Shown: positions 1 through 63,904 of the stretch, in pieces
Numbering within the stretch: position 1 is the first letter of the stretch
How the letters are laid out: every line of letters starts with the position of its first letter
From: an uncultured Porphyromonadaceae bacterium
GTDB lineage: Bacteria; Bacteroidota; Bacteroidia; Bacteroidales; Muribaculaceae
Assembly (NCBI GenBank): GCA_947175215.1
Contig: CAMWLR010000004.1
Location: 1 to 63,904, forward strand
DNA: 63,904 nucleotides
Direction of reading: 5' to 3'
Notes under the pieces: generated by a model
Told to the model about the DNA's origin: nothing
Database searches by the model: none
What the model saw: only the letters and a program-made list of their open reading frames with translations
Program-made: the position numbers and the translations under genes

Positions 1-181
1 TATTAGGATTATTTGAAATACCAATATCAATCGGTGTGATAACATAGTGATTTAGTGTTATGTTGGTTTGTATCCGCACAAGTTAACTATAAATTCGATT
101 GCGCCGCCCGGTTATCGCTGTTTTTATTACGGTGTGCTGTAAATATCGCCGGACTATTCACACTTAGTTAAAAAGTATGCG
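1..181. other. Intergenic stretch at the window edge
   Basis: AT-rich DNA with no convincing reading frame, tRNA or promoter on either strand. It lies downstream of the minus-strand efflux-lpxA operon and continues out of the window. Confidence 0.5.
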
Positions 182-218
182 ACAGAGGGTGTGGCCGTCA
201 GACGGCCACACCCTCTGT
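182..218. terminator. Strong hairpin after lpxA
   Basis: Two perfect 18-base arms (182-199 and 201-218) surround one central base, so the tip must open into a small loop. On the minus strand the stem is followed within about ten bases by a T-rich run (complement of aaaaag near 164-172). It is therefore well placed to end the acrA-acrB-oprM-lpxA transcript, and it could also work in the other direction. Confidence 0.8.
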
Positions 219-240
219 TTGTAGTGGGGTTAGGGGGATT

Positions 241-288
241 CAGCCCCCGATATTAGGTGGAGATCAGCCCCCGATATTAGGTGGAGAT
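241..288. repeat. Two tandem 24-base units at the lpxA stop codon
   Basis: The 24 bases at 241-264 are repeated exactly at 265-288, and a partial third copy runs into the last lpxA codons (289-294). Each unit contains a TGA in the lpxA direction, so the coding end is not extended. It looks like a local slippage duplication. Confidence 0.85.
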
Positions 289-1076
289 CAGCCCTCGAGG
301 TCGATGGGGATGGCCACGATGCGCTGATTGTTTGAGCGGATAAAGGTGAGGATGTTGTCGCGGATCTCCGAGGGGTCGATGTCGGCCTCGATGCGGCGCA
401 GGGCGTTGAAGACCGAGATACCGCTCTGATAGATGTTGCGGTAGGCTTTGGCGATGTCGTCGATCTGCTCCTCGGTGAAGCCGTGCTTGCGCATGATAAA
501 GGCGTTGACGCCGAAGTATGCCACGGGGTTGTGGGCGACGATGATATAGGGGGGTACGTTGCCCGACACTCGGCAGCCGCCTTTGATGAGCACCCAATCG
601 CCGACCTTTGAGTTCTCGTGGAGCATGGCGTTGGATGAGAGGATGACATATTTGCCCACGTGGCAGTCGCCGGCGATGTTGACACCGTTGCCCAGCACGC
701 TCTTACCCTCGATGACCGAGTCATGGCCGATGTGGCTCTCGGCGAGGATAAAGGTGTCGTTGCCGACGCGTGTGGCGCCTCCGGCATGGATGCTGCGGTT
801 GATGATGACGTGCTCTCGTATGGTGACGTTGTCACCTATGATGCAGAGCGAGTCATCGCCTTTGTAACGGAAGTCTTGCGGCTCGGCCGAGATTATTGAC
901 CCCTGGAATACGCGACACCCCTTACCCAGGCGTGTGCCGGGCATGAGTGAGGCGTAGGGGAAGATCTCGCAGTTGTCACCGATCTCGACATCTTTGTCGA
1001 CAAAGGCGAATGGAGATATTTTGACGTTCTGACCGATCTTGGCTGAGGGGTCGACGTGGGCTAATGGGGAGATCAT
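288..1076 (-). CDS. lpxA: Acyl-ACP--UDP-N-acetylglucosamine O-acyltransferase LpxA
   Basis: Transfers a hydroxyacyl chain from ACP to UDP-GlcNAc, the first step of lipid A synthesis, in the cytoplasm. The 262 residues match the family length. The first two thirds are left-handed beta-helix hexapeptide repeats (I-G-x-N type), and the SHIGHD motif at 114-119 carries the likely catalytic His118 (E. coli His125 equivalent). The C-terminal third is the helical domain. It starts 47 bases after the OprM-like channel gene and no promoter is obvious in that gap, so it probably sits at the end of the efflux operon. It is not next to lpxC/fabZ or lpxD here, so a second lpxA elsewhere is possible. Function is certain at family level; housekeeping versus paralogue status is open. 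Confidence 0.93.
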   Translation of the reverse strand: MISPLAHVDPSAKIGQNVKISPFAFVDKDVEIGDNCEIFPYASLMPGTRLGKGCRVFQGSIISAEPQDFRYKGDDSLCIIGDNVTIREHVIINRSIHAGGATRVGNDTFILAESHIGHDSVIEGKSVLGNGVNIAGDCHVGKYVILSSNAMLHENSKVGDWVLIKGGCRVSGNVPPYIIVAHNPVAYFGVNAFIMRKHGFTEEQIDDIAKAYRNIYQSGISVFNALRRIEADIDPSEIRDNILTFIRSNNQRIVAIPIDLEG

Positions 1077-1123
1077 GGCGATAGGGTGTTAAGGGTTGTT
1101 GATTTGATGGCGTCTCAGGGTTA

Positions 1124-2512
1124 TCATCGGCCTCCGCCGAGGGCTTGGTAGAGGCTGATGATGGTCTGGTCGCGTTCGAGCTCGGTCGAGAGTGCCGACA
1201 GCTGTGCCGACAGCAGCGATGACTGGGCGTTGAGTACCTCGAGATAGGTGGTCTTGCCGTCATAAGCGAGCAGCAGGTTGGTCATCTCGACGGCCTGTGA
1301 GAGGGCCTCGGTCTGACTGGCCAGCAGCTCTTGCTTGCGCGAGAGGTTGCCGTAGGCGGTGAGGTAGTCGTTGACCTCGGCGGTTGCGTTGAGCAGGGCG
1401 TACTTAAAGTTGTTCATCGCCTGCTCTTGCTGTGCCTTGGCCCCCTTGAGACCGGCGATATTGGCGCCGCGCGAGAAGAGGGGCGCGGTGAGCTGGGCGG
1501 CCAACTGCACAAACCATTTGCCGGGGTTGGTGATCATCGACCCGACGAGGTTGGTAAACCCGCCGTTAGAGCTGATGGTCAGCGAGGGGTAGAAGGCGGC
1601 ACGGGCCGAGTTGGTGGCATAGTAGGCGGCGGCAAGCTGTTGCTCGGCCACGCGGACATCGGGACGCATGGCCAGCTCGCGCATAGGTATACCGTCGCGG
1701 AGCACCTGCGGGTTGCCCAAACGGGCATCGGGCGAGATAGTCCAGGTCTGGGGCTCTACGTTGAGCAGCAGCGACATCGAGTTGTTGGCCTTGTCGAGGG
1801 CTGTCTCGAGGTCGGTGATCGAGGCCAGGATCTGATAATACTGGGCCTCGCTCTGCACGACGGCGGCCTCGGTCACACGCCCGGCCTCCTTAAAGTCGCG
1901 CATGGTCTGCACACTCTGTTTCCAGAGCTCGGCGGTCTCGCGCGAGAGGTTGAGCTGTGACTCGAGCACGGCGATGGTGTAGTAGCATGAGGCCACACCG
2001 CCTATAATCTGAGATCTGACGGCCTGCTCGTAATCTTTCTGCAGGTCGAGGGCGGCCTCGGCGGCGCGCTTGCGGTTGAGGATCTTGCCGAAGATGTCTA
2101 CCTCCCAGCTGATGGCCATTGGCAACTGATAGGTGCGTGTCCATGATGCGCCGTCGACGTGATATTTAGACAGCGAGCCGTTGAGGTTGAGGGCCACGGC
2201 GGGGAGATAGCTCAGGCGGGCGCCCAGAACGTTGGCCTTGGCCACCTCGACGTTGAGGCGTGCGTTGTCGAGATTGACATTGTTGTCGAGAGCGCGCTGT
2301 ATCATGTCGGCCAGCACGGGGTCAGTGAAGACCGCCTGCCAGGGGAGATTGCCAAAAGCGGCCGAGTCAGGCTCGCTCTTGACCACCTCGGCATACTCCT
2401 TGGTGACGGGGTCATCCTGGGGCATCTCAAATTTCTTGTAGATATGGCAGGAGGTGAGCCCGGCCACGGCTAAACCGAAGGCTGCGGCTATGAATATTTT
2501 TCTGAAGTTCAT
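1124..2512 (-). CDS. OprM/NodT-type outer-membrane efflux channel lipoprotein
   Basis: Trimeric TolC-like channel that would carry substrates from the RND pump across the outer membrane. A type II signal peptide ends in LTSC (Cys22), so it should be lipid-anchored. Two outer-membrane efflux repeats with long coiled-coil helices follow (462 residues, normal for the NodT family), with the conserved MRPDV motif near the middle. It lies 18 bases after the pump gene and is last of the three efflux genes before lpxA. No specificity can be read from the sequence. Confidence 0.92.
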   Translation of the reverse strand: MNFRKIFIAAAFGLAVAGLTSCHIYKKFEMPQDDPVTKEYAEVVKSEPDSAAFGNLPWQAVFTDPVLADMIQRALDNNVNLDNARLNVEVAKANVLGARLSYLPAVALNLNGSLSKYHVDGASWTRTYQLPMAISWEVDIFGKILNRKRAAEAALDLQKDYEQAVRSQIIGGVASCYYTIAVLESQLNLSRETAELWKQSVQTMRDFKEAGRVTEAAVVQSEAQYYQILASITDLETALDKANNSMSLLLNVEPQTWTISPDARLGNPQVLRDGIPMRELAMRPDVRVAEQQLAAAYYATNSARAAFYPSLTISSNGGFTNLVGSMITNPGKWFVQLAAQLTAPLFSRGANIAGLKGAKAQQEQAMNNFKYALLNATAEVNDYLTAYGNLSRKQELLASQTEALSQAVEMTNLLLAYDGKTTYLEVLNAQSSLLSAQLSALSTELERDQTIISLYQALGGGR

Positions 2513-2530
2513 CTAAGTCTGTTTTACTTT

Positions 2531-5500
2531 TTATCGTGCATACTGTTCGATTTCGCTCTCGATACCTGAGTTGTTGGTATCTTTCCATTTGATGGGGCTG
2601 ATCTTCTCCTGGATCTTCTGGAAGATGACGAAGAGGGCCGGGACAAAGAAGATCTGCAGGATCATACCGATGAGCATACCGCCGATCGAACCCACACCGA
2701 GGGCGCGGTTACCATTGGCGCCTACACCAGAGGCGAACATCATCGGCAACAGACCGATAATAAGCGCCAGCGATGTCATAAGGATGGGTCGCAGACGGGC
2801 GGCGGCACCCTGGATGGCGGCGTTGACGATCGACATGCCGGTGCGTCGGCGCTCGAGGGCAAACTCGACGATAAGGATGGCGTTCTTGGCCAACAGACCG
2901 ATAAGCATGATCAGGGCGATCTGCAGATAGATGTTGTTAGAGATAAAGTTGGCCATCTCAAGCGGGTTGCCCGACGACAGGTAGATGAGGTTGAATATCC
3001 ACAGCAGGATAAACGAGCCCATCAGACCGAAGGGGATCGAGAGGATTACCGACCAGGGGACGATGTAGCTCTCATACTGGGCCGACAGCAGCAGGTAGAC
3101 AAACAGCAGACAGAGACCAAAGATGATGGCTGTCGAGTTTGAGTTACCGCTACCCTCCTCACGGGTCATACCGGCGTATTCATAACCGTAACCGGTAGGG
3201 AGCGTCTGGCTGGCTACGCGCTCGATGGCGGCCAGGGCCTGACCTGACGAGTATCCCTCGGCGGGGTTACCGGTGACTGAGATTGAGGTGAAGAGGTTGA
3301 ATCGGTTGAGCAGGTCAGGGCCGTAGACTTTCTCGAGGGTGACGAAGTTCTCGAGCGAGGCCATCTTGCCCGTCGAGGTCTTGACCTTGATATTCTTGAG
3401 CGACTCGAGCGAGACGCGCGACTCGGGGGGAGCCTGCATCATCACACGGTAAATCTTTCCGAATCGGTTGAAGTTTGACACGTACATCGACCCGAAGTAT
3501 CCCTGCATTGTCGACAGGATGGTCGATGTCGACAGGCCGGCCTGCTTGGCCTTGGCGGCGTCGATCTCGATCTTATACTGGGGGAAGGTGGGGTTAAACG
3601 TGGTGTATGCTGTCTGAATTTCGGGCTGGGCGTTGAGCTCGGCCAGGAAGTTCTGCACGATGGCAAAGAAGTCGTCGATGTTACCGCCGGTCTTATCCTG
3701 CATGCGCAGCTCAAAACCGTTGGTCACCGAGTAACCGGCGATCATTGGGGGCGCAAAGGCGATGACACGGCCGTCTTTGATGAGCTTGCCGGTCATGGCA
3801 TAGATGCGCATCAGCACGGCGTTTGAGCTGTGGTCGACGCCGGGGCGCTCTGACCAGTCTTTGAGCTTGATGATGAATGTACCGTAGGTCGGACCTGCAC
3901 CGGCGATAAACGAGTAACCGTTGATCATCTGGCGATACTGTATCTCTGGTATCTCGGCCAGTGTGCGGTCAACCTGATTCATCACCTCGATAGTGCGCTC
4001 CTGTGATGTGCCCGGGGGCATATCGACCATCACGAAGAGCGTACCGGTGTCTTCGTTAGGCACCATACCGGTGGGGGTAATTTTCATCAGCAGCACCAGG
4101 GCCACGATAGATATGACCACCGCCAGCGATGAGATAATCTTGTGATTGACAAAGTATTTGACTTTCTTACGGTATCCCTCGAGCACCTTGGCAAACAGTG
4201 CCTCAAAAGACTCTTTGAATGCCTGGGTGAACAGGCCGCAGATGGTGAGCACCGCGGCCAGCACGGCGATGATACCCTTAAAGATGTTCTCAAAGTCAAA
4301 CCATCCGAGCACCATAAAGGTGATGGTGGCAACGAGCAGGGCGACGGTGCACAGCGGCAGCCAGCGTTTCTGCCAGTTACCTTTGACCTTGGCGGCCATT
4401 GCCTCGCCTGCAGCCGAGTAGGCGTCGGCCAGACGCTCCTTGAGGGGAGCATCTTTCTCTCCGTCAGCTTTGTGGGGCTTGAGGAAGATGGCGCAGAGGG
4501 CCGGTGACAGGGTCAAGGCGTTAAGCGCCGAGAAACCGATAGCGATGGCCATTGTCAGACCAAACTGCTGATAGAAGATACCGGCGGTGCCGGGCATGAA
4601 TGACACGGGGATGAACACCAGCATCATGACCAGGGTGATCGAGAGGATGGCGGTGCCGATCTCGTTCATGGCGTCAATAGATGCTTTGCGCGCGCTGTGA
4701 TAACCCGCGTCGAGTTTGGCATGCACCGCCTCGACCACCACAATGGCGTCGTCGACCACAATGGCGATCGCAAGCACGAGGGCCGACAGGGTGATGAGGT
4801 TGAGCGAGAAGCCGATGATCTTGAGTACGAAGAATGTTGCCACGAGCGCCACGGGGATGGCGATGGTGGGGATGAGGGTCGAGCGGATGTCACCGAGGAA
4901 CACATATACCACGAAGAACACCAGGATGAAGGCCTCGATGAGGGTGTGGATAACCTTTGAGATCGAGGCGTAGAGAAAGTCGTTGTTGTTCATCGGGATG
5001 GCGAAGTGCAACCCGTCGGGGAGATCCTTCTTGAGGATTTCGACCTGAGCGAGACAGTCGTTGATGATCTGTGTCGCGTTTGAGCCGGCGGTCTGGAACA
5101 CCACGGCCATAGTGCCGGGATAACCGTTGAGGGCAGACGAATAGTCATAGGTAACCTTACCGAGCTCTACGTCAGCCACATCCTTGAGGCGCAGCACGGT
5201 GCCGTCCTGGTTGGCGCGGATGACGATATTCTCAAATTCCTCGGGGGTCTCGTAACGGCCGCGGTATTTGAGCGTGTACTGGAATGACTGATTACCCTGG
5301 GCGCCGAACTGGCCGGGGGCGGCCTCGAGGTTCTGATCCTGCAGGGCGGCTGCCACCTCGGTGGGGCTCAGGTTATACTGGGCCATAACCTCGGGCTTGA
5401 TCCATATACGCATCGAGTAGTCACCGCCAAACGACATGACGTCACCCACACCCTTGACACGCTGCAGCACGGGGATGACGTTGATCTTCATGTAGTTGTC

Positions 5501-5965
5501 GAGGAACTCACCGTCGTATGCCTCGCTGGTCGAGTAGATAGCCACACCCACGAGCATCGATGACTGGCGCTTCTGGGTGAGCACACCCACCTGCACGACC
5601 TCAGAGGGAAGCAGGTTCTGGGCCTTGGCCACACGGTTCTGCACGTCGACGGCAGCCATATCGGGGTCAAACCCCTGCTCAAAGTGTACGTTGATTGTGG
5701 CCGAACCGGTATTGGTTGCGGTCGATTCGATATAGGTCATACCCTCGGCGCCGTTGATCGACTCTTCGAGGGGGGCGATAACCGAATTAAGCACAGCCTG
5801 GGCGTTGGCGCCGTTATATGTTGTGCTCACCTGGATTGTAGGCGGCGCGATGTCAGGATACTGCGTGATAGGCAGCGACGACAGGCCGAGCAGACCGAGC
5901 AGCACGATGAAGATTGAGATCACCGTCGATAGCACCGGTCTGTTAATAAAGGTGTCGAGCTTCAT
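2531..5965 (-). CDS. AcrB-like RND (HAE1) multidrug efflux pump with an internal membrane insert
   Basis: Proton-driven inner-membrane pump of the hydrophobe/amphiphile efflux family. It starts with the typical IxRPVLST segment. The paired aspartates of transmembrane helix 4 are in IAIVVDDAIVVVE, and the lysine of helix 10 is in GLLAKNAILIVEF. At 1144 residues it is about 100 longer than usual AcrB proteins. The extra length lies after helix 6 (about residues 497-600) and contains two further hydrophobic segments (about 534-553 and 560-578) before the normal helix 7. It is encoded 57 bases after the fusion-protein gene and 18 before the channel gene. Confidence 0.95.
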   Translation of the reverse strand: MKLDTFINRPVLSTVISIFIVLLGLLGLSSLPITQYPDIAPPTIQVSTTYNGANAQAVLNSVIAPLEESINGAEGMTYIESTATNTGSATINVHFEQGFDPDMAAVDVQNRVAKAQNLLPSEVVQVGVLTQKRQSSMLVGVAIYSTSEAYDGEFLDNYMKINVIPVLQRVKGVGDVMSFGGDYSMRIWIKPEVMAQYNLSPTEVAAALQDQNLEAAPGQFGAQGNQSFQYTLKYRGRYETPEEFENIVIRANQDGTVLRLKDVADVELGKVTYDYSSALNGYPGTMAVVFQTAGSNATQIINDCLAQVEILKKDLPDGLHFAIPMNNNDFLYASISKVIHTLIEAFILVFFVVYVFLGDIRSTLIPTIAIPVALVATFFVLKIIGFSLNLITLSALVLAIAIVVDDAIVVVEAVHAKLDAGYHSARKASIDAMNEIGTAILSITLVMMLVFIPVSFMPGTAGIFYQQFGLTMAIAIGFSALNALTLSPALCAIFLKPHKADGEKDAPLKERLADAYSAAGEAMAAKVKGNWQKRWLPLCTVALLVATITFMVLGWFDFENIFKGIIAVLAAVLTICGLFTQAFKESFEALFAKVLEGYRKKVKYFVNHKIISSLAVVISIVALVLLMKITPTGMVPNEDTGTLFVMVDMPPGTSQERTIEVMNQVDRTLAEIPEIQYRQMINGYSFIAGAGPTYGTFIIKLKDWSERPGVDHSSNAVLMRIYAMTGKLIKDGRVIAFAPPMIAGYSVTNGFELRMQDKTGGNIDDFFAIVQNFLAELNAQPEIQTAYTTFNPTFPQYKIEIDAAKAKQAGLSTSTILSTMQGYFGSMYVSNFNRFGKIYRVMMQAPPESRVSLESLKNIKVKTSTGKMASLENFVTLEKVYGPDLLNRFNLFTSISVTGNPAEGYSSGQALAAIERVASQTLPTGYGYEYAGMTREEGSGNSNSTAIIFGLCLLFVYLLLSAQYESYIVPWSVILSIPFGLMGSFILLWIFNLIYLSSGNPLEMANFISNNIYLQIALIMLIGLLAKNAILIVEFALERRRTGMSIVNAAIQGAAARLRPILMTSLALIIGLLPMMFASGVGANGNRALGVGSIGGMLIGMILQIFFVPALFVIFQKIQEKISPIKWKDTNNSGIESEIEQYAR

Positions 5966-6022
5966 TTTATAATGATTGGAGTCTGATTCTTATGATGAAT
6001 AGATGTATTGACCGTCTACGGG

Positions 6023-7207
6023 TCACTCGGCGGCGGGGGCAGCGGCCTGATCCTGAGCAGCCTTGGCGGCGGCATCGACAGGCTTGATCTCCATACCGGG
6101 CTGCACCTTGGTGCCGATACCCTCGATCACCACGCGCTGGCCGGGTTGCAGACCGCCGGTGACGATAAAGTTCTTCCCGTCATTGAGAGGTGACACGGTG
6201 ATATTGGTGGGCACGGTCTTGTTGCTGTCGTTGAGGACATAGACAAAGCGACGGTCCTGCACCTCATAGGTGGCTTTCTGGGGGATGCTGATTACATTAT
6301 CCATGCGGTTGGGGATAATGATCTGACCGGTCGACCCGCTGCGCAGCACGCCGTCGGGGTTGGCGAAACGGGCGCGCACGCTCGATGCACCGGTCGATGA
6401 GTCGATCACACCTGACACGGTTGCTACCTTTCCCTCGATAGGATAAACCGAGCCATCGGCAAGACGTAGCTTGACCATCGGCATGGTGTTGACAGCGGCA
6501 TTGAGGCTACCTTTACCCTCGGTAAGCTCAAGGATATCCTTCTCGGTGAGCGAGAAGTAGGCATACACCTCAGAGTTGTCGCTCACGGTGGTCAGCGGCT
6601 GGGCCATAGACGGTGACGCAAGCGTACCCTCACGACCGGGGATCGAACCCACATAACCCGACACCGGGGCGGTCACCACGGTGTAGCTCAGATTCTTGCG
6701 GGCCGACGTCAGAGCAGCCTGGGCATTGGCCAGCTGTGCCTTCGCGGTCGACAGCTGATTGAGGGCAAGCTGATACTCATACTCGCTGATGATATTCTTG
6801 TCAAAAAGGAGTTTCTTGTTATCGGCAGTGAGCTGCGATGAGCTTACAGCAGTCTGGGCCGAATTTACGGCAGCCTGGGCCTGCTCTACGGCAGCCTGGA
6901 AGGTCACCTGGTCGAGCGTAAACAGGGGCTGACCCTGCTTGACATACTGGCCCTCGTCGACATGAACCTTGGTCACGAAGCCAGATACGAGCGGACGGAC
7001 ATCCACATCGACTTTACCTTTGATAGTGGCGGCATAATCATTCGAGAGATCAGAGTTGCCTGACTCAACTGTCATCACAGCGAGCTCAGGGATCTGGTCG
7101 GCAGGCATAGCAGCGCCCCCGCCCGAACAACCCGGGAGCAGGGCAACTGCAGCCGACAGGCCGGTAAGAGACGCGATACGGCCTAATGTGCTGGTAATTT
7201 TTCTCAT
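6023..7207 (-). CDS. AcrA/MexA-type membrane fusion lipoprotein
   Basis: Periplasmic adaptor linking the RND pump to its outer-membrane channel. The signal peptide ends in LPGC (Cys27), giving a lipid anchor in the inner membrane. The order is the family one: a first lipoyl/barrel-sandwich half (GKVDVDVRPLVSGFV), an alpha-helical hairpin rich in Ala, Gln and Leu (about 100-165), the second lipoyl half (APVSGYVG), a beta-barrel domain, and an Ala/Gln-rich tail. It is the first gene of the operon and has a good promoter and a palindrome just upstream. Confidence 0.94.
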   Translation of the reverse strand: MRKITSTLGRIASLTGLSAAVALLPGCSGGGAAMPADQIPELAVMTVESGNSDLSNDYAATIKGKVDVDVRPLVSGFVTKVHVDEGQYVKQGQPLFTLDQVTFQAAVEQAQAAVNSAQTAVSSSQLTADNKKLLFDKNIISEYEYQLALNQLSTAKAQLANAQAALTSARKNLSYTVVTAPVSGYVGSIPGREGTLASPSMAQPLTTVSDNSEVYAYFSLTEKDILELTEGKGSLNAAVNTMPMVKLRLADGSVYPIEGKVATVSGVIDSSTGASSVRARFANPDGVLRSGSTGQIIIPNRMDNVISIPQKATYEVQDRRFVYVLNDSNKTVPTNITVSPLNDGKNFIVTGGLQPGQRVVIEGIGTKVQPGMEIKPVDAAAKAAQDQAAAPAAE

Positions 7208-7260
7208 CGTTAAATCTATGATGTACTGAATATTATCTGATTATATCAATTTTCAAGCCA

Positions 7261-7268
7261 CAAAATTA
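7261..7268 (-). promoter_or_regulatory. Promoter -7 box of the efflux operon
   Basis: TAATTTTG on the minus strand fits the Bacteroidetes -7 consensus TAnnTTTG. Transcription would start near 7254, leaving a leader of about 47 bases before the fusion-protein start at 7207. A clear TTTG -33 element is lacking; that region is taken by the palindrome at 7291-7304. Confidence 0.6.
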
Positions 7269-7290
7269 CTAACTTTTCACCGCGCCATAT

Positions 7291-7304
7291 ATGATAAATA
7301 TCAT
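7291..7304. promoter_or_regulatory. Palindrome over the -33 region of the efflux promoter
   Basis: ATGATA-AA-TATCAT is a perfect inverted repeat (6-base arms, 2-base spacer) lying 23-36 bases upstream of the -7 box. This is where a repressor or activator of TetR, MarR or similar type would act. No regulator gene is adjacent, so the binding protein is unknown. Confidence 0.4.
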
Positions 7305-7379
7305 ACCCAACCAAATTTTAACCTAATTTAACCCACCCAACCCTAAGCTCAATTAGTCTAATCAGGCCAATCGCTATCA

Positions 7380-9686
7380 TTAAAATGGATACCCGATGGC
7401 GAGGTGAAAGGCGAGGGAGTTCTTGAATGAGGTCATATTATAATAACCTTTCTTGCCGGTGTCGTAGGGAGCGTGGATGCCGATACCGAGGTCGGCGCGC
7501 AAGATGAGCATCGAGATGTCAAAGCGCAGGCCGACACCGGTGCCGAGGGCTATCTCCTTGAGGAATGTCGAGGCTTTGATCTCGCCGCCGGGGCGCAGGG
7601 GGTCTTTCTTGAGCAGCCATACGTTACCGGCATCAAGGAATACGGCGCCGTGCAGCGGGCCGATGATAGGGAAACGATACTCAGTGTTAAGTTCGAGTTT
7701 GAATGTACCGGTCTGGTCAAAATATCCGTTGCGTTGGTCTTCGGGAGCGCGGTAAGAGCCAGGGCCGAGTTCGCGCACCGTCCACGCTCTGATAGAGTTG
7801 GCACCACCGACATAAAACTGCTCGGCATAAGGCACTTGCGATGAGTTGCCGTAAGCGTGTGCCGCACCGATGGCCGCACGGCTCACCAGCCAGTTGTCGC
7901 CCCACAGACGACGACCGTAAACGAGCTGTGTCGTACCTTTGATAAATTGCGAGAAAGGTGTACCGAAGAGTTTCTTCTCTCCGTGCCTCCCGCAAAGCTC
8001 ATAGATCGACCAGAAGAGGTTACCGGCCTCCTGAACGGTGAATGTCCAGTTGAGGTTGTTATCTGGCCCGTAGTTGCGGTCGAATGTGTATGTATAGCTC
8101 AGCTGCGGGATATACTGGCTCATAAAACTCAGGGCGATAGCGGGGTTCTGGGCTATTATCGAGTCAAACTCCTCGGTGGTCTTCATCAGCTTGGTATAGG
8201 TGAGCTTAAACGGGGTGAGGCTGTGTGACGAGTATCTCGACGACTGCCACTCATAGCTGAATCCGGCGTTAAACTGGGCCATCTTGAAGTAATGCGGGCG
8301 GTTGAGCACGTCGGCATTGAGCGAGAAGCGTGTCCAGTTGAGGTTGCGGTTACGGCGCTTGATAAAGCCGGGGGCGAGCATACGCGGCACCGCCAGCGAG
8401 GCGTTGACGCCGAACTCATATGAGTTAAACAGCGATGACGCCCCCTTGCCCGTCTGCCACTCATAGCTACCCGTGAGGGTGACGTTGAGCTGCTCGCCGC
8501 CGCCAAAGAGGTTGCGGTTAGTGATACCCAGGCTGATACCCGGGCCGAGATAACTGTTTGACTTGGAGCTGGCGTTGATTTCGGCCGAGAACTCAAGAGG
8601 AGTGTCAAACGTACACCCGATCTCGACATTGAGTGTCGGCTCGGTGGCGGTGGTGTCGGGGCGCACATCTATGTTGATGGCGTTGAAGATACCCAGTCGC
8701 GACAGACGCGTCTGCGTCGAGTTCATCTGGCGCACGGTGAAGTAGCGCCCCTTGCGCATGGTGACGCATTCAGGCATCAGGGCGGTGCGGAACCGCGAGG
8801 GCTTCATCTGTATCAGCGTCCCCCTCGATGTCTCGATCGTATCTGGCTCACCGCCACCCTGGTTGCGGAACACATACATGGTCACATCACCCGTCTTGTA
8901 TCGCTTTATCATGCCCGAGGGGATATTTGAGGCAAGCATCAGACGCAGAGCTATCTTCATCGGGTCTTGCACCGAGTCGGCGAGATACTCGACAAAGTCG
9001 CCGCGGAAGTAGTAGTAACCCTTGTTGCGCATAGCGTTGGCTATGCGTGTACGTGACAACGCCAGCGAGTCTACGCAATAGCGCGAACCAACCCTCAGAT
9101 AAGGGTCGCGGGCGGCGATAGAGTCTATCAGATGGTTGAGCACGCAGGTATCGGGCAGCATCTCGATCGAGCTGAGGGTATAGGCCGGCCCGGTCTCGAC
9201 ATTATATTGTATACGGGCTTTCTTGGGATTCTTACCCTGAACAAGCGAATATGACGAGCCGCCGCGGAAGTATCCGTTATTCTCGAGAATCTCATCCAAC
9301 ATCCTGACTCTCGCCTCGGGACGTACATCGCTGACAAGCACCGGCTCTGTCACGAGCATATCATAGAGCCAGTGTTTGATACCTTTGCCCGGATCGTCCC
9401 AATTGTTCCACACCCACAACCCCACGGGGAAGGGCCATCTGAGCGACGGCGACCCGAAGATGGCGTTGTTGGGCGCGACATTGACCGCACCGCTCAGCTC
9501 GCTTGTCACCGCCTCGGGTGCCTTGGAGCCGTCGGGGGTCTTGACCTCGATACTTTTGAGACCGGTATAGAGCATCTCGCCGTCAGGGATACGGCGGGTG
9601 GTCGAGCAGGCTGCCATGAACACCGCGAGCAGTGCCGCCACGACACCTCTGACCGTCAATTGTCTGTATTTGCTGAATGTTGTCAT
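7380..9686 (-). CDS. tamL: TamL-like Omp85-family outer-membrane lipoprotein
   Basis: Outer-membrane half of the translocation and assembly module in Bacteroidetes, where the TamA-type Omp85 barrel is a lipoprotein (TamL). The signal peptide ends in MAAC (Cys27). POTRA-like repeats fill the N-terminal half. The C-terminal 16-strand surface-antigen barrel has an SIRAW motif near residue 645 (the VRGY/F loop-6 equivalent) and ends in a terminal Phe, as outer-membrane barrels do. 768 residues suits TamL. Its start overlaps the tamB stop by four bases, which points to translational coupling and supports the pairing. Confidence 0.88.
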   Translation of the reverse strand: MTTFSKYRQLTVRGVVAALLAVFMAACSTTRRIPDGEMLYTGLKSIEVKTPDGSKAPEAVTSELSGAVNVAPNNAIFGSPSLRWPFPVGLWVWNNWDDPGKGIKHWLYDMLVTEPVLVSDVRPEARVRMLDEILENNGYFRGGSSYSLVQGKNPKKARIQYNVETGPAYTLSSIEMLPDTCVLNHLIDSIAARDPYLRVGSRYCVDSLALSRTRIANAMRNKGYYYFRGDFVEYLADSVQDPMKIALRLMLASNIPSGMIKRYKTGDVTMYVFRNQGGGEPDTIETSRGTLIQMKPSRFRTALMPECVTMRKGRYFTVRQMNSTQTRLSRLGIFNAINIDVRPDTTATEPTLNVEIGCTFDTPLEFSAEINASSKSNSYLGPGISLGITNRNLFGGGEQLNVTLTGSYEWQTGKGASSLFNSYEFGVNASLAVPRMLAPGFIKRRNRNLNWTRFSLNADVLNRPHYFKMAQFNAGFSYEWQSSRYSSHSLTPFKLTYTKLMKTTEEFDSIIAQNPAIALSFMSQYIPQLSYTYTFDRNYGPDNNLNWTFTVQEAGNLFWSIYELCGRHGEKKLFGTPFSQFIKGTTQLVYGRRLWGDNWLVSRAAIGAAHAYGNSSQVPYAEQFYVGGANSIRAWTVRELGPGSYRAPEDQRNGYFDQTGTFKLELNTEYRFPIIGPLHGAVFLDAGNVWLLKKDPLRPGGEIKASTFLKEIALGTGVGLRFDISMLILRADLGIGIHAPYDTGKKGYYNMTSFKNSLAFHLAIGYPF

Positions 9687-12600
9687 TGAGGTGCCTCCTC
9701 TTTATTACGTTGACGATAGCGGCGGAAAATATCCTTAAGCGTATGTATCTTCTTTTTGTAGACAAAACCGACACCGGTCTGGGTGATCTCACCCTCGAGT
9801 ATTGACTCATAACCCGTGTGGCGGAAAAGTTTGACATACATCGTACCCTGGGGGTTGAGCAGATACTCAAACGAGATGTCGGCGATGAGATTCTGGGCAA
9901 AGTTCTCGTCGGCGTCGGCATCGGTGGTGTAATTACCGCCGACAACGATCTTAAACCTGTCGTCAAACAGCGACTTGCTCACGCGGTAGCTGTATGACAT
10001 GGCCGTCGAGTTGACACCGTCACGGGTGCGGTCGAGCTGATCGATACCAAACGATATGTCGACACCCTTGATGGCCGATGAGGCGATGTTGTTGAGCTGA
10101 CTCTCGAGGAACGTGTAGAGCGGGTTACCCATCGTCGAGGCCTTTGTTCCCGGCCCGGTATAGCTGCCATAGAGCAGCAGGTTCATCGCCTGGTTGGCCC
10201 TCTGGTCGGGGCTCATAGACTGTATCTCATTCTGCACCGTGAGGTCATCGGGGGTCGAGAGGTCAAAGACGATGTTCATATTCTCGAGCGTACCGGTCAC
10301 GTTGAGGGCCACGTCAAATGTCGCCATACGTGAGTTGCCGTCAGTGTTGACATTAGCCTTGATCTCGTCATAGGCGTGTAGATTGAGCGTGGGGTTTAGC
10401 ATCTGCCCGTTAAAGATGATATTGCTGCCATCCTTGATATGGAACAGTTTCTCAGACAGCACCGGGGGCATGCCGTAGCGCACAAATCCCTGATTGAGGT
10501 CGATGCGGCCGGTGACACGCTCGTCACCGAGATAGTCAGATGAGTAGTTGATGCGGCCCGAGGCCTGTATCTGGGCGCGGTTCTTACCGTCGGCCGAGAG
10601 GTCGACGGCGATGGTCGACCCTGACTCGATCTCGAGTGTCGCGTCGAGATTGAGCACCATGCCGGGGTTGACGATCGAGTCGGCCATAGCCACGGCGGCG
10701 GTGTCGTTAAAGTTGACAAACTTGACCATCTCGGCATTGCTGCGCGAGGCCAGCGCCGACTGCACGTCGGGGATGACGTATGTGACATTTGTGCCCGCCA
10801 ATATCTTGAGGAACGCCTTGACGTTGAGATAGCGGGCCAGCGAACCCTTGACAGTAGCGTTGAGATCGATATATGCCTTGCCGTAGACATCCTGCCCCTT
10901 CTTGCGCTTCGAGCCCACGAGCTGGGTGTTCTCGGCGTTCATGCTCAGGTTGAGACGTATGTCGGCCAGCGAGGTGATGTCGGCCGTGCCGTCGATGGTG
11001 AGCGGATTCTCATTCACGGCGGTTATGGCATATTTGTCAAATGTCACGAGATTATCCTTAACCGGAATCTTCACGTCTGAGAATGTTAACTCTGACCCGA
11101 GCATCTCGACATCAATGGCTGTCGAGTCAAACTGCACCCAACCGTTAAACAGTGGCGCAGTCATGTCGCCGGTGACATCCATCTCGCCGTTGAGCATACC
11201 GTGCAGCCGCGCCGTACCTTTGGGCAGGAACGGGTTGACAACCGACAGCGGGAAATGTATCATCTTGAAATCGAGCATAAACGGATTGATGGCTGTCGAG
11301 TCGTTGAGGTTACCCGAGGCGGTGATGGTCTTTACTCCGTCGACCATCAGGGTGGTGGTGGCGCGGATCGTACCGGCGGCATTGGTGGTCAACCCTAACT
11401 CAAGATCAAAGTCGCCGACCTTGTCACGGCCATAATACAGGTCTGACAGCGATACCGTGCCCTCACCGTCGAGAAACTGCTTGCCGTAACTGATCTTCAT
11501 GTCAGCCGACAGGTCACCCTTGATCGGGGGCGCAAACGGGTTGATGGCGATCCAGTCTTGTATCTTGAGGTCTGAGATCTGCAACCTGATGTCATCGGCA
11601 TTGCTCAGCGAGTCATTATTCTCGGTGAACAGACGCAGCGACGAGGCGTCACCCTTGAGGTCGATATTTGCCCCGATACGGCCATTGGCCATATTGTAGG
11701 ATATGTAGTTGTCGCGGTTTATCTCCCAGTTCTGATAACCGATGACAGGGTGATAAGGCACGAAACGCAGGGTGAATGTGTCAGCATCGGGCATCGTGAT
11801 GACCGAACCGAAACTAAACCCGGTCTCCTCCTGGATATTCTTCTGGTTAAACAGCAACGAAAACTTGTCTTTACCGATAAATCCCTTGGCGTCGACAAAC
11901 GCAAACTGGTCAAATGTGCCGGGCCGGTTATTGATCGACAGCGTATAGAAGAGAATCTCCTCGCGCTGGTGCATGTCAAACGCAATCGAGTCGAGACGCG
12001 TCTGACCTGACACCAGACCGTTGACAGTGGCAGAGGCCGAGATCAGCGAGTCGTTGGCTAACTTGACGTCAAGTTGGTCAAAACTGATGTCGCTGTCAAG
12101 CAGATAGCTCGACAGTATGTTGTTTGGCCCGGCATTGAGGGTGACCTCAAGCGGGGGCAGGGCGTGCTGTATCGAGTCGACAAACAGCTGTCGGGCCTTC
12201 ATCGACCGGTCGAGAAGTTGTGTGGTGGCATCTACGCGCGCCAGCAGCGTGTCGAGACTTGTCGGTGAATAAGCCTTGAGGCAGAGGTCACCGTTGTCGA
12301 CATCGAGCATCGTGCGGGTCGAGTCGGTAGCGACTTGGGCGAGGATACCCGAGGCATTGACCGTGCCGCCGGGCATACGCCAATACAGGTGGCTGACATT
12401 GATGTCGGCATCGACCGACATCGGGGTGGTTGTGGTGACACGTTTGCGACCCACGCGGGTGACATGGGTTTTGGGGAGGGTGAACGCAGCCCTACCCGTG
12501 AGGGTTACCGACCCTTGGGCCACGGTGTCAGACAGATGCAGTACCTCAAGGTCGATATTGCGGACATCGCCGTCAAAATCCCATCTGAGGGTGTCACCCG

Positions 12601-14485
12601 TCAGGTTACCACCCGCCTCGAGGGTGAATGCGGCTGCGCGGTTACCCGATACGGCTTTGATGCGGGCGTTACCCTGCGAGAGACCGACATCGGCGGTGAT
12701 GTTTTCGTATGGCTTACCCTGATACTCTACATGGCGCAGGTCTAACGATGCCTGCATGGCGGTCGACGCGCTGAACGGGTCGAGCCCCTCGCCGTCGAGA
12801 TCGAGCGATGCGGTGATGTCGCTGACACCCAGACCGGGGAGAATTTTCTGTAACGGGAACTTATTGGCATCCAGGCTCAGACGGTAACCATTGACCTTGT
12901 TGTGCCACTCGCCGTCGAGAGCGACCGATCCGTCGGCGGCCGTGGCACGCAGATCGGCGGCTATGTCACCGCGGTTGAGATTCACCCCGCCATCGAGTGT
13001 CATCGGTGGAATGTTGATCTCGCGGGCCAGACGGGCATCCATCAGTGTGGGTTTGAGGAATGAGCCGTCGGGCATAGAACCCTCGATCTCAAGTTCACCG
13101 ACGGCGCGGTCGAGATCGGTGATATTGCGCAGACGGCCCGAGGCCCCGATGCTGAGATGACGAGGCAGGCTGACCGAAATCTCGCGGGCGTTGATATCGG
13201 CCATCGAGCCCGAGACATCGGCGCGCAGACGCAACGGCACACCGCGCGGCAACCCGGCAGCTATCGGAGCCATCGCCGCCGGCACTAAACGGCGTATGTC
13301 GTCATTGCTGATGTCGCCGGTCAGATCTAACATAAAGGGTAGGTTGTCGGCCGATACGTTTTTTGCGTCAGCCGGTGCCATACCCATCATAGCAGTCAGC
13401 GATATTGTCGAGGTGGGGGTGGTCAGCTCCATCCCGGTGGCGTCGAGTCTGACCGAATCCATGTCAAACAGGCCGGTGAGTTTGAGGGGGATACCACAAC
13501 GCTCGCGTGCCTTGATATAGGTGATGGGGGCGTGCACGGCTGTGCCGCGGTTCATAAACGAGTCTATGCGTATGGCGATCTCGTCGGCACGGATATAGCT
13601 CAGGTCAAAATTTTCGGTCAGGGGGGTGTAACCGTCCATGGCATACAGTGCCTGCGAACGGTCGAGCGAGATAAGGCCGCAGGTGACAGTCCAGGGGAGG
13701 GTGGCGGTGGTGTCAACCGGCATCTCGGGCACGGGATGTGCGGCCAGGAACGCGGGTGTGGGATAGATATACCGCGCGTCGACATCATTGATCTTTATCT
13801 CCTCGACCTTGACGGTATTATAGCGCATATCGACATCGGTGCCGATCAGCTCGCCGTCACCGAGATAGCAGTTGAGGTCGGTGATGGTGGGGAAATAGGT
13901 CATGTTATAGTCGAGGCGCTTGATAGTGCCTTTGTTGAGAGTCACATGCCAGTTGACAGGTACCGAGTCATTAACAACCGGTTTGGGGACGGTGTCGGGG
14001 CGCAGGGCCATATCCACCTTACCGCTGTCGACTGCCAGCGAGGCGATGGCGACACGCTGACCCGACAGGTGCACGCGGGCATCGGTGAGGCGTGCCTGCT
14101 CGAGACGGGCGTTCATATACATGGCCGAGTCGGGTGTACCCAATATCAGGTCCGCGCCGTCGAGGGCGACATTGTTGACCACGATCTCACCGGTCAGCAG
14201 CGGCATGACCGACACATCGAGGGCGGCGTGGCCGGCGGCGACCTCCATCCCGGGGGTCTTCATCGCCAATGAGTCGACTGTCAGATCGAGGGGAAACCCT
14301 AACCGCAGTTTACCCACAGAGATCTCCATCTCGCCGGGCTTGTTGATCATCTTGAGCACCCGGGGCACGGCAAAATCCTGTACCGGTGGCAGATACAACA
14401 GCACGACAAGTAACACCACCAGGCCGACAAGACCCAGAAGCGTCCACAAGAGCGATTTGAAAAAAATTCTGACGGCTTTTTTCAC
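9683..14485 (-). CDS. tamB: Translocation and assembly module protein TamB (AsmA-like, DUF490)
   Basis: Very long periplasm-spanning protein (1600 residues) anchored by one N-terminal membrane helix (about residues 10-32). The body is a run of beta-strand repeats of the AsmA/TamB groove fold, and the C-terminal 350 residues carry the DUF490 domain. Family members are known for outer-membrane protein assembly and for bridging phospholipids to the outer membrane. The gene precedes and overlaps tamL. A -7 box (TATGTTTG on the minus strand) lies 35 bases upstream of the start. Confidence 0.9.
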   Translation of the reverse strand: MKKAVRIFFKSLLWTLLGLVGLVVLLVVLLYLPPVQDFAVPRVLKMINKPGEMEISVGKLRLGFPLDLTVDSLAMKTPGMEVAAGHAALDVSVMPLLTGEIVVNNVALDGADLILGTPDSAMYMNARLEQARLTDARVHLSGQRVAIASLAVDSGKVDMALRPDTVPKPVVNDSVPVNWHVTLNKGTIKRLDYNMTYFPTITDLNCYLGDGELIGTDVDMRYNTVKVEEIKINDVDARYIYPTPAFLAAHPVPEMPVDTTATLPWTVTCGLISLDRSQALYAMDGYTPLTENFDLSYIRADEIAIRIDSFMNRGTAVHAPITYIKARERCGIPLKLTGLFDMDSVRLDATGMELTTPTSTISLTAMMGMAPADAKNVSADNLPFMLDLTGDISNDDIRRLVPAAMAPIAAGLPRGVPLRLRADVSGSMADINAREISVSLPRHLSIGASGRLRNITDLDRAVGELEIEGSMPDGSFLKPTLMDARLAREINIPPMTLDGGVNLNRGDIAADLRATAADGSVALDGEWHNKVNGYRLSLDANKFPLQKILPGLGVSDITASLDLDGEGLDPFSASTAMQASLDLRHVEYQGKPYENITADVGLSQGNARIKAVSGNRAAAFTLEAGGNLTGDTLRWDFDGDVRNIDLEVLHLSDTVAQGSVTLTGRAAFTLPKTHVTRVGRKRVTTTTPMSVDADINVSHLYWRMPGGTVNASGILAQVATDSTRTMLDVDNGDLCLKAYSPTSLDTLLARVDATTQLLDRSMKARQLFVDSIQHALPPLEVTLNAGPNNILSSYLLDSDISFDQLDVKLANDSLISASATVNGLVSGQTRLDSIAFDMHQREEILFYTLSINNRPGTFDQFAFVDAKGFIGKDKFSLLFNQKNIQEETGFSFGSVITMPDADTFTLRFVPYHPVIGYQNWEINRDNYISYNMANGRIGANIDLKGDASSLRLFTENNDSLSNADDIRLQISDLKIQDWIAINPFAPPIKGDLSADMKISYGKQFLDGEGTVSLSDLYYGRDKVGDFDLELGLTTNAAGTIRATTTLMVDGVKTITASGNLNDSTAINPFMLDFKMIHFPLSVVNPFLPKGTARLHGMLNGEMDVTGDMTAPLFNGWVQFDSTAIDVEMLGSELTFSDVKIPVKDNLVTFDKYAITAVNENPLTIDGTADITSLADIRLNLSMNAENTQLVGSKRKKGQDVYGKAYIDLNATVKGSLARYLNVKAFLKILAGTNVTYVIPDVQSALASRSNAEMVKFVNFNDTAAVAMADSIVNPGMVLNLDATLEIESGSTIAVDLSADGKNRAQIQASGRINYSSDYLGDERVTGRIDLNQGFVRYGMPPVLSEKLFHIKDGSNIIFNGQMLNPTLNLHAYDEIKANVNTDGNSRMATFDVALNVTGTLENMNIVFDLSTPDDLTVQNEIQSMSPDQRANQAMNLLLYGSYTGPGTKASTMGNPLYTFLESQLNNIASSAIKGVDISFGIDQLDRTRDGVNSTAMSYSYRVSKSLFDDRFKIVVGGNYTTDADADENFAQNLIADISFEYLLNPQGTMYVKLFRHTGYESILEGEITQTGVGFVYKKKIHTLKDIFRRYRQRNKEEAPQ

Positions 14486-14519
14486 AGCCTATCTCATTAA
14501 ACAGATGAAACCTGATTTA

Positions 14520-14527
14520 CAAACATA
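14520..14527 (-). promoter_or_regulatory. Promoter -7 box of tamB-tamL
   Basis: TATGTTTG on the minus strand matches TAnnTTTG and would start transcription near 14514, about 29 bases before tamB. No good -33 element is visible, so read-through from the lipid kinase gene may also supply transcript. Confidence 0.45.
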
Positions 14528-14593
14528 CGACCCGAGCCGATGGTTTACCACACGACTGAGATTTTTACCGACGCCTGAGATCGGCTCTCTCAC

Positions 14594-15559
14594 TCAATGT
14601 CCCTCGATGAGATGCTTGATCGACAGACCGGCCCCTTTGAAGAACTCTTGCAACGGGGTGATCACCGGGGTGAAACGGTGGGTGGCATCGGGGGTGAAGA
14701 TTTTCAGCGCTCCGTGATGGCATTTTACGTCGAGTATATCATCCATCATCATCGGCTCGCCGTCGATATGTGCTTCGCCGGCGGCGTTGCGGTATATCAC
14801 GCAGGCCGGGGCGCGGAATGTATGCACCATAGTGTTCTTGTTGATATACCCGGTGAAGATGTCCATACCCATGACGGCGGCGTCGATGGCCGTGCCGCTG
14901 TGCACGATGGTGATGTCGAGCAGACCGTCGGTAATGCTCGCCTCGGGGGCGATATAGGCGTTGTTTCCCCACTGCGAGGCGTTGCAGACGGCGATCAGGA
15001 ATGCTTTCTCGGTGAGCAGTTTGCCGTTGGCCGACACGGTGTAGGTCTGGGGGCGATACTGCACATACTCAGAGATGGCGCTCTTGATATACGACAACAT
15101 TCCGCGGCGGCTCTGACGGGCGAAACGGTGGCTGACGGCGGCGTCAAACCCCATGCCGAAGGTGCAGAAAAACGGCCGGCCGTTGACCGTGCCATAGTCT
15201 GACTCGACCACATTGTCTGATGCTATCACCTTGAGGGCGGCGGCGATGTCGACCGGTATCTGCAAGTGACGGGCCAGCCCGTTGCCCGACCCCGCCGGGA
15301 GTATCCCCAGGGCGGTGTCGGTCGAGCAGAGCGCCCGCGCGGTCTCGTTGACGGTGCCGTCACCGCCGCAGGCGAGCACGCCGTAATACCCTTTGCTGAC
15401 GGCCTCGCCGGCCAGACGTGTGGCATCGCCGCGTGCGCCGGTATGGCGCACGTCGACCTCATGGCCGCACTCCTCCATGGCCCGGCAGACCATCTCGGTC
15501 ACCCCTTTTTTAGAGCCGGTGCCCGATATCGGGTTGATGATGAGCATTAACTTGGCCAT
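14594..15559 (-). CDS. Diacylglycerol/lipid kinase family protein (DagK/YegS type)
   Basis: Soluble or peripheral enzyme that phosphorylates a lipid alcohol such as diacylglycerol, recycling it to phospholipid synthesis. The catalytic domain shows the NPISGTGSKK nucleotide site at residues 11-20, the hallmark GGDGTVNE, and the AGSGNGLARH motif; the beta-sandwich C-terminal domain follows. 321 residues is normal. It lies 10 bases after tyrS and is probably in one transcript with aspC and tyrS. The exact lipid substrate cannot be read from sequence. Confidence 0.88.
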   Translation of the reverse strand: MAKLMLIINPISGTGSKKGVTEMVCRAMEECGHEVDVRHTGARGDATRLAGEAVSKGYYGVLACGGDGTVNETARALCSTDTALGILPAGSGNGLARHLQIPVDIAAALKVIASDNVVESDYGTVNGRPFFCTFGMGFDAAVSHRFARQSRRGMLSYIKSAISEYVQYRPQTYTVSANGKLLTEKAFLIAVCNASQWGNNAYIAPEASITDGLLDITIVHSGTAIDAAVMGMDIFTGYINKNTMVHTFRAPACVIYRNAAGEAHIDGEPMMMDDILDVKCHHGALKIFTPDATHRFTPVITPLQEFFKGAGLSIKHLIEGH

Positions 15560-15569
15560 CGGCGCGGAG

Positions 15570-16868
15570 TCAGTCTGTTACTTTGAGCAGAGTATAGTTT
15601 TTCTTACCTTTCTGCACCAGTATATAGCGGTCGTTGAGCAGCATCGTCTCATCGGCGGGGGCGTAGGGGTCGGCCACTTTCTCTTTGTTGATGGCGAAGC
15701 CTCCACCCTGGGCGAGTTTGCGCAGCTCACCTTTTGAGGCGAACACAGGCGCATGGTCGACAAGCAGATCGGCGAGCTTGACGTTATCCTTGATCAGCTG
15801 ACGGGGCACCTCAAAGCATGGTACGCCGTCAAAGACGGCCAGCAGCGTGGGCTCGTCGATTTTGTGCAGGGCGTCGGTGGCTTTGTTGCTGAACAGTATC
15901 TGCGATGCCTCGACGGCCATCTCGTAATCTTTGGCCGAGTGCACCATGGTGGTGATCTCTTTGGCCAGACGTTTCTGCAGGGGGCGCTGACCGGGATCGG
16001 CTTTCTGTTGCTCGATGAGTGCGTCTATCTCCTCTTTGTCGAGGATGGTGAAGATCTTGATATATTTCTCGGCGTCGGCGTCGCTGACGTTGAGCCAGAA
16101 CTGATAGAACTGGTAGGGGGTGGTGCGGGCCGGGTCGAGCCATACGTTGCCGCTCTCGGTCTTGCCGAACTTGCCGCCGTCGGCTTTGGTGATCAGGGGG
16201 CAGGTCAGGGCGTAGGCGTCGTCACCCCCGGCGATGCGGCGTATCAGCTCTGTGCCGGTGGTGATGTTACCCCATTGGTCTGAGCCGCCGAGCTGCAGGT
16301 GGCAGTCGTTATTCTGATAGAGGTAGAGGAAGTCATAACCCTGCAACAACTGATATGAGAACTCGGTGAATGACATTCCCTGGCCCGACTCGCCCGAGAG
16401 GCGTTTCTTGACCGAGTCTTTGGCCATCATGTAGTTGACGGTGATGCACTTGCCGATCTCGCGGATAAAGTCGAGAAAGCCGAAGTCCTTCATCCAGTCA
16501 TAATTGTTGACGAGGATGGCAGCGTTGGGGGCGTCAGAGTCAAAGTCGAGGAATTTGGCGAGCTGTTTTTTGATGCACTCCTGATTGTGGCGCAGGGTCT
16601 CTACATCGAGCAGCTTGCGCTCCTGGCTCTTCATCGAGGGGTCACCGATCATGCCGGTGGCGCCACCTACCAGGGCGATGGGTTTGTGGCCCGAGCGCTG
16701 GAAGTGCTTGAGCATCATCACACCCACAAGGTGACCGATATGCAGCGAGTCGGCGGTGGGATCGATTCCGAGGTATGCGCTTGTCATACCCTTTTTGAGA
16801 TATTCGTCAGTACCGGGCATCGACTGATGTATCATGCCGCGCCAGGTGAGTTCGTCAATAAAATTCAT
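15570..16868 (-). CDS. tyrS: Tyrosyl-tRNA synthetase
   Basis: Charges tRNA-Tyr. Class I synthetase with the HIGH signature at 43-46 and a KFGKT version of the KMSKS loop near residue 230. The C-terminal S4 RNA-binding domain (about 350-420) is of the bacterial TyrRS type. 432 residues is the expected length. It sits 33 bases after the aminotransferase gene and 10 before the lipid kinase gene. No T-box or other leader control is visible. Confidence 0.97.
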
Positions 16869-16901
16869 TATGCTGTATTTGTTGTTTACGTTGGGTTAAT
16901 G

Positions 16902-18131
16902 TCAGACCAGACGCGAGATGGCATCCTTGATGCGAGCCATCGCCTCGCGCAGCTGGTCGTCAGAGGCGGCGTAGCTCAGGCGCAGATAGCCGGGCAGACA
17001 GAATGCCGACCCTGCAACAGTGGCAACGTGGGCCTCCTCGAGCAGATACATCGCCAGGTCGTTGTCTGTGACGATCTCTGTCACCGACACAGTGCCGTCG
17101 GGCATATCGCGGCGCGCGGCTTTACCCAGACAGGCGCTCACGTCGGGGAAGATGTAAAACGCTCCCTGCGGTACATCGAGGCGCCACCCGGGTATCTCGC
17201 GGGCGAGCGCGGTGATCAGGTCGCGGCGGCGACGGAATGCCTCGCACATCTCGACCACACACTCCTGTGACCCGCGATAGGCGGCCTCGGCGGCTTTCTG
17301 GGCTATCGACCCGGTGCCCGAGGTGGTCTGACCCTGCAGTTTGGTGGTAGCCTTGGCGATGTCGAGTGGGCCGGCCATAAACCCGATGCGCCACCCGGTC
17401 ATGGCGTATGCTTTTGACACGCCGTTGACGATGACCAGACGGTCGGCGATCTCGGGGAACTCACCGAATGAGACGTGCCCCTCGGCGGTATAATTGATAT
17501 GTTCGTAGATTTCGTCAGAGAGGATGATGATGCGCGGATACTGCTTTAGCACCTCGACCAGGGCGGCGATTTCGTCACGGGTATAGACCGCGCCCGAGGG
17601 GTTTGAGGGTGAGCAGAGCATCACCATACGTGTCTTGGGGGTGATCGCCCCGGCCAACTGAGCGGGAGTGATCTTGAAGCCCTGCTCCATCGGTGCCGGT
17701 ATCAGCACCGGCTCACCCTCGGCGAGCTTGACCATCTCGACATAGCTGACCCAGGCCGGCACAGGGATGACAACCTCGTCGCCGGCATTGACCGTCGCCA
17801 TTATCACATTGCTCAGGGCCTGCTTGGCACCGGTCGACACCACGATTTGCGCCGGGGTGTAGTCAGCGTGGTTTTCGTTGCGCAGCTTGTCGGCGATCGC
17901 CTCGCGCAGGCTCATATAGCCCGGCACGGGTGAATAGTGGGTAAAGTTGTCATCGATAGCGCGCTTGGCGGCATCCTTGATATGGAGGGGGGTGTCAAAG
18001 TCGGGTTCACCCACCGACAAGTTTACGACATCGACTCCGGCAGCCTTAAGCTCGCTGCTCTTCTGTGACATAGCCAGTGTAGCCGACACGGCCATCTGCC
18101 TGATTCTCTCTGCGATTCTTTGAGTTTCCAT
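16902..18131 (-). CDS. Class I/II pyridoxal-phosphate aminotransferase, aspartate aminotransferase type
   Basis: Cytosolic PLP enzyme of the Ib aspartate aminotransferase group. The N-terminal VNLSVGEPDFDTP segment, CSPSNPSGAVY, LSDEIYEH and the PLP lysine in SKAYAMTGWRIG are all present. 409 residues is normal. It likely interconverts aspartate and oxaloacetate, though prephenate or aromatic substrates are known in this subgroup. It begins the aspC-tyrS-lipid kinase run and has a promoter box 49 bases upstream. Confidence 0.9.
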   Translation of the reverse strand: METQRIAERIRQMAVSATLAMSQKSSELKAAGVDVVNLSVGEPDFDTPLHIKDAAKRAIDDNFTHYSPVPGYMSLREAIADKLRNENHADYTPAQIVVSTGAKQALSNVIMATVNAGDEVVIPVPAWVSYVEMVKLAEGEPVLIPAPMEQGFKITPAQLAGAITPKTRMVMLCSPSNPSGAVYTRDEIAALVEVLKQYPRIIILSDEIYEHINYTAEGHVSFGEFPEIADRLVIVNGVSKAYAMTGWRIGFMAGPLDIAKATTKLQGQTTSGTGSIAQKAAEAAYRGSQECVVEMCEAFRRRRDLITALAREIPGWRLDVPQGAFYIFPDVSACLGKAARRDMPDGTVSVTEIVTDNDLAMYLLEEAHVATVAGSAFCLPGYLRLSYAASDDQLREAMARIKDAISRLV

Positions 18132-18179
18132 AACTTTCAGAATAAATCACCCACTGACGGCAGGGGGCGATAGTTTTCG

Positions 18180-18187
18180 CAAAGTTA
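18180..18187 (-). promoter_or_regulatory. Promoter -7 box of the aminotransferase-tyrS run
   Basis: TAACTTTG on the minus strand matches TAnnTTTG exactly. It implies a leader of about 43 bases. No TTTG is found at the normal -33 spacing. Confidence 0.55.
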
Positions 18188-18290
18188 CATATTATCTGTG
18201 TAATCTCGCTAATCTTTTTGATAAAAGGCTAAAGATAAAATCATCATCTTCAAAAACCGATCTCATGGGACTGTCACCAGAGGAGATGGG

Positions 18291-19172
18291 TTATTTGCGA
18301 GTGGTGATGTGGTAGCAGGATTGTTTGCGCTCGTATTTGACGTAGCAGCGGCCGTTGCGGCGCTGGTCCTCGACGACCTCGCCGAGCAGATTCTTGAGGT
18401 CTTCTTGGGTGCGGGGTATCGAGGGGGTGTCGCAGATAAATTTGAGATATGATATGTCAAATGTCGTGCCGAACAGGTGGGCCGATGTATCGACGGCGTT
18501 GCGGTTGCGGCGGCGCAGCCGTTTTACGAGCGAGGGGGTACGCAAGACACTGGTGACTTTGATGCGGTAATATCCGCCGCCACGGGCCTCGAGCGAGTCG
18601 CGGAAAGCATTGCCGATATCTGTCAGCAGGTTGTGGGCCTCGGGCACAAGGTATGGCAGCGAGTGGGTGAGATTGTCGAGATAGTAGGCCTGACAGCTTT
18701 GCAGCCTCTGGAGTTTTGGGGCCTCAGCCCAGGCCTGCGTGAGACTGTGCAGCGGCTTGATACCGATCGACTCGGCTGCGGCAATATGAAACTTGTTGCT
18801 GTCATTGAAAACGCGCCCCAATGTACCGCCCAGGGCGTTGATCTTAAGTTTGCGTCCGCCGGGAGGCATCGAGTCATAATGTATCTCGTAGGGGTTGAGC
18901 GCCCTGACGGTGTCTGAGCCGTCGAGTATCGCCATAAGACGATCATGACGGTCAGGGGGCACGTCGCGTGGTATGGCTGTCGAGATTATGGCGTCAAAGC
19001 TGCCGGCGACGCCGTCGAGGGCCATCCGGTGCAACGCGGGGGTGACGACACCGAGGGCGCCCTCGTTGATCAGACGTTGAGATTTCTTACCGCCTCCGCA
19101 TCCGCCGGTGATGCAGATCAGCAGCAAGCCGGCGATGGCCGGCAACAGGGTATGTAGCGTTGTCTTTTTCAT
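18291..19172 (-). CDS. DUF5715-type lipoprotein with M15-peptidase-like motif
   Basis: Predicted 293-residue lipoprotein. I start it at the ATG at 19172 because the signal peptide (KK, hydrophobic core, lipobox TGGC) begins there and a promoter box lies only 13 bases upstream; a longer frame exists but would include the promoter. The C-terminal part has SAHLFGTTFDI (Ser230, His232, Asp239) and a late YHIT (His288), the spacing of zinc ligands in the D-Ala-D-Ala carboxypeptidase M15 superfamily (SxHxxGxAxD then H). Cell-wall peptide cleavage is therefore plausible but not established. It is divergent from the leucine-rich-repeat gene. Confidence 0.75.
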   Translation of the reverse strand: MKKTTLHTLLPAIAGLLLICITGGCGGGKKSQRLINEGALGVVTPALHRMALDGVAGSFDAIISTAIPRDVPPDRHDRLMAILDGSDTVRALNPYEIHYDSMPPGGRKLKINALGGTLGRVFNDSNKFHIAAAESIGIKPLHSLTQAWAEAPKLQRLQSCQAYYLDNLTHSLPYLVPEAHNLLTDIGNAFRDSLEARGGGYYRIKVTSVLRTPSLVKRLRRRNRNAVDTSAHLFGTTFDISYLKFICDTPSIPRTQEDLKNLLGEVVEDQRRNGRCYVKYERKQSCYHITTRK

Positions 19173-19184
19173 TTTTGAGCAAGA

Positions 19185-19192
19185 CAAAGTTA
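19185..19192 (-). promoter_or_regulatory. Promoter -7 box of the DUF5715 gene
   Basis: TAACTTTG on the minus strand is an exact -7 box, with TTTTC at the -33 distance (20-base spacer). The expected start of transcription is only a few bases before the ATG at 19172. The spacer holds a perfect inverted repeat (19193-19212: GCCATTT, six bases, AAATGGC on the minus strand) that could be an operator. Confidence 0.65.
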
Positions 19193-19284
19193 GCCATTTT
19201 ATGCCAAATGGCGAAAATAAACCTCGTCGCGGGCAATATTTCGCCCGTTTCCAAGTTGTTATATTGGTATTTACAACAAATCTA

Positions 19285-20817
19285 ATGATGAACCACTTCT
19301 CTCGAATTTTTATATCAGCCTCTATTGTCACCGGGGCTATGTTTAGCGCATCGCTCTCGCCCGAGGCTTACGCCGTGACCGTCGAGTGTAATGCCGGCGG
19401 CCTGCCCGAGGCCGTCAAGGCCACTGTCGCTGACCCTGCGGCCGAGACGTCGCTGACGGTCAAGGGACAGCTCGATGCCTCTGACTTTGACTATCTGCGC
19501 GAATTGACCGCGCTGCGCACCCTCGATCTATCTCAGGCCACCGTGGCCGCATACTCGGGTGACGCCACAGACACAGGTATCACCGAGTCAAAGGCTAACG
19601 TGCTGCCCTCTTGCGCGTTCCTGTCGGGTCAGTACACCTCTTTGGCTCTGCCGCAAGGTATAACCGAAATATCCGAGGGGGCATTCGGCGGCTCAAAGAT
19701 CGAGACCCTGACCATACCCTCGACCGTCACCATCATCGGCGAGGGCGCCTTCAGCGGTATGGCCGACCTGCAGTCTATCACCATCCCCTCGTCTGTGACC
19801 TCGATGGGGTCAATGGCCTTTAAGGATTGCCCCAAACTCACCGACGTCGTCATCAACGCCCGCATTGACTCGCTGCCGGCCAAGACATTCACCAATGACG
19901 CGGCTCTGCGGTCAGTGACACTGCCGGCTACACTCAAATCTATCGGCGCATCGGCCTTTGCGGGATGTAAGGCTCTAAAGAGCATCGATATCCCCTCGAC
20001 TGTCACCACCATCGGCGATATGGCGTTTGCCGACACCGGTCTTACGTCGGTCGACCTCTCGTCTAACAGCCTCAAATCTGTCGGAGACTGGGCTTTCAGC
20101 GGTTGCACCGACCTCAAGACAGTCACCGTCGGCTCATCGCTGACCACCATCGGCAAGGGTGCTTTCTATAACAACACCTCTCTGTCGGCCGAGCTGGGTG
20201 AAATCGCGGCAAATCTCACCGAGATACCTGATTATATGGTCTATGGAGCGTCGTCTGTCACCTCTGAGCGCCTGGGCGAAACCAATGTCGAGTCTATCGG
20301 GGCATACGCCCTGTCGGGCCTGCGTGACGAGTCGGTCGCCCTCCCCTCAAACCTCTCTTATATGGGAGACAACGCTATGGAGCGTTGGACCAACCTCACT
20401 CTGATTGATGCCAAGTCGATCGAGCAGGTGCCCGAGCTGGGCAGCAGTGTGTGGGAAGACACCCCTCAGAGCGAGACCGTGCTCTACGTGCCGGCCGAAC
20501 TGCTGACTCAGTTTAAGGACGCACCCCAGTGGCAAGAGTTTGATGTCAAGTCTCAGACGACATCGAGCGCCGAGATCGCCGACGAGAATCCCTCTGACAT
20601 CAAGGCTCTCTTTGACGGTACGCTGCTGATGGTAGAGGCTGCCTGCGACATCCGCGCCGTGCAGCTATATGACATCACCGGACGCTGCTTTACTATCGCC
20701 CGCAACTATGAGGGTAACCGTCTGGCGGTCGACACCGCCCCGTTTGACACCCGCGTATTTATCGTGCGCATTCTCCTCTCTGACGGCACGACACCGGTGC
20801 TCAAGCTCTTCAGATAA
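19285..20817 (+). CDS. Secreted BspA-type leucine-rich repeat protein
   Basis: Predicted secreted or surface protein of 510 residues. The start is the ATG at 19285 (or 19288), where a signal peptide begins; in-frame codons upstream lack signal character and run into the divergent gene. After an export signal ending near EAYA comes a run of LRR_5 repeats of about 23 residues (pattern L-x-S-I-x-I-P-S-x-V-T-x-I-G-x-x-A-F), roughly residues 100-330. The last 80 residues contain a VQLYDITGR strand-rich domain resembling type IX secretion tails. Such proteins are often adhesins; the ligand here is unknown. A strong terminator follows. Confidence 0.82.
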   Translation: MMNHFSRIFISASIVTGAMFSASLSPEAYAVTVECNAGGLPEAVKATVADPAAETSLTVKGQLDASDFDYLRELTALRTLDLSQATVAAYSGDATDTGITESKANVLPSCAFLSGQYTSLALPQGITEISEGAFGGSKIETLTIPSTVTIIGEGAFSGMADLQSITIPSSVTSMGSMAFKDCPKLTDVVINARIDSLPAKTFTNDAALRSVTLPATLKSIGASAFAGCKALKSIDIPSTVTTIGDMAFADTGLTSVDLSSNSLKSVGDWAFSGCTDLKTVTVGSSLTTIGKGAFYNNTSLSAELGEIAANLTEIPDYMVYGASSVTSERLGETNVESIGAYALSGLRDESVALPSNLSYMGDNAMERWTNLTLIDAKSIEQVPELGSSVWEDTPQSETVLYVPAELLTQFKDAPQWQEFDVKSQTTSSAEIADENPSDIKALFDGTLLMVEAACDIRAVQLYDITGRCFTIARNYEGNRLAVDTAPFDTRVFIVRILLSDGTTPVLKLFR

Positions 20818-20845
20818 CAAAATACAAAATAACACCTTATAATCG

Positions 20846-20883
20846 CGGGACACGCCACAAGATTTAATTTTGGGCGTGTCCCG
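20846..20883 (+). terminator. Terminator of the leucine-rich-repeat gene
   Basis: A perfect 11-base stem (20846-20856 with 20873-20883) has a 16-base loop and is followed by ATTATTTTG. The loop and right arm also contain the -33 element of the metK promoter. Confidence 0.8.
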
Positions 20884-20900
20884 ATTATTTTGTAACTTTG
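20868..20900 (+). promoter_or_regulatory. metK promoter
   Basis: TTTTG at 20868-20872, a 20-base spacer and TAACTTTG at 20893-20900 form a near-perfect Bacteroidetes promoter. Transcription should begin near 20906, giving a 5' leader of about 140 bases before metK. Confidence 0.8.
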
Positions 20901-20989
20901 CACGCTCTTGCGGTAAATAGCAATCCCGCAGAGACGTTCCTTTACATCTTGTCAGGCATTACGGTGTCCGTCGAGGCCACCGCAATCAC

Positions 20990-21046
20990 CGCCAATGTGG
21001 AAAAATTTGATTGCTTGCAACCACTCAAAAAAATGCTAAAAACTCT
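20990..21046 (+). promoter_or_regulatory. Candidate SAM-II-family riboswitch in the metK leader
   Basis: The end of the leader can form a short stem GTGG (20997-21000) with CCAC (21021-21024). The loop carries ATTTGATTGCTTGCA and the tail carries GCTAAAAA (21035-21042), directly before the ATG. The known SAM-II core has the same order: stem, a loop with AUUU and UUGCA, closing stem, an A-rich stretch and GCUAAAAA next to the start codon. Its position before the SAM synthetase gene fits feedback control of translation. The stem is short and the pseudoknot pairing is only partial by eye, so this stays a candidate. Confidence 0.5.
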
Positions 21047-22366
21047 ATGAATTATCTTTTTACATCCGAGTCAGTCTCGGAGGGGCATCCGGACAAAGTC
21101 GCCGACCAGATCTCAGACGCCGTGCTCGATCAGTTTCTTGCACGCGACCCTAAGTCTAAAGTCGCCTGCGAGACGCTGGTGACCACAGGCCAGGTAATCA
21201 TCGCCGGTGAGGTCAAATCAGAGGCGTATATCGACCTTGACTCAACCGCCCGCAATGTCATCAGGGAGATCGGTTATGACCGCTCAGACCTCAAATTTGA
21301 CGCCGAATCGTGCGGTATCCTCTCTGCCCTGCATGAGCAGAGCCCCGACATCAACCAGGGTGTCGAGCGCCAGGACCCCGAGCAGCAGGGCGCCGGCGAC
21401 CAGGGGATGATGTTTGGCTATGCCACTGAGGAGACCCCGCTATATATCCCCCTGACCACAGCCCTTAGCCATGCACTGCTCAAAGAGCTGTCAAAGATCC
21501 GCCGCGAAGCGAGCGCATTTACATACACCGACGACGCCGGCAACACCCGCTGCTATCTGCGCCCCGACTCCAAGAGCCAGGTGACGGTCGAGTATGACGA
21601 TGACCGCAACCCCCTCAAGGTCCACACCGTCGTCATCTCTACCCAGCATGACGAATTTATACTCCCCGGCGAGGGCCGTACCAAAGAGCAGGCCGAGCGT
21701 GAGATGATCGACACCATCACCCGCGACGTGCGCGAGGTGCTGATTCCCCGCACCATCGCCGCCCTCCCCGCCGGTCTGCGCCACTTCCTCGACACTGACT
21801 TCATCCTGCACGTCAACCCCACCGGCAAATTTGTCATCGGCGGCCCCCACGGAGACACCGGTCTGACCGGACGCAAGATCATCGTCGACACATACGGCGG
21901 ACACGGAGCGCACGGCGGCGGCGCATTCTCTGGCAAAGACCCCTCGAAAGTAGACCGATCGGCCGCCTACGCCGCCCGCCATATCGCCAAAAACCTGGTG
22001 GCCGCAGGCGTATGCAGCGAGGCCCTGGTACAGGTAGCCTACGCCATCGGCGTGGCCCACCCCGTCAGCCTCTATGTCAATACCCGCGGGACAGCCAAAG
22101 TACCTTACACCGATGCCGAGATTTCGGCCAAAGTCAACGAAATATTTGACATGCGCCCCGCCGCCATCGAGCGACGCCTCAAACTGCGCGCCCCCATCTA
22201 CCTCGAGACCGCCACATACGGCCACGTAGGCCGCACACCGCGCACCGTCACCAAGACTTTCCGCGACTCAATGGGTGGCACCTTCACCCGCGACGTCGAA
22301 CTCTTCACCTGGGAGAAACTCGACTACGTCACCCCCATCCGCCAAGCCTTCAACCTCCCCTGCTGA
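21047..22366 (+). CDS. metK: S-adenosylmethionine synthetase
   Basis: Makes S-adenosylmethionine from methionine and ATP in the cytosol. Hallmarks are [16 protein letters not shown] at the N-terminus, [12 protein letters not shown] (methionine and ATP site) and [16 protein letters not shown] (phosphate site). I use the ATG at 21047: the protein then begins [17 protein letters not shown] as in the family, 439 residues. An in-frame ATG at 21011 would put the candidate riboswitch inside the coding region. The gene stands alone between two terminators. Confidence 0.97.
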
Positions 22367-22431
22367 TCCCTGTGGCCACCGCCCGGCCACCCGCTACCTG
22401 ACGCAATCTATAAAAGATTCTTTCATAATCA

Positions 22432-22471
22432 CCGCGACCCTTACCCCCTTTTGCGGGGGTAAGGGTCGCGG
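22432..22471 (+). terminator. Terminator of metK
   Basis: Perfect 17-base arms (22432-22448 and 22455-22471) enclose a TTTTGC loop, 66 bases after the metK stop. No long T-tract follows, but the stem is very stable. Confidence 0.8.
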
Positions 22472-22503
22472 TCGGTCAAGGGCATCCCTCCATATCATCT
22501 GCC

Positions 22504-22537
22504 CGACTGCTGATGACTGTCGACTGCTGATGACTGT
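22504..22537. repeat. Tandem 17-base duplication
   Basis: Two adjacent identical 17-base units (22504-22520, 22521-22537) are flanked by GCCCGAC and GTCGGGC (22501-22507, 22536-22542), which could pair. No coding potential. Confidence 0.75.
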
Positions 22538-22585
22538 CGGGCGTCTGCCGGCGTTTGCGATTCTGAAAGAATAGTTAATGAATAG

Positions 22586-22640
22586 CCCCGGGTTGGCCGA
22601 GGGTAAGCCCCTTGTGGGTGTCCCGATAGCCAACCCGGGG
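22586..22640. other. Long-loop inverted repeat between metK and the sus locus
   Basis: Perfect 12-base arms (22586-22597 and 22629-22640) with a 31-base loop. Together with the hairpins at 22432 and 22657 it fills the space between the two convergent genes. Confidence 0.6.
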
Positions 22641-22656
22641 TTAACTGCAAAATGAG

Positions 22657-22695
22657 GGAAGGTGTGACGCGAGCGGGGCTCGGGTCACACCTTCC
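22657..22695 (-). terminator. Terminator of the sus-like operon
   Basis: Arms of 12 bases (22657-22668 and 22684-22695) with an inner 5-base stem form a long hairpin just after the last gene of the minus-strand operon. A T-rich stretch (CATTTTGC) follows on the minus strand. A small CTGAGGC/GCCTCAG palindrome also lies between this hairpin and the stop codon at 22736. Confidence 0.75.
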
Positions 22696-22735
22696 GGGTT
22701 TATAGGTTGTTACTGAGGCGGGCCTCAGTTGGGGA

Positions 22736-24280
22736 TTACTGCATTACTGCGGTTACAACGGGGATACCGGGCTGGGTGGTGAGGGTGATCAGGAATGTAC
22801 CTGCCTCAGCAGCTGAGTAGTTGTCACCGTCGAGTACAGCGTGTGAGGGGTTGCCGGGCTCGCCACCTAATGAGTAGTCCCATGCGTCGTTGAAGCGGAT
22901 CTTCCACTGATCACCGACAGCGAGGGTGATGGTTGCGGTGTAGGTGATACCACCGTCGGTGGTTGTCATCTCTACGTCTGAACCCCAGCCTGAACCTGCG
23001 AAGCTACCGATAACGCCTACGCGGGTGATCGGAGTGAGCTCATAGCTTACGAGCGAACCGGCTGCCTCGTCATACTGTACAGATGCCCAGAACATACCGG
23101 CCTCGGGTACCATGATGTTCTTGCCTGCGCCACCGAGGACGAATGTACCTGAGAGGGCGGGAACATCGGTCTCGGCACCGTATGTTACGGCGTCATCCCA
23201 GCTGGGCTCGGTGCAAATCTTGAAGCCTGCGCCGTCTACGCCAAAGAAACCGTAGTAGCCCTTAGAAACATCATTCTTGCTGTCATACTGCATGTATGCA
23301 GAGTTGAGTTGTGACCAGCCGTTGAAACCACCGGGGGTGTAGAGATATTCGGGACGGTTGAGGATCTCGAATGAGTAGGTCATCTCCTCCATGTTGATGG
23401 TGAGCTTGTACTGACCGGGCTCGATGAGCTTACCGGCCTGTGCGTTTACGTCAACGAGAACGCCGTCGAGGTTCTCGTCACCGTTCTCCTCGGGACCGTA
23501 GATACCGGTAGCCCAGTCGGCGAGATCCATACCTTCCTGAGAAGCGATCTTCCAGTAGATACCGTCTTTGGTTGTACCGTCGGCGTTGGTGAAGTCAGCC
23601 TCGGTAAGCTTGAACTTGAAGACGAACACTGGATCATCGTAAACGTCAGCGTCTGAGTGCTCAAATTTGGCATCTGCCAGAGCCTCCATGTCGCCGAGTG
23701 ACCATGATGTAGCGTCGCTCAGGAAGTAGTAGGCGTCAGAGATAGTGAAGCCCTGATCCTGGCATGTCTCCTGGATCATGCCGGTGCACGCATAGTAGTC
23801 GGTAGACTGCAGGCGGTAATCAGAACCGTCGAAGTTAACGTAAACAGGTACACGATAGTAAGCGTCCTTTACTTTGGGGCTCTTGCCGAAGAGGTAGAGG
23901 TGAGCCTCGTTCCACTCGGCAGCGTCTGCTACGTAAATGGTCTGGCCGTCAACCTCGGTAGCTGTGGTGTTAAGGGTAACAACGCGCTTGAAGTCCTCGG
24001 TTGCAGAGAGCTGTACCTTATAACCCACGGTAGCGCCGGCGGGAAGATCTTTGGTCTCAACGAGCTTCATAACGGGTACGGTGGCACCTGCGGCGGTGTA
24101 GTCCTCAAGTGTAAGTGTACCGCTGGCGAGTACACCGGCTTTCTCAGAAACGACGTCACCGGTGGTGAGGATGGGTTCCTGGGGATTGGCCTGGGGAAGA
24201 GCGGGATCGATCTTCTCCGCGCATGAGGTTGCGGCAAGCATCCCGAGTGCGCCCAGCAGGAATATGCTAAATTTCTTCAT
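22736..24280 (-). CDS. SusE/SusF-family outer-membrane glycan-binding lipoprotein
   Basis: Surface lipoprotein of the Sus-like apparatus, 514 residues. I start at the ATG at 24280, which opens a type II signal peptide with lipobox AATSC; the upstream in-frame codons lack signal character. An N-terminal SusE domain (immunoglobulin-like, LPAGATVGYKVQLSATEDF) is followed by carbohydrate-binding modules of SusF type (PGGFNGWSQ near 330 and GVIGSFAGSGWGSDVEM near 430). It is the last gene of the susC-D-E-E run. Starch-like glycans are the usual ligands, but the true ligand is not known. Confidence 0.85.
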   Translation of the reverse strand: MKKFSIFLLGALGMLAATSCAEKIDPALPQANPQEPILTTGDVVSEKAGVLASGTLTLEDYTAAGATVPVMKLVETKDLPAGATVGYKVQLSATEDFKRVVTLNTTATEVDGQTIYVADAAEWNEAHLYLFGKSPKVKDAYYRVPVYVNFDGSDYRLQSTDYYACTGMIQETCQDQGFTISDAYYFLSDATSWSLGDMEALADAKFEHSDADVYDDPVFVFKFKLTEADFTNADGTTKDGIYWKIASQEGMDLADWATGIYGPEENGDENLDGVLVDVNAQAGKLIEPGQYKLTINMEEMTYSFEILNRPEYLYTPGGFNGWSQLNSAYMQYDSKNDVSKGYYGFFGVDGAGFKICTEPSWDDAVTYGAETDVPALSGTFVLGGAGKNIMVPEAGMFWASVQYDEAAGSLVSYELTPITRVGVIGSFAGSGWGSDVEMTTTDGGITYTATITLAVGDQWKIRFNDAWDYSLGGEPGNPSHAVLDGDNYSAAEAGTFLITLTTQPGIPVVTAVMQ

Positions 24281-24375
24281 TGTCTTTTGAAAATTGAGCT
24301 TTGTGTTGGTTGTTTTTATCTCCCTGCCGGTCACCCCTCAGAGGGTGGCCGGCGCGGGAGTGTTTTGATTCGGGA

Positions 24376-25230
24376 TTACTCGGCGGTTGTTGCCATAGTG
24401 AGTGTGTAGACACCCTTGACAAGGCTCAGGTGAGCGTAACCGTGGAAGTTCTCGGTCATCATGAGGTTGCCGGGGTTGTCACCGTTGTCGATTACCAGAG
24501 GCTGGTCGGGAGTAACGTTGCTGCCTGCAGCACCTGCACCGGCGTTGAACGGACCCCATGAAGAGTCAGCCACCTTAAACTCGGTGCCGGCGGTGATGTC
24601 GATAACGTTGGTCACCCAAGTGTTCTCCTCAGGACCGGTCATAAACTGGTACTCCTCGGGCGAACCCCAGTCGTTCATACCACCGCGGAGGTAGATGTTG
24701 ACGGGCACACCTGATACCCAGATAGCGAGGTAGTCGACAGCGACACCGCTGAAGTAAACTACGTTAGAGATATACTCTGTGGCAGCCTCGTCCTGAGCGA
24801 TGTAAGCACGCAGACGCATGTACAGTTTCTGATAAGGGAGGGGGAGGTCAGCATCTGTCTTGACACCCGAGAGTTTCTCGATGGCGGCGGCAACGTCAGA
24901 GTTGAGGGGGTTGATCTCGGCGCAGTTATAGAAGTCCTGGCTGAGCTCCTCGTAGGTAGCGAAGTCTTCGGTCAGCGAGCACTGCACGCGATAGTTAACG
25001 ACAGCAGCATAGCCATAGTCGGGCTGCGAGCAGGTGAGGTGGAATGTACCGGTCTGGTTGTCAGTGGTAAGCATGATCACCTGATCCTGCATCTGGGGGT
25101 TGTTGAGGAAGTCAGCCTTCTCAACACCCTCGTGGGTTTTCATTACGGGGTTGTCGTCCCATGTCTCCGAGCAGCTTGAGAAACCAAGCGCGGCTACAGC
25201 GACGGCAAACATTAAAGATATCTTTTTCAT
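24376..25230 (-). CDS. SusE-like outer-membrane lipoprotein
   Basis: Shorter SusE-domain lipoprotein (284 residues) with lipobox FSSC. The N-terminal domain (VVNYRVQCSLTEDF) resembles that of the next gene product. One C-terminal glycan-binding-like module follows (NIYLRGGMNDWGSPEEYQF). It lies 82 bases after susD and 95 before the longer SusE/F gene. It probably positions glycan chains at the cell surface for the SusCD transporter. Confidence 0.82.
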   Translation of the reverse strand: MKKISLMFAVAVAALGFSSCSETWDDNPVMKTHEGVEKADFLNNPQMQDQVIMLTTDNQTGTFHLTCSQPDYGYAAVVNYRVQCSLTEDFATYEELSQDFYNCAEINPLNSDVAAAIEKLSGVKTDADLPLPYQKLYMRLRAYIAQDEAATEYISNVVYFSGVAVDYLAIWVSGVPVNIYLRGGMNDWGSPEEYQFMTGPEENTWVTNVIDITAGTEFKVADSSWGPFNAGAGAAGSNVTPDQPLVIDNGDNPGNLMMTENFHGYAHLSLVKGVYTLTMATTAE

Positions 25231-25312
25231 TTTAGGAAAGATTCTGAAATTTTTTGTTTTTCAGCTCGGGGTCATCACCGGTTGATGATGACCCGTGAGC
25301 CGGAAATTTTGA

Positions 25313-27031
25313 TTAGTAGCCGGGATTCTGCTTGAACTCGGGCTGTGAATTGAGTACAGCGTCAGGAATGGGATAGAGAGCGTACTTATCCTCGATGCGG
25401 GTACCCTCCATGTTGTTGATGTTACCCTTAACCTGCCATACGGTCTGCTGCGGGCCTACGAAGTAACCGTTACGGATAAGGTCGGTACGACGTACTGACT
25501 CGAGGTAGAGCTCACGTGAGCGCTCGTCCATAAGGTTCTTGCGGGTAAGCTCGGCTGAGTTGAAGTCGGGGCTGCCGGCGCGCTCGCGTACATAGTTGAT
25601 GTAGTTGAGAGCCTTAGCGCGGTCACCGACATTACCGTTGATGTAGCACTCGGTGTACATCAGATAGATGTCAGCCAGACGGATGATGGGCTGGTCGGTG
25701 GTCATGAATGCGGTAGCATCATAGTTGGGCTGCCATACGCCGTCGGCGTCATACTGGCCGTCGAAGAGGGTCAGAGGCTTGTTGTAATCGATCTTAGAGG
25801 CATCCTTGGCGATGGTGTTACCGGTGAACTTGATGATCACGTTACCGCCGGTGGTGCCCCATGCGCCGGTGAAGCCCTGGAAAGCATCTGAGTAATCCTC
25901 GTCTGACTCGGGATAGTTGCCGCGTACCCACAGGTCGTCACGCTTGTCGTTTGACAGACCGTAGAAACGCTCGGCCATCTGCTGGATACCTTTGATACAA
26001 GACCACTCGCCCGAGCAACCGTAGTTCTGACGGGGGATAACGGGGGTGTTGGTGATAGTACCGGCCACGATGAATGTGGGGCCACCGTAGCTCTGGGTCA
26101 TATCCTGGTCGAATGCGATACCGAAGAGGATCTCGTTCTCAGCCTTGTTGGCACCGCCGGGCATGTAGCGGTTGTTCTCCTCACAGAAGAGATAGAGGTA
26201 TTCCTTGGCAAGACCGGTAGCTGTGCCGTCCTTGGCAACGAAACCGCCACCCTGGTGACGACGGATGATGTTCTCGCAGCGAGTCTGGCAGTCAGCCCAA
26301 CGGGGTGTGCCTGAGAATACCTCGGCGTTGAGGTAGAGACGGGCCAGGAGAGCCTCGGCGCCGTCGAGACCTACGCGGCCATAGACGGGGTTATCGCTGA
26401 TGAGCTTCTGGTCAACGATCTCTTTGAGCTCGGTCTCGATGAAATCGAAAACCTCCTTACGGGTAGCCTGACGGGGCTGCTCGCCTACCTCGGCCTCCTC
26501 GGTGATGAATGAGCTCTGACCATAGAGGTCGATCATGTTGTAGTATGAATAAGCACGGAGTGTGCGGGCCTGTGCGCGCATCTCGAGTGTCTCGGCGTCG
26601 GTGTCATCGGCGGTGTTGGCCAGGAACTGGTTACAGATGGCGATGTGACCGAGCAGACGGTAGTATGCACCGTAAACGATAGAGTTGTTTGATGACCAGT
26701 TGCAGGCAACGATGTCACCGATCGAACCGGCCTCGTCGTTGGGCCAGATCCATACGAGCTCGTCTGAGCAGAACTCACCGAGGGTGAAGATTGTACGGAG
26801 GTAGGCTGATGTACCGGCATCGAGACCGCCCACATATGATGAGCCGGGGCCCGAAATACCGGAGCAGGCGATACCTGAGTAGCAAATGGCAAGGGCGTTA
26901 GCCTTGAAGTTGGGGTCAGAGGTATTGACCAGGTTGGGGTCGTTGGGCTCGAGATCGAGGTCGCCGACACATGAGGTCATGCCAAGGCCGAGGACAACAC
27001 CGCCAAACAATAGATATTTCTTGAGATTCAT
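25313..27031 (-). CDS. susD-like: SusD/RagB-family nutrient-binding outer-membrane lipoprotein
   Basis: Lid lipoprotein that sits on the SusC channel and binds the incoming glycan. Signal peptide with lipobox GMTSC, then the tetratricopeptide-like helical scaffold and the SusD C-terminal domain (ALNYINYVRERAG, and ELYLESVRRTDLIRNG near the end). 572 residues is usual. It lies 39 bases downstream of susC. Substrate cannot be assigned because no glycoside hydrolase or regulator is encoded nearby. Confidence 0.94.
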   Translation of the reverse strand: MNLKKYLLFGGVVLGLGMTSCVGDLDLEPNDPNLVNTSDPNFKANALAICYSGIACSGISGPGSSYVGGLDAGTSAYLRTIFTLGEFCSDELVWIWPNDEAGSIGDIVACNWSSNNSIVYGAYYRLLGHIAICNQFLANTADDTDAETLEMRAQARTLRAYSYYNMIDLYGQSSFITEEAEVGEQPRQATRKEVFDFIETELKEIVDQKLISDNPVYGRVGLDGAEALLARLYLNAEVFSGTPRWADCQTRCENIIRRHQGGGFVAKDGTATGLAKEYLYLFCEENNRYMPGGANKAENEILFGIAFDQDMTQSYGGPTFIVAGTITNTPVIPRQNYGCSGEWSCIKGIQQMAERFYGLSNDKRDDLWVRGNYPESDEDYSDAFQGFTGAWGTTGGNVIIKFTGNTIAKDASKIDYNKPLTLFDGQYDADGVWQPNYDATAFMTTDQPIIRLADIYLMYTECYINGNVGDRAKALNYINYVRERAGSPDFNSAELTRKNLMDERSRELYLESVRRTDLIRNGYFVGPQQTVWQVKGNINNMEGTRIEDKYALYPIPDAVLNSQPEFKQNPGY

Positions 27032-27070
27032 TGTTAGATTCTGTTTTTAATGTTCACAACCTTGACCGGA

Positions 27071-30000
27071 TTAGAAGTTGGCTACTACGCCGAGTGACCA
27101 AGTGGTTGCACGGGGATAGATGTTGCCGTCGACACCCGAGAAGACTTCGGGATCAAGACCTTTGTACTTGGTGATGACAAAGGGATTCTGAACGGCGGCG
27201 AAGATGCGCAGCTTGAGGTTGTCGTTCAGCAGGTTGTCGAAGGTGTAACCGAGGTTGATGTTATCGCAGCGCACGAAAGATGCGTTACGCAGCCAGTAGT
27301 CTGAGTATGCGAGGTTGGTATCGTTGGTGTCGAAATAGTAGTCAGACTTCCAGACGTTGCTGAGCTGATTGTTACGGAAGAGACCGTCGAGGTTTGTACC
27401 GCTACGGAGTGCGCCGGCGTATACATAGTTGCCGATGTTGGCGCGGAGGGTGAAGCCGAAGTCCCACTTCTTGTAACGGAAGTTTGAGCTGAAGGTCATA
27501 GTCACCTTGGGATCTTTAGAGTAGCGTACAACGAGGTCGTTGGTATCGATGTTACCGTCACCGTTCTGGTCAACGTATGCACCGGGGATGGGGTTGCCGT
27601 CTTCGCCGTATACCTGCTGATAGAGGTTGAATGAGAATGCGGGATAACCCTCTTTCTGGATCTGTACGTTACCGCCTGTACCGGCACCACCGCCGACACC
27701 GAAGGTAAGACCGCCGAGGTCAGTGATTTCGTTGTGGTTCCAGCCTACGTTATAGCTGATGTTCCATGTGAAGTCGTCGGTTACGACGGGCTTGGCGTTG
27801 ATCGAGAACTCGATACCGTAGTTCTCCATCTTACCGATGTTCTGGGGCAGGTAAGCTACTGTCGAGGCACCGGCAGCCACAGGCACGGTCGAGAGGAGGT
27901 CGCGGGTGTTACGCTTGTAGTACTCGATGGCACCGCTGATGCGGTTGTTTAAGAAACCGAAGTCGATACCGGCATTCCAGGTCTCGGTGGTCTCCCACTT
28001 GAGGTCTTTGTTGTAACCGTCGGGGAAGTAGGGGGTAAGCCAGCCACCGTTACCGTTAGTGTAGTATGAACCGGGAGAAGCCACTGTGTAAGTGGGGATG
28101 TAGTTGTAGTAAGAACCTACGGCCTGCTGACCTGTCTCACCCCAGCCTGCGCGGAGCTTAAGGTCAGAGAGCCAGCCACGAGCTGATTCCATGAATGCCT
28201 CGTCGTTAAGACGCCATCCGAGAGCGACAGCGGGGAAGACGCCCCAGCGGTTGTCTTTAGAGAAGCGTGAGGTGGCATCGCCACGGACGGTAGCGGTCAG
28301 CAGGTAGCGCTCTTTGAAGGTGTAGTTAACACGACCGAAGAATGAGAGGAGCTGGAGGTGATTCTTCCAGTGGTAGTTACCGTTAGCGTCGATCTCGTCT
28401 ACCTGGAAGGCTTTGTCAACCTGTGAGGCGGTTGCGGGATCCCAGTTGAGTGAGTATGTGCCGTCACCGTTGGCGGTGGCTGACATCAGACCCATAGTGG
28501 TGGCGATACCCTGGATTGAGTTCGAACCGTCGTTCCAACCGTTGGCAGCGTCGCGTGACCAGGTGTAACCGGCGGTAGCGTCGAGGATAGACTTGATTGA
28601 CTCAAATTCCTTCTTATAATTGAGATAGAACTCGAGAAGGGTGTTAGAGCGGAACTCATATTTGTGACGTGAAGAACCGCCGGCGTAGTTGTTGGGCAGG
28701 TCTTTCCAGGCCATGTGTGAGTTGGCGTCGATGTTGTAGTAGTCGTTAGACTTGCTCACGTCATAACCGAGGTTAAGGTTGGCGTGGAGCTCGGGGAGGA
28801 AGTGGAAAGAGTAGTCAAACTGGATGTTACCGTTTGAACGGTAAACGTTTGAGTAGTTCTTGGTCTGGTTGATGGTAGCCACGGGGTTGTAGGTGGCGTT
28901 GTTCTCGAGGTTGACGGTGCCGCCGGCGAGTGTCCAGGGCTCGGTGTAACCATTGAAGAGGTAAGCGAAGTCACCTGCGGCAGTACCGCCGGTGATGGGC
29001 TGATAGTTGCGGACGGGCAGGGTGGGGTTGAAACTAACGGCCTGGCCGATGGCACCATCCTGACCCCAGTGGTTGCGTACATAGAAGCCCTTTACCTTGG
29101 CGTTGATCGACAGATGGTCGCCAAAGAATTTGGGGGTAAGTGAGATACCGGCGGTGACGCGGTCCATTGATGAACCCTCGAGGATACCGTTGCTGTTAGT
29201 ATATGTAACGTCTACGCGATAGGGGAGCACGCCTGCCGAACCGGCAACAGCCAGAGAGTAGTCTGAGCTGACGGCGGTGCGGAAGATCTGATCCTGCCAG
29301 TCGGTGTTGGCGTCGCCGAGATAACCGGCGGCAGCTGAGTTCTGACCAAACTTGGTATAGATGAGTTCGCGGAACTGGTCGGCGTTCATCAGGTCAGCGG
29401 TCTTGCGGGCATAATCAACATAGAGGTTGGCGGTGAAGGTCACCTGGGGACGACCCGAGCGGCCCTTCTTGGTGGTGATGATGATCACACCGTTAGATGC
29501 ACGCGAACCGTAGATGGCTGTAGCCGAAGCATCCTTGAGGATAGTCATTGACTCGATCGACTCGGGGTTGATCATGGCAAGGGGAGAACCCATACCCAGG
29601 GGGGTGTCACCGCTCAGGGGCACACCGTCGAGCACGATCAGGGGGTCGTTAGAGGCTGACAGAGAGGCACCACCGCGGATACGGATATCAGCGGCGCCTG
29701 AGGGACCGCCGGAGGTGGTAACAACCACACCGGGGGTCTGACCCACGAGCATGTCCTGAACAGATGTTGCAAGACCGGCCTCGATTTCGTCGGGCTTAAC
29801 GATGGCTACCGAACCGGTAGCATCTTGTTTTCTCACGGTACCGTAACCGATGGCTACGACTTCGTTGAGCATGACAGCGTTTTCGCTCATCTCAACGTTC
29901 ACAGTGGTGCGGCCTTCGACGGGGACACGCTTTGTGTCATAACCGACGTAAGACACAACGAGGACTGCGTTGGGAGCAACCTTGATGGTGTAGTTACCGT

Positions 30001-30187
30001 CGATGTCGGTAGATGCACCGTTAGTTGTTCCTTCAGCGAGAACGCTGGCACCGATAAGCGGTTCACCTGTGGGGTCGGTGACCGTACCGCTTACGGTAAT
30101 CGACTGCGCGTTGACACCAACGGCCATCAGCAGTCCCACCATAAGAAATAGGAATTTCTTGGCGATTCCTGTTTGTGAATGTTTCAT
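27071..30187 (-). CDS. susC-like: SusC/RagA-family TonB-dependent outer-membrane transporter
   Basis: TonB-dependent channel for oligosaccharide import. Order: signal peptide ending near VNAQ, a carboxypeptidase-regulatory-like domain (SGTVTDPTGEPLIGASV), a TonB box region, the plug with the SusC signature (DIRIRGGASLSASNDPLIVL) and a 22-strand barrel ending in aromatic-terminated VVANF. 1038 residues is normal. It is first of the four-gene operon. Its opposite-strand neighbour shares the AT-rich 300-base promoter region. Confidence 0.95.
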   Translation of the reverse strand: MKHSQTGIAKKFLFLMVGLLMAVGVNAQSITVSGTVTDPTGEPLIGASVLAEGTTNGASTDIDGNYTIKVAPNAVLVVSYVGYDTKRVPVEGRTTVNVEMSENAVMLNEVVAIGYGTVRKQDATGSVAIVKPDEIEAGLATSVQDMLVGQTPGVVVTTSGGPSGAADIRIRGGASLSASNDPLIVLDGVPLSGDTPLGMGSPLAMINPESIESMTILKDASATAIYGSRASNGVIIITTKKGRSGRPQVTFTANLYVDYARKTADLMNADQFRELIYTKFGQNSAAAGYLGDANTDWQDQIFRTAVSSDYSLAVAGSAGVLPYRVDVTYTNSNGILEGSSMDRVTAGISLTPKFFGDHLSINAKVKGFYVRNHWGQDGAIGQAVSFNPTLPVRNYQPITGGTAAGDFAYLFNGYTEPWTLAGGTVNLENNATYNPVATINQTKNYSNVYRSNGNIQFDYSFHFLPELHANLNLGYDVSKSNDYYNIDANSHMAWKDLPNNYAGGSSRHKYEFRSNTLLEFYLNYKKEFESIKSILDATAGYTWSRDAANGWNDGSNSIQGIATTMGLMSATANGDGTYSLNWDPATASQVDKAFQVDEIDANGNYHWKNHLQLLSFFGRVNYTFKERYLLTATVRGDATSRFSKDNRWGVFPAVALGWRLNDEAFMESARGWLSDLKLRAGWGETGQQAVGSYYNYIPTYTVASPGSYYTNGNGGWLTPYFPDGYNKDLKWETTETWNAGIDFGFLNNRISGAIEYYKRNTRDLLSTVPVAAGASTVAYLPQNIGKMENYGIEFSINAKPVVTDDFTWNISYNVGWNHNEITDLGGLTFGVGGGAGTGGNVQIQKEGYPAFSFNLYQQVYGEDGNPIPGAYVDQNGDGNIDTNDLVVRYSKDPKVTMTFSSNFRYKKWDFGFTLRANIGNYVYAGALRSGTNLDGLFRNNQLSNVWKSDYYFDTNDTNLAYSDYWLRNASFVRCDNINLGYTFDNLLNDNLKLRIFAAVQNPFVITKYKGLDPEVFSGVDGNIYPRATTWSLGVVANF

Positions 30188-30290
30188 TTAAGGATAATTT
30201 GAAATTAATGATTTTTCAGGTCTTTCGATTCGGAGGATTCTGGTAAAGTTAAGGCACTATGCTTCTACACGTAACTCATAGAATCAAACG

Positions 30291-30298
30291 CAAAATTA
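30291..30298 (-). promoter_or_regulatory. Promoter -7 box of the sus-like operon
   Basis: TAATTTTG on the minus strand matches TAnnTTTG and gives a leader of about 98 bases before susC. No clean -33 TTTG is at the right distance, which fits a promoter needing an activator, common for such loci. Confidence 0.5.
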
Positions 30299-30434
30299 TT
30301 AAAAACCTTTAACAAACCACTATTTTTTTTGACCTAACTTACCCTTAGTAGTGTTAAAAAATATTAAACACATGATCTACAACCTTTTACCACTTTTAAT
30401 ATTTTTTAATATTCTTAATAATCACTCATTATAT

Positions 30435-30465
30435 TTTGCAGATAGTTAAACTTTTGGTAAATTTG
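30435..30465 (+). promoter_or_regulatory. Promoter of the small secreted protein gene
   Basis: TTTG at 30435-30438, 19 bases, then TAAATTTG at 30458-30465: an exact Bacteroidetes promoter. It would start transcription near 30471, which excludes in-frame ATG codons upstream of 30487. Confidence 0.75.
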
Positions 30466-30486
30466 TCGGTCAAAGAGAAAATTCTC

Positions 30487-30813
30487 ATGATCAAACGCTA
30501 CCTGACAAGCCTGCTGACGGCATTGCTCATCGGGGGCGCGGTTTACGCTGCCCCGCCTGCGTGGGAAGAGGTCACCTCTCCCCGCCCCGAGGTCGTGCAG
30601 TCATTTGAGATGGACAGTCAGACCGAGGTGACGGTGCGCGACGGTTATATATACATATATACGTCAAAGCCGGTGTCTGTCAAGCTCTTCTCGATCCTGG
30701 GGCAGCAGATACACCAAGAGACAGTCAACCCCGGAATCTCTCGCCTCAAACTCAACTCAAAAGGTATCTTTATCCTTAGAGCCGGCTCACTGACCAAGCG
30801 CATCACCCTCTAA
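30487..30813 (+). CDS. Small secreted protein with T9SS-tail-like beta domain
   Basis: 108 residues. The start at 30487 is set by the promoter and by the signal peptide (MIKRYL, hydrophobic core, cleavage near VYA-AP). The mature part is about 85 residues, mostly one beta-strand domain whose pattern (VKLFSILGQQI ... GIFILRAGS) resembles the type A sorting tails of the type IX secretion system, yet almost no cargo precedes it. Function unknown. It is followed by a strong terminator shared with rnhB. Confidence 0.65.
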   Translation: MIKRYLTSLLTALLIGGAVYAAPPAWEEVTSPRPEVVQSFEMDSQTEVTVRDGYIYIYTSKPVSVKLFSILGQQIHQETVNPGISRLKLNSKGIFILRAGSLTKRITL

Positions 30814-30849
30814 TCTCACCAATAAGACCTATAAGGCCAATAAAATTAA

Positions 30850-30883
30850 CAAGACCGATAGCCGGGTGTGGCTGTCGGTCTTG
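30850..30883. terminator. Bidirectional terminator between two convergent genes
   Basis: Fourteen-base arms (30850-30863 and 30870-30883) with one G-T pair and a 6-base loop. T-rich runs follow in both directions, so it can end both the small secreted gene (plus) and the rnhB operon (minus). Confidence 0.85.
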
Positions 30884-30889
30884 ATTTTG

Positions 30890-31492
30890 TTAAAAGAGGG
30901 TGAGCTGGGTAGGGGGCAGCAAGCGGAATGTCATGCGGTGATGGGGTGTCGGCCCATATTCGAGAATGGCCTGACGGTGGTCGGTTGTGGGATATCCTTT
31001 GTTGCCGGCCCAGTTATAGGCGGGATATTGGTCGTGAAGGTCGCGCATGATGGCGTCGCGGTGAGTCTTGGCCAGGATCGATGCGGCGGCGATGTTACCA
31101 TACCGGCTGTCGCCTTTGACAAATGTCTGCCAGGGTATGTCGCGCCAGGGGGTGAAGCGATTGCCGTCAACGATGACCGATGCGGGGGTGACGATTGCCG
31201 CGACCTTATCAAGGGCGCGGTGCATGGCTGTGATTGAGGCGCGCAGGATGTTGAGACTGTCGATTTCGTCAGGGGTGCAGATGCCGATACCCCAGGCGAT
31301 GGCTTCGCGCTCGATAATGGGGCGCAACTGCTCGCGGCGCGCCTCGCTAACCTGCTTTGAGTCGTTGAGCCAGGGGTGATGAAAATCATCAGGGAGGATT
31401 ACAGCAGCGGCAACAACCGGGCCGGCGAGACATCCGCGGCCGGCCTCGTCGCATCCGGCCTCTCGGCCACCGGGGGTATAGCTGTTATCCAT
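30890..31492 (-). CDS. rnhB: Ribonuclease HII
   Basis: Removes RNA from RNA-DNA hybrids and single ribonucleotides from DNA. The catalytic [17 protein letters not shown] motif is near the N-terminus, with VIVDGNRF and SILAKTHRD further on. 200 residues is right when started at the ATG at 31492; the longer upstream frame overlaps the preceding gene and has no homologous character. It is the last gene of the topA-led run, 34 bases after the acetyltransferase-like gene. Confidence 0.95.
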
Positions 31493-31526
31493 CGCGGGGA
31501 AATTAAGTATGACGTGAGAGGTAATA

Positions 31527-32657
31527 TCAGAGGGGACGGCGGAAGGCGCGGCGGCGTTTGTGCAAACAGGCGTCAAAGGCGTCCCACTGGCTGCGCACCT
31601 TGGCGTTGACGGCAAGCTCGGGGTTGGTCTCGGCGTGCTTGAATCCGGCTTTGCGGTAGCGGGGGATCAGGTCGGTAAAGAGCAATGCGTTGACACCCTT
31701 GTTTTGATACTCGGGTTTGACGGCGATGAGCAGCAGATCGACGATGTCTGATTTGCCGCGCAGCACTTGCAGCAGGTCCCACCATCCGAAGGGGAAGATC
31801 CGGCCGCGGCATTTCTGCAGGGCGCGTGAGAATGACTGTATAGAGATGCCCACGGCCACGAGTTTGTCGTCACTGTCTACCACGAGTGTCACAAACTCGA
31901 GGTTGAGTATCCCCAGATACATATCTATATAGTAGTCGATCTGACGGGGTGTGAGGGGCGAGTAGCCAAAGAGCTGGTCGTAGGCCTCGTTAATGAGCTC
32001 AAACAGGGCGTGGCCATACTGCTCCTTGATCTTTTTGCGTGAGTTGAATTTGAGTACTTTGAGTTTGTTGCGCGTCTTGACGATTTCGGCCACGCGGGCA
32101 TATTTCTCGGGGATATGGTCGGGGACGGGTATGGCCATCTCGATCCACTCGGCCTCGGGGGTGAAACCCATGCGCGACATCTGCTCGGGGTAGTAGGGGT
32201 AGTTATAGATGGTGGCCATCGTGCCGAGCTGGTCAAATCCCTCGACGAGCATCCCCTCGTGATCCATGTCAGTAAATCCCATCGGGCCGAGCATCGAGGT
32301 CATCCCCTTCTCGCGTCCCCAGCCGGCGCAGGCGTCAAAGAGGGCGTCGACAACCTCGTCATCGTCAATAAAGTCGACAAAGCCGAAGCGCAGGGTTTTC
32401 TCGCCGGTACGCTCGTTGACGGCGTTGTTGATGATACCGGCGATGCGTCCCACGGGTTTGCCGTCGCGGTAGGCCATGAAGCATTGGGCCTCGCAGAAGT
32501 CAAAGGCGGGATTCTTGGCCGGGAGGAGGGTGTTGATGTCGTCAAAGATCAACGGGGGCACGAAGTAGGGGTTGTCTTTATACAGGTCGATGCCGAAACG
32601 CACGAATTTGCGGAGCTGGCTTCTTTTGGGGTCTATGCGATGGATTTCAACGCTCAT
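31527..32657 (-). CDS. GNAT-like N-acetyltransferase family protein
   Basis: 376 residues, cytosolic, no signal or membrane segment. The C-terminal half has an acetyltransferase-like pattern: a beta-strand (LVAVGISI), then [19 protein letters not shown], the acetyl-CoA pyrophosphate-loop style of GNAT enzymes (Q/R-x-x-G-x-G/A). The N-terminal half ([18 protein letters not shown]) looks like a second, degenerate GNAT fold. Such proteins are common in Bacteroidetes with unknown substrates. It sits between the pseudokinase and rnhB genes. Confidence 0.7.
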
Positions 32658-32668
32658 GGAGGTATTGG

Positions 32669-32695
32669 GGAAGTGGGAGGTGGGAAGTGGGAGGT
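32669..32695. repeat. Two 13-base purine-rich direct repeats
   Basis: GGAAGTGGGAGGT occurs at 32669-32681 and 32683-32695, between the pseudokinase and acetyltransferase genes. On the coding strand this is a pyrimidine-rich stretch directly upstream of the acetyltransferase start. Confidence 0.7.
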
Positions 32696-32721
32696 ACGAG
32701 TTATGAGGTAGGAGGAGGGGG

Positions 32722-33507
32722 TTAGAGTGAGGGGGCTTTCCAGCTGAGCCAGCCCAGGATGAGGGTCATGATGGCGAGGAAGCAGATGACGATGATGTAT
32801 AGCCGGCGGTTGGAGTCACCGGCGAGGGCGAGCTTGAGGTCCTGCACGTCGCGGTAACGGCGGTGCGTGTCGGGATTGGTGCAGCGGTCGGCGACTTTGT
32901 TGAGACGTGAGATGTAAGTCTTCCACTTGGGATCGCGGGCCTTGTCAGGCGAGACCTTGAGGGCGTCGAGAGTGCGACGCAACACGCGGCCATAGTTGAG
33001 GATATCCTCTGAGGCGTCGGTGGGCGTGAGGTGGTTGCGCTGGTCAAACCCGACGTCGATCAACTTGAGGTTGCGGATATTCTCGGTGAAGATGATTGTC
33101 TCGGGGCGTATGGGATGGTGTAGAATATGATTTTTCTGTATATATCCGATAGCCTCGGGGAGCTGACAGACGATCTTGTCGAGTATCTCGGGGGTAACCT
33201 CATCCTTGTCAATGAGTTTGCTCAGGGGGTCGCCGTAGACATCATCGGTGATGATCGACAGACCGACGCCGGGAACATCCTCAAAGTCGTTGATCATGAC
33301 GATGTTGGGGTGACACAGGTTATAACGGATGTCAAACTCTTTCTCTATCATCTCGCGATAGGCGGGGTCGTCGCGCAACGACTCCTTGAGTGTCTTGAGC
33401 ATCACCCATTTGCCATGTTTACGGGCTGTGTAGATGTCATAGAACTCCTCATCCCACTCGGGGAGGTGTTCGATCTCGGTCCATTTGGGGCGTGAATTGT
33501 CGGCCAT
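32722..33507 (-). CDS. Membrane-anchored kinase-fold protein, probable pseudokinase
   Basis: 261 residues: a eukaryotic-type protein kinase fold (about 15-228) and a single C-terminal membrane helix (about 235-255), so the domain should face the cytoplasm. Landmarks are VMLK with Lys38 (the VAIK lysine), an aC glutamate near 57, HHPIRPETI at 130-138 in place of HRDLKPENI, and DVG at 151-153 in place of DFG. The catalytic Asp is Pro132, Lys is Arg134 and Asn is Thr137, and no glycine-rich loop is evident, so phosphotransfer is unlikely. It lies 18 bases after the DUF4919 gene. A binding or scaffold role is an inference. Confidence 0.72.
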   Translation of the reverse strand: MADNSRPKWTEIEHLPEWDEEFYDIYTARKHGKWVMLKTLKESLRDDPAYREMIEKEFDIRYNLCHPNIVMINDFEDVPGVGLSIITDDVYGDPLSKLIDKDEVTPEILDKIVCQLPEAIGYIQKNHILHHPIRPETIIFTENIRNLKLIDVGFDQRNHLTPTDASEDILNYGRVLRRTLDALKVSPDKARDPKWKTYISRLNKVADRCTNPDTHRRYRDVQDLKLALAGDSNRRLYIIVICFLAIMTLILGWLSWKAPSL

Positions 33508-33525
33508 GTCAGATAAGAATGGGTG

Positions 33526-34173
33526 TCACCGGTGTGATTTGAGGAATTTCTCCTCGAGGGTATTGTCAAAGTACAGTATGTGCATCCTCGAGTGGCCGGG
33601 GAAGTTGAACTTATAGGCCTCGATCTCACCCACATGGTCTGTGCCGAGTATCGGGCCGACCACGATGATGTCATGGAGCAGACGGTCACGGTCTTTTGAT
33701 GATGTGACGCAGAACGGCGAACGGGCCATCGTACCCTGACCGCTCTTGAGGATGGCGCGGGTGAGCATGCGTGTTCGATTGCTCATATTGAGGGCCTTGG
33801 CACCCGACATCGGTATCTCGCCCGACTCGTATGCGGCTCTGGCCATCAGCGACAGGTCAAGCGACACGGGGTTGAGTTCGAGAGCCTCGCCGACCAGACG
33901 GCCCACCTCGACGAAGTCTTTACGCTTATACGCCTCGCGGATGGCTGGGAATGTGTCGCGTGGCTCGTATGAGGGGGTGAAGGCAAATCCGTAATAAACC
34001 TTCTGCACCTCGGGGATGGTGAGTGTAGTGTCGCCGGCCACAAAGCGGTCGAGCAACCCTTTATATTCAGAGGGATTCATGGTGACATCTACCTCGAGTT
34101 GGGCGAAGTCAATAGCCGCAAGCGAGGGGAGCATCGCCCCAAGCACGGTAAGTATCAGCAGTATTCTTTTCAT
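33526..34173 (-). CDS. DUF4919 family exported protein
   Basis: 215 residues with a cleavable signal peptide (MKRILLILTVLGAMLPSLAA). The rest is predicted soluble and periplasmic: a helical first half (GFAFTPSYEPRDTF) and a strand-rich end (DIIVVGPILGTDHVGEIEAYKFN). The pattern is that of DUF4919, a Bacteroidetes family of unknown function. Its closeness to the alkaline phosphatase (43 bases) and the pseudokinase (18 bases) suggests a shared envelope role. Confidence 0.78.
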   Translation of the reverse strand: MKRILLILTVLGAMLPSLAAIDFAQLEVDVTMNPSEYKGLLDRFVAGDTTLTIPEVQKVYYGFAFTPSYEPRDTFPAIREAYKRKDFVEVGRLVGEALELNPVSLDLSLMARAAYESGEIPMSGAKALNMSNRTRMLTRAILKSGQGTMARSPFCVTSSKDRDRLLHDIIVVGPILGTDHVGEIEAYKFNFPGHSRMHILYFDNTLEEKFLKSHR

Positions 34174-34216
34174 TATCGTTAAATATGGTTATTAGCGTTA
34201 TTAGTCATTGGCAACA

Positions 34217-35632
34217 TCAGAGATTGGCGATCGAGAGGATCTTGCGGGGCAGGTCGGTGTTGTCATTGATGCCGTTGAATCTCTCTGCACCGACACCTAT
34301 TGCAAAGACGGGGACGGGCGCGCCGGTGTGCTTGACGGTGGTAAACCCGAGACCGGCCTTGTCATTGAGCAACCCGAAGACGCGGGCGGTGAATCCGTCG
34401 AATGTCGCGTAGAGGGTCTCCTGGTCGGGGGTATTGCGCCCGGCCATCATATCTTCAAACATCCGGGAGAGCTCTGCGGTTTCCTCATCGGTCAGTTTTA
34501 CTGCGGTGCCAAAGCCGAGATTCTCGGCCAGATACTCCTCCATGTCAGACCAGTGATAGACGCGGCGGTTGCGGGCGATGCTCTTGATATACTCTGTGAA
34601 CTGCTCTTTAGAGACCTTCTGCAAAGCCGCTACCTCGGGGTTGACGGCATAGCCGCTTGTGGTCGTGCCCACCGACATGCCGCCGGTCTCATGGTCGGCG
34701 GTGACCAGTATCAGTGTCTCGTCGGGATGCTTGAGGTAGAAATCGTAAGCCAGGGCAATCGACTGATCGAAATTGATCACCTCACGCATGATCGTACCGC
34801 CGTCGTTGGCGTGGCCGGCATGATCGATGTTACCCCCCTCGACCATCAGGAAGAAACGGTCGGGGGTGACGCGCGTAAGCTGACGTATGGCCGCCGCCGT
34901 CATATCGGGGAGGGTGAGCGCGCCGGGTATCGAGTCGATAGTGTACCCGACATTCCAGGTCCTCACAGTGTCCTGACTCAGCACGAGCACCCTGTCGGCG
35001 ACCGTCTCGAGGCCGTCACGACCCGTGGCGACCGTCACACCCTGCTCAGCGAAATAATCGAGCAGCGGGGTCTTGACACCATCTTTGTCTCGGGCCGCAC
35101 GCAGACCGGCGCCGCCGGCAAACTGATAGCCTGACTCGGCCAGCTGTCGGCCGATGGTCATATACTCAGAGCGTGAGGGGACGTGGGCATAGAACGCCCC
35201 CGGGGTGGCGTCGTCGATAGCGACCGTGGTCACCAGCCCCACACCCCAGCCCTTGTCAAACAGTGTGCGGGCCACCGATGTCACGGCCACGCTGTCGGGG
35301 GTCACGCCGAGCATACCGTTACGGGTCTTATGTCCGGTAGCCAGGGCCGTGCCGGCTGCCGATGAGTCGGTGACATCAGACGATGCCGAGCGGGTCAGCG
35401 CAAACGATGACACGGGGAAACCGAGCATCGTCAGCGAGGTAGTGTCACCCAACACCTCGTTGCTGAAGATGCGGGCATTGAGCACGTGGTTCATGCCCAT
35501 GCCGTCACCGATGAAATAGAATATATATCGCGGAGTGGCTTGCTGCGGTGTATCAACCCCAGGGCCTGCAGCCGATGCTGAGAGAGCTCCGGCAAAGGTG
35601 AGAGAGAGAAGTATTTTCTTGGTAATATTCAT
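34217..35632 (-). CDS. Alkaline phosphatase (PhoA family), exported
   Basis: Periplasmic metal-dependent phosphomonoesterase. Signal peptide of about 22 residues; metal and active-site motifs FIGDGMG (41-46), DSSAAGTALATG with nucleophile Ser90, NIDHAGHAND and ADHETGG. 471 residues is normal. It begins three bases after the GH3-family gene stop. It would release phosphate from organic phosphates; no Pho-box can be recognised. Confidence 0.93.
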   Translation of the reverse strand: MNITKKILLSLTFAGALSASAAGPGVDTPQQATPRYIFYFIGDGMGMNHVLNARIFSNEVLGDTTSLTMLGFPVSSFALTRSASSDVTDSSAAGTALATGHKTRNGMLGVTPDSVAVTSVARTLFDKGWGVGLVTTVAIDDATPGAFYAHVPSRSEYMTIGRQLAESGYQFAGGAGLRAARDKDGVKTPLLDYFAEQGVTVATGRDGLETVADRVLVLSQDTVRTWNVGYTIDSIPGALTLPDMTAAAIRQLTRVTPDRFFLMVEGGNIDHAGHANDGGTIMREVINFDQSIALAYDFYLKHPDETLILVTADHETGGMSVGTTTSGYAVNPEVAALQKVSKEQFTEYIKSIARNRRVYHWSDMEEYLAENLGFGTAVKLTDEETAELSRMFEDMMAGRNTPDQETLYATFDGFTARVFGLLNDKAGLGFTTVKHTGAPVPVFAIGVGAERFNGINDNTDLPRKILSIANL

Positions 35633-35635
35633 GAT

Positions 35636-37177
35636 TCAATGATTTTCGTTTAGTTTCAGCAGATTGTCGATAATCTTGCGGTCATTAGAGAGGCGCGGCA
35701 TCTTACGTTGACCCCCTAATTTACCGGTCTCGCCGAGCCAGCGGTTAAACAGGCCGGGTGAGGCAACGATTATCTCGGGGGGATCAAGAAACAATCCGCC
35801 GGCGCGTTTGGCCTGATAGTCAGAGTTCTCGCGTTGTAACTCGCGGTCGAGTATTTCGGCAAAGGTATCACCCCCCCCTTGCGGAGGCCGGGTGAACTCT
35901 ATCACCCACTGGTGACGCCCGCGGCGATTACCCTCGGCATAGACCGGGGCGGCGGTATAATCTGCGACCTCGGCGCCGGTCTGCAATGCGGCACGCGTCA
36001 TGGCAGCATCGGCGTTATAGACCATCAGCTCCTCGCCGAAAGCGTTTATAAAACTCTTGGTGCGACCGGCGATAGTGACCGTCAGCGGGGCGGCATCGGG
36101 GTCACCGCCTGTTTTACCCGCTCTCTCGATCATGACGGTGTCACCCAGGCGGTAACGCATCAGGCCGTTTGACGACGATATGACCATCTCATAGACCTCG
36201 CCGGGTGTTACCTCCCAGGCCGGGAGTATCCGCGAGGGGTCTGACAGGGGAATAAACTCATAGAACACATCGGCATCGAGCAGCAGCCCCAGCTCAGGCG
36301 ACCCGGGACGATCCTGCACGGCAAAAAATCCCTCAGAGGCGTTGTAATTTTCCCAATACCTCATCTTAGAGGGATCGGTAAGTTCATCATATTGCGACTT
36401 GTAGGGGGGGAAGGCGATCCCTCCGTGAAAGAATACCTCAAGCCCCGGCCAGACCTCATGGATGTCAGAAGCCCCGGTGATGCGCAACACCTCTTTTAAC
36501 ACGCCGGCAAACCATGACGGCACACCCGAGAGTGACCGCACATCGACGCGGGCGGCTGCGCGGGCAAGCGCGGGGAGCTTGACCTCCCAGTCGGCCATCA
36601 GCGCGGTCTTTTTGTCGGGGACGCGAAACAGATTGACCACGGGGTTAATGCGGTCGATCAGCGACGCCGACAGGTCGCCGACCTTGACCCCGGCGGGGAG
36701 ATCGGCAATCTCGTTGGCAAAACTGCCGCCGAGTATGAAGTTCTTGCCGCCGAAGATACGGCTGTCGGGGTAATACCCCAAGTATGAGGCCACCGACCAG
36801 GCCGCTCCGGCGTAATGGCAACCGTTGAGCGATGCCCGTGTCAGCGGGATATATTTGCTCTTACCCCCCGATGTGCCCGACGACTGGGCGTAGCGGCGGC
36901 ATACCCCCGGCCACAGTACATCGCGCTCACCGCGCAGCATACGGTTGACCGCCGGACGGATATCCTCATACTCCACACAGGGGAGTTTCGAGGCGAAAAC
37001 CGCGTAGCTGTCGGCGGGTGACAACTGATGCTCTCGCCCGTTGTCTGTCTTTGAGACAGCGCGCAGCAGACGGCTGAGCGTAGCCCTCTGGCTGCGCTCG
37101 ACATCGAGCCTCTCGCGCCGCTCGTTACGGCGTACCTGCGCGAAAAACGGTCTGCTGACGGGGGTGAAATCTATCAT
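35636..37177 (-). CDS. GH3-family acyl-acid amido synthetase-like protein
   Basis: Adenylate-forming enzyme fold of the plant GH3 family, which in plants joins amino acids to hormone carboxylates. The ATP-binding YAQSSGTSGGKSKYIPLT motif, YNASEGFFAVQD and the TIAGRTKSFINAFGEEL hinge are clear. 513 residues from the ATG at 37177, which lies two bases after topA; a longer frame would overlap topA. Bacterial homologues are common in Bacteroidetes and their acyl substrate is unknown. It is in the topA-rnhB run, directly before the alkaline phosphatase. Confidence 0.85.
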   Translation of the reverse strand: MIDFTPVSRPFFAQVRRNERRERLDVERSQRATLSRLLRAVSKTDNGREHQLSPADSYAVFASKLPCVEYEDIRPAVNRMLRGERDVLWPGVCRRYAQSSGTSGGKSKYIPLTRASLNGCHYAGAAWSVASYLGYYPDSRIFGGKNFILGGSFANEIADLPAGVKVGDLSASLIDRINPVVNLFRVPDKKTALMADWEVKLPALARAAARVDVRSLSGVPSWFAGVLKEVLRITGASDIHEVWPGLEVFFHGGIAFPPYKSQYDELTDPSKMRYWENYNASEGFFAVQDRPGSPELGLLLDADVFYEFIPLSDPSRILPAWEVTPGEVYEMVISSSNGLMRYRLGDTVMIERAGKTGGDPDAAPLTVTIAGRTKSFINAFGEELMVYNADAAMTRAALQTGAEVADYTAAPVYAEGNRRGRHQWVIEFTRPPQGGGDTFAEILDRELQRENSDYQAKRAGGLFLDPPEIIVASPGLFNRWLGETGKLGGQRKMPRLSNDRKIIDNLLKLNENH

Positions 37178-37179
37178 CC

Positions 37180-39507
37180 TTATTTCTTGCGGCGCGCCGG
37201 GCGGCGGGGCTTGGCATCCTGGTCGGCGATGATGGCGCGGCACTCCTCGAGGGTGAGGGCGGCCGGGTCGCTGACCGTCTTGGGGATCTTATAGTTGTTT
37301 TTGCCGCCGGCGATATACACACCATAGCGACCATTGAGTATCTGTATGGTCTCATCCTCGTCAAATGTCTTGACGATGCGGTTGGCCTCCTCGCGGCGTT
37401 TCTCCTCGATCAGCGAGACAGCCTCGTCGAGAGTCAGGTGGGCCGGAGAGTATTCCTTGGGGATCGAGACAAACTTACCGTCAAACTTGATGTAAGGCCC
37501 GTAACGCCCGATGGCGACCGTGAGATCCTTATCTTCATACGTACCGATGTGGCGGGGGAACTCAAAGAGCTTGAGCGCCTCATCGAGGGTGATGGTGCTG
37601 ACGCTCTGATCCTTTAGCAGCGAGGCAAACTGTGGTTTCTCATCGCCCTCACCGTCGCCGAGCTGTATCATCGGGCCGTAACGGCCGATCTTGACAGAGA
37701 CAGGTTTGCCCGACACGGGGTCTGTGCCCAGCACCCTCTCGCCTACTTTATGCTCGAGACGCATATTCATCGCCGAGTCGACATTGGGGTGAAAGTCTGA
37801 GTAGAAACTCTTTATCTCGTTATGCCATGGCAGTTTACCCTCGGCGATCTTATCAAATTTCTCCTCGACCTGAGCGGTAAAGTTATAGTCGAGGATATCA
37901 GGGAAGTATTCGGTGAGGAACTCATTGACCACCTGGCCGACATCGGTCGGCACGAGCTTACCCTTCTGAGAGCCGACAATCTCGGTGCGGGTCACCTCGT
38001 TGAGTTTCCCGTCGACAAGTGTCAGCACTTTGTAGGGACGCTCGACACCCTCCTTCTCACCCTTCTCGACATAACCGCGCTGCTGTATTGTCGAGATGGT
38101 CGGGGCGTAGGTCGAGGGGCGTCCGATACCAAGCTCCTCCATCTTCTTGACCAGAGAAGCCTCGGTGTAGCGGGGTGGCTGCTGGGTGTACCTCTCGGTG
38201 GCGGTCATCTCGTCGAGGGTGAGGATCATACCCTTGTGGAAGTGGGGCAACAACCCCTCGCCGCTGTCGGCATCCTCAGCGTTGTCATCGTCGTGATCCT
38301 CCATATACACCTTGAGGAAACCGTCAAAGCGCACTACCTCACCGCTGACCGAGAATTTCGCGCCGCTGTTTTTGGCGAGAATCTCGACGGTGGTCTTCTC
38401 AAGTTCGGCATCGGCCATCTGAGAGGCCACAGCACGTTTCCAGATAAGCGAGTAGAGACGTTTCTCCTGGGGGGTGGCGTCGATGGTTTTCTGCTCGACG
38501 TATGTGGGACGGATAGCCTCGTGGGCCTCCTGGGCACCCCGTGACGAGGTGTGATAGCGGCGCAGATGCAGGTATCTGTCACCCATTGTCGAGGTGATCT
38601 CATCCTTGATCGCCCCTAAGGCGAGTTCGCTCAGGTTGAGCGAGTCGGTACGCATATAGGTTATATGCCCGGCCTCATAGAGTTTCTGGGCGATCATCAT
38701 CGTCTGTGAGACGGTGAAGCCGAGCTTACGGGCAGCCTCTTGTTGCAGCGTCGAGGTTGTGAATGGGGGCGCGGGAGCTTTCTTGAGAGGGTGGACATGC
38801 ACGCTGCCTACCTCATAGGTGTCGGCGGCAGCCTCCTGCAGCAGTGTCTCGGCCTCGTCGACCGACCCGATGCGGTTGGTGAGCACACCGGTGACACTCT
38901 CGCCGCCGGGGAGGGTAAACTGCCCGGAGACGCGGAAGTATTGCTCGGGGATAAAATTTTTTATCTCATTCTCACGCTCCATTATCAGCCTGACGGCCAC
39001 CGACTGCACGCGGCCGGCCGAGAGAGCCGGCTTGATCTTCTTCCAGAGCACGGGCGATAGCTCAAAGCCGACTATGCGGTCGAGCACGCGGCGTGCCTGC
39101 TGTGCATCGACCAGGTTTATGTCGATGTCGCGCGGATTCTCTATGGCGTGAAGGATAGCGTTCTTGGTGATCTCATGGAAGACGATGCGCCGCGTATGGG
39201 CCGGGTCGAGCCCAAGCACCTCAAAGAGATGCCAGGCGATAGCCTCACCCTCGCGGTCCTCATCAGATGCGAGCCACACGGTGTCGGCCTCGCGGGCGCT
39301 CTTCTTAAGCTCGGCTACCAGCACCTTTTTGTCATCAGGGATCTCATATACGGGCTCGAAACCGTTGTCGACATCGATGCTGAAATTCTTCTTCTTCAGG
39401 TCACGGATATGGCCGTAGCTCGACATCACCTTGAAATCAGGCCCGAGGAATTTACCTATGGTCTTGGCCTTGGCGGGTGACTCGACTATTACAAGATTTT
39501 TGGACAT
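37180..39507 (-). CDS. topA: DNA topoisomerase I
   Basis: Type IA topoisomerase relaxing negative supercoils. The Toprim domain starts LVIVESPAKAKTIGKFLG and contains ASDEDREGEAIAWHL; the catalytic tyrosine is in TYMRTDSLNLS. In place of zinc fingers the C-terminus has topo I C-terminal repeats with the GRYGP motif (three copies: GRYGPMIQ, GRYGPYIK, GRYGVYIA) and a basic tail. 775 residues is normal for Bacteroidetes. It heads a seven-gene run and has a long structured leader. Confidence 0.97.
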   Translation of the reverse strand: MSKNLVIVESPAKAKTIGKFLGPDFKVMSSYGHIRDLKKKNFSIDVDNGFEPVYEIPDDKKVLVAELKKSAREADTVWLASDEDREGEAIAWHLFEVLGLDPAHTRRIVFHEITKNAILHAIENPRDIDINLVDAQQARRVLDRIVGFELSPVLWKKIKPALSAGRVQSVAVRLIMERENEIKNFIPEQYFRVSGQFTLPGGESVTGVLTNRIGSVDEAETLLQEAAADTYEVGSVHVHPLKKAPAPPFTTSTLQQEAARKLGFTVSQTMMIAQKLYEAGHITYMRTDSLNLSELALGAIKDEITSTMGDRYLHLRRYHTSSRGAQEAHEAIRPTYVEQKTIDATPQEKRLYSLIWKRAVASQMADAELEKTTVEILAKNSGAKFSVSGEVVRFDGFLKVYMEDHDDDNAEDADSGEGLLPHFHKGMILTLDEMTATERYTQQPPRYTEASLVKKMEELGIGRPSTYAPTISTIQQRGYVEKGEKEGVERPYKVLTLVDGKLNEVTRTEIVGSQKGKLVPTDVGQVVNEFLTEYFPDILDYNFTAQVEEKFDKIAEGKLPWHNEIKSFYSDFHPNVDSAMNMRLEHKVGERVLGTDPVSGKPVSVKIGRYGPMIQLGDGEGDEKPQFASLLKDQSVSTITLDEALKLFEFPRHIGTYEDKDLTVAIGRYGPYIKFDGKFVSIPKEYSPAHLTLDEAVSLIEEKRREEANRIVKTFDEDETIQILNGRYGVYIAGGKNNYKIPKTVSDPAALTLEECRAIIADQDAKPRRPARRKK

Positions 39508-39665
39508 ATATGAGCGGACTAATATTGTATTGTTGCTGTTAACTGCGGATTAATTTACTGACAGTGACGGCAATAGTGCCATCACTGCGGTGACGGTACA
39601 CACCTCTTGGGGTCTGTGTCCGTTATTAATTATTGTGACACAGCCCCAATCCGGGGGCAAAATTA
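39508..39665 (-). promoter_or_regulatory. topA promoter and structured 5' leader
   Basis: The -7 box TAATTTTG (39658-39665, minus strand) predicts a transcript start near 39652 and a leader of about 145 bases. Two strong stem-loops lie in it: 39607-39620 with 39637-39649 (13 pairs, one bulge) at the extreme 5' end, and 39562-39572 with 39577-39587 (10 pairs, one mismatch, ATAG loop). Since the divergent gene reads away, they are not terminators of an upstream gene. They may stabilise or regulate topA mRNA. Confidence 0.55.
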
Positions 39666-39762
39666 CAAAAACAATGTAAATAAATCCCCCGGCCGGGGTG
39701 AAAAATCTTATTATACCAACAATTTTATCCCCTGTGAATGTTCGCCTTGCCGAAAATTTACG

Positions 39763-39770
39763 TAAATTTG
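39763..39770 (+). promoter_or_regulatory. Promoter -7 box of the MgtC-like gene
   Basis: TAAATTTG is an exact -7 box, giving a leader of about 28 bases. No clear -33 TTTG is found. Confidence 0.55.
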
Positions 39771-39803
39771 TGTCTGTAAGCGATAAAATAATCGCTCTTA
39801 CTT

Positions 39804-40523
39804 ATGGAAAATCTCTGGCAATATCTCTATCATCAGATAAATACCCCCGAGGTAAATCTCGCGGGGGCGGTGTTCAAACTGATGCTGTCGATGCTTCTGG
39901 GCGTGCTCGTGGGGCTCGAACGCAAGCGCAAGGGACAGATAGCCGGCGTGCGCACGTTTGCCCTGATCTCGATGGGGTCATGTATGGCGATGCTGTTGTC
40001 GGTATATGTGCCGCAGGTCTACCTCGGCCTCAAGAACGGCGACCCGGGCCGTATCGCCGCCCAGGTCATCACCGGCATCGGTTTTCTCGGCGCGGGCGCG
40101 ATGATACACATGAAGGGGTCTGTGCGCGGTCTGACCACAGCTGCCGGCATCTGGATGACGGCCACCATAGGCATGGCCGTCGGCGTGGGGATGTATCTTT
40201 GCTCGATCATCGCCACGGCGATGATATTGCTGACTCTGGTGGCATTTCAGGTATACGAAAACCGCGCTCGTCTGGGCCAGGAGAACCGTGTGCTACGGCT
40301 TGTCATCCACGGCATCGTGCATGACATCGCCCCCTATAAGGAGGTGATGGCGCGACACTCGGTGCATGTGTCGACATTCTATATCAATTATAACTACGAC
40401 GAGAATCTGACCGAACTCAACTTTGTGGTGCTGGCGCCTGTGCAGCGCAATTATCTCCCTATGTTTCAGGATCTGCGGCAGCTTGCCGACACCCGTTCGC
40501 TGACCCTCTCATCGGGCACCTGA
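39804..40523 (+). CDS. MgtC/SapB family membrane protein
   Basis: 239 residues: four or five membrane helices in the first 150, then a soluble ACT-like cytoplasmic domain. The family core GVLVGLERKRKGQIAGVRT and ITGIGFLGAGAMIHMKGSVRGLTTAAGIWMTATIGMA is intact. Family members are linked to magnesium-limited growth and membrane potential, but they are not proven Mg transporters. It is a single gene, divergent from topA and convergent with the exporter operon (20-base gap). Confidence 0.9.
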   Translation: MENLWQYLYHQINTPEVNLAGAVFKLMLSMLLGVLVGLERKRKGQIAGVRTFALISMGSCMAMLLSVYVPQVYLGLKNGDPGRIAAQVITGIGFLGAGAMIHMKGSVRGLTTAAGIWMTATIGMAVGVGMYLCSIIATAMILLTLVAFQVYENRARLGQENRVLRLVIHGIVHDIAPYKEVMARHSVHVSTFYINYNYDENLTELNFVVLAPVQRNYLPMFQDLRQLADTRSLTLSSGT

Positions 40524-40543
40524 GACCGGCGTGACACTGATTG

Positions 40544-41731
40544 TCAGCCGCGGCGGGTCTGCCAGCGGGTGACCAGATAGGCCGTCAGGGTATAGAAGAC
40601 GGTCAGCCCCCATAGCCACGCAAAGGGGTGTGACTGCTGCCCCATCACGGCATCGTTTGAGTTGATGTGTACAAACCCTTGCAGCCCCCATGTGCAAGGT
40701 ATCATGTCGCTGATCCACCCTAAGAATCGGTTCATGGCGTAGACCGGCCATGTCAGACCTGACAGGAAGAGGAATGCGACCGATGTAAACACCACGATGA
40801 TAAAGGCCGACTCGCGCTCGGTAGCCATGATGTTGAGTGTCTGGCCCAACATCGCGCTCGCCAACAGCATCGGGAAGATAAACAACACATACTCAATCAC
40901 TTTACCCTCATGCGGATAGTGAAAGAACAGGGGGATGTAGTGCAGGATGTAGATGGCCAGAGGTATGTAGATGATGGTATAACAGAGCGCACGCCCGAGG
41001 ATCTGGGCCGACGGTGAGGCGTCGTCGCCAAAAACCGTCACCCCTCCCCCTCTGAGACGGCGGCGCTGCTCGGCGCGCGTGCCGCCCAACAGCACGATAC
41101 CTAACAGCATACTCTGCTGCAATATCAGCACCACGATGCCGGGGATAATGAACGAGGCGAATCCCTGCTGGGTGTCACCCAACGCAAAGCCGTAACTCTC
41201 GATATTAGACGGAGCGCCGTTTGAGGGCATACCAAGGTCGTCAAGGGCGCGCTCGCGCAGATCTGCACCGGTAGCGATCTGCAGGTCGGCCAGCGAACTT
41301 GAGAATGTGCGGTAGCGCAGCAGCAGGCTCATCTCGCAGTAAAACTGCACCTGGGGTTGCTCGGCGCGGCCTAATTTACGGCTGTAATCCTCGGGAATCT
41401 CAATGATGGCGAAACATTTCTTGGCGGCCATCCAGTCGCGGGCCTCGTTGAGGTCGGCGGCATAACCGCAGATCTTCATCGCCTCGGTAGCATCGGCGTG
41501 GCGCACAAATTCGCGGCTGAGGGCGGTGCGGGCATGGTCGACCACCGCTACGGGCATATCGCGGGTGACCTCGGTGTTATATATCAGCGAGTAAACGATC
41601 GGGTAGGCTATCGGCAGGAAGAAAAAGAACAGCATCACGCCGATGTCTGAGAAGACCAGCGTCATCTCGTGCCTGAAGATCCTCGCGGTCTCAAGCAGCC
41701 ATTCCTTTATGTCTATGACAAATCGATTCAT
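40544..41731 (-). CDS. ABC-2 type export permease (second of two)
   Basis: 395 residues with one N-terminal membrane helix, a large extracytoplasmic domain (about 55-180) and five or six C-terminal helices, the YbhR/YhhJ layout. It probably forms a heterodimer with the permease encoded just upstream. It is last in the tolC-hlyD-permease-permease run. No ATP-binding subunit is encoded in or beside the operon, so the motor must come from elsewhere. Confidence 0.85.
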   Translation of the reverse strand: MNRFVIDIKEWLLETARIFRHEMTLVFSDIGVMLFFFFLPIAYPIVYSLIYNTEVTRDMPVAVVDHARTALSREFVRHADATEAMKICGYAADLNEARDWMAAKKCFAIIEIPEDYSRKLGRAEQPQVQFYCEMSLLLRYRTFSSSLADLQIATGADLRERALDDLGMPSNGAPSNIESYGFALGDTQQGFASFIIPGIVVLILQQSMLLGIVLLGGTRAEQRRRLRGGGVTVFGDDASPSAQILGRALCYTIIYIPLAIYILHYIPLFFHYPHEGKVIEYVLFIFPMLLASAMLGQTLNIMATERESAFIIVVFTSVAFLFLSGLTWPVYAMNRFLGWISDMIPCTWGLQGFVHINSNDAVMGQQSHPFAWLWGLTVFYTLTAYLVTRWQTRRG

Positions 41732-41789
41732 GAGTTACTGTCCGGTAATTTGTGCGTTGGATTATATCTGTGAGCGGTCGCCGCAGCCA

Positions 41790-42953
41790 TCAGGGCACAT
41801 AGACGGGGTGACGGAGCGAGCGTTTGATCATCGGGGCAAACAGGGTCGCAACGATCGGGAAGATCAGCAGGGCCACGAAATACCACCGGGCGTAATACAC
41901 GGCCCAACCGTCGAGGGCTATATCGCCGTAGATCAGGAAGTACCACCTCACAGGCAGGATATATGAGAATATCGCCACACCGCCATACATCGCCTCGACA
42001 GGAAATGAGAAGGCGGCCAGAGAGAAAGCCAGGATGCCCGTGAGCGAGCATACCGAGAGTGACAGGCGCGGATTGGGGAGTATCGAGCAGATGGTGACCG
42101 CAAAGCTCTGCGAGGCGATCACAAACAGCGGCATGCCGATGATCATCCACACCTCATTGCCGTTCATCGGGAAGTGATTCCAGTGATAGAGCAGCGAGTT
42201 CATACCCCAGCCGATGATGGTGAAGATGATGGTCTGAGGCAGCAGTTTTCCGATCAGGGCGGTGCCGATGCGGTTTCCGGCGGCATCGAGCCAGCGGGGC
42301 GAACTGCCGGTCTTGATCTCCTGTGTGATGGCAAAGACGGTCATCAGGAAGACCATCAGCTCGAGCACGCCATATAGAAATGACGGGCAGAGGTAATATG
42401 AATAGTTGATCCAGGGGTTACCGATCGGGTGGGTGTAGACAGTGATTGGCTGCAACAGCACCCCGGCGAGCTCCTCGGGGGCACCATTGTCGACGAGATT
42501 GGTCTGCACGACCGCTCCGGCCGAGGTGACACCCATTGTCTTGAACCCCTTGAACATCAGCGAGCCGGGCACGTAGATGGCCAGATTGTAATAATAGGTC
42601 AGCTGCGGGCCGGTGCCGGCGACGGCATCGCGCTCAAAGTTTTCGGGGATCATAAAGAAGCCCATGATCTTGCCGCTGCGCACATCCTCCATCGCCGTGT
42701 GGTAATCCTCGGGCTGCTCGACAACATCGATCAGCTCCATGGCGTTGAGCGACCGTGTCACCTGTCGTGACATCTGCGAGTGGTCGAGGTCGACCACTGC
42801 CGCAGGCACTTTGAGGGGTAACCCCTCGTCGAGGATCGACACAAAGAAGAGCGCCATGGCCACCGGCACCAGCACCATCCCCACGAGATAGATCGGGCGG
42901 GAACAGAGGCGACGGATTTCGCGCCGTATGACAGTCATTAAGCCGGTTGACAT
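41790..42953 (-). CDS. ABC-2 type export permease (first of two)
   Basis: 387 residues with the same layout as its neighbour: an N-terminal helix after IRREIRRLCSRPIY, an extracytoplasmic loop domain (AAVVDLDHSQMSRQV), then a membrane bundle from about 185 to 370. It is 43 bases after the HlyD gene and 58 before the second permease. Family knowledge says such permease pairs with HlyD and TolC export drugs or small molecules; the cargo is not known. Confidence 0.85.
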   Translation of the reverse strand: MSTGLMTVIRREIRRLCSRPIYLVGMVLVPVAMALFFVSILDEGLPLKVPAAVVDLDHSQMSRQVTRSLNAMELIDVVEQPEDYHTAMEDVRSGKIMGFFMIPENFERDAVAGTGPQLTYYYNLAIYVPGSLMFKGFKTMGVTSAGAVVQTNLVDNGAPEELAGVLLQPITVYTHPIGNPWINYSYYLCPSFLYGVLELMVFLMTVFAITQEIKTGSSPRWLDAAGNRIGTALIGKLLPQTIIFTIIGWGMNSLLYHWNHFPMNGNEVWMIIGMPLFVIASQSFAVTICSILPNPRLSLSVCSLTGILAFSLAAFSFPVEAMYGGVAIFSYILPVRWYFLIYGDIALDGWAVYYARWYFVALLIFPIVATLFAPMIKRSLRHPVYVP

Positions 42954-42996
42954 ATTGTGATATTCGTTTTACTCTTTAGTCGTGATAGCGGGGTGT

Positions 42997-43992
42997 TTAT
43001 TTGAGGATAACGGTCATGCCGGGACGCAGGTCGGGGAGATCTTCGGTGGGTCGGGCTTTTACCTCAAATGTCTTCGAGTCCCAGTCGCCGGTGGTCTTTG
43101 TGGCGTGCCACGTGGCGTATGAACCCATGTCGCGGATATAGTATATCTTGACCTTGGCGTCCTTATCAAGAGCGGGGATATTGACGGTGAGCTCCTTATC
43201 CATGGTGAAGTCCTTGAGGTTGTCTTCGCGGACGTTGAATGTCACCCACTTGTCATCGATGCGCAGCACATTCATTATCGGAGCACCCAGAGCCACCAGT
43301 TCACCCACGTTGGGGAATATCACGTCTATCTGGCCGTCACAGGGGGCGGTGAGATACTGGTCGTCGAGGATCGACTCTACCTCGGCGACACCACCCTGAG
43401 CGACAGTCACCATAGCCGATGCCTGGGTCTTGTCTTCGCTCTGGGGACCCTGCTTGGCCAGTTCATACTGACTCTTGGCGGCGGCGGCGCCGGCCGTTGC
43501 AGCGTCGTATGCAGCCTTGGCCTCGTCACGTTTCTGCTCAGAGACCACGCCCTCGGCATAGAGATTTTGCAGACGGTCATAAGTCTTCTTGGCGATGCCG
43601 ACAGCGGCCTCGGCCTGCTGCCATACCTGATATGCGCTCTGGATGATCTGTGAGCGTGTGCCGCTGTCTACCTTCTTGTCGACGGCCTGGGCGGCGGTCT
43701 CCATGGCGCGTGCCTGCTGCAGGCGTGCCTCGACCAGCGATGAGTGGATGTGCACCAGGGTATCACCCTTCTTGACCATATCTCCCTCGCTGACATAGAA
43801 CTCGACAACGCGGCCGGGGAGTTTGCCCGACACTCTAACCGAGGTAGCCTCGGCCTGGCCCTCAAGTATTTCGGCCGGCTTATTGATAAACAGGAATCCG
43901 ATGATTGACAATGCTGCCACGACAAACACCACGCCGCCTAAGGCGACCAACAGTTTGCGGTTCTCTTTTTTCTCTTCGTTAGACTGCTGCAT
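42997..43992 (-). CDS. HlyD/EmrA-type membrane fusion protein
   Basis: Periplasmic adaptor of 331 residues anchored by an N-terminal helix (about 14-33). First lipoyl half (SVRVSGKLPGRVVEFYVSEG), a coiled-coil hairpin with repeated Ala/Gln/Lys (about 80-190), second lipoyl half (LTAPCDGQIDVI) and a beta-barrel end. It connects the two permeases to the TolC-like channel encoded 63 bases upstream. Confidence 0.9.
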   Translation of the reverse strand: MQQSNEEKKENRKLLVALGGVVFVVAALSIIGFLFINKPAEILEGQAEATSVRVSGKLPGRVVEFYVSEGDMVKKGDTLVHIHSSLVEARLQQARAMETAAQAVDKKVDSGTRSQIIQSAYQVWQQAEAAVGIAKKTYDRLQNLYAEGVVSEQKRDEAKAAYDAATAGAAAAKSQYELAKQGPQSEDKTQASAMVTVAQGGVAEVESILDDQYLTAPCDGQIDVIFPNVGELVALGAPIMNVLRIDDKWVTFNVREDNLKDFTMDKELTVNIPALDKDAKVKIYYIRDMGSYATWHATKTTGDWDSKTFEVKARPTEDLPDLRPGMTVILK

Positions 43993-44055
43993 GACGACTC
44001 GATATATTATTTCGTTTGACTGTTTTTAGATTGATAAGTTATTTATGTCAGGGGC

Positions 44056-45537
44056 TCAATAGGCCAGTCGGCCGAGCACCTTAGAGAGATAGACGTCACA
44101 GAGCTGCACGTCGACCTTGGCGTCGATCTTCTCAGAGTTGGCTTTGAGCCACGCGGTCTGGGCGGCCATGACATCGGTGGTGGTCATTACCCCCTCGCGA
44201 AATCCGAGATTGGCGGTGCGCAGGTTCTCCTCGGCTTTCTCGAGATTGGTGCAGGTCATGGCGTAGGTCTTGAGCGATTCCTGGGCCTTGAATGAGGCCT
44301 GGCTGACCTGCAGGTCGACCATCTCGCGGGCATTCTGCAACTCGAGGTTTGAGATAACGGCGTTGCTGCGCTGGGCCTTATAGGCATAATAGTTGCCACC
44401 CCAGTGCCAGATAGGGATAGTGACCATAACGCCCACCGAGAACGCCCCGTCAAATCGCTTCTTGAATCCGTCAAACATATTAGGATTTGAGAATGAGTAA
44501 GACCCGATCAGGGCGACATTGGGGAGCATGGCGGCGCGCGCCACATTAGCCTCTTGCTCGGCCACCTTACCGGCAAGCGAGAGAGCGGTCAGATCGGGGC
44601 GCGCGGCATAGACGGCCTCCATATCATAGCTTGTGGCCACCTCAGCCGAGGTGTTTATCTCGAGGCAACCCTCATCCTCGACACTCATCTGTGAGTTGAC
44701 GGGGAGACCGCAGACCTGGGCGAGCGCCATACGGCTCAGGCTGAGACCGTTCTCGACCTTTGTCAGGTCTACGTTGGCCTGGTTGAGTTTCACCTCGACG
44801 CTGAGCAGATCGCTGCGTGTGGCTACCCCCTGCTCGACCATCTTCTGCACATCATAGCGCAGGGTATCGAGCAGGTTGACATAGCTTTGGGCGAGTTCCT
44901 GCTTGGCCTTGAGAGCGACAACCGTCCAGTAAGCGCCGTCGACGGCAAAGACTACGTTCTGGGCCTCGTTAGTATAGAGTTGATCAGAGATGTCTGAGGC
45001 CAGGCGTGCGATCTTGTTCATGGCCACGATCTTGCCGCCCATATAGACAGGCTGGGTGAGGGTGACCGCCCCGAAGAATACGTTGTGGATGTCAAACTCC
45101 ATCGCATCCTTGGGAATCAGGGCGACCTGCTCGGGCACATACTGGCCGTCGGGCCCCTTGATCGGCTCGCCGGTATAAGGATTCTTGACGAGGCTGAACT
45201 GATAGCTCTGGCTCTCGAGATCAAACGACTTGACCGGCAACAGCTGGTCAGAGTCAAAGATCGAGATCTCTTTCTGATTATAGGTGTAGCCGCCGGCAAA
45301 GTCGATGCCGGGGAGATAAGCGGCAAAAGCCTGCTTTTTCTGATAGCCCGACTTGCGCTGCTGCTCACGTTTGACCATCAGCTCCTTATTGTTATGCAAA
45401 GCTAACTGCCGGCAACTGTCGAGCGAATAAGTGTCGGCGCGCGACTCGAGTGAGCCGACCGCGGCAATGGCCGCCGATACAGCCAAGACCGACAGACATC
45501 GGGTCAGGCCCGAATATTTCACATTAGAAAGTCTCAT
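44056..45537 (-). CDS. TolC-family outer-membrane channel
   Basis: 493 residues with an Sec signal peptide ending near SRA-DTY and two outer-membrane efflux repeats made of long coiled-coil helices. I start at the ATG at 45537 because the promoter -7 box is at 45551-45558, so earlier in-frame ATG codons lie in or before the transcription start. First gene of the export operon. Unlike the OprM-type channel at 1.1-2.5 kb it has no lipobox. Confidence 0.9.
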   Translation of the reverse strand: MRLSNVKYSGLTRCLSVLAVSAAIAAVGSLESRADTYSLDSCRQLALHNNKELMVKREQQRKSGYQKKQAFAAYLPGIDFAGGYTYNQKEISIFDSDQLLPVKSFDLESQSYQFSLVKNPYTGEPIKGPDGQYVPEQVALIPKDAMEFDIHNVFFGAVTLTQPVYMGGKIVAMNKIARLASDISDQLYTNEAQNVVFAVDGAYWTVVALKAKQELAQSYVNLLDTLRYDVQKMVEQGVATRSDLLSVEVKLNQANVDLTKVENGLSLSRMALAQVCGLPVNSQMSVEDEGCLEINTSAEVATSYDMEAVYAARPDLTALSLAGKVAEQEANVARAAMLPNVALIGSYSFSNPNMFDGFKKRFDGAFSVGVMVTIPIWHWGGNYYAYKAQRSNAVISNLELQNAREMVDLQVSQASFKAQESLKTYAMTCTNLEKAEENLRTANLGFREGVMTTTDVMAAQTAWLKANSEKIDAKVDVQLCDVYLSKVLGRLAY

Positions 45538-45550
45538 GATAACCATGCTG

Positions 45551-45558
45551 CAAATATA
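45551..45558 (-). promoter_or_regulatory. Promoter -7 box of the tolC-hlyD-permease operon
   Basis: TATATTTG on the minus strand fits TAnnTTTG. Transcription would begin near 45545, leaving a leader of under ten bases before the chosen tolC start. Confidence 0.6.
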
Positions 45559-45826
45559 CATATTTCATGATGCGTCACGCGATGGCCCGGTTGACGAATG
45601 GAGAAGTTGACCAATATTCTGCCCCAAATGACAGAAATGTTAACTTTAGGCATCGTGACATCCCTTAGCTTATTAACAATCCTTAATCAAAAAGAGTTTT
45701 ACGTACTCTGCTCAAATGTTATGTCAATCATGCAACTTTATCCATAAACCACTGATAATGCTTAATTAAACAAAGCAATACCAATCTATGGCAACAAACA
45801 CACCCGTCATAAAAATTTCAAAAAGA
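45559..45826. other. Intergenic stretch before the SRP RNA gene
   Basis: AT-rich DNA without a convincing gene. One small hairpin (AGAGT/ACTCT, around 45690-45707) and a one-mismatch DnaA-box-like TTATCCATA near 45740 are seen; neither is strong. Confidence 0.5.
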
Positions 45827-45857
45827 TTTGCAGTGAGAAAAAAAAGTAGTAACTTTG
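45827..45857 (+). promoter_or_regulatory. SRP RNA promoter
   Basis: TTTG at 45827-45830, a 19-base spacer and TAACTTTG at 45850-45857, an exact Bacteroidetes promoter. The RNA would begin at about 45862. Confidence 0.8.
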
Positions 45858-45861
45858 CAGC

Positions 45862-45958
45862 GGGTAAGTCCTACACGACCAGCTCCCCCCGAACTCCGTC
45901 AGGTCTTGATCGAAGCAGCGGTAGGGGGTCGTAGCGGTGCGATGTAGTCAGCTTACCC
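45862..45958 (+). ncRNA. ffs: Signal recognition particle RNA, small bacterial type (4.5S)
   Basis: About 97 bases folding into one long rod: GGGTAAG at the 5' end pairs with CTTACCC at the 3' end, CTACA with TGTAG, and GACC..CCCCC with GGGGGTC. The Ffh-binding domain has GTCAGGTC on one side and GAAGCAGCGGTA on the other, the SRP hallmark. A T-run follows at 45959-45965. The RNA joins Ffh and targets membrane proteins. The apical loop differs from the usual GGAA tetraloop. Confidence 0.9.
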
Positions 45959-45965
45959 TTTTTTT

Positions 45966-46156
45966 GTGCCCTCACCCATCTATTTTACTGGCCTCTGTCT
46001 CATCTAATCTTCCTCATTTACACCGATCTCATATTGGATGCCTATATTTAATCTTCAGAGCACACATCAATATTAAATCATCAGAGCGATTTATTCAGCG
46101 CCACACCAACGATTCTGAAAGAATATTTTATAAATCACTTATTATCAATAAATTAA
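45966..46156. other. Intergenic stretch after the SRP RNA gene
   Basis: AT-rich, with stop codons in all frames and no recognisable RNA or promoter. The malic enzyme terminator follows at 46157-46195. Confidence 0.5.
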
Positions 46157-46195
46157 CCCCGAAACAGAAATTGAGATCAAGCATCTGTATCGGGG
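46157..46195. terminator. Terminator after the malic enzyme gene
   Basis: CCCCGA (46157-46162) pairs with TCGGGG (46190-46195), extended after one mismatch by ACAG/CTGT. T-rich sequence follows on both strands. It lies 60 bases beyond the malic enzyme stop codon on the minus strand. Confidence 0.6.
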
Positions 46196-46254
46196 TTTAT
46201 TTATTGGCTGTCAAGGAGATACTACGAATTTTTTCCTCCGTGAAGTGGCGCGGG

Positions 46255-47634
46255 TTACTCCTCGGTGAAGTGGTCGAGGGGGTAACCCAGACGGGCGGCC
46301 AGTTTGGCGAAGAACTCGGGGGTGTTGAGGAGCATCGGGTAGCAGACGCCGTCGGCGCAGTTCTCTCCGAGGTGCTTGAGGCTCTCGGCGTAGGCATCGA
46401 AATCTTCGATCGGTTTGCGGGCAACGCCCGACTCCATTGCGGCCTTGACGATGGCGGGCGGAACGACCTGCAGCAGCCGGGGATCCATCGGTTTGGGGAG
46501 GATGTAGTCACGGCCAAAAGAGAGATGTTCGAGCGAATATGCCTTGACGATATCCTCGGGCACGGGCTCATGGGCAAGCGAGGCTATGGCCTTGGCTGCG
46601 GCCAGTTTCATCTCCTCGTTGATGGTGGTGGCGCGGCAGTCGAGAGCCCCGCGGAAGATGTAGGGGAAGCCCAATACGTTGTTGATCTGGTTGGGGTAAT
46701 CAGAGCGTCCGGTGGCAAAGATCAGGTCGTCACGCGACGCCATCGCCAGGTCACGGTCAATCTCAGGGTCGGGATTGGCAAGCGCGAAGACGATAGGTCT
46801 GTCGGCCATCGACTTTATCATCTCGGGGGTCAATACATCCTTGACCGAAAGACCCAGGAAGAGATCTGCGCCAACCATTGCTTCCTCAAGGGTATTTATG
46901 CCGGGGCGGTCAGTGGCGAACTCTTTTTTCTGTGCATTGAGACCCGGGCGTTCCTTGCGGATCACACCCTTTGAGTCCACCATGATGATATTCTCGCGGC
47001 GCACACCCAATGCGTTATAGAGACGGGTGCAAGAGATGGCTGCGGCGCCCGCACCGTTTACGACCATCGTGATGTCTCGGATATCTTTTTTCTGTATCTC
47101 GAGAGCATTGAGCAGCGCGGCAGCAGAGATGATGGCTGTGCCGTGCTGGTCATCGTGCATGACCGGAATGTCAAGTTCCTCTTTGAGACGTGTCTCGATC
47201 TCGAAGCACTCGGGGGCTTTGATATCCTCGAGGTTTATACCGCCGAAAGTCGGGGCGAGAGCCTTGACGATCTCGACGAACTTTGCAGGATCTTTCTCAT
47301 TAATCTCGATGTCATAGCAGTCGAGGCCCGAGAAGATTTTGAAGAGCAGGGCCTTCCCCTCCATCACCGGTTTGCCGGCCTCGGCGCCTATGTCACCAAG
47401 ACCAAGTACAGCCGTACCGTTAGAAATCACCGCAACGAGATTACCGCGGTTGGTGTACTCATAGGCCTTGGTCTGATCCTTCTCGATCTCGAGACAGGGA
47501 TACGCTACACCCGGCGAGTAAGCCAGCGAGAGGTCTCCGGGTGAATTGTAGGGTTTGGTGGGGACAATCTCGAGTTTGCCCGGACGGGGGGCTCGATGAT
47601 ACTCGAGAGCCATTTTTCTTAAAATCTTATCCAT
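46255..47634 (-). CDS. NAD(P)-dependent malic enzyme, single-domain form
   Basis: Oxidative decarboxylation of malate to pyruvate. Residues 1-459 cover the two malic enzyme domains: [47 protein letters not shown], the [11 protein letters not shown] nucleotide loop and ALANPDPEI. Many bacterial MaeB proteins, including Bacteroides ones of about 760 residues, carry a C-terminal phosphotransacetylase domain; here the protein ends after a short unrelated tail ([13 protein letters not shown]). I start at 47634, where the family N-terminus aligns; 47613 is an alternative. Coenzyme choice is undecided. Confidence 0.9.
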
Positions 47635-47686
47635 TTTATTTATTGAGTTTTTTTCCTGAGAACAGAGTGACACCACTCCTGACTAA

Positions 47687-47741
47687 ATAACAAACTCCGG
47701 CCCGCAATGTTGAATACAACTCAAGACCCGGAGTTTGTTAT
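47687..47741. terminator. Hairpin between apt and the malic enzyme gene
   Basis: Perfect 14-base arms (47687-47700 and 47728-47741) enclose a 27-base loop. The outer AT part gives a U-rich 3' arm in either direction. It lies about 75 bases after apt and overlaps the stop of the small frame at 47738. Confidence 0.65.
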
Positions 47742-47821
47742 TTTATCAGTCGCATAACGACAGCCGATGTCATCAGATAGACAACCGTTGCTATCAAGCC
47801 GCCGATGCAATAAATGATCAA
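47738..47821 (-). CDS. Possible 27-residue membrane peptide overlapping apt
   Basis: A short frame starts at a TTG that overlaps the apt stop codon (TTGA) and ends at a TAA touching the terminator. It encodes about 27 residues, almost all hydrophobic (IIYCIGGLIATVVYLMTSAV) with a basic end (MRLIK), a good single membrane helix. The stop-start overlap would allow re-initiation. No homologue is known to me, and the start codon is weak, so this may be chance. Confidence 0.28.
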   Translation of the reverse strand: MIIYCIGGLIATVVYLMTSAVVMRLIK

Positions 47822-48336
47822 TAGGTAATCAGCGAACTTACCTCGGCATCAGCCGGCAGGTTGCTGCGGCCATTGAGAGCCGACAGCTCGATGATGAAAT
47901 TGATGTAGATTTTTTTAGGATTCATCGACTTGACCAACTCATATGCGGCAGCCATTGTGCCACCGGTGGCGAGTACGTCATCGTGCAGTACCACAACGTC
48001 ATCTTCGGTGATCGCGTCACGGTGAATCTCGATAGTGTCAGTGCCGTACTCTTTTTGATAGCTCATCTTGAGGGTATCGGCGGGGAGTTTGCCGGGCTTG
48101 CGGACAGGCACGAATCCGGCACCTAACTCAAAGGCCAGAATCGAGCCGCCGATAAATCCGCGCGACTCGATGCCGACCACCTTGGTCACACCCTTGTCGC
48201 GGTAAAGCTGTGAGAGATCCCACCCGATGATATGCAGGGCACGGGGATCTTTGAAAACTGTTGTAAGGTCTTTGAAGACGATCCCCTTTGAGGGGAAATC
48301 ATAGACGTCGCGAATGCGTTTTTTGATATATTCCAT
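47818..48336 (-). CDS. apt: Adenine phosphoribosyltransferase
   Basis: Purine salvage: adenine plus PRPP to AMP. 172 residues with FPSKGIVFKDLTTVFKDP near the start, the VVGIESRGFIGG segment, RKPGKLPA and the PRPP-binding VVLHDDVLATGGTM. Family length. It starts 95 bases after mnmG and may be co-transcribed with ybeY-mnmG, though the parS-like palindrome lies in that gap. Confidence 0.95.
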   Translation of the reverse strand: MEYIKKRIRDVYDFPSKGIVFKDLTTVFKDPRALHIIGWDLSQLYRDKGVTKVVGIESRGFIGGSILAFELGAGFVPVRKPGKLPADTLKMSYQKEYGTDTIEIHRDAITEDDVVVLHDDVLATGGTMAAAYELVKSMNPKKIYINFIIELSALNGRSNLPADAEVSSLITY

Positions 48337-48404
48337 CCTGTGAAAAGATATTGAGATTTTTCTGAATAATCGTTGTAACGATTTGATAGCGGAGAGATTG
48401 TGTA

Positions 48405-48420
48405 TGTTCCACGTGGAACA
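48405..48420. promoter_or_regulatory. parS: parS-like centromere site beside mnmG
   Basis: TGTTCCACGTGGAACA is a perfect 16-base palindrome that differs only by one symmetric change per half from the universal parS consensus TGTTTCACGTGAAACA, and ParB accepts this variation in other bacteria. It sits between mnmG (gidA) and apt, and gidA is often near oriC and soj/spo0J. It is probably a ParB loading site marking the origin-proximal region. Confidence 0.7.
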
Positions 48421-48431
48421 CTTGTTTTATT

Positions 48432-50393
48432 TCACCTGCCCGAGAGGAGCAGCAGAATATTGATATCGGCAGGTGAAACTCCGGGGATGCGCGAGGCCTG
48501 ACCGACATTGACAGGCTTGATGCGCGAGAGCTTCTGACGGGCCTCGATCGAGAGTGAATTGATCGACTCATAGTCAAACCGGTCGCCCAACGGCACGGTA
48601 TCGAGACGCTTGAGTTTGTCGGCGAGCTGTGCCTCGCGACGGATATATCCGCCATATTTTATCAGCACCTCGACAGCCTCAATTATCTCATCGCGTCGAT
48701 CATCAGGAAGCTTACGCAACCGCTCGTCAAGAGGCTTGATCACTGCCGCAAGGAGGCGCATGCTGATGGCCGGGCGCAACAGCAGGTTGACCAGTTTGCA
48801 TCCCTCTTTGAGCGGAGCGAGCGGGAATCCGTTAGGGTGCGGAAACTCTACGTTCTCAACCGGACACCCCAGATCTGCCAATTGTTCGGGAGTGAGCGCA
48901 TCGACAGCCGCATTTATCACAGCAGGTTTGACCGAGAAGGTATTTATAAACTCGATGAGATCATCTCTCATACGGCGCTTCTCTATTGCGAGGCGGTAAC
49001 GGTTGTCATCGGCCAGACCGATCTCATGGCTGCGCTCGGTCAGGCGCATATCGGCATCATCCTGGCGCAGGAGTATACGGTACTCGGCACGCGAGGTAAA
49101 CATTCTATACGGTTCATCGACACCCTTTGTGACAAGGTCGTCGACCAGCACCCCTATATACGCCTCGTCACGACCGAGCGTAAACTCATCACGGCACTGA
49201 GTCTTGAGGGCAGCGTTGATTCCTGCCAACAAGCCCTGGCCGGCAGCCTCTTCATAACCGGTAGTACCATTGATCTGTCCGGCGAAAAAGAGACCGCTCA
49301 CGAGCTTTGTCTCGAGGGTGTGGCGTAGTTGCGTAGGGTCAAAAAAGTCATATTCGATCGCATAGCCGGGGCGCAAAATAACCACGTCACGAAACGCCGG
49401 TATGGTCTGCAAAGCCTCAAGCTGTATATCAATCGGGAGCGATGAGGAGAAGCCGTTAAGGTAATACTCGGTTGTGGTTTCACCCTCCGGCTCGAGGAAG
49501 AGCTGATGCTCTGTCTTGTCAGGGAAAGTGACGATCTTTGTCTCGATCGAGGGGCAATAACGCGGACCGATACTCTGTATCTGTCCGTTATAGAGCGGCG
49601 AGTCGGGTAGTCCGCGCCGCAATACCTCATGGGTGTGCTCGTTGGTGTAGACCATCATGCACTCACGACGCTTGAGGTCTCGGTTTACTTCGGGGAGATA
49701 TGAGAAATGATGGAAATCATCCTCGAGAGGTTGTGCCACTGTCTCCTCCCATCTGACCGAACGGCCATCGATCCTGACAGGCGTACCGGTCTTCATCCTC
49801 TCGACCTTGAAACCAAGGGTACGCAGCTGCTCAGACAGTCCCGTACTGGCCGGTTCGGCCACTCGACCGCCGGGTATCTGAGTACGTCCGATGTGCATAA
49901 GACCGTTGAGAAACGTACCGTTGGCCAGCACCACGGCCTTGGCGCGGAACGTCACGCCCATAGCCGTCATCACTCCGCCCACACGGTGATGACCATCCTT
50001 ATCCCTATCAATAATAAGGCTCTTAACATCATCCTGCCACATGGTCAGATTGTCGGTCTGCTCAAGTATCTCGCGCCACTTACCCGAGAATTTCATGCGG
50101 TCGCATTGTGCCCGCGGACTCCACATGGCCGGACCTTTAGAGCGGTTGAGCATCCTGAACTGTATCGAGGCGCAGTCTGTCACCACCCCCATCTTGCCGC
50201 CGAGCGCGTCAATCTCCCTGACGATCTGCCCCTTGGCAATACCGCCGACGGCGGGATTACAGCTCATCTGTGCGATCTTGTTAAGGTCAATAGTGATCAG
50301 CAGCGTCTTGACTCCAATGCCGGCGGCAGCGGCAGCAGCCTCACATCCGGCATGACCGGCGCCCACCACTATCACATCGTAATCAAAAGTCAT
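48432..50393 (-). CDS. mnmG: tRNA uridine-5-carboxymethylaminomethyl modification enzyme MnmG (GidA)
   Basis: FAD enzyme that, with MnmE, modifies the wobble uridine of several tRNAs. The FAD-binding [16 protein letters not shown] motif starts at residue 9, followed by [24 protein letters not shown]. The C-terminal helical domain ends with [15 protein letters not shown]. 653 residues is within family range. Its start overlaps the ybeY stop by four bases (ATGA), so the two are translationally coupled. Confidence 0.97.
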
Positions 50394-50881
50394 AGGGTCA
50401 CCTCCTTTCGGTCACAATTGGTGTCGGCAATCATGTTGTCAAGCAGAGCGAGAGCGGCGTCTTCGTGCGCCTCCATGATCTCCCGTTCGCCCGGCCCTTT
50501 GTCGTTGATACCACAGAGGTGCAACACACCGTGGACGATCACACGCAGCAATTCGCGCTCATATGTCGTGCCGACAGCCTCGGCATTACTCGCGACAGTA
50601 TCGAGCGAAATCACCATGTCACCCCTGAGCAGTTTGCCGCGGCAATAGTCAAAGGTAATGATGTCGGTATAATAGTCATGATTGAGAAACTCGCGGTTAA
50701 CGCTCAGTATCTTCTCGTCATCGCAAAAGAGATAACTCATTTCGCCGAGCATCCGGCCATGGCTCTCCCCCACCCTACCGAGCCAGCTCTCGAGAAAATC
50801 GAAAGTGTCGCCGGCGGGTAAAGTAGTGAATGCAGGGAGCGCGGTCGCACCGTCTGTGAGCCATTGAATTTTCTTTGCCAT
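50390..50881 (-). CDS. ybeY: Endoribonuclease YbeY (rRNA maturation factor)
   Basis: Metal-dependent RNase involved in 16S rRNA 3'-end maturation and ribosome quality control. The zinc motif reads [11 protein letters not shown], where the third ligand of the usual HGxLHLxGYDH is Asp; I recall the same form in other Bacteroidetes. 163 residues from the ATG at 50881 (a GTG nine bases earlier is less likely). It leads the ybeY-mnmG pair. A -7 box lies at 50901-50908. Confidence 0.92.
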
Positions 50882-50900
50882 AAAAAACACAAAATACCTG

Positions 50901-50908
50901 CAAATATA
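50901..50908 (-). promoter_or_regulatory. Promoter -7 box of ybeY-mnmG
   Basis: TATATTTG on the minus strand fits TAnnTTTG and would give a leader of about 14 bases before ybeY. Confidence 0.55.
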
Positions 50909-51188
50909 GCAAATTTTCGTGCATAAGTCAATAGCAGACTAAAATGTCACCAAAAGTGTGACTTCGGCATTTTTTAGACACATCGGATCGGCAACACACG
51001 CAATTATATTAAAACATTGATTCTCAGCACATTATAGTGATTTACATTCACATTTAACGCTCTGAGAATCAAATATTTTGAGTCATTCGACCCGTTGTCC
51101 GTAATTTTTGCAGCTATTTCGGGTCAAAATAAGGTGAGTCTGTGATCACTTACAAAATCGACAGAGATCTTACCATCTCATTGAGTCA
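50909..51188. other. Intergenic stretch with two inverted repeats
   Basis: About 280 bases without a gene. TTGATTCTCAG (51017-51027) pairs perfectly with CTGAGAATCAA (51062-51072) over a 34-base loop, and GACCCG (51089-51094) pairs with CGGGTC (51120-51125). The second may help terminate the minus-strand rluA transcript; the first has no assigned role. Confidence 0.5.
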
Positions 51189-52118
51189 TCACTTGACCAT
51201 CGACTGGAAAGAGGCCGGTATCGGCGTAGAGAAATCCATCAGCTTGCGGGTGATCGGATGCACGAAGCGCAACGTCATCGCATGCAGGGCAAGTCGATTG
51301 ATCGGCGATGACTTCGCACCATAACGGCGGTCGCCGGCTATGGGGTGACCGATCTCCTTCATGTGGACACGTATCTGATTTTTGCGCCCCGTCTCAAGTT
51401 CGACATTTAGCATCGTGTAACCGTTGGCCGAGCGCAAGGTCGAGTAGCGTGTCAGGGCCGGTTTACCCACCTTAGGGTCATCGGTGACAAAGACTATATG
51501 CTGTGAGTTCTCGGCAAGCAGTCCGCGCACCTCCCCTTCTGCCGGGTCGACCTTCCCCTCGACGACACACACATACTGACGGCGGAGCACCATGTTGTTC
51601 CAATTATGCTGCAAATTTTCCTTAGCCTCCATCGACTTGGCAAACACCATCAGGCCCGACGTATGCTGGTCGAGACGATGCACGATAAAGAGCTTGTTGC
51701 GCGGGTCTTTGGTCTTGATATAGTCACGCAGGATCGAGTAGGCCGTACCCTCCTTGATCTTGTCGTTACCCATCGACAGCAGGCCATAACCTTTATTGAT
51801 GACAATGATGTCGTCATCCTCATAGACGAGCTTGACGCGACGGTTATAGAACACCACAAAGGGACGGGTGAAGTTGACGCTGACAATCATCCCCGGCTCG
51901 AGCGGTTGGTCAAACTGAGTGGTCACCTCGCCGTCGACCATCACCTGGCCGTATTTGAGGAGGTTCTTGACGGCGCTTTTCTTGCGGTCGGTTATCGTAG
52001 CGTAGAGAAATTCGAGCAGCGGAGCAGCGGCGGTCACACTATACTCCCTGATATAATCTTCACGAAAAGTCGCACCCCGTGACTGTTGCCGGGAGCGGTT
52101 ATTGACGGGTCGTTTCAT
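51189..52118 (-). CDS. RluA-family pseudouridine synthase
   Basis: Modifies uridines in rRNA or tRNA. An N-terminal S4-like RNA-binding segment (LEFLYATITDRKKSAVKNLLKYGQV) is followed by the catalytic RluA domain with FIVHRLDQHTSGLMVFAK, where the Asp is the nucleophile. 309 residues is normal. The start overlaps the end of the lysozyme gene by 20 bases, so the two are co-expressed. The target nucleotide cannot be told from sequence. Confidence 0.9.
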   Translation of the reverse strand: MKRPVNNRSRQQSRGATFREDYIREYSVTAAAPLLEFLYATITDRKKSAVKNLLKYGQVMVDGEVTTQFDQPLEPGMIVSVNFTRPFVVFYNRRVKLVYEDDDIIVINKGYGLLSMGNDKIKEGTAYSILRDYIKTKDPRNKLFIVHRLDQHTSGLMVFAKSMEAKENLQHNWNNMVLRRQYVCVVEGKVDPAEGEVRGLLAENSQHIVFVTDDPKVGKPALTRYSTLRSANGYTMLNVELETGRKNQIRVHMKEIGHPIAGDRRYGAKSSPINRLALHAMTLRFVHPITRKLMDFSTPIPASFQSMVK

Positions 52119-52854
52119 ACTGCGGTATTTGGGTGAATCCCGCCGGCGGATTGGCGGGGTTTATGACATTGAGGTCGACATCTGACGGAACACCCGGCAC
52201 CGAGCCGCGGTGTGAATATTGCCATATCGACCAGCGTATGTTGGCGGGGTCGATATCGAGCGGCGGGTCAGAGAAAGATGAGATCCACAGCGGCAGGTTG
52301 TCAAAGTTGCCGCGTATCAGGCGGTGATAGCCGTCGAGGTTTGTATAGATGATCGGATCATAACCCTCACCCCTGAGATACTCGGTGAGGGTCCTGAGAC
52401 GCTCTACAATCAACGCTGCGGTGTGTCCGTCAGGATTCCCCCAATCCTCGACATCAATGGCCGGAGGTAGGCTCAGACGGCGTCGCTTGATGGCATGGAG
52501 AAAATTGAGTGCCTGCAGCTCGCCGTCGGTATCGTAGCGGAAGAAATGGTATGCGCCCACCGGTATACCGGCCTCGGCCGCCCGACGCACGTTGTCATAA
52601 AATTGGGGGTCGATATAATCTGTCCCCTCGGTGGCCTTGACATAGAGAAAATCCACATCGGTGTCAGCCTTTGAGAGGCGTTCAAAATCTATGTCGCCGT
52701 TATGATGTGACACATCAATCCCTCTGACGGTATATATGTCGCGGTCGGGGACAGCCCCCTCGGCAAACCAACGGTCATAGGCAAGACGCGTCAGCAGCGC
52801 GGCCAGGAGCAGCGCTATCGCAACGATCGATATTTTTAGCAGACGGTGTGACAA
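52099..52854 (-). CDS. GH25-family lysozyme (muramidase), membrane-anchored
   Basis: Peptidoglycan muramidase of glycoside hydrolase family 25. N-terminal signal anchor (about 8-28), then GIDVSHHNGDIDF, FLYVKATEGTDYIDPQF, GAYHFFRYD and PAIDVEDWG, which hold the catalytic Asp/Glu positions of the family. 251 residues. It may act in the organism's own wall turnover, since it is retained in the envelope and lies among housekeeping genes rather than phage genes. Confidence 0.9.
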   Translation of the reverse strand: MSHRLLKISIVAIALLLAALLTRLAYDRWFAEGAVPDRDIYTVRGIDVSHHNGDIDFERLSKADTDVDFLYVKATEGTDYIDPQFYDNVRRAAEAGIPVGAYHFFRYDTDGELQALNFLHAIKRRRLSLPPAIDVEDWGNPDGHTAALIVERLRTLTEYLRGEGYDPIIYTNLDGYHRLIRGNFDNLPLWISSFSDPPLDIDPANIRWSIWQYSHRGSVPGVPSDVDLNVINPANPPAGFTQIPQYETTRQ

Positions 52855-52909
52855 TGCAGTCAGGGCGGGGTTTATTTAATCGGAGAGATGGCGGTTTTAA
52901 TCTTTATGG

Positions 52910-53707
52910 TTAACGGAGAGTGAAATATCTTATTATGCGGGCAATGGCAAAAGCGGTCACCATCACCATCACGATCAGTGCCGAGCACGGCACATCGATG
53001 ACGGTGGCGAGAAAGAGCCCGGCAACGCAGCAAAGCACCGAGACGATCACCGACAGCCCCATCATGGTGGAGAACCGGCGGGCGAAAACCTCTGCCGTGA
53101 GCTGGGGCAGCGAGATCATCGACATCAGCAGCATGATACCTACCAGGCGTATCGTCAGGACAATGCAGAGAGCGACGGCAACGGTCATGGCAGTGTTGAC
53201 AGCTCGCACAGGCAGGTGGCATACACGGGCGAAATCGGGATCAAACGCACAGGCCACGATCTGCCTGTATTTCCATGCAAAGAAGCCGGCGAGCAGCAGC
53301 AGATACCCCGAGAATATCCAAAGATCAGTCGGCGATATGGTGAGAATATTACCAAAGAGGAAACTGTTTAACTCCGGTACAAATCCCGGCGTGAGAAAGA
53401 CAAACACCACGCCTATGGCCATGCCTACGGCCCACACGACAGCCACGGCTGAGTCTTCGCGGACACGATGGCGTGTCGACAGCCATTCGACACCGAGGGC
53501 CGACCCGATGGCGAACGCTCCGGCGGGGATCATCGGATTTATACCGAGAAAACAACCTAACCCCAAGCCGCCGAAGCAGGCATGGGTGATACCCCCCGAA
53601 ATCGCCACAAGGCGGCGAGTAACGATATAAGTGCCGATCATTGCGGCGGCCGCCGAGATAAGCAGCACACCGATCAGGGCGTTGACAAAGAACTGGTATT
53701 CTAACAC
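52910..53707 (-). CDS. Metal ABC transporter permease (ZnuB/MntB type)
   Basis: 265 residues with about eight membrane helices of the ABC-3 family, for zinc or manganese uptake. The core GGITHACFGGLGLGCFLGINP is the coupling region. No ATPase or binding-protein gene is adjacent, so partners must be encoded elsewhere. It lies between the unknown membrane protein and the lysozyme gene. Confidence 0.88.
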   Translation of the reverse strand: MLEYQFFVNALIGVLLISAAAAMIGTYIVTRRLVAISGGITHACFGGLGLGCFLGINPMIPAGAFAIGSALGVEWLSTRHRVREDSAVAVVWAVGMAIGVVFVFLTPGFVPELNSFLFGNILTISPTDLWIFSGYLLLLAGFFAWKYRQIVACAFDPDFARVCHLPVRAVNTAMTVAVALCIVLTIRLVGIMLLMSMISLPQLTAEVFARRFSTMMGLSVIVSVLCCVAGLFLATVIDVPCSALIVMVMVTAFAIARIIRYFTLR

Positions 53708-53720
53708 GGTTATCAGGGTT

Positions 53721-53765
53721 TATCAGAGGGTTTATCGGGGGGCTATCAGAGGGTTTATCGGGGGG
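53721..53765. repeat. Tandem 23-base repeat before the metal permease gene
   Basis: The 22 bases at 53721-53742 recur at 53744-53765 (period 23), in the leader between the unknown membrane protein and the permease start. A related partial copy is at 53711-53720. Confidence 0.75.
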
Positions 53766-53810
53766 ATTGTCAGGGAGAGAGTCGGATTTTTGAGTCGGAT
53801 ATTGTCTGTG

Positions 53811-54272
53811 TCAGCCGCGGGCGGCACGCGCCTCAGCCACTATCATCATTAATTCGTCTCTCACATCGGAGGGGAGTGTGATGCCTCGCAGCTGTATCGA
53901 CCGTGCCCACGGGGCGATGTCAGCGGGTAGCAGCGTCAGCAACACGTCGCGAAACTCCTCGATCTCGTCAGGGGTATAACTGTCGGCAGATCGACCGGCA
54001 AAACGGTCGAGCTCCTCGTCATCAAAGTACTCTATCGTCTCGCTGACCGCCGCCAACAGTGAGTCTTTGTCACAGGTAAGGTGCATACCACAACATACCT
54101 CATCGTCGATAAGGCCGGTGGGGTCCTTAGAGTCTTTAGAGTCTTTAGAGACTTTAGAGACTTTAGAGACCTTAAGGTCCTTAGGGGCATGGCGCTCATC
54201 ATAACGATGTAACAGATAGAGCGGCAGACCGACAGCGACAAGCGCACCCAATATAATAAAAAAGACAGTCAC
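53811..54272 (-). CDS. Small membrane protein with Ser-Lys repeats and CCxxH motif, unknown function
   Basis: 153 residues: an N-terminal membrane helix (2-21), a basic linker, a repeat block KVSKVSKVSKDSKDSKD (34-50), then a soluble domain that begins with EVCCGMHLTC (Cys60, Cys61, His64, Cys67), which could bind metal or a cofactor. I do not recognise a described family beyond Bacteroidetes conserved proteins near aroA. It lies between aroA (62 bases) and the metal permease gene (103 bases). Confidence 0.7.
   Translation of the reverse strand: MTVFFIILGALVAVGLPLYLLHRYDERHAPKDLKVSKVSKVSKDSKDSKDPTGLIDDEVCCGMHLTCDKDSLLAAVSETIEYFDDEELDRFAGRSADSYTPDEIEEFRDVLLTLLPADIAPWARSIQLRGITLPSDVRDELMMIVAEARAARG
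54123..54173. repeat. In-frame 9-base coding repeats
   Basis: Five or so near-identical 9-base units (coding strand TCTAAAGTC / TCTAAAGAC) encode Ser-Lys-Val or Ser-Lys-Asp triplets in the unknown membrane protein. Copy-number change would lengthen or shorten the linker without a frameshift. Confidence 0.8.
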
Positions 54273-54285
54273 AAGTTTAAGTCAG

Positions 54286-54323
54286 AGGTATGAGTGATGA
54301 GGTCAAGGTATGAGTGATGAGGT
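54286..54323. repeat. Two 18-base direct repeats
   Basis: AGGTATGAGTGATGAGGT at 54286-54303 recurs at 54306-54323 (period 20), filling the gap between aroA and the unknown membrane protein. Confidence 0.75.
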
Positions 54324-54334
54324 TGGAGGTGGGG

Positions 54335-55660
54335 TCAGTCGGCATCATCGACGGTTGGGGTGTCGATGGGGAGAGAGGGGTCGACGGTGCGGAATCCTAA
54401 TGACCTCAGAGCGTCCCAAAATCCGGGATAGGATTTTGCAACGCAGTCGGCCTCCTTGACAACAATACCGGGAATATAGGCCGCCACGGGGGCAAAGGCC
54501 ATCGCCATGCGGTGATCGGCATGGGTGTCAAACTCGGGGAGGGAGACAATGGGGTGTCGTTTCCCCTCCCATTCTATGCCGTAATCGCGGATTTTGTCGA
54601 GGCGGCAACCTACCTTGTCCATCTCGTCGACCAATGTCTGCAAGCGGTCACACTCCTTGATTGAGAGTGATCCAAGACCGGTGAACTTAAAGGGTACACC
54701 GAGCATGCAGCAGGTGACGGTCAGAGCCGGGGCGAGATCGGGATTTTCATACAGGTCGAGGTCGAGACGTCCGTACACCTCGGGTGACGGGGATAGGGAG
54801 AGTGCGCCGACGGTATCTTCTGACGGTTGGGTCAGCACTCCGAGAGATTCAAAATAACGGGCAGTAACGGCATCGCCCTGGATCGACTCTTCGGGTAAGA
54901 GCAACGGTATATCCCCCTCGCCGCGCAGGGTTACCCATCCGGCAGTTAGCGCCACGACCTCATACCAGAAGGATGCGGCCGACCAGTCAGCCTCGGGTGA
55001 GGGTGTCGCGGGATGATATGTCCCCGGCTTGACAGTGGCAGAGAGGGGTAATAACTCGACCTCAGCACCGTACCGCTGCATCATCGCAGCCGTCATCTTT
55101 ATATAAGGGAGCGAGGCGGGTTCGCCGTCAAAGCGGATTTTAAGCCCGAGATTCATGCGCGGTGCCACCAGCATAAGGGCCGAAATAAACTGAGAGGAAA
55201 CGGTGGCATTGATCAGCACTTCGCCACCGACCAGTTCACCCCCCGATATGCGCAGCGGGGCATACCCCTCGCGGTCGACATAATCGATGGTCGCCCCACA
55301 TTTTTTGAGCGCCTCGACAAGGTCACCGACCGGACGGCAGAGCACACCGGGGAGGCCCGTGAGTATCGCCTGACAACCGGGCTGCGAGGCGATGACAGCC
55401 GTTAGAAAACGCAGGGCGGTGGCTGACTCACCAACATTTATCTCGATGCGTCCCCCCCCGGATGTGCTGATGGCACCGAGGGCCTGACGCATCACCCTGA
55501 TATCGTCACACTCGTCAGCCTCATCGGGTGCGGCAAGGGGTGTGACACCGGGGGTGAGCATATCAAGCACCAGGCGTCGGTTAAGTATCGACTTTGAGGC
55601 GGGGAGGGTCACCACCCCATCCTCTATCAGTTCTTCGGGGGGATATATTCTGTAATCCAC
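54335..55660 (-). CDS. aroA: 3-phosphoshikimate 1-carboxyvinyltransferase (EPSP synthase)
   Basis: Sixth step of the shikimate pathway: adds enolpyruvate from PEP to shikimate-3-phosphate. The fold is the two-lobed six-repeat type; LPASKSILNRRL, NVGESATALRFL, EADWSAAS and THADHRMAMAFA mark the substrate and PEP sites. 441 residues is normal. It follows the PatB-type gene by 23 bases. aroB is 5.4 kb away in a different unit. Confidence 0.95.
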   Translation of the reverse strand: MDYRIYPPEELIEDGVVTLPASKSILNRRLVLDMLTPGVTPLAAPDEADECDDIRVMRQALGAISTSGGGRIEINVGESATALRFLTAVIASQPGCQAILTGLPGVLCRPVGDLVEALKKCGATIDYVDREGYAPLRISGGELVGGEVLINATVSSQFISALMLVAPRMNLGLKIRFDGEPASLPYIKMTAAMMQRYGAEVELLPLSATVKPGTYHPATPSPEADWSAASFWYEVVALTAGWVTLRGEGDIPLLLPEESIQGDAVTARYFESLGVLTQPSEDTVGALSLSPSPEVYGRLDLDLYENPDLAPALTVTCCMLGVPFKFTGLGSLSIKECDRLQTLVDEMDKVGCRLDKIRDYGIEWEGKRHPIVSLPEFDTHADHRMAMAFAPVAAYIPGIVVKEADCVAKSYPGFWDALRSLGFRTVDPSLPIDTPTVDDAD

Positions 55661-55683
55661 TTGAGGGGAAATTATGCAGGTTA

Positions 55684-56880
55684 TTAGTTGACATTAACGG
55701 CGACCTCGATCTGATTGACAGCCTCCTCGAGACGCCGGAGAGCAGCGAGCAGGCATGTGCGGGGGGTAGCCACATTGACACGCATGAATCCGTGACCTTC
55801 GCTGCCAAACATCTCGCCGTCGTTGAGTGCGAGATGTGCCCGGTTGACCACCAGATCGACAAGCTGGTCATGCGATAGAGAAAGCTTGCGGAAATCCATC
55901 CACACCAGGAAAGAAGCCTGCGGCTTGATCATCCCCACCGACGGCACACGTTCGGCAAGAAAGTCGCTGACCATGCGTATATTCTCCTCGATATATGCCA
56001 TCGCCTCTGTGAGCCAACGACCGCCGTTGCGATATGCGGCCTCAGTGCCGATTGTCGAGACAAAAGTAGGTGTAGAGAACTCATTGACCTCGAGCCATTC
56101 ATAGAAATCGTGGCGCAGTTCGGGGTTCTTGATCACACACCACGATGAGACCAGGCCGGGGATATTGAATGTCTTTGAGGGTGCCCCGAAGGTCACAGCC
56201 ACAGCAGCGCAGTCATCGCTGCAGGCGGCAAACGGATAGTGAGGCTTGCCGTGCAACACCAGGTCACCGTGTATCTCGTCAGAGACGCATACCACCCCAC
56301 CCTCGCGGCAGATGCGGCCGACCTCGGCAAGGGTCTCGCGCGACCATTGTATACCCACGGGGTTGTGAGGGTTACAGAGTATCATCATGGCGGGATGATG
56401 CTCTTTGACAAGTCTCTCGAGTCCGGCGAGATCCATCTCGTAGTTACCCTCGTGGGTGAGCACCAACGGGTTGGCGAGCACCTCGCGGCCGTTACCCTCG
56501 ATGACTCGCTTGAACGGGTGATAGACCGGCGGCTGTATTATAATCTTGTCACCCTTGCGCGAGAAGTGGTTGACGGCATAACCGATACCCTTGACAACGC
56601 CCGGTACAAAGGTGAGTTCTTCGCGCTTTACCTCAAAATCGTGTCGGTCGTCAAGCCAGTTGATTATTGACTCCCAATAGCTGTCGGGCGCGACGGCATA
56701 GCCGTAGATCGGATGCTCGATGCGCTCATGCAGCGCACGGGTTATCTCGGGGCAGACGGCGAAATCCATGTCGGCGATCCACAGCGGGGTGAGATCAGAT
56801 GTGCCGAAGAGTTGCTGCAGTTCGGCGAGCTTTGCACAGCCCGTGCCGTGGCGGTCTATGACCTTGTCAAAATCATACAT
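55684..56880 (-). CDS. patB: MalY/PatB-family PLP-dependent cystathionine beta-lyase/aminotransferase
   Basis: Cleaves C-S bonds of cystathionine or related substrates. PLP lysine in FGAPSKTFNIPGL, preceded by CVSDEIHGDL and LCNPHNPVGIQW. The N-terminal PLWIADMDFAVCPEI is typical of MalY/PatB rather than of true aminotransferases. 398 residues. It is the first gene of the run into aroA and beyond. The sequence does not tell whether methionine synthesis or cysteine breakdown is its main role. Confidence 0.9.
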   Translation of the reverse strand: MYDFDKVIDRHGTGCAKLAELQQLFGTSDLTPLWIADMDFAVCPEITRALHERIEHPIYGYAVAPDSYWESIINWLDDRHDFEVKREELTFVPGVVKGIGYAVNHFSRKGDKIIIQPPVYHPFKRVIEGNGREVLANPLVLTHEGNYEMDLAGLERLVKEHHPAMMILCNPHNPVGIQWSRETLAEVGRICREGGVVCVSDEIHGDLVLHGKPHYPFAACSDDCAAVAVTFGAPSKTFNIPGLVSSWCVIKNPELRHDFYEWLEVNEFSTPTFVSTIGTEAAYRNGGRWLTEAMAYIEENIRMVSDFLAERVPSVGMIKPQASFLVWMDFRKLSLSHDQLVDLVVNRAHLALNDGEMFGSEGHGFMRVNVATPRTCLLAALRRLEEAVNQIEVAVNVN

Positions 56881-56947
56881 AGGTGTGGATAATTGATGAT
56901 AATGATGGTGTTGATTCGGTATTTATTTTAAGGTGTGGCAAGTAATA

Positions 56948-58654
56948 TCAATATCTGAATGATGACCCGCCCAGGAACTCTCTCAGAAGCGATGTCGGGG
57001 GGATAGACTTCTCACCTATCGGCAGGAAATACCCCAGGAAACGTCTCAAACGGTATGCCTCGGCATATTCGGGACAATCATTGGGGACTTCGCGCAATAT
57101 CGCCTCGGCGTAATCTTTCATCACGCCGAGCTCAAAGATGAGCGATGAGTTGAAAGTCGAGTCTGCGTTCTCCTGATAAGGGAATATCCACCGTTCCTCG
57201 CCTCGCCGCACGCTCGCCCACCGGCGCAGGGTCTCGACAGCCGATGCTCCGCGATATTTATGGTCGCGGATGATACGGCGCAGCAGACGGTTGTCAGTGG
57301 TGGGTATCCAGTTATGGTCATCGATCGAGAGTGTGGTCAGGGCCGAGACATATACGCGATATTTCATCTTCTCATCAATCGAGGCTGTCAGCTCGGGGTT
57401 GAGACCGTGGATACCCTCGAGCAGCAGTATGGTGTTAGGGCCGAGCCGCAGGCGGTCACCCTTATACTGCCTCTGTCCGCTCTCAAAGTTATATGTGGGT
57501 AACTCTACCTCCTCACCTCTCAGCAGAGCCGCCAGATCGGCATTGAATTGCGCCAGGTCGAGGGCGTAAAGTGACTCATAGTCATAATCGCCCGTGTGGT
57601 CGCGGGGTGTCTGATCACGGTTGACAAAGTAGTTGTCGAGCGAGATCATGCGCGGTTCGAGCAGGTTTGTCAGCAAATAGATAGCCAGGCGTTTGGTAAA
57701 TGTTGTCTTGCCCGAAGATGACGGCCCGGCCACGAGCACTACCCTCGCGCCTCCCTCATGATAGCGGCTGCTGATCTCGTCGGCGATAGAGGCGATCTTC
57801 TTGTCATGTAGCGCCTCGGCGACATTTATAAGACGGGCAGTCGAGTTGCTGATGACCGCCTTGTTGAGCTCGCCGACATTGCTGACGCCGATGATGCGGT
57901 TAAAACGCAGGTTTTCGTTAAAGGCCTCATACATCTTCTCCATCGCCACCGGTTCGGCCTGACGGGCCGGGTCGGTGCGGTCGATGCCAAGCAACAGGAA
58001 TCCCTTTTTATACAGTGCCAGCGAGAATATATTTATAACGCCGGTCGAGGGGGCCAACGCGCCGTAATAGCTGTCGAGGGTGTCGCCCAGACGGTAGACG
58101 GTGGTGTAGAGGTCATGCAGGGTAGAGAGCAACTCTACCTTGTCAAACAACCCCTCCTGACGGAATTTCACCGAGATGTCGCGGGTGAGCCGCTCTTTGC
58201 GGATAAACGGCATATCGGCGTCACGCAGCCTGCGCATGACCTGCTCAAGCGAGGCAAGTAACCCGGGGGTTATCTCCACCGGCGTCTCCTGACCACCGTC
58301 AGTGCCGGGTGAGAACAGGCGGCAATACCATCCCCCCGAGATCGAGTGGACGATGCGCAACCTCGCGGCGGGGAGCACCTCTCGCACGGCGCAATAGAGC
58401 ATCATACAGAGCGAACGGGTGTAGACCCTGAATCCCGAGGCCGAACTGCGGTCGAGAAACTTCACCATCTTGGGGGCGAACACCTGATATTGCAGCGGCT
58501 CATTCTTGTTGTTGACCATCGCGCAGATCTCGGGAAATTTCAGACCCAAGGTGTCATGCCCGATCTTGCGGGCGAGCTGACCGAGGGTCTCCCCTCCGTC
58601 AATGTCGATATATGTGCCGGTGTTCTCGCAAAAAATCTTCAGTCTGTCGCTCAT
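56948..58654 (-). CDS. TGS-domain nucleoside kinase (uridine kinase-like)
   Basis: 568 residues. An N-terminal TGS/threonyl-tRNA synthetase-like part (LGQLARKIGHDTLGLKFPEI) is followed by a P-loop kinase with VLVAGPSSSGKTTFTKRL (Walker A), ISLDNYF and LLLEGIHGLNPEL, as in uridine kinases. Such fusions are widespread in Bacteroidetes and Firmicutes and their true substrate is not settled. The gene is a single unit with its own promoter box. Confidence 0.88.
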   Translation of the reverse strand: MSDRLKIFCENTGTYIDIDGGETLGQLARKIGHDTLGLKFPEICAMVNNKNEPLQYQVFAPKMVKFLDRSSASGFRVYTRSLCMMLYCAVREVLPAARLRIVHSISGGWYCRLFSPGTDGGQETPVEITPGLLASLEQVMRRLRDADMPFIRKERLTRDISVKFRQEGLFDKVELLSTLHDLYTTVYRLGDTLDSYYGALAPSTGVINIFSLALYKKGFLLLGIDRTDPARQAEPVAMEKMYEAFNENLRFNRIIGVSNVGELNKAVISNSTARLINVAEALHDKKIASIADEISSRYHEGGARVVLVAGPSSSGKTTFTKRLAIYLLTNLLEPRMISLDNYFVNRDQTPRDHTGDYDYESLYALDLAQFNADLAALLRGEEVELPTYNFESGQRQYKGDRLRLGPNTILLLEGIHGLNPELTASIDEKMKYRVYVSALTTLSIDDHNWIPTTDNRLLRRIIRDHKYRGASAVETLRRWASVRRGEERWIFPYQENADSTFNSSLIFELGVMKDYAEAILREVPNDCPEYAEAYRLRRFLGYFLPIGEKSIPPTSLLREFLGGSSFRY

Positions 58655-58683
58655 ATATTATATATCTATTGATGCTTTGCTGA

Positions 58684-58691
58684 CAAAGTTA
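58684..58691 (-). promoter_or_regulatory. Promoter -7 box of the nucleoside kinase gene
   Basis: TAACTTTG on the minus strand matches TAnnTTTG and leaves a leader of about 24 bases. Confidence 0.55.
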
Positions 58692-58725
58692 CAAATTTTT
58701 TTGGAGAAACGATACCCATGTCGCA

Positions 58726-59670
58726 TCAGAATGTAATCATACATGAGAGGCCCGCCGAGGTGGTGGAGGCGTAGGGGAGTGCGAAGTATGTTACGCCGCT
58801 TTTAGCACTGCCGTCAGTGAGCGGCAGGTCGGGGTCAACCGTTGGAGAGAGGGGGGTGAGCAGACGGTCGCGGTGCATTGCGGCCCGTTTACGGAAGATT
58901 TTGGGGTAGAGCCAGTAGGCAAACGCCGTCGACATATAGCCGAGCGCGGCACCGGCCACCACGTCATTGATCCAGTGACGGTTGTTATAGATGCGCATAT
59001 ACCCCACGGCGATGGCACAGGCATAACCTGCCACACCGATCCATTTGTTGGTGTGCCAATATTCGCGGCGCAGACACTCCGCGCCGACAAAGGCCGTACC
59101 GGTGTGTCCCGAGGGGAACGAATTGAGCGCCTCCGTATTGGGGCGTTGCTCATTAAATGCCATCTTCATCACATTGTTGACCACCGCAAATGTGGCATAG
59201 CTCATCGCCAGCAATATCGTGCGGTCGAGCAGATTATGCTCACCCTTGACGCCGCAGAAATAGATGCCGTAAGAGGCCGCGATCGGCAGATATTGCAGAT
59301 AATTGTCTACCTCGGTGCGCGGCTGCCCCGTCTTGTTGGCCATCTGAGACTGCACCCAGTGACGCGCCTGCACAAGTTTGGGCGTACCCACAAACAGCGC
59401 CGAAGCCGTGAACACCCCCGCCGGTATTGCAAACTGCTGCCAATGGAAGTCATGCGTATCATCAATGCGCACGCCGACTGTACTCTCCCTCAAATCAGAC
59501 ACCGCTACTATCGTATCATTATAATTCTCATCTGGGGTCAGTGTCGGGTCAACAATCACCACCACCGTGTCACTCACCTCAACGTCAGGCGATATATTTA
59601 CGTCACGTTCAGTGGCCATAACAGTAACCACAGCCATAACAGCCAACAGAGTTAACAATAAATGTCTCAC
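58726..59670 (-). CDS. PAP2-family membrane phosphatase
   Basis: 314 residues with a signal peptide, a periplasmic N-terminal stretch and a four- to six-helix phosphatase core. The three PAP2 motifs are KMAFNEQRP, PSGHTGTAF and YNNRHWINDVVAG. Likely substrates are lipid phosphates such as undecaprenyl or phosphatidylglycerol phosphate, or lipid A phosphates. It is a single gene; the C-terminal 40 residues are unique. Confidence 0.87.
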   Translation of the reverse strand: MRHLLLTLLAVMAVVTVMATERDVNISPDVEVSDTVVVIVDPTLTPDENYNDTIVAVSDLRESTVGVRIDDTHDFHWQQFAIPAGVFTASALFVGTPKLVQARHWVQSQMANKTGQPRTEVDNYLQYLPIAASYGIYFCGVKGEHNLLDRTILLAMSYATFAVVNNVMKMAFNEQRPNTEALNSFPSGHTGTAFVGAECLRREYWHTNKWIGVAGYACAIAVGYMRIYNNRHWINDVVAGAALGYMSTAFAYWLYPKIFRKRAAMHRDRLLTPLSPTVDPDLPLTDGSAKSGVTYFALPYASTTSAGLSCMITF

Positions 59671-59813
59671 GATAACTTATATATTTCTGCACTAATTTTG
59701 GATGAATGCAAATTTCGTCAGAATACTCGGATTGTGCAAGAAATAACGGTTAAATCATGCTATGTGGCTTATCACAGACAATGACGGAGGTTGGTGGTTA
59801 GACAAATTATTAG

Positions 59814-59821
59814 TAAGTTTG
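59814..59821 (+). promoter_or_regulatory. Promoter -7 box touching the start of the SpmAB gene
   Basis: TAAGTTTG is an exact -7 box ending only four bases before the ATG at 59826. Transcription would start at or very near the start codon, so the mRNA may be leaderless. Confidence 0.55.
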
Positions 59822-59825
59822 CAGT

Positions 59826-61058
59826 ATGGCTTTGAATTATATCTGGATAGCATTCTTTCTGGTGGCTTTTGTGGTCGCCGTGTACCGGTCGGTGTTTTGC
59901 GGCGAACCGGGGATCTGGAGCGAGATCATGGGGTCATCGTTCTCGTCGGCGGCCACGGCTTTTGAGATTTCGCTGGGTCTGACCGGCATTCTGTCACTGT
60001 GGCTCGGGCTGATGAAGATTGGCGAGCGCGCCGGGGTGATCGGTTTTTTCGGTCGGCTGATCTCGCCGCTGTTCTGTCGCCTGTTTCCGGGCGTGCCCAA
60101 GGGTCACCCCGCCATGGGATCGATATTCATGAATGTCTCGGCCAATATGCTCGGCCTCGACAATGCGGCCACTCCGTTGGGCCTTAAGGCGATGCAAGAG
60201 TTGCAGACCCTTAACCGCGAGAAAGACACGGCCACAGATGCGATGATCATGTTCCTGGTGCTCAATGCCTCGGGGCTATGTTTCATCCCTATCTCGATAA
60301 TGATGTACCGCGCCCAGGCGGGGGCAGCAAACCCCACTGATGTCTTTCTGCCGATATTGACGGCGACGTTTGTCTCGACGTTGGTGGGTATCGTGGCGCT
60401 CTGTATCAGACAGCGCATACGATTGCTCGACCCGGTGCTTTTGGCGTGGCTCGGGGGGATGCTGGCCCTGGTGGGGGCGATAATATGGGTCTTCTCGGGG
60501 ATGGATGGCGAGCGCGTTGAGCTTTACTCGTCATTGGTGGCCAATGCGCTGCTGTTCGGGGTGATAGTGCTGTTTCTCTGCGCGGGACTGTGGCGGCGCA
60601 TAAACGTCTACGACACCTTTATCGAGGGAGCGAAAGAGGGGTTTAAAACCGCCGTGACGATCATCCCCTATCTTGTGGCCATTCTGGTGGCGATAGGTGT
60701 ATTCAGGGCCTCGGGAGCGATGGGCCTGCTGACCGAGTGGATGGAGATGGCAGTGGGGGCGTGCGGGCTTGACACCGAATGGGTCGAGGCGTTGCCCACG
60801 GCATTGATGAAGCCGCTGAGCGGCAGCGGGTCGCGCGGACTGATGGTTGACCTGATGAGTACTCACGGGGCCGATGCCTTTGTGTCGCGCGTATCGGCGG
60901 CGATACAGGGGTCGACCGATACGATGTTTTATGTGCTGGCGGTTTATTTCGGATCGGTGGGGATACGCAAGACACGCTACGCCGTGCCGTATGCCCTGCT
61001 GGCAGATGTCAGCGGATCAGTCGCGGGGATTTTCGCGGCCTACATCTTCTTTGGATAA
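59826..61058 (+). CDS. SpmA-SpmB fusion, nucleoside-recognition (Gate) domain membrane protein
   Basis: 410 residues with about ten membrane helices. The first half resembles SpmA (GIWSEIMGSSFSSAATAFEI and NMLGLDNAATPLG), the second SpmB (KPLSGSGSRGLMVDL and AAIQGSTDTMFYVLAVYFGSVG); in spore formers these are separate spore-maturation genes. Here, in a non-sporulating lineage, the role is unknown, perhaps transport. The N-terminal helix requires the start at 59826. Confidence 0.88.
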   Translation: MALNYIWIAFFLVAFVVAVYRSVFCGEPGIWSEIMGSSFSSAATAFEISLGLTGILSLWLGLMKIGERAGVIGFFGRLISPLFCRLFPGVPKGHPAMGSIFMNVSANMLGLDNAATPLGLKAMQELQTLNREKDTATDAMIMFLVLNASGLCFIPISIMMYRAQAGAANPTDVFLPILTATFVSTLVGIVALCIRQRIRLLDPVLLAWLGGMLALVGAIIWVFSGMDGERVELYSSLVANALLFGVIVLFLCAGLWRRINVYDTFIEGAKEGFKTAVTIIPYLVAILVAIGVFRASGAMGLLTEWMEMAVGACGLDTEWVEALPTALMKPLSGSGSRGLMVDLMSTHGADAFVSRVSAAIQGSTDTMFYVLAVYFGSVGIRKTRYAVPYALLADVSGSVAGIFAAYIFFG

Positions 61059-61089
61059 GGGGCAATGGCTTTTTTGTTAAGGGTCAACC

Positions 61090-62181
61090 TTAGGGTAACC
61101 CGAGGAGGTCGCGGTAGATATCGAGAGCGTTTTTAATCTCGTCATCGGTGAGGGGTACATTGACCAGCACGTCACCGGGTGCTTTGAGGAGGGTGAAGTT
61201 GACCGCGTCTGGGGTGTCGTTTTTCTTGTCGCGGTGCATAAATGACAGCAACCGCTGATAATCGTCACAAGTAAACTCAAACGCCCCGTAATGCTTACGC
61301 ACGTATGTGACGTATGCGTTGAGGATCTCTGAGGGGAAGTTGTACTTGATCTTTGACATAACCAGCGCCACCACCATACCGAAGGCTACGGCATAGCCGT
61401 GTGACAGAGGCGATTTGCGCTCAAGGGCGAGCGACTCAAACGTATGCCCGACAGTGTGGCCCAGGTTGAGGGCGCGGCGTACACCCTGATCGTTATGGTC
61501 AGCCTCGACATATTTCTGTTTGACGGCCACCGATTCCTCAAGGAGTTTGAGCAGAGTGTCGGGGGTATAGTTTGTCACGTCATAGGCGAGCATCTTGCGG
61601 GTCAACTCGGGCGAACTTACCAGGCCGTGCTTGAGCATCTCGGCGTAACCCGAGAGGAGTTCCTGAGAGGTCAGGGTGTTGAAATAGAGGGTGGAGATGA
61701 TGGCCAGATCGGCATCGCGAAACATCCCTATCTCATTCTTGAGGCCGTTGAAGTTTATGCCGTTCTTACCGCCGACCGACGCGTCGACCGCGCAGAGCAG
61801 AGTCGTGGGTACGTTTATAAATGCGATGCCGCGCTTAAATGTCGCCGCGGCGAAAGCACCCATATCGGTCACCACCCCTCCGCCGAGATTAATGAGCAAC
61901 GATTTACGGTTGGCCGAGCTGTCGCCAAGCTGCTTCCATACCGAGGTGAGGGTGTCGAGATTCTTGTTAGCCTCACCGGCCTTGATGCGGATAATCCCCG
62001 CCTTGGCCACAGCCTCAGACTCGGCCTGAAGCAACGGCAGGACAAATGCCTCGGTGTTGACATCGACCAGCACATGTATTGATGAGGGAGAAAGATTCTT
62101 GACCGCCTCGTCGAGTGTTGACGCGACATGGTTAGTGAACACCAGATTAATCTGTGGGTTTGTGGCGTTGTCGTTACTCAT
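61090..62181 (-). CDS. aroB: 3-dehydroquinate synthase
   Basis: Second step of the shikimate pathway, NAD- and metal-dependent. GGGVVTDMGAFAAATFKRG and VPTTLLCAVDASVGGKNGIN form the NAD and substrate site; the metal histidines include those of NLGHTVGHTFES. 363 residues is normal. It follows the HAD gene by 52 bases and is convergent with the SpmAB gene. Confidence 0.95.
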   Translation of the reverse strand: MSNDNATNPQINLVFTNHVASTLDEAVKNLSPSSIHVLVDVNTEAFVLPLLQAESEAVAKAGIIRIKAGEANKNLDTLTSVWKQLGDSSANRKSLLINLGGGVVTDMGAFAAATFKRGIAFINVPTTLLCAVDASVGGKNGINFNGLKNEIGMFRDADLAIISTLYFNTLTSQELLSGYAEMLKHGLVSSPELTRKMLAYDVTNYTPDTLLKLLEESVAVKQKYVEADHNDQGVRRALNLGHTVGHTFESLALERKSPLSHGYAVAFGMVVALVMSKIKYNFPSEILNAYVTYVRKHYGAFEFTCDDYQRLLSFMHRDKKNDTPDAVNFTLLKAPGDVLVNVPLTDDEIKNALDIYRDLLGLP

Positions 62182-62233
62182 AGCAATCGTTTTTATCGTG
62201 AAGAGAATATTTTTAATATTTTAATAGTTGACA

Positions 62234-63001
62234 TTAACAGCGACCGTCGAGCAGAGCGGGCAGGGCGTCGGCGAGTTGCTCCATCGTGTCAAACACCAGG
62301 TCTGCCCCGGCATCGAGGAGAGCCTCACGCGGGATCGGTCCGGTAGTGACGGCCAGCACAAATGCCCCCGAGTCGTGACCCGCTTTTACACCTAACGGAG
62401 CATTCTCGATCACGATAGCCTGCTCGGGTGAGAGACCGCCGGCCAGCTCCATACCCTTGAGATAAGGCTCCGGGTCAGGTTTACCCTTGGTGACATCTGC
62501 CGCCGTGATGCGCAGGTCGTGGAGGAAAGCCCCCGGGAAATCGGTGTCGAGGCGGTCGAGGTTAGACAATTGCCGCGACCCCGTCACCAACACCCGTGTG
62601 ATGCCACGCTGGGTCAGTCGGGTGAGCATCTCTGAGGCACCCGGTATCACAGATACCCTCGGCATCTCATTAAAATAACTTGCCTTACGGACATAAAGTT
62701 CATCACACACCTCATCAACAGGCTCATAACCCTTAGCCCGCTTATAGAGCAAGCGGATGGTGGCGCGGCCCGTCATCCCCTCATAGAGGTAAAACTCGTC
62801 ACGGTCGGCGTCGAGGCCCAATTCATCAGCAAGCCTCTTCCAGGCAGCCGTATGATTGCGCATCGAGTCGATCAGTGTGCCGTCCATATCGATCAGAGCC
62901 GCGCGCGGCGACCACCCGGCCGGGGCGATGCCCCTGCGCCGGCAATAAGCCTCAACGGCCTCCCTTATCATCTGACAGTCATTCATAACACTTATCTGCA
63001 T
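62234..63001 (-). CDS. HAD-superfamily phosphatase/phosphomutase-like protein
   Basis: 255 residues. A 33-residue N-terminal extension precedes the HAD core: ALIDMDGTLIDS (nucleophile Asp), VLVTGSRQ, TKGKPDPEPYLKG and IENAPLGVKAGHDSG. The helical cap is of the beta-phosphoglucomutase type, so a sugar phosphate is likely, but the substrate is unknown. Its promoter box at 63017-63024 overlaps the end of higA. Confidence 0.85.
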   Translation of the reverse strand: MQISVMNDCQMIREAVEAYCRRRGIAPAGWSPRAALIDMDGTLIDSMRNHTAAWKRLADELGLDADRDEFYLYEGMTGRATIRLLYKRAKGYEPVDEVCDELYVRKASYFNEMPRVSVIPGASEMLTRLTQRGITRVLVTGSRQLSNLDRLDTDFPGAFLHDLRITAADVTKGKPDPEPYLKGMELAGGLSPEQAIVIENAPLGVKAGHDSGAFVLAVTTGPIPREALLDAGADLVFDTMEQLADALPALLDGRC

Positions 63002-63016
63002 AATTTTTTAGTGCCA

Positions 63017-63024
63017 CAAAGTTA
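63017..63024 (-). promoter_or_regulatory. Promoter -7 box of the HAD-aroB unit
   Basis: TAACTTTG on the minus strand overlaps the last codons of higA. It would start transcription near 63011, about ten bases before the HAD start. Confidence 0.55.
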
Positions 63025-63381
63025 CAGACCGAGGATAGCGGCCGGGGCGATGCCGAGGATCAGACAAAGGGCGCGGGCGACCCGCAGGGTCGGTTCGGCT
63101 CGGCCCGAGATATAGTCACTGACTCGCGAGGGACTTATGCCAAGTTCTTTGGCAAGCTCGCGTTGGGTCATCCCTTTTTCTGCGATCGACAGACTTATCA
63201 GTTGGCCTATGGTAGGTTTAGCGATGGGGTAATGTGTTTTTTCATAAGCCTCAACCATGTCCGAAACAATAGTAAGCTCAACAACATTCTTATCGTTTGA
63301 CGGGGTTTGGTCTGTCACCAGCGGCAATAACTCCTCGATCCGGTTGAGTGCAAACTCATATTGTTGTTTGGTAATTTCCAT
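63022..63381 (-). CDS. higA: HigA-type antitoxin, XRE helix-turn-helix
   Basis: 119 residues from the ATG at 63381, ten bases after the toxin stop; a longer frame from 63429 would overlap higB by 38 bases and lacks family character. The N-terminal helices (MEITKQQYEFALNRIEELL) are those of HigA, and the C-terminal XRE domain reads GMTQRELAKELGISPSRVSDYISG. It should neutralise HigB and repress the operon promoter. Confidence 0.85.
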   Translation of the reverse strand: MEITKQQYEFALNRIEELLPLVTDQTPSNDKNVVELTIVSDMVEAYEKTHYPIAKPTIGQLISLSIAEKGMTQRELAKELGISPSRVSDYISGRAEPTLRVARALCLILGIAPAAILGL

Positions 63382-63391
63382 ATATTTGTCA

Positions 63392-63691
63392 TTAGATGGT
63401 TGAACAGTCAATTTTATCATACTCGGCATGAGTGCCTACAAAGCATATATAGATTCTCCCTATCGTGAATTTAATCACGACAACCAGGCGGTAATTGTTA
63501 CCTCTGATATTGAAAACATAGTGTTGGCCACCGACGTAATCGGTGGCAGGGAAATCCTCGCGTATATCTGACAGTGTATGCCACTGAGCCTGTTGGGCAA
63601 CATCATACCACCGTTGCAGAGCAATCTGAGAGTCCTTATGGTCGGGCGACTCATAAAACTCCCTTATTTTTCTGTGTGAGATTATATGCAT
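63392..63691 (-). CDS. higB: HigB-type mRNA interferase toxin
   Basis: 99 residues of the HigB (RelE-superfamily) family: MHIISHRKIREF at the start, then HYVFNIRGNNYRLVVVI and YICFVGTHAEYDKID, the core of the ribosome-dependent RNases. Toxin first, antitoxin second, is the usual higBA order. A promoter lies at 63711-63740. Whether it is active cannot be told. Confidence 0.88.
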   Translation of the reverse strand: MHIISHRKIREFYESPDHKDSQIALQRWYDVAQQAQWHTLSDIREDFPATDYVGGQHYVFNIRGNNYRLVVVIKFTIGRIYICFVGTHAEYDKIDCSTI

Positions 63692-63710
63692 AAATGGCAG
63701 TCTTTGACCG

Positions 63711-63740
63711 CAAAGTTAATACTTAATTTTGAAATCCAAA
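63711..63740 (-). promoter_or_regulatory. higBA promoter
   Basis: TAACTTTG (63711-63718, minus strand) with TTTTGG at the -33 region (63737-63740, 18-base spacer). The transcript would begin near 63705, 14 bases before higB. Confidence 0.65.
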
Positions 63741-63754
63741 ACTTTATCGTGTAA

Positions 63755-63775
63755 AAATTTTGTTTTTCAAAATTT
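63755..63775. promoter_or_regulatory. Inverted repeat upstream of the higBA promoter
   Basis: AAATTTTG (63755-63762) and CAAAATTT (63768-63775) are perfect arms with a TTTTT spacer. It may be a HigA operator or an UP-type element; A/T richness makes chance possible. Confidence 0.35.
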
Positions 63776-63904
63776 AATAGAGTAAAAGAATCTTTTATAG
63801 ATATTTCTGTGAACTCCGTGGGGAATATTATGTAACGTGGCCGTCGTAAATGCGACAGGGTGACGCATGTGAGGTCGCCCGCGAATGTGGAGTGCGGGAG
63901 GGAG
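63776..63904. other. Window-end intergenic stretch
   Basis: The first half is AT-rich and the last 80 bases are GC-rich with short pairing arms (GCGAC near 63853 with GTCGC near 63875). I see no complete gene or named RNA; the element is cut by the window edge. Confidence 0.4.

Follow-up and report, generated by a model that had tools for sequence, protein, structure and literature searches.

The S-adenosylmethionine synthetase gene metK in the window, by which we mean the whole 63,904-nucleotide stretch of DNA analysed, is preceded by an aptamer that is a member of the SAM-II (long loop) family RF01726. The start codon follows the aptamer closely, and at the 5' end of the mRNA stands a hairpin, conserved and co-varying within the genus, with a loop complementary to the aptamer loop L1. 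We read the leader as a SAM-II repressor of metK in which pairing of the hairpin loop with L1 would compete with the SAM-bound fold, and we give this reading a probability of about 0.4. The aptamer is of a known type; the architecture of the leader in the window's genus is new.

Identification of the aptamer

A covariance-model search matched RF01726 at 20991-21049 on the forward strand (as are all features below) with 57.8 bits and E = 1.7e-8 over the window. This is well above the gathering cut-off of 44 bits, and the match covers positions 1-60 of the 60 in the model, i.e. its full length. The initial annotation had placed a SAM-II-like element directly before metK at 20990-21046, which agrees to within three bases. 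It had also pointed to long-loop SAM-II variants in Bacteroidetes; the RF00521 (SAM_alpha) model gave 14.5 bits on the element, below its cut-off of 36, so the long-loop variety is the right kind of SAM-II. The genome itself gave six RF01726 matches at E up to 10, this being the only one above cut-off, and no second aptamer in the window was shown by the Rfam search. The window also holds a Bacteroidales small SRP RNA (RF04183) at 45855-45962, with 98.8 bits.

Within the genus, 13 of 14 genomes had an RF01726 match above cut-off; in the family 186 of 198 did, and in the order 195 of 295. In the 14th genome of the genus (G166), which has no RF01726 match above cut-off, the metK match spans residues 202-437 only. 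With a score well above cut-off and an aptamer found in most sampled Bacteroidales, it is extremely improbable that the element is a chance look-alike and no riboswitch. Long-loop SAM-II RNAs of Bacteroidetes and marine samples are listed by Weinberg et al. 2010 (PMC2864571), so this kind of aptamer was already known. Within the open-licence literature searched, no title dealt with the RF01726 platform in these bacteria.

The stem, loop, A-rich stretch and 3' strand before the ATG that the initial annotation described can all be found in the sequence. P1 is made of GTGG (20997-21000) and CCAC (21021-21024), the form seen throughout the window's genus. Loop L1 (21005-21018; the loop sequence ATTTGATTGCTTGCA occupies 21005-21019) comprises ATTT, GATTGC and TTGC. 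GATTGC is the 5' segment of P2b and TTGC (21015-21018) is the 5' strand of P2a, and both are unchanged in all 13 genus leaders. The A-rich stretch is followed by GCTAAAAA at 21035-21042 and then by the metK ATG at 21047. GCTAA (21035-21039) is placed by the Rfam alignment and the comparison of leaders as the 3' strand of the P2a pseudoknot with an unpaired U, for which we take the pairing scheme to be that of the SAM-II structure. The conserved ATTTG, TTGCAA and AAATGCTAA (P2a) strands are all present. The short spacer to the start codon (21040-21046) carries no 3' strand for P2b.

The open reading frame at 21047-22366 encodes 439 amino acids from the ATG and has 69-91% identity with its relatives in the genus. 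We presume it to be metK from its conserved start motif, which puts the element within the 5' UTR of a gene belonging to the SAM cycle. Upstream there is a Bacteroidetes-type promoter with a −7 box TAACTTTG at 20893-20900 and, 20 nt ahead of it, TTTG at 20869-20872, which we take to be the −33 box from the consensus for such promoters. By eye, the other 11 hairpin-bearing leaders of the genus also have a TAnnTTTG box directly ahead of the hairpin. After the upstream gene an inverted repeat, CGGGACACGCC/GGCGTGTCCCG at 20846-20891, is followed by T-rich sequence; the loop of this repeat contains the −33 box of metK, which makes terminator and promoter overlap. A mini-ORF overlapping the metK start (ATG CTA AAA ACT CTA TGA, 21033-21050) was rejected because its frame is not kept across the genus, the distance from GCTAA to the ATG being 7 nt in four leaders and 8 nt in nine. 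Its ATG (21033) belongs to the aptamer strand that is conserved.

Stem and pseudoknot pairing across leaders

We compared 233 leaders, their loci taken mostly best score first, not randomly, and in the order mostly one per genus. metK was placed within 170 nt in 207 of these and found for none of the other 26; in seven of the 207 (L013, L032, L144, L153, L222, L224 and L233) there is no loop at the chosen place. A later parser read 232 of the 233, missing L165.

The parser chose P1 as the best-pairing of four registers, and all four base pairs form in 232/232 leaders. The types are GTGG/CCAC (220), GAGG/CCTC (6), ATGG/CCAT (4) and GCGG/CCGC (2), so that 12 leaders have changed pairs, and P1 co-varies as would be expected if the stem proposed by the initial annotation is real. 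The loop begins with ATTTG in 231/232 leaders, and AAAT precedes GCTAA in 221/232. P2a shows no covariation because the parser itself demanded TTGC and GCTAA.

In classic SAM-II the 3' tail supplies one strand of P2b. P2b is not among the pairs in the Rfam structure line for the RF01726 match, and its support depends on the leader. Among order leaders with spacer A, L1 pairs with the tail right after GCUAA in 119/156 possible pairs (for example AUUG/CAAU and ACUG/CAGU), a level reached by 72 of 5000 permutations. With spacer C, the kind in the window, there is no covariation, with 53/96 pairs in the order (52.9 expected) and 39/80 in the family (38.9 expected). Within the window's genus the seven distinct tails give 8/28 possible pairs; the first P2b pair is formed in 0/7, and none is complete.

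The leader of the window's genus is compact

The metK ATG lies 7-8 nt after GCTAA in all 13 genus leaders. Outside the genus, where metK was found, it lies mostly some 50-170 nt after GCTAA, 170 nt being the limit of the search. Judged from this comparison, the downstream platform with an anti-loop segment, the putative ancestral state, is gone in the window's genus. Given that the ATG lies only 7-8 nt past the 3' strand of the pseudoknot, the aptamer, once folded, should by itself mask the place where the ribosome lands. Bacteroidetes make little use of Shine-Dalgarno pairing.

Eleven compact leaders were candidates outside the genus. L144, L153, L222 and L233 are false entries, which leaves seven (L128, L141, L162, L168, L172, L173 and L177) in four genera (g7, g13, g18 and g21), with the ATG 1-18 nt after GCTAA. 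None of the seven has a full P2b, a substitute for it or the 5' hairpin. Compaction is therefore neither confined to the window's genus nor dependent on the hairpin. In L128, L162 and L177 the ATG is just 1-2 nt past GCTAA, within the usual 3' end of the aptamer. In L172 and L173 the aptamer stands close behind the end of a different reading frame and, by eye, no TAnnTTTG box separates the two; transcription of metK may therefore start there at a promoter further upstream.

A 5' hairpin with a loop complementary to L1

A hairpin stands directly behind the promoter in 12 of the 13 genus leaders. In the window it occupies 20905-20933, with stem CTCT-T-GCGG / CCGC-AGAG and loop TAAATAGCAATC. The initial annotation had expected at least one more stem in the 5' part of the leader, at about 20955-20985. 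The 5' part does contain a stem, at 20905-20933; the one at the expected place (CGGTG 20962-20966 / CACCG 20978-20982) can be drawn, and is by eye absent from the other genus leaders.

The hairpin stems carry compensatory changes and have 4-13 contiguous base pairs. Counting runs up to 8 bp over the eight distinct hairpins, arms paired with their own partner give a mean run of 6.75 bp versus 3.07 bp when swapped, a result reached by 4 of 20000 permutations. Stem positions 5-7 fail in 2-3 of the 12 hairpins, and the stems of L037-L039 are interrupted after 4 bp. The probability of the closing pair is at least 0.5 in 9 of 11 leaders assessed (0.12 in L037 and 0.36 in L046); the fold ensemble of L048 was begun at a later promoter-like match, which cut the hairpin off. 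The whole leader of the window folds no better than its shuffles (z = −0.77).

The loop has a constant part, AUAGCA-R-UC, and is otherwise variable. Its AGCARUC can pair with GAUUGCU of the aptamer loop in all 12 leaders; in the window these are AGCAATC at 20919-20925 and the docking site GATTGCT at 21009-21015, with a duplex energy of −7.4 kcal/mol. From the hairpin loop to the aptamer loop downstream the distance is 45-101 nt. Since L1 is invariant in the genus, the loop pairing offers no co-varying position other than one A/G facing U.

How far does the fit exceed chance? Complementarity alone, compared with shuffled upstream regions, reached p 0.02 in 0/13 genus leaders (p 0.05-0.25). Compared with shuffled loops for the six loops, it gave p 0.05-0.15 when G-U pairs were allowed; with Watson-Crick pairs only, two of the loops gave p 0.02 and the other four p 0.04-0.62. 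A scan for a hairpin with a loop fitting its own L1, its parameters fixed after the hairpin had been noticed, found 12/13 in the genus versus 0.2 expected among leaders that are mutually related. Elsewhere it found 3/129 in the family (2.1 expected) and 6/90 in the order (3.9 expected), in sum 9/219 versus about 6. Among 29 named records with an identical 5' half of the aptamer, AGCARTC is found upstream in 11/12 compact leaders and 0/17 with long platforms; the 12 compact records probably represent, for the most part, species already among our 13 genus leaders.

These weak p values for complementarity alone leave some room for a plain compact SAM-II switch, in which the hairpin would serve mRNA stability, standing as it does at the 5' end, or as a binding site for a small RNA or protein, and would match L1 by chance. 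L041 is the one compact genus leader that lacks the hairpin, and compact leaders from other genera do without it as well. We nevertheless consider this improbable, since the invariant part of the hairpin loop is the complement of L1 (with one A/G) plus the preceding AU while the rest varies, and since hairpin and compact layout coincide among identical aptamers. In L041 a tRNA-Cys gene (1585-1658, reverse strand) is followed by a terminator-like hairpin with a T run directly ahead of P1; the named record L244 probably comes from this species too.

Further copies of these elements were sought. The window hairpin's 18-mer, a probe that would miss hairpins with other stems, occurs once in its own genome, with one further place at three mismatches; a reversed control pattern likewise gave one place, and a second copy was rejected. 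Occurrence in other genera was likewise rejected, with three weak regex matches in 194 non-genus leaders and the chance-level result of the scan above. The minimum free energy fold of the window's leader showed a second complement, GCAATCA plus CCGC at 20982-20992, with L1 and the 5' strand of P1 as possible partners. In the other 12 genus leaders there is no second GCARTC within 120 nt, so the second complement is confined to the window's species.

Downstream platforms in relatives

In 87 leaders of the order, with 20 loop types, the platform segment fits its own loop better than others, with mean scores of 15.4 versus 13.1, a difference reached by 0 of 3000 permutations that reassign loop types and leave the relatedness of the platforms in place. 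A strong anti-loop match is present in 50 of the 87, and in 34 of these 50 it begins 12-25 nt after GCUAA. It often covers the P2a bases and the U's of L1, so the segment would compete with the SAM-bound fold. Within the family, with three loop types, there is no signal for a downstream anti-loop segment (1518/3000 permutations).

Some platforms of the family carry a different element. TTTCCAC or TTTTCCAC, complementary to the P1 5' strand, occurs in 28/109 (0.68 expected from shuffles), and in 20 of those 28 the other possible partner, TGGAAA, lies within 25 nt ahead of the ATG. TTTCCAC and TGGAAA were picked after being noticed, and the TGGAAA count is without a shuffle control. It is plausible that together they act as an anti-sequestor in part of the family. 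In L010, L011, L018, L025, L033 and others TTTTCCAC, in slightly differing forms, has two alternative partners, the 5' strand of P1 and GGAAA just ahead of the ATG, which could be a two-state design in part of the family. By eye, the platforms of the family members L084, L113, L163 and L166 resemble intrinsic terminators, or hairpins that carry a T run; if they are, the same aptamer would exert transcriptional control there.

The 17 long-platform leaders that share the window's loop bear most closely on the hairpin. A downstream complement of the loop is found in 12, and five have neither kind. In 10/17 CAAGC lies 10-12 nt after GCTAA, its complement being on the P2a side of the loop. L252 and L253 have AGCAATC, identical to the hairpin loop segment of the genus, at +19/+20, and keep the CAAT tail of P2b. 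The downstream complements in 12/17 suggest that the genus may have moved the anti-loop strand from the 3' side into the 5' hairpin.

Competition or substitution

On the reading we prefer, P1 and the P2 pseudoknot would close at high SAM and cover the ribosome landing site, so that translation of metK would be blocked and the gene repressed. In the genus the hairpin at the mRNA 5' end would take the place of the platform, its AGCARUC pairing with GAUUGCU of the aptamer loop. At low SAM this pairing would oppose the SAM-bound fold and keep metK on. Pairing between the two loops is likely; the odds between competition and substitution for P2b are nearly even.

Under substitution, the hairpin loop would supply the lost strand of P2b, pairing with L1 within the SAM-bound fold, stacking on P2a and strengthening the switch. 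We regard this as possible, though less than probable. The genus lacks the 3' strand of P2b (see above), and P2b tails in the order are often AGCARU or ACARU, close to the AGCARUC of the hairpin loop. The layout is like an H-type pseudoknot, with 5-7 nt before the docking strand and 0-2 nt after it. The pairing begins right past the U's of L1 and overlaps P2a by one base only, so the SAM site need not be disturbed; both features also count against competition. On the other side, L252 and L253 hold AGCAATC together with a P2b tail, a setting where AGCAATC would compete, and compact leaders of other genera have neither a full P2b nor a substitute. The chance-level P2b pairing with spacer C means that the loss of P2b may mean little. 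In nested-fold ensembles the probability of the inner pair of P1 is below 0.25 in 10/13 genus leaders, which speaks against substitution yet is compatible with either reading. Competition is favored by the downstream segment that changes with L1 in order leaders, and the AGCAATC downstream in L252 and L253 leads us to rank it slightly above substitution.

Comparison with known SAM-II systems

The element resembles the long-loop SAM-II RNAs of Bacteroidetes given by Weinberg et al. 2010 (PMC2864571) in its aptamer core, P1, long loop and GCUAA strand. Its position before metK is the same as in the RF01726 relatives fetched. It differs from them in having no 3' P2b strand and no downstream platform, with the ATG 7-8 nt after GCUAA and an added 5' hairpin complementary to L1. 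The order of elements and the H-type pseudoknot near the start are shared with classic SAM-II/SAM_alpha (RF00521, PDB 2QWY; PMC5352136), for which control at the ribosome site, as proposed for the window element, is described; there P2b with L1 forms a triplex region. Unlike SAM_alpha, whose model stays below cut-off on the element, the window's 3' tail offers no partner for P2b. In the tandem SAM-II/SAM-V RNA of Ca. Pelagibacter (PMC11508383) a downstream linker is reported to block SAM-II binding. There the response of the SAM-II domain thus reportedly depends on sequence outside the aptamer, as it may in the window; the window differs in having an upstream hairpin and no second Rfam aptamer.

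Implications

The comparison suggests that, within a single order, one metK switch has been rebuilt while its core stayed constant. Much of the order would have a downstream anti-loop segment; part of the family would have TTTTCCAC as an anti-P1 segment, with TGGAAA ahead of the start as a second possible partner; and the window's genus would have no platform and a loop-pairing 5' hairpin instead. Should the hairpin supply P2b, the second pseudoknot helix would have been moved, its 3' tail strand replaced by the loop of a 5' hairpin, giving a switch docked loop to loop that controls the start codon without a separate expression platform. The turnover of platforms, and the control of translation by a riboswitch in bacteria where Shine-Dalgarno pairing plays little part, become directly testable here in short RNAs.
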